Shown: in pieces, positions 1 to 11,189 of the stretch
Position numbering within the stretch: position 1 is the stretch's first letter
Layout: each line of letters opens with the position of its first letter
NCBI GenBank assembly: GCA_030532815.1
Contig: JAUNKI010000057.1
Coordinates: 1 to 11,189, forward strand
From: Leptotrichiaceae bacterium
GTDB taxonomy: Bacteria; Fusobacteriota; Fusobacteriia; Fusobacteriales; Leptotrichiaceae
Reading direction: 5' to 3'
DNA length: 11,189 nt
The notes under the pieces: model-generated
What the model saw: the letters and a program-made list of their open reading frames with translations, nothing else
Told to the model about the DNA's origin: nothing
The model's database searches: none
Program-made: the position numbers and the translations under genes

Positions 1-369
1 GGAAAAACTGTAATAATGGGGCGGAAAACTTTTGAAAGTATAGGAAGAGCATTATCCGGAAGGGAAAATGTGGTCATATCGAAAACTTTAAAAAAAGAAG
101 ATGAGGACATTTTCAAAATTCACATATATAATGATTTTGAAAATGCAGTCAAAGATTTTAAAAATACCGAAGAAGAAGTGTTTATAATAGGAGGGGCGGA
201 AATATACAGGACAGCTTTAAAATATACAAATAAGCTTTATATCAGTCATATAAAGTTTTCAGACAGAGAAGCTGACGCCTATTTTCCGAATATTAATTAC
301 AATGAATGGAAACTGGTTAAAGAAAAGCAGTTTGAAAACTGGAAATTTTGTATATATGAAAAATTATAA
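1..369 (+). CDS. folA: Dihydrofolate reductase, 3' part (5' end outside window)
   Basis: Reduces dihydrofolate to tetrahydrofolate with NADPH in the cytoplasm, supplying one-carbon carriers for thymidylate, purines and initiator Met-tRNA. The frame is open from base 1, so the gene starts upstream; the ATG at 16 is internal. Visible motifs are GKTVIMGRKTFESIGR at the window start (the family's cofactor/substrate loop), VVISK, the late FIIGGAEIY segment (GGxxxY binds NADPH) and DAYFP near the C-terminus. About 122 residues are present of a usual 160 or so, so roughly 40 N-terminal residues are missing. The usual PLPGR sequence after the first motif reads ALSGR here, with two prolines replaced. 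A TetR-type gene follows after 32 bp. Identity is firm from motif order and C-terminal spacing. Confidence 0.95.
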   Translation, partial: GKTVIMGRKTFESIGRALSGRENVVISKTLKKEDEDIFKIHIYNDFENAVKDFKNTEEEVFIIGGAEIYRTALKYTNKLYISHIKFSDREADAYFPNINYNEWKLVKEKQFENWKFCIYEKL

Positions 370-381
370 AAATATATAATT
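362..381. repeat. AT-only inverted repeat between folA and the TetR gene
   Basis: AATTATA at 362-368 is the exact inverse complement of TATAATT at 375-381, with a 6-nt spacer. It overlaps the folA stop codon and lies about 20 bp before the TetR-family start. TetR-family repressors commonly bind palindromes next to their own gene, so this is a possible operator. The background is so AT-rich that a 7-bp match could be chance. Confidence 0.25.
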
Positions 382-401
382 ATGAGAAACAGGAGAAAGT
401 T

Positions 402-974
402 ATGCCAAGAGTAAAATTTACGAAAAAAGACATAATTAAAGCAACATATGAAATAATGAAACATGAAGGGATAAAAAATATCAGTGCAAGGAAAATAGCA
501 GGAAAATTTAAAGGTTCGACAGCACCTATTTATGCAAATTTTTCTACAATAGAAGAATTGAAAGATGAAATAATAAAACTTGCAGAAGATAAACTGAATG
601 AATATTTAAGTAAAATCTATTCCGAAAAAGGAAATTCCGAAAGAAAGATACTGAATAACGCAATAGGATTTATCGTGTTTGCAAGAGAGGAAAAGGAATT
701 GTACAGAGCTATATTTCTGGACGGCTCAAAAGGATTCAAAACATTATTTGATGAAACTATTGCAAGGCTTCTGAGCAAAGAGGAATTACTGAAAAGTTTT
801 CCTCAGTTACTTGAAGAAGAGGCGAAAATGGCGGTTATGAGATTATGGTATTTTCTTTACGGCTACGGAACACTGGTCTGCACAAATGCAGTTGTCAATC
901 AGACCAATGAAGTCATTGAAAACAGGATACTTGACATAGCCAAATATTTCAAAGTTCTTCATGGACTGACTTAA
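402..974 (+). CDS. TetR/AcrR-family transcriptional regulator
   Basis: Probable dimeric DNA-binding repressor, 190 aa, the normal TetR length. Residues about 5-50 form the N-terminal three-helix DNA-binding domain: an I-K-A-T helix, then ISARKIAGKFKGSTAPIYAN (27-46), the helix-turn-helix with its typical APIYANF end, then the conserved T-I-E-E-L-K start of helix 4. Residues 60-190 would be the all-helical ligand-binding and dimerisation domain. This part is divergent and names no ligand. The ATG at 402 has AGGAGA at 391-396. No efflux pump is adjacent. The nearest downstream gene, 44 bp away, is a lipid acyltransferase, so control of envelope lipid genes is possible but only inferred. AT-only palindromes flank the gene on both sides. 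Confidence 0.88.
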   Translation: MPRVKFTKKDIIKATYEIMKHEGIKNISARKIAGKFKGSTAPIYANFSTIEELKDEIIKLAEDKLNEYLSKIYSEKGNSERKILNNAIGFIVFAREEKELYRAIFLDGSKGFKTLFDETIARLLSKEELLKSFPQLLEEEAKMAVMRLWYFLYGYGTLVCTNAVVNQTNEVIENRILDIAKYFKVLHGLT

Positions 975-980
975 ATACAG

Positions 981-998
981 TTTTATATATTTATAAAA
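981..998. repeat. AT-only inverted repeat between the TetR gene and the acyltransferase
   Basis: TTTTATA at 981-987 pairs exactly with TATAAAA at 992-998 around a 4-nt centre. It is too A/U-rich and has no T-run suited to a terminator. It resembles, without copying, the palindrome at 362-381, and both contain TATA-type half sites. It is a weak candidate operator for the neighbouring TetR-family protein. Confidence 0.22.
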
Positions 999-1018
999 AT
1001 ATCAGGTTCGGAGAAAAT

Positions 1019-1666
1019 ATGAATAAATATAAATTTATGGGAATAATTTTTCATTGGATTTACAGAATGCTCAGTTCTACTATGAAAAAAGAATATTATT
1101 ATGGGGAAAATGTGCACATGAACAATCAGAACATAGTCGTATTCTGGCACAGAAAAATATTTACTGTCTGTAACGCTACAAGGATAATAAAAAAGAAGGC
1201 GTCTATGGTCAGTGCATCAAATGACGGTGAAATACTTTCGGAAGTGTTACGGAGAGAAGGGAATGAGCTTATAAGAGGTTCTTCAAACAGAGATAATATA
1301 AAAAGTCTGAAAGAAGCTATGAGATATGCTAAAAATGATTATACATTGGGAATAGCCATAGACGGACCGAAAGGTCCCATATTTGAGCCTAAGGCAGGTG
1401 CAATTTACATTGCCCAGAAAACAGGGCTTCCAATGATCTGTGTAAGTTCTTATTGTAGTAAGAAATGGGTTTTAAGAAATTTATGGGATAGATTGGAAAT
1501 ACCCAAACCCTTTTCAAAATCTGTTCATTATGTAGGGGAGCCGTTTTATATTTCCAAGGAAATTTCCATAGAAGATGCAACTGAAATTGTTAAAAAAAAT
1601 ATACATGAAGCAGGAAGAAAAGCTTATGAAATATATAGAAACAAATATAAAAAAATAACTAAATAA
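1019..1666 (+). CDS. DUF374-family lipid acyltransferase (LpxJ-like candidate)
   Basis: Putative acyl transfer enzyme at the inner face of the cytoplasmic membrane, 215 aa, full length for this family. DUF374 signatures appear in order: FWHRK (42-46), S-x-S-N-D-G-E-I (65-72), RGSSNRD (86-92), AIDGPKGP (113-120), and the K-A-G-A-I-Y-I-A-Q-K-T-G-L-P block (125-138) followed by W-D-R and IPKPFS (161-166). The family is related to glycerolipid acyltransferases, but the first motif is not H-x4-D/E: residue 49, five after H44, is Thr. Helicobacter and Campylobacter DUF374 members (LpxJ) add a secondary acyl chain to lipid A. A similar role is plausible here because an LpxL-like enzyme is encoded at 6103, but lysophospholipid acylation cannot be excluded. 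The start uses GGAGA at 1010-1014; metG follows after 35 bp. Confidence 0.85.
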   Translation: MNKYKFMGIIFHWIYRMLSSTMKKEYYYGENVHMNNQNIVVFWHRKIFTVCNATRIIKKKASMVSASNDGEILSEVLRREGNELIRGSSNRDNIKSLKEAMRYAKNDYTLGIAIDGPKGPIFEPKAGAIYIAQKTGLPMICVSSYCSKKWVLRNLWDRLEIPKPFSKSVHYVGEPFYISKEISIEDATEIVKKNIHEAGRKAYEIYRNKYKKITK

Positions 1667-1701
1667 ACTAAATAATAAAAGCAGCAGGGAGGAATAAAAA
1701 G

Positions 1702-3603
1702 ATGTCCAATTCATTTTACATAACGTCACCGATATACTATCCCAACGCAGCTCCTCATGTAGGTACTGCATATACAACGATTATTTGTGATGTAGTTTCC
1801 AGATATAAGAGAATTAAGGGATTTGATGTATCATTTATGACGGGAGTGGACGAACACGGTCAGAAAATACAGGAAGCGGCTGAAAAAAACGGGTATACTC
1901 CGATTCAGTGGGTAGATAAAATGTCGCTGAATTTTACAAATTTGTGGGAAAAACTGAATATATCCAATACGGATTATCTGAGAACAACACAGGAAAGACA
2001 TATAAACAGTGTCAGAGAAATAGTAAAAAGAGTAAATGACAGAGGAGATATATACAGAGGGGAATATATAGGGAAATACAGTGTCTCTGAAGAAACATTC
2101 GTTCCTGAAAGTCAGCTTGTAGACGGAAAATATATGGGAAAAGAAGTTATAGATGTAAAAGAGGTTTCCTATTTTTTCAGATTGTCCAAATATCAAGATG
2201 TTCTTTTAAAACATATTGAGGAAAATCCTGATTTCATAAAACCCGAAAGCAAGAAAAATGAAGTTGTGGCATTTATAAAACAGGGACTCCAAGATCTGTC
2301 CATATCAAGGACTACATTTGACTGGGGTATACCCCTTGAGCTTGAAAAGGGGCATGTAATATACGTGTGGTTTGATGCATTGACCAGTTATCTGACAGGA
2401 GCGGGCTTTAAAAAAGATGATAGCCGATTTTCAGAAATATGGTGTGACGGAAAGGTAACTCACGTAATAGGAAAGGATATACTCAGATTTCATGCAATTA
2501 TATGGCCGGCAATGCTTATGTCGGCAGGAATAAAACTTCCTGATACAGTGGCGGCTCACGGCTGGTGGACGGTAGAAGGAGAAAAAATGTCAAAATCTCT
2601 CGGAAATGTAGTAAATCCTGAAGAAGAAATAGGGAAATACGGTTTGGATGCTTTCAGATATTATCTGATGAGGGAAGCGACATTCGGACAGGATGCCGAT
2701 TACTCAAAAAAGGCGATGATTCAGAGAATAAATGCAGATTTGGCAAATGATCTCGGAAATTTGCTAAACAGAACAATAGGTATGCAGAAAAAATATTTCA
2801 ATTCGGAAGTGATATTAAATAAAGTTGAAGATAAAATTGACAGTGAGATAAAAGAATTATGGGAAAAAACTTTATCAGAGCTGGATAATCATATGAATGA
2901 ATACCAGTTTTCCGAAGCATTGAAAGACATATGGAAATTTATATCGAGAATGAATAAATATATTGATGAATGTGAACCGTGGAATCTGGCGAAAGATGAA
3001 GCAGATAAAGACAGACTTTCCACTGTCATGTATAATCTTGTGGATTCTCTCTACAAAATTGCGGTACTGATTTTTCCGTTTATGCCTGAAACTGCCGAAA
3101 AAATAACAGAACAGTTAGGTTTAAATGCAGATTACGGAATACTGAAGTTAAAGGATGTGGAAAAATGGGGAAGCTATCCTGTCGGAACAAAATTGAATGA
3201 AGCGGTGCCTCTGTTTCCAAGAATTGAAATTGAAAAGGAAGAAGAGAAGGAGTATAACGAAAATCTTCATATAGAAAATCCCATAACTATTAACGATTTT
3301 TCAAAAGTGGAAATTAAAGTTGTGGAAATAATAAAAGTGGAAAAAGTGGAAGGTGCAGATAAATTACTGAAGTTCATTGTGAATACAGGGACTGAAAAAA
3401 GACAGATAATATCGGGAATAGCAAAATGGTATCCTGATGAAAAAAAACTAATAGGGAAAAAAGTAACAGCAGTTTTAAATTTGGAACCGGTTGTACTGAA
3501 GGGAGAAATATCTCAGGGAATGCTTCTGACAACAGCTGAAAAGAAGAAAATGCGTTTAATAGAAGTAAGTAATGAAGTAAAAACGGGAACAGGAATAAAA
3601 TAA
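1702..3603 (+). CDS. metG: Methionyl-tRNA synthetase
   Basis: Charges tRNA-Met and initiator tRNA with methionine (class I synthetase, cytoplasm). The 633 aa show the Rossmann catalytic core, with the HIGH-type motif as HVGT (19-22), TGVDEHGQKI, and KMSKS at 295-299 in GEKMSKSLGN. An alpha-helical anticodon-binding domain contains W-K-F-I-S-R-M-N-K-Y-I-D and E-P-W-N-L-A. Residues about 530-633 form the C-terminal EMAP-II/Trbp111-like tRNA-binding and dimerisation domain (DFSKVEIKVVEI, QIISGIAKWY, SQGMLL). The insert at 124-160 has no cysteines (KYSVSEETF, then YMGKEV), so it is the zinc-free form, as in Bacillus and Staphylococcus. The start is set by AGGGAGG at 1686-1692. It sits 35 bp after the acyltransferase, with no terminator visible on either side. 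Confidence 0.98.
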   Translation: MSNSFYITSPIYYPNAAPHVGTAYTTIICDVVSRYKRIKGFDVSFMTGVDEHGQKIQEAAEKNGYTPIQWVDKMSLNFTNLWEKLNISNTDYLRTTQERHINSVREIVKRVNDRGDIYRGEYIGKYSVSEETFVPESQLVDGKYMGKEVIDVKEVSYFFRLSKYQDVLLKHIEENPDFIKPESKKNEVVAFIKQGLQDLSISRTTFDWGIPLELEKGHVIYVWFDALTSYLTGAGFKKDDSRFSEIWCDGKVTHVIGKDILRFHAIIWPAMLMSAGIKLPDTVAAHGWWTVEGEKMSKSLGNVVNPEEEIGKYGLDAFRYYLMREATFGQDADYSKKAMIQRINADLANDLGNLLNRTIGMQKKYFNSEVILNKVEDKIDSEIKELWEKTLSELDNHMNEYQFSEALKDIWKFISRMNKYIDECEPWNLAKDEADKDRLSTVMYNLVDSLYKIAVLIFPFMPETAEKITEQLGLNADYGILKLKDVEKWGSYPVGTKLNEAVPLFPRIEIEKEEEKEYNENLHIENPITINDFSKVEIKVVEIIKVEKVEGADKLLKFIVNTGTEKRQIISGIAKWYPDEKKLIGKKVTAVLNLEPVVLKGEISQGMLLTTAEKKKMRLIEVSNEVKTGTGIK

Positions 3604-3644
3604 TTTAATTTTTTAGATATGAAGAAGGATGATGAGAATCTGCT

Positions 3645-5042
3645 ATGAAAAAAATAGTATGTATGATTTTATTTCCGTTGATTGTACTATCTTGCGGGAA
3701 AACTGACAGGGGTTATGATGCTCTTGAAAACGGGCTATTGGGAATTTTAAGAAAAAAAGATGAAAATTATATAACGAAAAATTTGGAACAATCGGCAAAA
3801 GACGGGAATATGGATGTGTTTTCCCTCGCTTATATATACTGGGGAAAATCAGGGGAAGAATTTTTTAATGAATATCTGAATAAAAGTAAAGGTAATGCGG
3901 AATATTACAAAGCTCTCATAATGAAAGAAAAAAATGATCCTGAGGAAAAAGTGATAAATATGCTTGAAAGTGCTGCAAATCAGGGGAATTATAAAGCATA
4001 TTATATATTGGGAAATATTTTTCAGGATAAGCTGGAATTTTCCAAAGCACAGGAATATCTGAAAAAGGGCAAGGAACACGGAGAAATATATTCTCTTTAT
4101 TCTTATGAGTACAATAAAAGTCTGACGGGAGTGTACAAAAGAATAGAGGAGCTTAATAAAAAGCTGAAAAATGGAACTATAACTTCTGATGAAAAAAAGG
4201 AAATGGGAACTCTTGTTCTTGAAAAGTTTTCCAATTATGATACGGCATATGATATATTAAAGGATTTTCTGACTGAAGGATATTCGCCGGCATTATATTC
4301 AAAAGCAAAAAAGCTTGAAACTGAGGATAAGGATGAAGAAGCTGTAGATATATACAATGAACTTTTTGCAGAGAGCAGATATTATCTGGCTTCTTTTGAG
4401 CTTGCCTACAAACTTGTAAATATGAGCAAAAACTATAATCTTGCTTTAAGAGTCCTTGAAGATGCATCATTGGAAGATACGCTTATTACCGGATATAAGG
4501 GATTTATTTATGAAAATATGAAAAAATATGATAAAGCGGAAGAAAATTATCTGAAATCAGTTCGGAAAAATGACATAGATATAATGTCCTATTTAGGAAG
4601 ACTGTATGAAATAAAAAATAGGCAGAAAGAAGCAAAGGAAATATACAACAGGGCTTATTCCTTAGGTTCGATTTCGGCAGGATACAGACTTGCCAATCTG
4701 CTCGAAGAAGCAGATAAAGGAAAAAATGAAAAAAATAAAAAATCAAAAGAAATCAGAACTCAGAGAAATAATAAGGCTGCAAAGAAAATTCTCGAAAAAT
4801 TGGCAGAAAACGGAGATGATTATTCGGCAGTTGATTTGAGCCTTTATTATCCGGAGACGGACAGAAATGTTAAAATACTGAATTTAAGAGGAGCCATAAA
4901 GTTGAATGAAACGGCTTTTCATAATTTAGGAGTTTATTACTACAATAAGAAAAACAAAAAGAAAGCAAAACTGTATTTTGAAATAGCAAAAGAATACGGA
5001 TATCGTCTTGAACCTGAATATGAAGCATTTATAAGTATATAA
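3645..5042 (+). CDS. TPR/Sel1-like repeat lipoprotein
   Basis: Predicted lipid-anchored, all-helical scaffold protein of 465 aa. Residues 1-17 are a lipoprotein signal peptide (MKK, hydrophobic stretch, lipobox V-L-S-C with Cys17). The rest is a run of helix-turn-helix repeats of TPR/Sel1 type. The clearest are 114-142 (G-N-Y-K-A-Y-Y-I-L-G then K-A-Q-E-Y-L-K-K-G), 291-338 (two units: Y-D-K-A-E-E-N-Y, then L-G-R-L-Y and K-E-A-K-E-I-Y) and 424-452 (F-H-N-L-G-V-Y-Y-Y then K-K-A-K-L-Y-F). A Lys/Asn-rich linker occupies about 358-380. Such proteins mediate protein contacts, often at the periplasm or outer membrane, and the partner is unknown. The SD is modest (AAGGA at 3625-3629, 15 nt before the ATG), but no other in-frame start lies nearby. 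Confidence 0.85.
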   Translation: MKKIVCMILFPLIVLSCGKTDRGYDALENGLLGILRKKDENYITKNLEQSAKDGNMDVFSLAYIYWGKSGEEFFNEYLNKSKGNAEYYKALIMKEKNDPEEKVINMLESAANQGNYKAYYILGNIFQDKLEFSKAQEYLKKGKEHGEIYSLYSYEYNKSLTGVYKRIEELNKKLKNGTITSDEKKEMGTLVLEKFSNYDTAYDILKDFLTEGYSPALYSKAKKLETEDKDEEAVDIYNELFAESRYYLASFELAYKLVNMSKNYNLALRVLEDASLEDTLITGYKGFIYENMKKYDKAEENYLKSVRKNDIDIMSYLGRLYEIKNRQKEAKEIYNRAYSLGSISAGYRLANLLEEADKGKNEKNKKSKEIRTQRNNKAAKKILEKLAENGDDYSAVDLSLYYPETDRNVKILNLRGAIKLNETAFHNLGVYYYNKKNKKKAKLYFEIAKEYGYRLEPEYEAFISI

Positions 5043-5113
5043 AAATAAAATTCAAAAAAAAATAAAAGAAAGATAAAGTAGAATTTTCTAAGAATTAAAA
5101 TAAGAGGTGTAAA

Positions 5114-5602
5114 ATGAAAAAAATAATATTTTTATTAATGATAACAGTATTTGTACTGGGATGCAGCAAAGAGGTTTCGGTTAAACCTGAAGCCAATGCA
5201 AAAGTACCTAATTTCAAACTTCAGGATCTTGAAGGAAAGAAATATGAAAGTTCAAAACTGATTAATAACGGAAAAAAGACTTTGTTTGTAGTTGCTGCCG
5301 AGTGGTGTCCTCACTGTAAATCAGAAGCTCCGGAAATACAGAGATTTTATGATGAATATAAAGATAAAGTGAATATTGTTGTAGTATATTCAAATGTAAA
5401 TTCAAGTTTGGATGAAGTAAAAAATTATATAAAAAATAATGAATATACTTTTCCCGTTTATTACGACAGTGAAGGGGAAATTTTGAGAATATTCCAAGTT
5501 CAGGCGTTTCCTTTTAATTTGAAAATAGACGGAGATAAGGTTGCGGAAGTATATAAAGGTGAACTGGATTATGATTTAATGGTAAGCGAATTTTTAAAAT
5601 AA
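5114..5602 (+). CDS. TlpA-like thioredoxin-fold lipoprotein
   Basis: Predicted membrane-anchored thiol-disulfide oxidoreductase facing the periplasm, 162 aa. Residues 1-17 are a lipoprotein signal with lipobox V-L-G-C (Cys17). The thioredoxin domain follows: VPNFKLQDLEGK (31-42), the usual TlpA/AhpC-TSA entry strand; the active site EWCPHCKSEAP with CPHC at 65-68; Y-Y-D-S-E-G-E (116-122); and V-Q-A-F-P-F (128-133), where Pro133 is the cis-proline. The only cysteines are the lipid-anchor Cys and the CxxC pair. CPHC is the DsbA-type dipeptide rather than CGPC. It could reduce or isomerise envelope disulfides, support cytochrome maturation or counter oxidative stress; no neighbour decides this. 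AGAGGTG at 5103-5109 marks the start. The 71-bp gap upstream has no clear promoter or hairpin. Confidence 0.9.
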   Translation: MKKIIFLLMITVFVLGCSKEVSVKPEANAKVPNFKLQDLEGKKYESSKLINNGKKTLFVVAAEWCPHCKSEAPEIQRFYDEYKDKVNIVVVYSNVNSSLDEVKNYIKNNEYTFPVYYDSEGEILRIFQVQAFPFNLKIDGDKVAEVYKGELDYDLMVSEFLK

Positions 5603-5634
5603 GGAATTTTGACAGTATTCATATTTTAATGTAC

Positions 5635-5663
5635 TTTACAAAAAGAAATAAATATGATAAGAT
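5635..5663 (+). promoter_or_regulatory. Probable rpsO promoter (extended -10)
   Basis: TTTACA (5635-5640) as -35, a 17-nt spacer, then TGa plus TAAGAT (5658-5663) as an extended -10. Transcription would begin near 5670, leaving a leader of about 70 nt before the S15 start. A consensus TTGACA at 5609-5614 also exists but has only a poor -10 (TACTTT, 5632-5637) at proper distance. Another -10-like hexamer, GATAAT (5661-5666), overlaps, so the exact start is uncertain. Confidence 0.55.
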
Positions 5664-5682
5664 AATATGGAATTTTTTCTAT

Positions 5683-5748
5683 GAACATAAGTTGCCACTA
5701 TGTTCTTGGATTAAATAATAATAAATTAGGAGGAAAAAGAATGGCAAT
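5683..5748 (+). promoter_or_regulatory. Candidate S15 autoregulatory pseudoknot in the rpsO leader
   Basis: Stem 1 is GAACATA (5683-5689) paired perfectly with TATGTTC (5699-5705). Its 9-nt loop contains GTTGCCA (5691-5697), which can pair with TGGCAAT (5742-5748): six Watson-Crick pairs plus one G-U at 5691/5748. The second strand covers the U and G of the rpsO AUG and the next codon. The connecting loops are 1 nt (5690), 1 nt (5698) and 36 nt (5706-5741), a sound geometry for an H-type pseudoknot. The long loop carries the Shine-Dalgarno AGGAGG (5728-5733). E. coli S15 represses its own translation by stabilising a pseudoknot at its start site. The pairing is seen in the sequence; regulation by S15 is inference. 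Confidence 0.55.
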
Positions 5749-6004
5749 GAAATCAAAACAGGAAATAATCAATGCATTTGGTAAAAATGCACAGGATACG
5801 GGATCAGCTGAAGTTCAGATAGCTTTACTTACAGAAAGGATCAATCATCTGACAGAACATTTGAGAATACACCCTAAAGATGTTCATTCGAGAGTGGGAC
5901 TGTTAAAAATGGTAGGAAAGAGAAGAAGACTGCTGAACTACGTAAAAAATAGAAATGTGGATAACTACAGAGAATTAATTCAGAAATTAGGAATAAGAAA
6001 ATAA
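5741..6004 (+). CDS. rpsO: 30S ribosomal protein S15
   Basis: Primary 16S rRNA-binding protein that contacts helices 20-22 and helps form the 30S platform. The protein is 87 aa, close to the usual 88-89. Diagnostic segments are [21 protein letters not shown]-x-K-D-x-H-S-R-x-G-L-L-x-M-V, the basic [10 protein letters not shown], and the C-terminal [11 protein letters not shown]. The start at 5741 is chosen because AGGAGG (5728-5733) precedes it by 7 nt and S15 proteins begin here. The open frame back to ATG 5681 would add 20 residues unlike S15 and has no SD. It appears monocistronic, with its own promoter near 5635 and a terminator hairpin at 6024-6054. The leader may form an autoregulatory pseudoknot with the start codon. 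Confidence 0.98.
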
Positions 6005-6023
6005 TAAATAACATTTTCACGGT

Positions 6024-6054
6024 AAGAGAGAGCGTAGACAATATGCTCTCTTTT
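6024..6054 (+). terminator. Probable intrinsic terminator after rpsO
   Basis: AGAGAGC (6027-6033) pairs with GCTCTCT (6045-6051). The stem extends outward by a G-T wobble and two A-T pairs (6024-6026 with 6052-6054) and inward by GTA/TAT with one wobble, leaving a 5-nt loop. The T-run is only TTTT (6051-6054) and overlaps the stem, so termination may be incomplete. It begins 19 bp after the rpsO stop. Confidence 0.65.
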
Positions 6055-6102
6055 AACTAACAGGAATTTAAGAGAATTTTTTATTATGAGGACGGTCTTT
6101 CT

Positions 6103-6954
6103 ATGAAATATGAAATGAGAGAAAATATTGAAGGATGGATTGCAGTATGTGCAAGAAAAATACTGTCGCTTCTTCCGTTAAAATTAAGATATAAATTTTT
6201 TGAAAATATGGGAATAATGGCTTTTCATTTAATAAAAAAAAGAAGAGAACTGACTATAAAAAACATAAAGGGAGCTTTTCCGGAAAAAAGCGAAAAAGAA
6301 GTAATAAATATAGCAAAAGAATCTTACAGGACAATGGGAAAAATGATAATGACCTCAATTTATCTTAAAGAAATAACTTCAAACGGAAATACGGTCGTTG
6401 AAAATGAGGAACTGATGATGAAAGCCTGCGAAAATGAAAAGGCGGTCATAATAGTTTCACTTCATTTCGGGGGATTTGAAGCGGGCAGTGCTATGAGAAA
6501 TATAAGAAAATTTTATGCAGTTTTCAGAAAACAGAAAAACAGAAAACTGAATGAACTGATGACAAAATGGAGAGAAGAAGGAGGGCTTAATTCAATAGCC
6601 TTGAGAGATTCCGAAGCTCTGAACAATGCTTTAAGAAGTAAAACGATAATCGCCCTTGCTTCTGATCATCATGCCAGTGACATACCTGTCGAATATTTCG
6701 GACAGAAGACGACAGCAGTATCAGGTCCGATTTTACTGGGGCTGAAATATAAAGTTCCTTTGGTGCTTGCATATTCGGTATTTGAAGAAGATAAAATCAG
6801 AATTATAAATAAGGAAATTATAGAAATAGAAAAAAAAGAAAATTTTAAAGAAACTGTAAAATTCAATATGCAGAAAATATTTTACAAATTTGAGGAAATA
6901 ATAAGGGAAAATCCTGGACAGTATATGTGGCAGCATAGGAGATGGAGAGATTAG
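6103..6954 (+). CDS. LpxL/HtrB-family late lipid A acyltransferase
   Basis: Probable inner-membrane enzyme moving a fatty acyl chain from acyl-ACP onto a lipid A precursor. The 283 aa are near the family's usual 290-310. Signatures include an amphipathic N-terminus (about 10-45), then R-R-E-L-T-I-K-N-I-K-G-A-F-P (47-60), typical of the family (usually R-x-x-x-N-L). The catalytic H-x4-E is H121-FGGF-E126, followed by the F-R-K-Q-K-N-R-K-L-N block (141-150), S-D-H-H with Asp188 and Y-F-G-Q, and the C-terminal N-P-G-Q-Y-M-W-Q-H-R-R-W. TGAGGA at 6087-6092 precedes the ATG. It stands alone between the rpsO terminator and a promoter at 6998. Which lipid A position or chain it serves (LpxL versus LpxM or LpxP) cannot be read from the sequence. 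Confidence 0.9.
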   Translation: MKYEMRENIEGWIAVCARKILSLLPLKLRYKFFENMGIMAFHLIKKRRELTIKNIKGAFPEKSEKEVINIAKESYRTMGKMIMTSIYLKEITSNGNTVVENEELMMKACENEKAVIIVSLHFGGFEAGSAMRNIRKFYAVFRKQKNRKLNELMTKWREEGGLNSIALRDSEALNNALRSKTIIALASDHHASDIPVEYFGQKTTAVSGPILLGLKYKVPLVLAYSVFEEDKIRIINKEIIEIEKKENFKETVKFNMQKIFYKFEEIIRENPGQYMWQHRRWRD

Positions 6955-6961
6955 TTTTGAA

Positions 6962-6988
6962 AAAATTAAAAAATGGTAATTTAATTTT
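6962..6988. repeat. A/T-only inverted repeat downstream of the acyltransferase
   Basis: AAAATTAAA (6962-6970) and TTTAATTTT (6980-6988) are perfect inverse complements separated by 9 nt. It could act as a weak transcript-end hairpin for the LpxL-like gene, but the stem has no G-C pair and no T-run beyond the arm. It lies just upstream of the promoter at 6998-7026, so an operator is also possible. Chance is not excluded in this AT-rich gap. Confidence 0.3.
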
Positions 6989-6997
6989 GATATAGTC

Positions 6998-7026
6998 TTG
7001 AATAAGAAAAAAAAGTATGGTAAAAT
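6998..7026 (+). promoter_or_regulatory. Extended -10 promoter for the lipoprotein-rny unit
   Basis: TTGAAT (6998-7003) serves as -35. A 17-nt spacer ends in TGg (7018-7020), directly before TAAAAT (7021-7026), five of six matches to the -10 consensus with a TGn extension. The start would fall near 7033, about 20 nt before the lipoprotein ATG. This is the best-formed promoter in the window. Confidence 0.65.
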
Positions 7027-7053
7027 TAAAATAGCGAAATTTTTGGAGGGAAT

Positions 7054-7443
7054 ATGAAAAAATATTTATTTCTACCAGTTTTGTTGATTTTTATAAATTG
7101 CACTACTGTTAATTTAACTCGTGCTGAAACTGAAAAAGTCAGCACTGAGGTTACAAATACCATTGTAGAATTAAAGGAAGCTGCAAATTTTAATAAATAT
7201 GAGAAATTAAAAGAATTTTTTTTACCTACATTTAAAAATAATATTATTGTAAACAGTATCAGACAATATGATCTTTCGAAATTGACATTTATATTTTCAG
7301 AAGTAAAGGCTGTTTCAAAAAATAAGGCAACAGGCCTGATGATAATAAATTATGGTTCGGAAAGTAATTATTATATAGTAACATGGAAAATGACAAATGA
7401 AAATGGACAATGGAAAATTTCAAATGTAGAGGGGAAAAAATAG
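7054..7443 (+). CDS. Small putative lipoprotein of unknown function
   Basis: Not recognised as a named family. It has 129 aa: a positively charged MKK start, a hydrophobic stretch to residue 14, then F-I-N-C with Cys16 as the likely lipidation site. Asn just before the Cys departs from the usual Gly/Ala/Ser, so either the organism tolerates a loose lipobox or the protein is cut after T-R-A (22-24) by signal peptidase I. The mature part has an initial helix (about 26-60), then alternating strands ending in V-T-W-K-M-T and G-Q-W-K-I-S-N-V. That ending is reminiscent of small NTF2-like secreted lipoproteins, but the match is only by eye. GGAGGG (7045-7050) lies close to the ATG. It has its own promoter, and rny begins 12 bp after its stop with no terminator between. 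Confidence 0.75.
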   Translation: MKKYLFLPVLLIFINCTTVNLTRAETEKVSTEVTNTIVELKEAANFNKYEKLKEFFLPTFKNNIIVNSIRQYDLSKLTFIFSEVKAVSKNKATGLMIINYGSESNYYIVTWKMTNENGQWKISNVEGKK

Positions 7444-7455
7444 GAAAGGAGAAAT

Positions 7456-9030
7456 ATGCCGTTATTAATAGCGATATTATTGATTGTTATTTTTTCTTTT
7501 TTAGCTTTTTTTATAGCCTATTTTTTCGGAAGTTCAGTTTTTAAAAAGAAATATGGAGAACTTAGCGAACTGGAGTTGAGAATAGTTGATGCAAAAAGAA
7601 GACTGGAATCATCTAAAAAAGAAGTTGAAAGAGAAATAGAATCGTTTAAAAAAGAAGAAACTTTAAAAGTTAAGGAAACACTATTAAATGAAAAAAAGAA
7701 AGCGGATGAAGAAATAAAGAAAATGAAATCCGAAATACTTTCAAAAGAAGAAAGACTTTCAAAAAAAGAGGAAGTTCTCGAAACAAAAATTGAAAGACTT
7801 GAAGAAAGAGAATTAAAAATTGAAAAACAGCGTGAAAAAATTTCAAGAAAAGAAACGGAACTGAATGAATTAATTCAAAAAGAGGAAAGGGAACTCGAAA
7901 GAATTTCCGAACTTACAAAGGAAGATGCTTCAAAAATAATTCTGACACGTCTGGAAAATGAACTGGATCATGACAAGGCAGTCTTAATAAGAGATTTTGA
8001 ACACAGTCTGGACAGAGAAAAGGACAGAATATCAAAAAGAATAATATCAACGGCAATAGGAAAAGCTTCGGCTGATTATGTCGTGGATTCGACAATATCG
8101 GTAATACAGCTGCCAAGTGAAGAAATGAAAGGTAGAATAATAGGTCGTGAAGGAAGAAATATAAGAGCGATAGAAGCGGCTACGGGAGTAGACCTTATAA
8201 TAGATGATACTCCTGAAGCGGTAGTTCTTTCATCATTTGACGGAGTAAGACGTGAAGTGGCAAGAATAGCCCTTGAAAAACTTATTTCCGACGGAAGAAT
8301 ACATCCTACAAAAATAGAGGAAGTAGTTCAGAAAGCACAGGAAGAAGTGGAAGAAAGTGTTATGGATGCTGCGGAGCAGGCAATACTTGAAGTAGGTATT
8401 CCGACATTGCCGAGGGAAGTTCTGAAAGTATTCGGAAGACTTAAATTCAGAACATCATTCGGTCAGAATATACTTCAGCATTCAATAGAAGTTGCACATA
8501 TTGCCGCAGCTCTTGCGGCAGAAGTGGGAGCAAATATTGATGTTGCCAAAAGAGCGGGATTGCTGCATGATATAGGTAAAGCCTTTTCACATGAACAGGA
8601 AGGTTCACATGCAATAAACGGAGGAGAATTTCTGAGAAAATTTTCAAAGGAAAATGAAACGGTTATAAATGCAGTAGAGGCTCATCATAATGAAGTTGAG
8701 CAGCTGAGTGTGGAAGCTGTTCTTGTTCAGGCGGCGGATTCCATATCCGCGTCAAGACCGGGAGCAAGAAGGGAAACACTGTCAAATTATCTGAAAAGAC
8801 TGGAACAGCTTGAAGAAATTGCAAATAGTCACGAAGGAATTGAAAGTTCCTATGCAATACAGGCAGGAAGAGAACTGAGACTGATCGTCCATCCTGATCA
8901 GATAAATGATGACAGGGCAGTTATACTGTCACGGGAAGTAGCAAAGGAAATTGAAGAAAAAATGCAATATCCGGGACAGATAAAAGTAACGGTCATAAGG
9001 GAAACAAGAGCTGTAGAATATGCGAAATAA
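7456..9030 (+). CDS. rny: Ribonuclease Y
   Basis: Membrane-anchored endoribonuclease that starts mRNA decay. The 524 aa match the usual 510-520. Order: one N-terminal transmembrane helix (about 3-25), a long charged Lys/Glu-rich coiled coil (about 30-195), a KH RNA-binding domain with G-R-I-I-G-R-E-G-R-N (226-235), then the HD metal-dependent domain. HD residues seen are His342 (N-I-L-Q-H-S), His371-Asp372 (G-L-L-H-D-I-G-K), His410-His411 (E-A-H-H-N-E) and Asp428 (A-A-D-S-I-S-A-S-R-P-G-A-R). All catalytic positions are intact. AGGAGA (7447-7452) sets the start. It is cotranscribed with the small lipoprotein upstream and followed by a strong hairpin and ymdB, the same rny-ymdB order as in Bacillus. 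RNase Y replacing RNase E as the main decay enzyme fits Firmicutes- or Fusobacteria-like bacteria. Confidence 0.98.
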   Translation: MPLLIAILLIVIFSFLAFFIAYFFGSSVFKKKYGELSELELRIVDAKRRLESSKKEVEREIESFKKEETLKVKETLLNEKKKADEEIKKMKSEILSKEERLSKKEEVLETKIERLEERELKIEKQREKISRKETELNELIQKEERELERISELTKEDASKIILTRLENELDHDKAVLIRDFEHSLDREKDRISKRIISTAIGKASADYVVDSTISVIQLPSEEMKGRIIGREGRNIRAIEAATGVDLIIDDTPEAVVLSSFDGVRREVARIALEKLISDGRIHPTKIEEVVQKAQEEVEESVMDAAEQAILEVGIPTLPREVLKVFGRLKFRTSFGQNILQHSIEVAHIAAALAAEVGANIDVAKRAGLLHDIGKAFSHEQEGSHAINGGEFLRKFSKENETVINAVEAHHNEVEQLSVEAVLVQAADSISASRPGARRETLSNYLKRLEQLEEIANSHEGIESSYAIQAGRELRLIVHPDQINDDRAVILSREVAKEIEEKMQYPGQIKVTVIRETRAVEYAK

Positions 9031-9031
9031 T

Positions 9032-9059
9032 AAAGTGGGAAGGCGGCTTCCCACTTTTT
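9032..9059 (+). terminator. Strong intrinsic terminator between rny and ymdB
   Basis: AAAGTGGGAAG (9032-9042) pairs perfectly with CTTCCCACTTT (9047-9057) around the 4-nt loop GCGG, followed by further T to 9059. The 11-bp stem has a GC-rich middle and starts 2 nt after the rny stop. It is the best terminator in the window. Only 22 bp separate it from the next ATG, leaving no room for a promoter. Confidence 0.88.
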
Positions 9060-9081
9060 ATAAAAATAGTAAGGAGAATGA

Positions 9082-9861
9082 ATGAAATTTTTAATAATAG
9101 GAGATGTGGTCGGAGAGCCGGGAAGAAAGGTTTTGTTTAAATATCTGGAAAAGAGAAAGCAGAACTATGATTTTATAATAGTAAATGGAGAAAATTCCGC
9201 AGGAGGGTTCGGGATAACGGCAAAAATAGCAGATCAGATATTCTGTCATGGTGCAGATGTAATTACGCTAGGAAATCACAGCTGGGATAAGAAAGAAATA
9301 TATTCATATATAAACAATGAAAAAAGAATGGTAAGACCCATAAATTATGTAAAAGAAGCTCCCGGAAGGGGATATACCGTAATTGAGAAGAAAAATAGGA
9401 AAATAGCGGTAGTAAATGCACAGGCGAAAGTATTCATGCCTCCTATTGCATGTCCGTTTCTGGCATTGGACGAAATAATACCTGAAATATCAAAAGAAGC
9501 TGATATAATTATTCTTGACTTTCATGGAGAAGCGACATCGGAAAAATTGGCAATGGGTTGGAATCTGAACGGAAAAGTGTCCCTTGTATACGGTACGCAT
9601 ACTCATGTTCAGACTGCAGATGAAAGAATATTATCGGGAGGAACGGCTTATATAACCGATGTAGGTATGACAGGGGGACATGACGGAGTTCTCGGAATGA
9701 ACAGAAAAGAAAGTTTACAGAAATTCAAGGACGGAATGCCTTCGAGATATTCAGTCTGTGAGGAAAATATAAAAATAAACGGACTTGAAGTTGAAATAAA
9801 TGAAAATACAGGAAAAGCTGAATTTATAAAAAGAATTAACATGCATTATGATGAGGTTTAA
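9082..9861 (+). CDS. ymdB: YmdB-type metallophosphoesterase (TIGR00282 family)
   Basis: Dimetal phosphodiesterase. The Bacillus subtilis homologue hydrolyses 2',3'-cyclic nucleotides and affects biofilm and motility decisions. The 259 aa compare with about 264 in Bacillus. Metal and catalytic residues are all present: Asp8 (IIGDVVGEPGR), Glu37-Asn38 (V-N-G-E-N-S-A-G-G-F-G), Asn65-His66 (L-G-N-H-S-W-D), His148 (D-F-H-G-E-A-T-S-E-K), and His173 and His175 (Y-G-T-H-T-H-V-Q-T-A-D-E). As I recall the Bacillus numbering, each is shifted by two. The T-D-V-G-M-T-G-G-H-D-G-V-L-G segment is also diagnostic. AAGGAGA (9071-9077) sets the start. It follows rny across a terminator and is separated from prmA by one nucleotide, suggesting translational coupling downstream. 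The substrate in this organism is inferred only. Confidence 0.93.
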   Translation: MKFLIIGDVVGEPGRKVLFKYLEKRKQNYDFIIVNGENSAGGFGITAKIADQIFCHGADVITLGNHSWDKKEIYSYINNEKRMVRPINYVKEAPGRGYTVIEKKNRKIAVVNAQAKVFMPPIACPFLALDEIIPEISKEADIIILDFHGEATSEKLAMGWNLNGKVSLVYGTHTHVQTADERILSGGTAYITDVGMTGGHDGVLGMNRKESLQKFKDGMPSRYSVCEENIKINGLEVEINENTGKAEFIKRINMHYDEV

Positions 9862-9862
9862 A

Positions 9863-10798
9863 ATGGAATGGATAAAAGTTAAAATTGATTATTTTTCGGA
9901 TAATTCGGAAATTGCAAAGTCAAAATTGATAAATATATTCGAGGAAATAGGGATAAAGCAGATTGAAATGACGGATTACTTTTCAGACAGTTCTTTGGAC
10001 TATAATGTAAAATTTAAAAATATGAGTGATATTTGGAGCGTTACAGGCTATATAATAAATAACAGATTTTCAAATTCAAAGCTGAATATAATCAGGGAAC
10101 AGTTGGAAGAATATTCGAGAAATAATCAGGATTTCGGACATGAAATATATATTTCAGAATGTTCGGAAGATGAGTGGAAAGATGAATGGAAAAAATATTT
10201 TCATACTGTGAAGATAACTCCAAATATAGTAATTAAACCGAGTTGGGATAAATATGAGTCTGAAGGTAAGGAAAAAGTGATAGAAATAGATCCGGGAATG
10301 GCTTTTGGAACTGGTACTCATGAAACGACGGCTTTATGTGCGGAATTTCTGGAAAAATATTCACATAATAAGAAAAAGCTTCTTGATATAGGATGCGGTT
10401 CAGGAATATTAATGCTGATTGCAAAAAAAATCGGGATAGAAAAAGTTTCAGGAATAGATATTGATGATAAAGTTAAAGAAGTAGTTCTTGAAAATTTTAG
10501 AAAAAATAATATATATGATAATTTTAATGTAATAATCGGAAATCTTGTGGACAATATAAATGAAAAATATGATATTGTGGTTTCAAATATACTTGTAGAT
10601 GTTTTAACGGAATTACTTGAAAATATAGAAAAAGTTCTGAAAAAAAATTCAGTTATTATTTTTTCGGGAATATTGAAAGAAAAAGAAGAAGATTTTCTTG
10701 AAAAAACAAAAAATCATAAGCTAAGAAAAATTGACAGAAATGAAAAGAATAACTGGGTATCACTTGTATTTGAATATGAAGGAGAAGGAATACTATGA
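9863..10798 (+). CDS. prmA: Ribosomal protein L11 methyltransferase
   Basis: SAM-dependent enzyme that methylates amino groups of ribosomal protein L11. The 311 aa show the N-terminal substrate-recognition domain (1 to about 100), the linker W-K-D-E-W-K-K-Y-F, then the class I methyltransferase domain. Its motifs are IDPGMAFGTGTHETT (142-156), the PrmA hallmark; motif I D-I-G-C-G-S-G (175-181) binding SAM; G-I-D-I-D-D; and the V-S-N-I-L catalytic loop (240-244). The ATG at 9863 is preferred over 9848 because GAGG (9853-9856) precedes it at good distance, the first five codons of the longer form (MMRFK) have no SD, and MEWIKVKI looks like a PrmA start. It begins 1 nt after the ymdB stop and its TGA overlaps the cmk ATG. 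Confidence 0.95.
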   Translation: MEWIKVKIDYFSDNSEIAKSKLINIFEEIGIKQIEMTDYFSDSSLDYNVKFKNMSDIWSVTGYIINNRFSNSKLNIIREQLEEYSRNNQDFGHEIYISECSEDEWKDEWKKYFHTVKITPNIVIKPSWDKYESEGKEKVIEIDPGMAFGTGTHETTALCAEFLEKYSHNKKKLLDIGCGSGILMLIAKKIGIEKVSGIDIDDKVKEVVLENFRKNNIYDNFNVIIGNLVDNINEKYDIVVSNILVDVLTELLENIEKVLKKNSVIIFSGILKEKEEDFLEKTKNHKLRKIDRNEKNNWVSLVFEYEGEGIL

Positions 10799-11189
10799 TA
10801 ATAGCAATTGACGGACCTGCAGGAAGCGGAAAAAGTACCATTTCAAAGTTGATAGCCGAAAATCTCGGAATAGTTTATCTCGATACAGGAGCAATGTACA
10901 GACTGTTTACTTTAAAACTTTTAAATGAAAAAGTTTCATTGACGGATAAAGATAAAATAAACGAATTTCTTGAAAGTCTGGATATTGATGTAAAAAAAGA
11001 CAGATTTTACTTAGACGGTAAAGATGTCAGTGAAGAAATAAGGGAAACGGCTGTTTCGGAAAATGTTTCAAAAATTGCAGCAATTAAGGAAGTAAGAGAA
11101 AAAATGGTCGATTTGCAGAGAAAACTTTCCGAAGCGAAAGATGTTATACTTGACGGAAGAGATATAGGAACTGTAGTTTTTCCAAATGC
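10795..11189 (+). CDS. cmk: Cytidylate kinase, 5' part (3' end outside window)
   Basis: Phosphorylates CMP and dCMP with ATP, recycling cytidine nucleotides. The ATG at 10795 overlaps the prmA stop as ATGA, with GGAGAAGG (10781-10788) as SD inside prmA. The first 131 residues are visible of about 220-225. They contain the P-loop GPAGSGKST (7-15), Y-L-D-T-G-A-M-Y-R (28-36), the typical nucleotide-monophosphate contact region, and D-G-R-D-I-G-T-V-V-F-P (120-130). Residues 46-90 form the usual small variable insert of bacterial CMP kinases. No frameshift is seen to the window edge. The overlap with prmA indicates translational coupling. In many bacteria cmk is followed by ispH or rpsA, which may lie beyond the edge. 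Confidence 0.96.
   Translation, partial: MIIAIDGPAGSGKSTISKLIAENLGIVYLDTGAMYRLFTLKLLNEKVSLTDKDKINEFLESLDIDVKKDRFYLDGKDVSEEIRETAVSENVSKIAAIKEVREKMVDLQRKLSEAKDVILDGRDIGTVVFPN

Follow-up and report, generated by a model that had tools for sequence, protein, structure and literature searches.

A conserved leader pseudoknot at the rpsO start of Fusobacteriota, a probable S15 autoregulatory element

Background

The leaders of ribosomal protein S15 mRNAs are a textbook example of one regulatory problem that has been solved by different RNA folds. In the E. coli rpsO leader, as presented in the accessible text of two accounts (PMC3858243, PMC8470358), the loop of a hairpin is paired to the first codons while the Shine-Dalgarno (SD) sequence lies in the long loop of the pseudoknot, and the 30S subunit is described as docking on the SD and then being trapped, the pattern with S15 being a toeprint near +10 (PMC3858243). 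Mycobacterial rpsO (M. smegmatis, M. tuberculosis) likewise carries a 5′ UTR pseudoknot with a U-G/C-G motif, which the accessible part of PMC8470358 reports to be necessary for S15 repression. The leaders of Geobacillus/B. stearothermophilus and Thermus, also in the rpsO 5′ UTR, are built on three-way junctions, and in Geobacillus the GU/GC motif lies about one turn from the junction (PMC4684408, as far as its accessible text goes). Furthermore, Slinger and Meyer argue, in the portions available of PMC4684408 and PMC5100602, that the half of the rRNA site which is read varies from one S15 protein to another.

Further S15 leaders have been added from other lineages: the accessible text of Slinger 2014 (PMC4137082) gives new ones in Alphaproteobacteria, Actinobacteria and Chlamydia, and in Table 1 of Eckert and Weinberg 2020 (PMC7247131), as far as accessible, S15 leaders are given only for Flavobacteria and for two groups of archaea. 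The latter work also describes, in its accessible part, a Fusobacteriales S4 leader, from the same lineage as the element analysed here but with different genes and a different protein. The accessible text of the 2023 update (PMC10931766) names no fusobacterial S15 leader. A 2024 study by Narunsky et al. (PMC11109978), which has Leptotrichia buccalis in its genome set and arrives at 30 ribosomal-leader candidates, mentions neither rpsO nor S15 in its main text; its supplement may list the leader. In the literature searched, mostly without subscription papers, we found no published fusobacterial S15 leader.

The fusobacterial leader that we describe shares with E. coli rpsO both the pairing of a hairpin loop with the first codons and the SD in the long loop, so that the analogy to E. 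coli drawn in an earlier note on this DNA holds in topology. A U.G/C-G motif occurs in stem 1 of both, in the same strand orientation, but two pairs from the loop in E. coli and 9-10 positions from the junction in Fusobacteriota. In contrast, stem 1 (P1) of the fusobacterial leader greatly exceeds that of E. coli in length and comprises a CUnnG/CUURG core and a lower stem, the pseudoknot helix (S2) reads UWGCC/GGCWA, and a counterpart to the alternative SD hairpin of E. coli, sought as CUURG-SD pairing, is not conserved in Fusobacteriota. In mycobacteria S2 is probably placed upstream of the start codon (PMC8470358, accessible text), whereas the fusobacterial S2 usually lies over the start region and is upstream of it in 14/88 leaders. 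In place of a three-way junction, of which none was noticed, the fusobacterial leader has a pseudoknot junction, with a motif spacing like that of Geobacillus. We regard it as a probable S15 pseudoknot operator, but of a distinct family; a prior listing in the supplement of PMC11109978 is possible.

The leader pseudoknot of the window

The window, meaning the whole stretch of 11,189 nucleotides that was analysed, carries rpsO on the forward strand at 5741 to 6004, encoding the 87 aa ribosomal protein uS15. The earlier note had proposed an H-type pseudoknot at this gene, and direct reading of the letters bears out its parts. The 7-bp stem G5683-A5689/U5699-C5705 is perfectly paired, and the loop at 5691-5697 (GUUGCCA) complements 5742-5748 (UGGCAAU) through six Watson-Crick pairs and G5691.U5748, with connectors of 1 nt (5690), 1 nt (5698) and 36 nt (5706-5741). 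The SD, AGGAGG at 5728-5733, sits in the long pseudoknot loop ahead of the AUG at 5741-5743. The P1 hairpin is longer than the earlier note had it and spans 5672-5716 overall, as C5679-A5689 pairs with U5699-G5709 (U5682.U5706 unpaired) and a lower stem joins 5672-5678 to 5710-5716 (U5677.U5711 and U5676.U5712 unpaired in the window).

All features lie on the forward strand. Following the 5′ strand of the lower stem come the 5′ strand of the P1 core, CUAUG (5679-5683; consensus CUnnG), and that of the upper stem, AACAUA (5684-5689), both taken from the pair table of 95 leaders; the apical loop is the 5′ strand of S2, with the conserved core UWGCC. On the descending side lie the 3′ strands of the upper stem, UAUGUU (5699-5704), of the core, CUUGG (5705-5709; consensus CUURG), and of the lower stem (5710-5716), those of the upper and lower stem being assigned from the pair table together with covariation. 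An A/U-rich linker (5717-5727) leads from P1 to the SD, the CUURG-SD distance being 17-21 nt in 91/95 leaders, and an SD-like motif was found in all 95 parsed leaders. The 3′ strand of S2, whose conserved core is GGCWA, begins at the U of the AUG and ends in codon 3. The predicted 5′ UTR (~71 nt) is accounted for by one hairpin, the linker and the SD.

We examined how much of this can be read from one sequence. The loop-start pairing of the window is mildly unusual, with shuffled loops equalling it in 3.6% of 500 shuffles. Among all 96 leaders, such single-sequence shuffles reach p 0.05 in 9 (median 0.4), with the hairpin misplaced in several rows of g13, g25, g8 and others; as few leaders are individually significant, S2 is not callable from one sequence. 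When 5670-5752 is folded, from the predicted transcript start and with a model that forbids pseudoknots, the P1 hairpin is the minimum free energy (MFE) structure at −12.3 kcal/mol, and the ensemble of this nested-only model is split between the P1 pair 5685-5703 (p=0.55) and the loop-start pair 5694-5745 (p=0.45). The isolated S2 duplex amounts to −8.1 kcal/mol. The nested fold of 5660-5790 has a z of −1.24 and an MFE structure without P1. With a single-sequence signal this weak, the case for the pseudoknot rests on relatives.

The relatives also bear on whether that nested fold, with CUUGG paired to the SD, might itself be the regulatory one. It is the MFE of 5660-5790, but in a comparison over 28 genera the CUURG-SD pairing does not exceed permutation (7142 of 10,000 draws as high), and against shuffled letters 25 of 300 were as high, whereas P1 covaries. 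The nested MFE is consequently disfavoured as the functional fold, and we regard such a role for it as exceedingly improbable.

Conservation of P1 and specificity for rpsO

The sample comprised 98 Fusobacteriota genomes of 29 genera, of which 97 have an rpsO homologue; 96 leaders have a located start codon and 95 carry the element. The rows left out are G059 (no rpsO match), G057/L097 (no start located) and G001/L096 (element not found), and a partial second rpsO match in G067 was ignored. We found that the element precedes rpsO in 95/96 leaders and in 28/29 genera, the sole exception among the 96 being the leader of G001, where it was looked for and not found. The H-type pseudoknot that joins the leader loop to the rpsO start and leaves the SD free, as first seen in the window, is conserved over the same 28/29 genera.

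Within the P1 core, the first pair is C-G and the fifth G-C in 95/95 leaders. The second pair is U.G in 72/95, U-A in 20/95, U.U in 2 and G.G in 1, and the pair that follows is C.U in all 20 of the U-A leaders and A-U in 68/72 of the U.G leaders. Above the core, upper positions 8, 9 and 10 are paired in 83, 88 and 90 of 95 leaders, with three or more Watson-Crick pair types at each. Below it, position −1 is paired in 87/95 (G-C, U-A, A-U, C-G or U.G, hence all four Watson-Crick types) and position −5 is U.G, U-A or C-G in 95/95. The weak spots of P1 are position −2, paired in 35/95, and position 6, paired in 51/95.

Pairing over the whole structure was measured on an alignment (A1) of 78 of the 95 leaders, those distinct over the hairpin. 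There, 84.7% of cells pair, compared with 70.6% in column shuffles (0/500 as high), and pairing falls to 31-44% when the partner strand is slid. On the same alignment the covariation score is 0.404 versus 0.174, and changes occur on both sides in 10/18 P1 pairs, while neither the number of double-change pairs nor the number of pair types is in excess over shuffles.

Two types of core can be told apart, U.G then A-U (68 leaders) and U-A then C.U (20 leaders), with 3 leaders of neither type and a mixed core, U.G with C.U, in four leaders of g15; one irregularity is seemingly kept beside the invariant C-G of the core. A separate deviation is seen in genus g25 (L048, L050, L052, L061, L065, L080), in which a shorter, odd upper hairpin (GGGGUGUCGCCC) is accompanied by an S2 mismatch. 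The g25 leaders are perhaps a decaying or remodelled version of the element.

Upon searching the 98 genomes with a covariance model of the leader, the 95 best matches, one per genome at 45.8-91.9 bits, all fall at rpsO; as the sequences used in the model match by construction, the point of this result is the absence of other strong matches. The next match, at 40.5 bits, is not at rpsO, and of the four next matches by E-value (40.5-38.0 bits) three resemble ordinary hairpins or terminators ahead of an SD. The 40.5-bit match itself (L139 481-564, minus strand; G076:C1:554480-554563) is a hairpin with AGGAGG before an ORF beginning ATGGCT. Additionally, a strict pattern scan, which misses CUURG-SD distances below 19 nt and is no survey, gave 7 records, all of them from Fusobacteriota and none from outside the phylum.

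Pairing of the apical loop with the start region

Next to P1, we followed S2 across the same leaders. A loop GCC faces a GGC between the SD and codon 4 in 88/95 leaders, termed anchored, and 7 of 95 are not anchored on GCC/GGC. Among the anchored leaders, the variable pair of S2 takes the form A-U in 41, U-A in 34, G.U in 2 and a mismatch in 11, the mismatches falling in five genera (g25 six times, g8 twice, and g10, g24 and g27). The earlier note had proposed a search for compensatory changes in aligned leaders; they are present in both helices, but do not extend to every leader, with mismatch without compensation in these 11/88 and a complement of 4 bases only in L063. In part, and in a minority of leaders, this is the loss that the earlier note had named as refuting its reading. 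The unanchored leaders are of several kinds. In L034, L051 and L072 (the last two of g13) the helix is kept via a G.U or U.G pair. In the g14 leaders L053 and L062 a loop GGCU faces AGCU, the two having changed together, and in L063, also of g14, the UAGCC loop is kept and its 4-base complement is the AGGC at codons 4-5. In L033 (g2) the loop GCC is lost and the loop, now UUUUCAU, is complementary to the AUGAAAG of the start codon region, possibly a lineage-specific rebuilt helix.

The GGC of the 88 anchored leaders lies at AUGGC in 72, in the SD-AUG spacer in 14 (g8, g10, g16, g22, g29) and one codon into the gene in 2 (g18). Of all 95 leaders, 75 begin AUGGC, none of them with a spacer GGC, and 14 of the other 20 have a spacer GGC. 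For background, we drew on 20 stretches from 12 genomes and took their SD-led ORFs with 80 codons or more: a spacer GGC occurs in 1/163 of those not beginning AUGGC and in 1/186 overall, counted once per start. The contrast of 14/20 with 1/163 carries no simple probability because the leaders are related, and the separate displacements of GGC would by our estimate number about four.

These distributions raise the question of whether the hairpin alone is real and the loop-start pairing a by-product, rpsO often beginning AUG GCN and the displaced GGC being relics of a lost upstream AUG. The 75/95 leaders that begin AUGGC speak in its favour, as do displaced cases that resemble a lost first AUG (e.g. 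L036, AAGGCTATG) and the small number of independent S2 swaps resolved on the tree. Nonetheless, we judge it very unlikely, since the silent third base of codon 2 tracks the loop base in the 72 anchored AUGGC leaders (A/U 34, U/A 30, mismatch 8), the GGCTAA of g16 is kept in 7/7 while the bases around it and its position relative to the AUG (−6 to −10) vary, and the g14 GGCU/AGCU and g2 UUUUCAU/AUGAAAG pairs preserve complementarity with other letters. Permutation among genera argues in the same direction: with one leader per genus (28 genera), the score of each loop with its own start is 360.5 compared with a permuted mean of ~320, a value reached by 1-2 of 10,000 permutations in two runs and by 6 of 10,000 when permuting within families.

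Mapped onto the S15 gene tree, the loop base has 7 changes and its start-side partner 3. Where branches are well supported, one or two independent pairs show a joint change, none of them in opposite ways, and about one loop change is unaccompanied by a change of its partner. The independent-pairs test on this tree has too few informative pairs for significance.

S15 signature and proposed mechanism

The earlier note had seen no G-U/G-C motif in these stems. On this point we differ, as the motif is present just below the 7-bp stem, formed by C5679-G5709 and U5680.G5708 in the P1 core. Its orientation is that of 16S h22, where the counterpart is G666.U740/G667-C739, a motif that we observe, upon alignment, in E. 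coli and in 5/5 fusobacterial 16S genes, one per genome. Read 5′ to 3′ from the junction, the G-G strand has the same order in 16S and in the leader, namely junction, about one helical turn, G.U and G-C; the motif lies 9-10 positions from the junction in the leader, and in rRNA the spacing is about 10 (accessible text of PMC4684408). This G.U/G-C mimic of the 16S site occurs in the window and in 72/95 leaders. Against a reading by S15 stands the wobble, missing in 23/95. On the protein side, the S15 residues that match E. coli H42 and D49 are kept in 95/95 and S52 in 94/95, but Lys replaces Arg58 in 94/95, which goes against an E. coli-like reading, as E. coli S15 reads A-46 with Arg58 (the roles of the contact residues being those given in the accessible text of PMC8470358). 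A5690 lies in the equivalent connector of the window, but inspection by eye does not show an A conserved there throughout family f2.

From these features we consider it probable that the element is a phylum-wide cis-regulatory rpsO leader, an S15 autoregulatory pseudoknot that is E. coli-like in action and distinct from RF00114. Comparison between genomes establishes the two helices, their placement on the start region, the motif and the confinement of strong model matches in Fusobacteriota to rpsO; the transcript start, S15 binding, repression and the mode of action are what we infer. If this holds, the leader offers an rpsO regulator for a phylum in which none was found in print.

In the proposed mechanism, the transcript would start at the foot of P1 and the apical loop would pair with the coding start to form S2, closing an H-type pseudoknot with the SD in its long loop. 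Free S15, in excess over 16S rRNA, would bind two surfaces of the pseudoknot, the C-G/U.G motif of P1 and, about one helical turn away from it, the P1/S2 junction. S15 would thereby stabilise S2 and keep the AUG from the P site, so that rpsO translation stops; once 16S sites are free, S15 would leave and the 30S subunit melt S2. As to whether the 30S subunit is trapped at the free SD or simply occluded, entrapment seems somewhat likelier, being allowed by the free SD and by an SD-to-S2-core spacing of 8-12 nt in 72/88 leaders. For g16, g8 and g10 occlusion would be likelier, because the S2 core starts 2-4 nt after the SD and a bound 30S subunit may clash with it.

A pseudoknot that is real and yet not S15-responsive would account for part of the same data, setting a fixed initiation rate for a highly expressed gene as a ribosome standby site or thermosensor. 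The absence of the wobble in 23/95 leaders and the Lys in place of Arg at S15 residue 58 are in keeping with it. However, the 95 best model matches are all at rpsO, the C-G/U.G orientation and the one-turn spacing match the 16S site, and the accessible text of PMC10931766 reports S15 control for the rpsO leaders of five other bacterial species and mycobacteria, although that list is made up of validated cases, so that we hold a function without S15 to be distinctly unlikely.

A different question is whether the S15 operator that we favour was invented independently or is homologous to the E. coli leader (RF00114) and has diverged from it. The topology is the same, the E. coli loop AUUAG occurs in 11/95 leaders, and the 14 best-ranked RF00114 matches in the 98 genomes, up to 35.5 bits, lie at rpsO leaders. 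Set against this, 0/98 genomes reach the RF00114 gathering score of 39.5 bits (best 35.5, with stricter filters), and a search of the window leader with Rfam 15 gave no match up to E = 10, RF00114 included. Furthermore, four RF00114 alignments depend for the most part on the coding and SD region, their stems containing unpaired positions, the motif is 2 bp below the loop in E. coli compared with 9-10 positions in Fusobacteriota, and the CUnnG/CUURG core is missing in E. coli. Overall, we think common descent with the E. coli leader unlikely.

A more tentative extension, which we put forward as possible rather than probable, is that the operator rebuilds the whole bipartite 16S site within a pseudoknot and evolved independently in Fusobacteriota. 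The G.U/G-C motif of P1 would then be a stand-in for h22, and the P1/S2 junction, in the same orientation and one helical turn off, would replace the h20/h21/h22 three-way junction. If true, S15 would bind what is nearly a replica of its rRNA site, and the forming of this replica would close the start codon; E. coli, whose motif is 2 bp away from the junction, and Geobacillus, with a true three-way junction, would be other routes to the same surface. The rRNA-like spacing in a pseudoknot, together with the lineage-specific swap of the core from U.G/A-U to U-A/C.U, would offer a natural series for testing the idea of Slinger and Meyer that S15 proteins are not alike in the half of the rRNA site that they recognise.

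Promoter and flanking sequence

A consensus scan places a predicted sigma-70 promoter on the forward strand of the window at 5635 to 5663 (TTTACA-17-TAAGAT, with TG before the second hexamer). A promoter like it is seen in 94/94 leaders, as the best of many positions and without a shuffled control, L025 being left out at a contig edge, and the distance from the −10 to the C of CUnnG is 14-16 bases in 82/94 leaders, again without a shuffled control. Given this near-fixed distance, the transcript is predicted to begin at the foot of P1, which in the window would put its start near 5670.

An upstream ORF, or an S15 extended by 20 residues from the in-frame ATG at 5681-5683, was considered and rejected, an in-frame upstream ATG being present in 3/95 leaders. 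Gene callers may pick this ATG, which lies inside P1. After rpsO, by eye, an inverted repeat AGAGAG...CTCTCT followed by T residues (window 6025-6052) is a possible terminator; it is absent from the terminator scan, whose loop limit is 8. Finally, near rpsO in genus g19, L042 161-288 on the minus strand matches RF00558, the L20 leader, at 37.7 bits (gathering 58.7).
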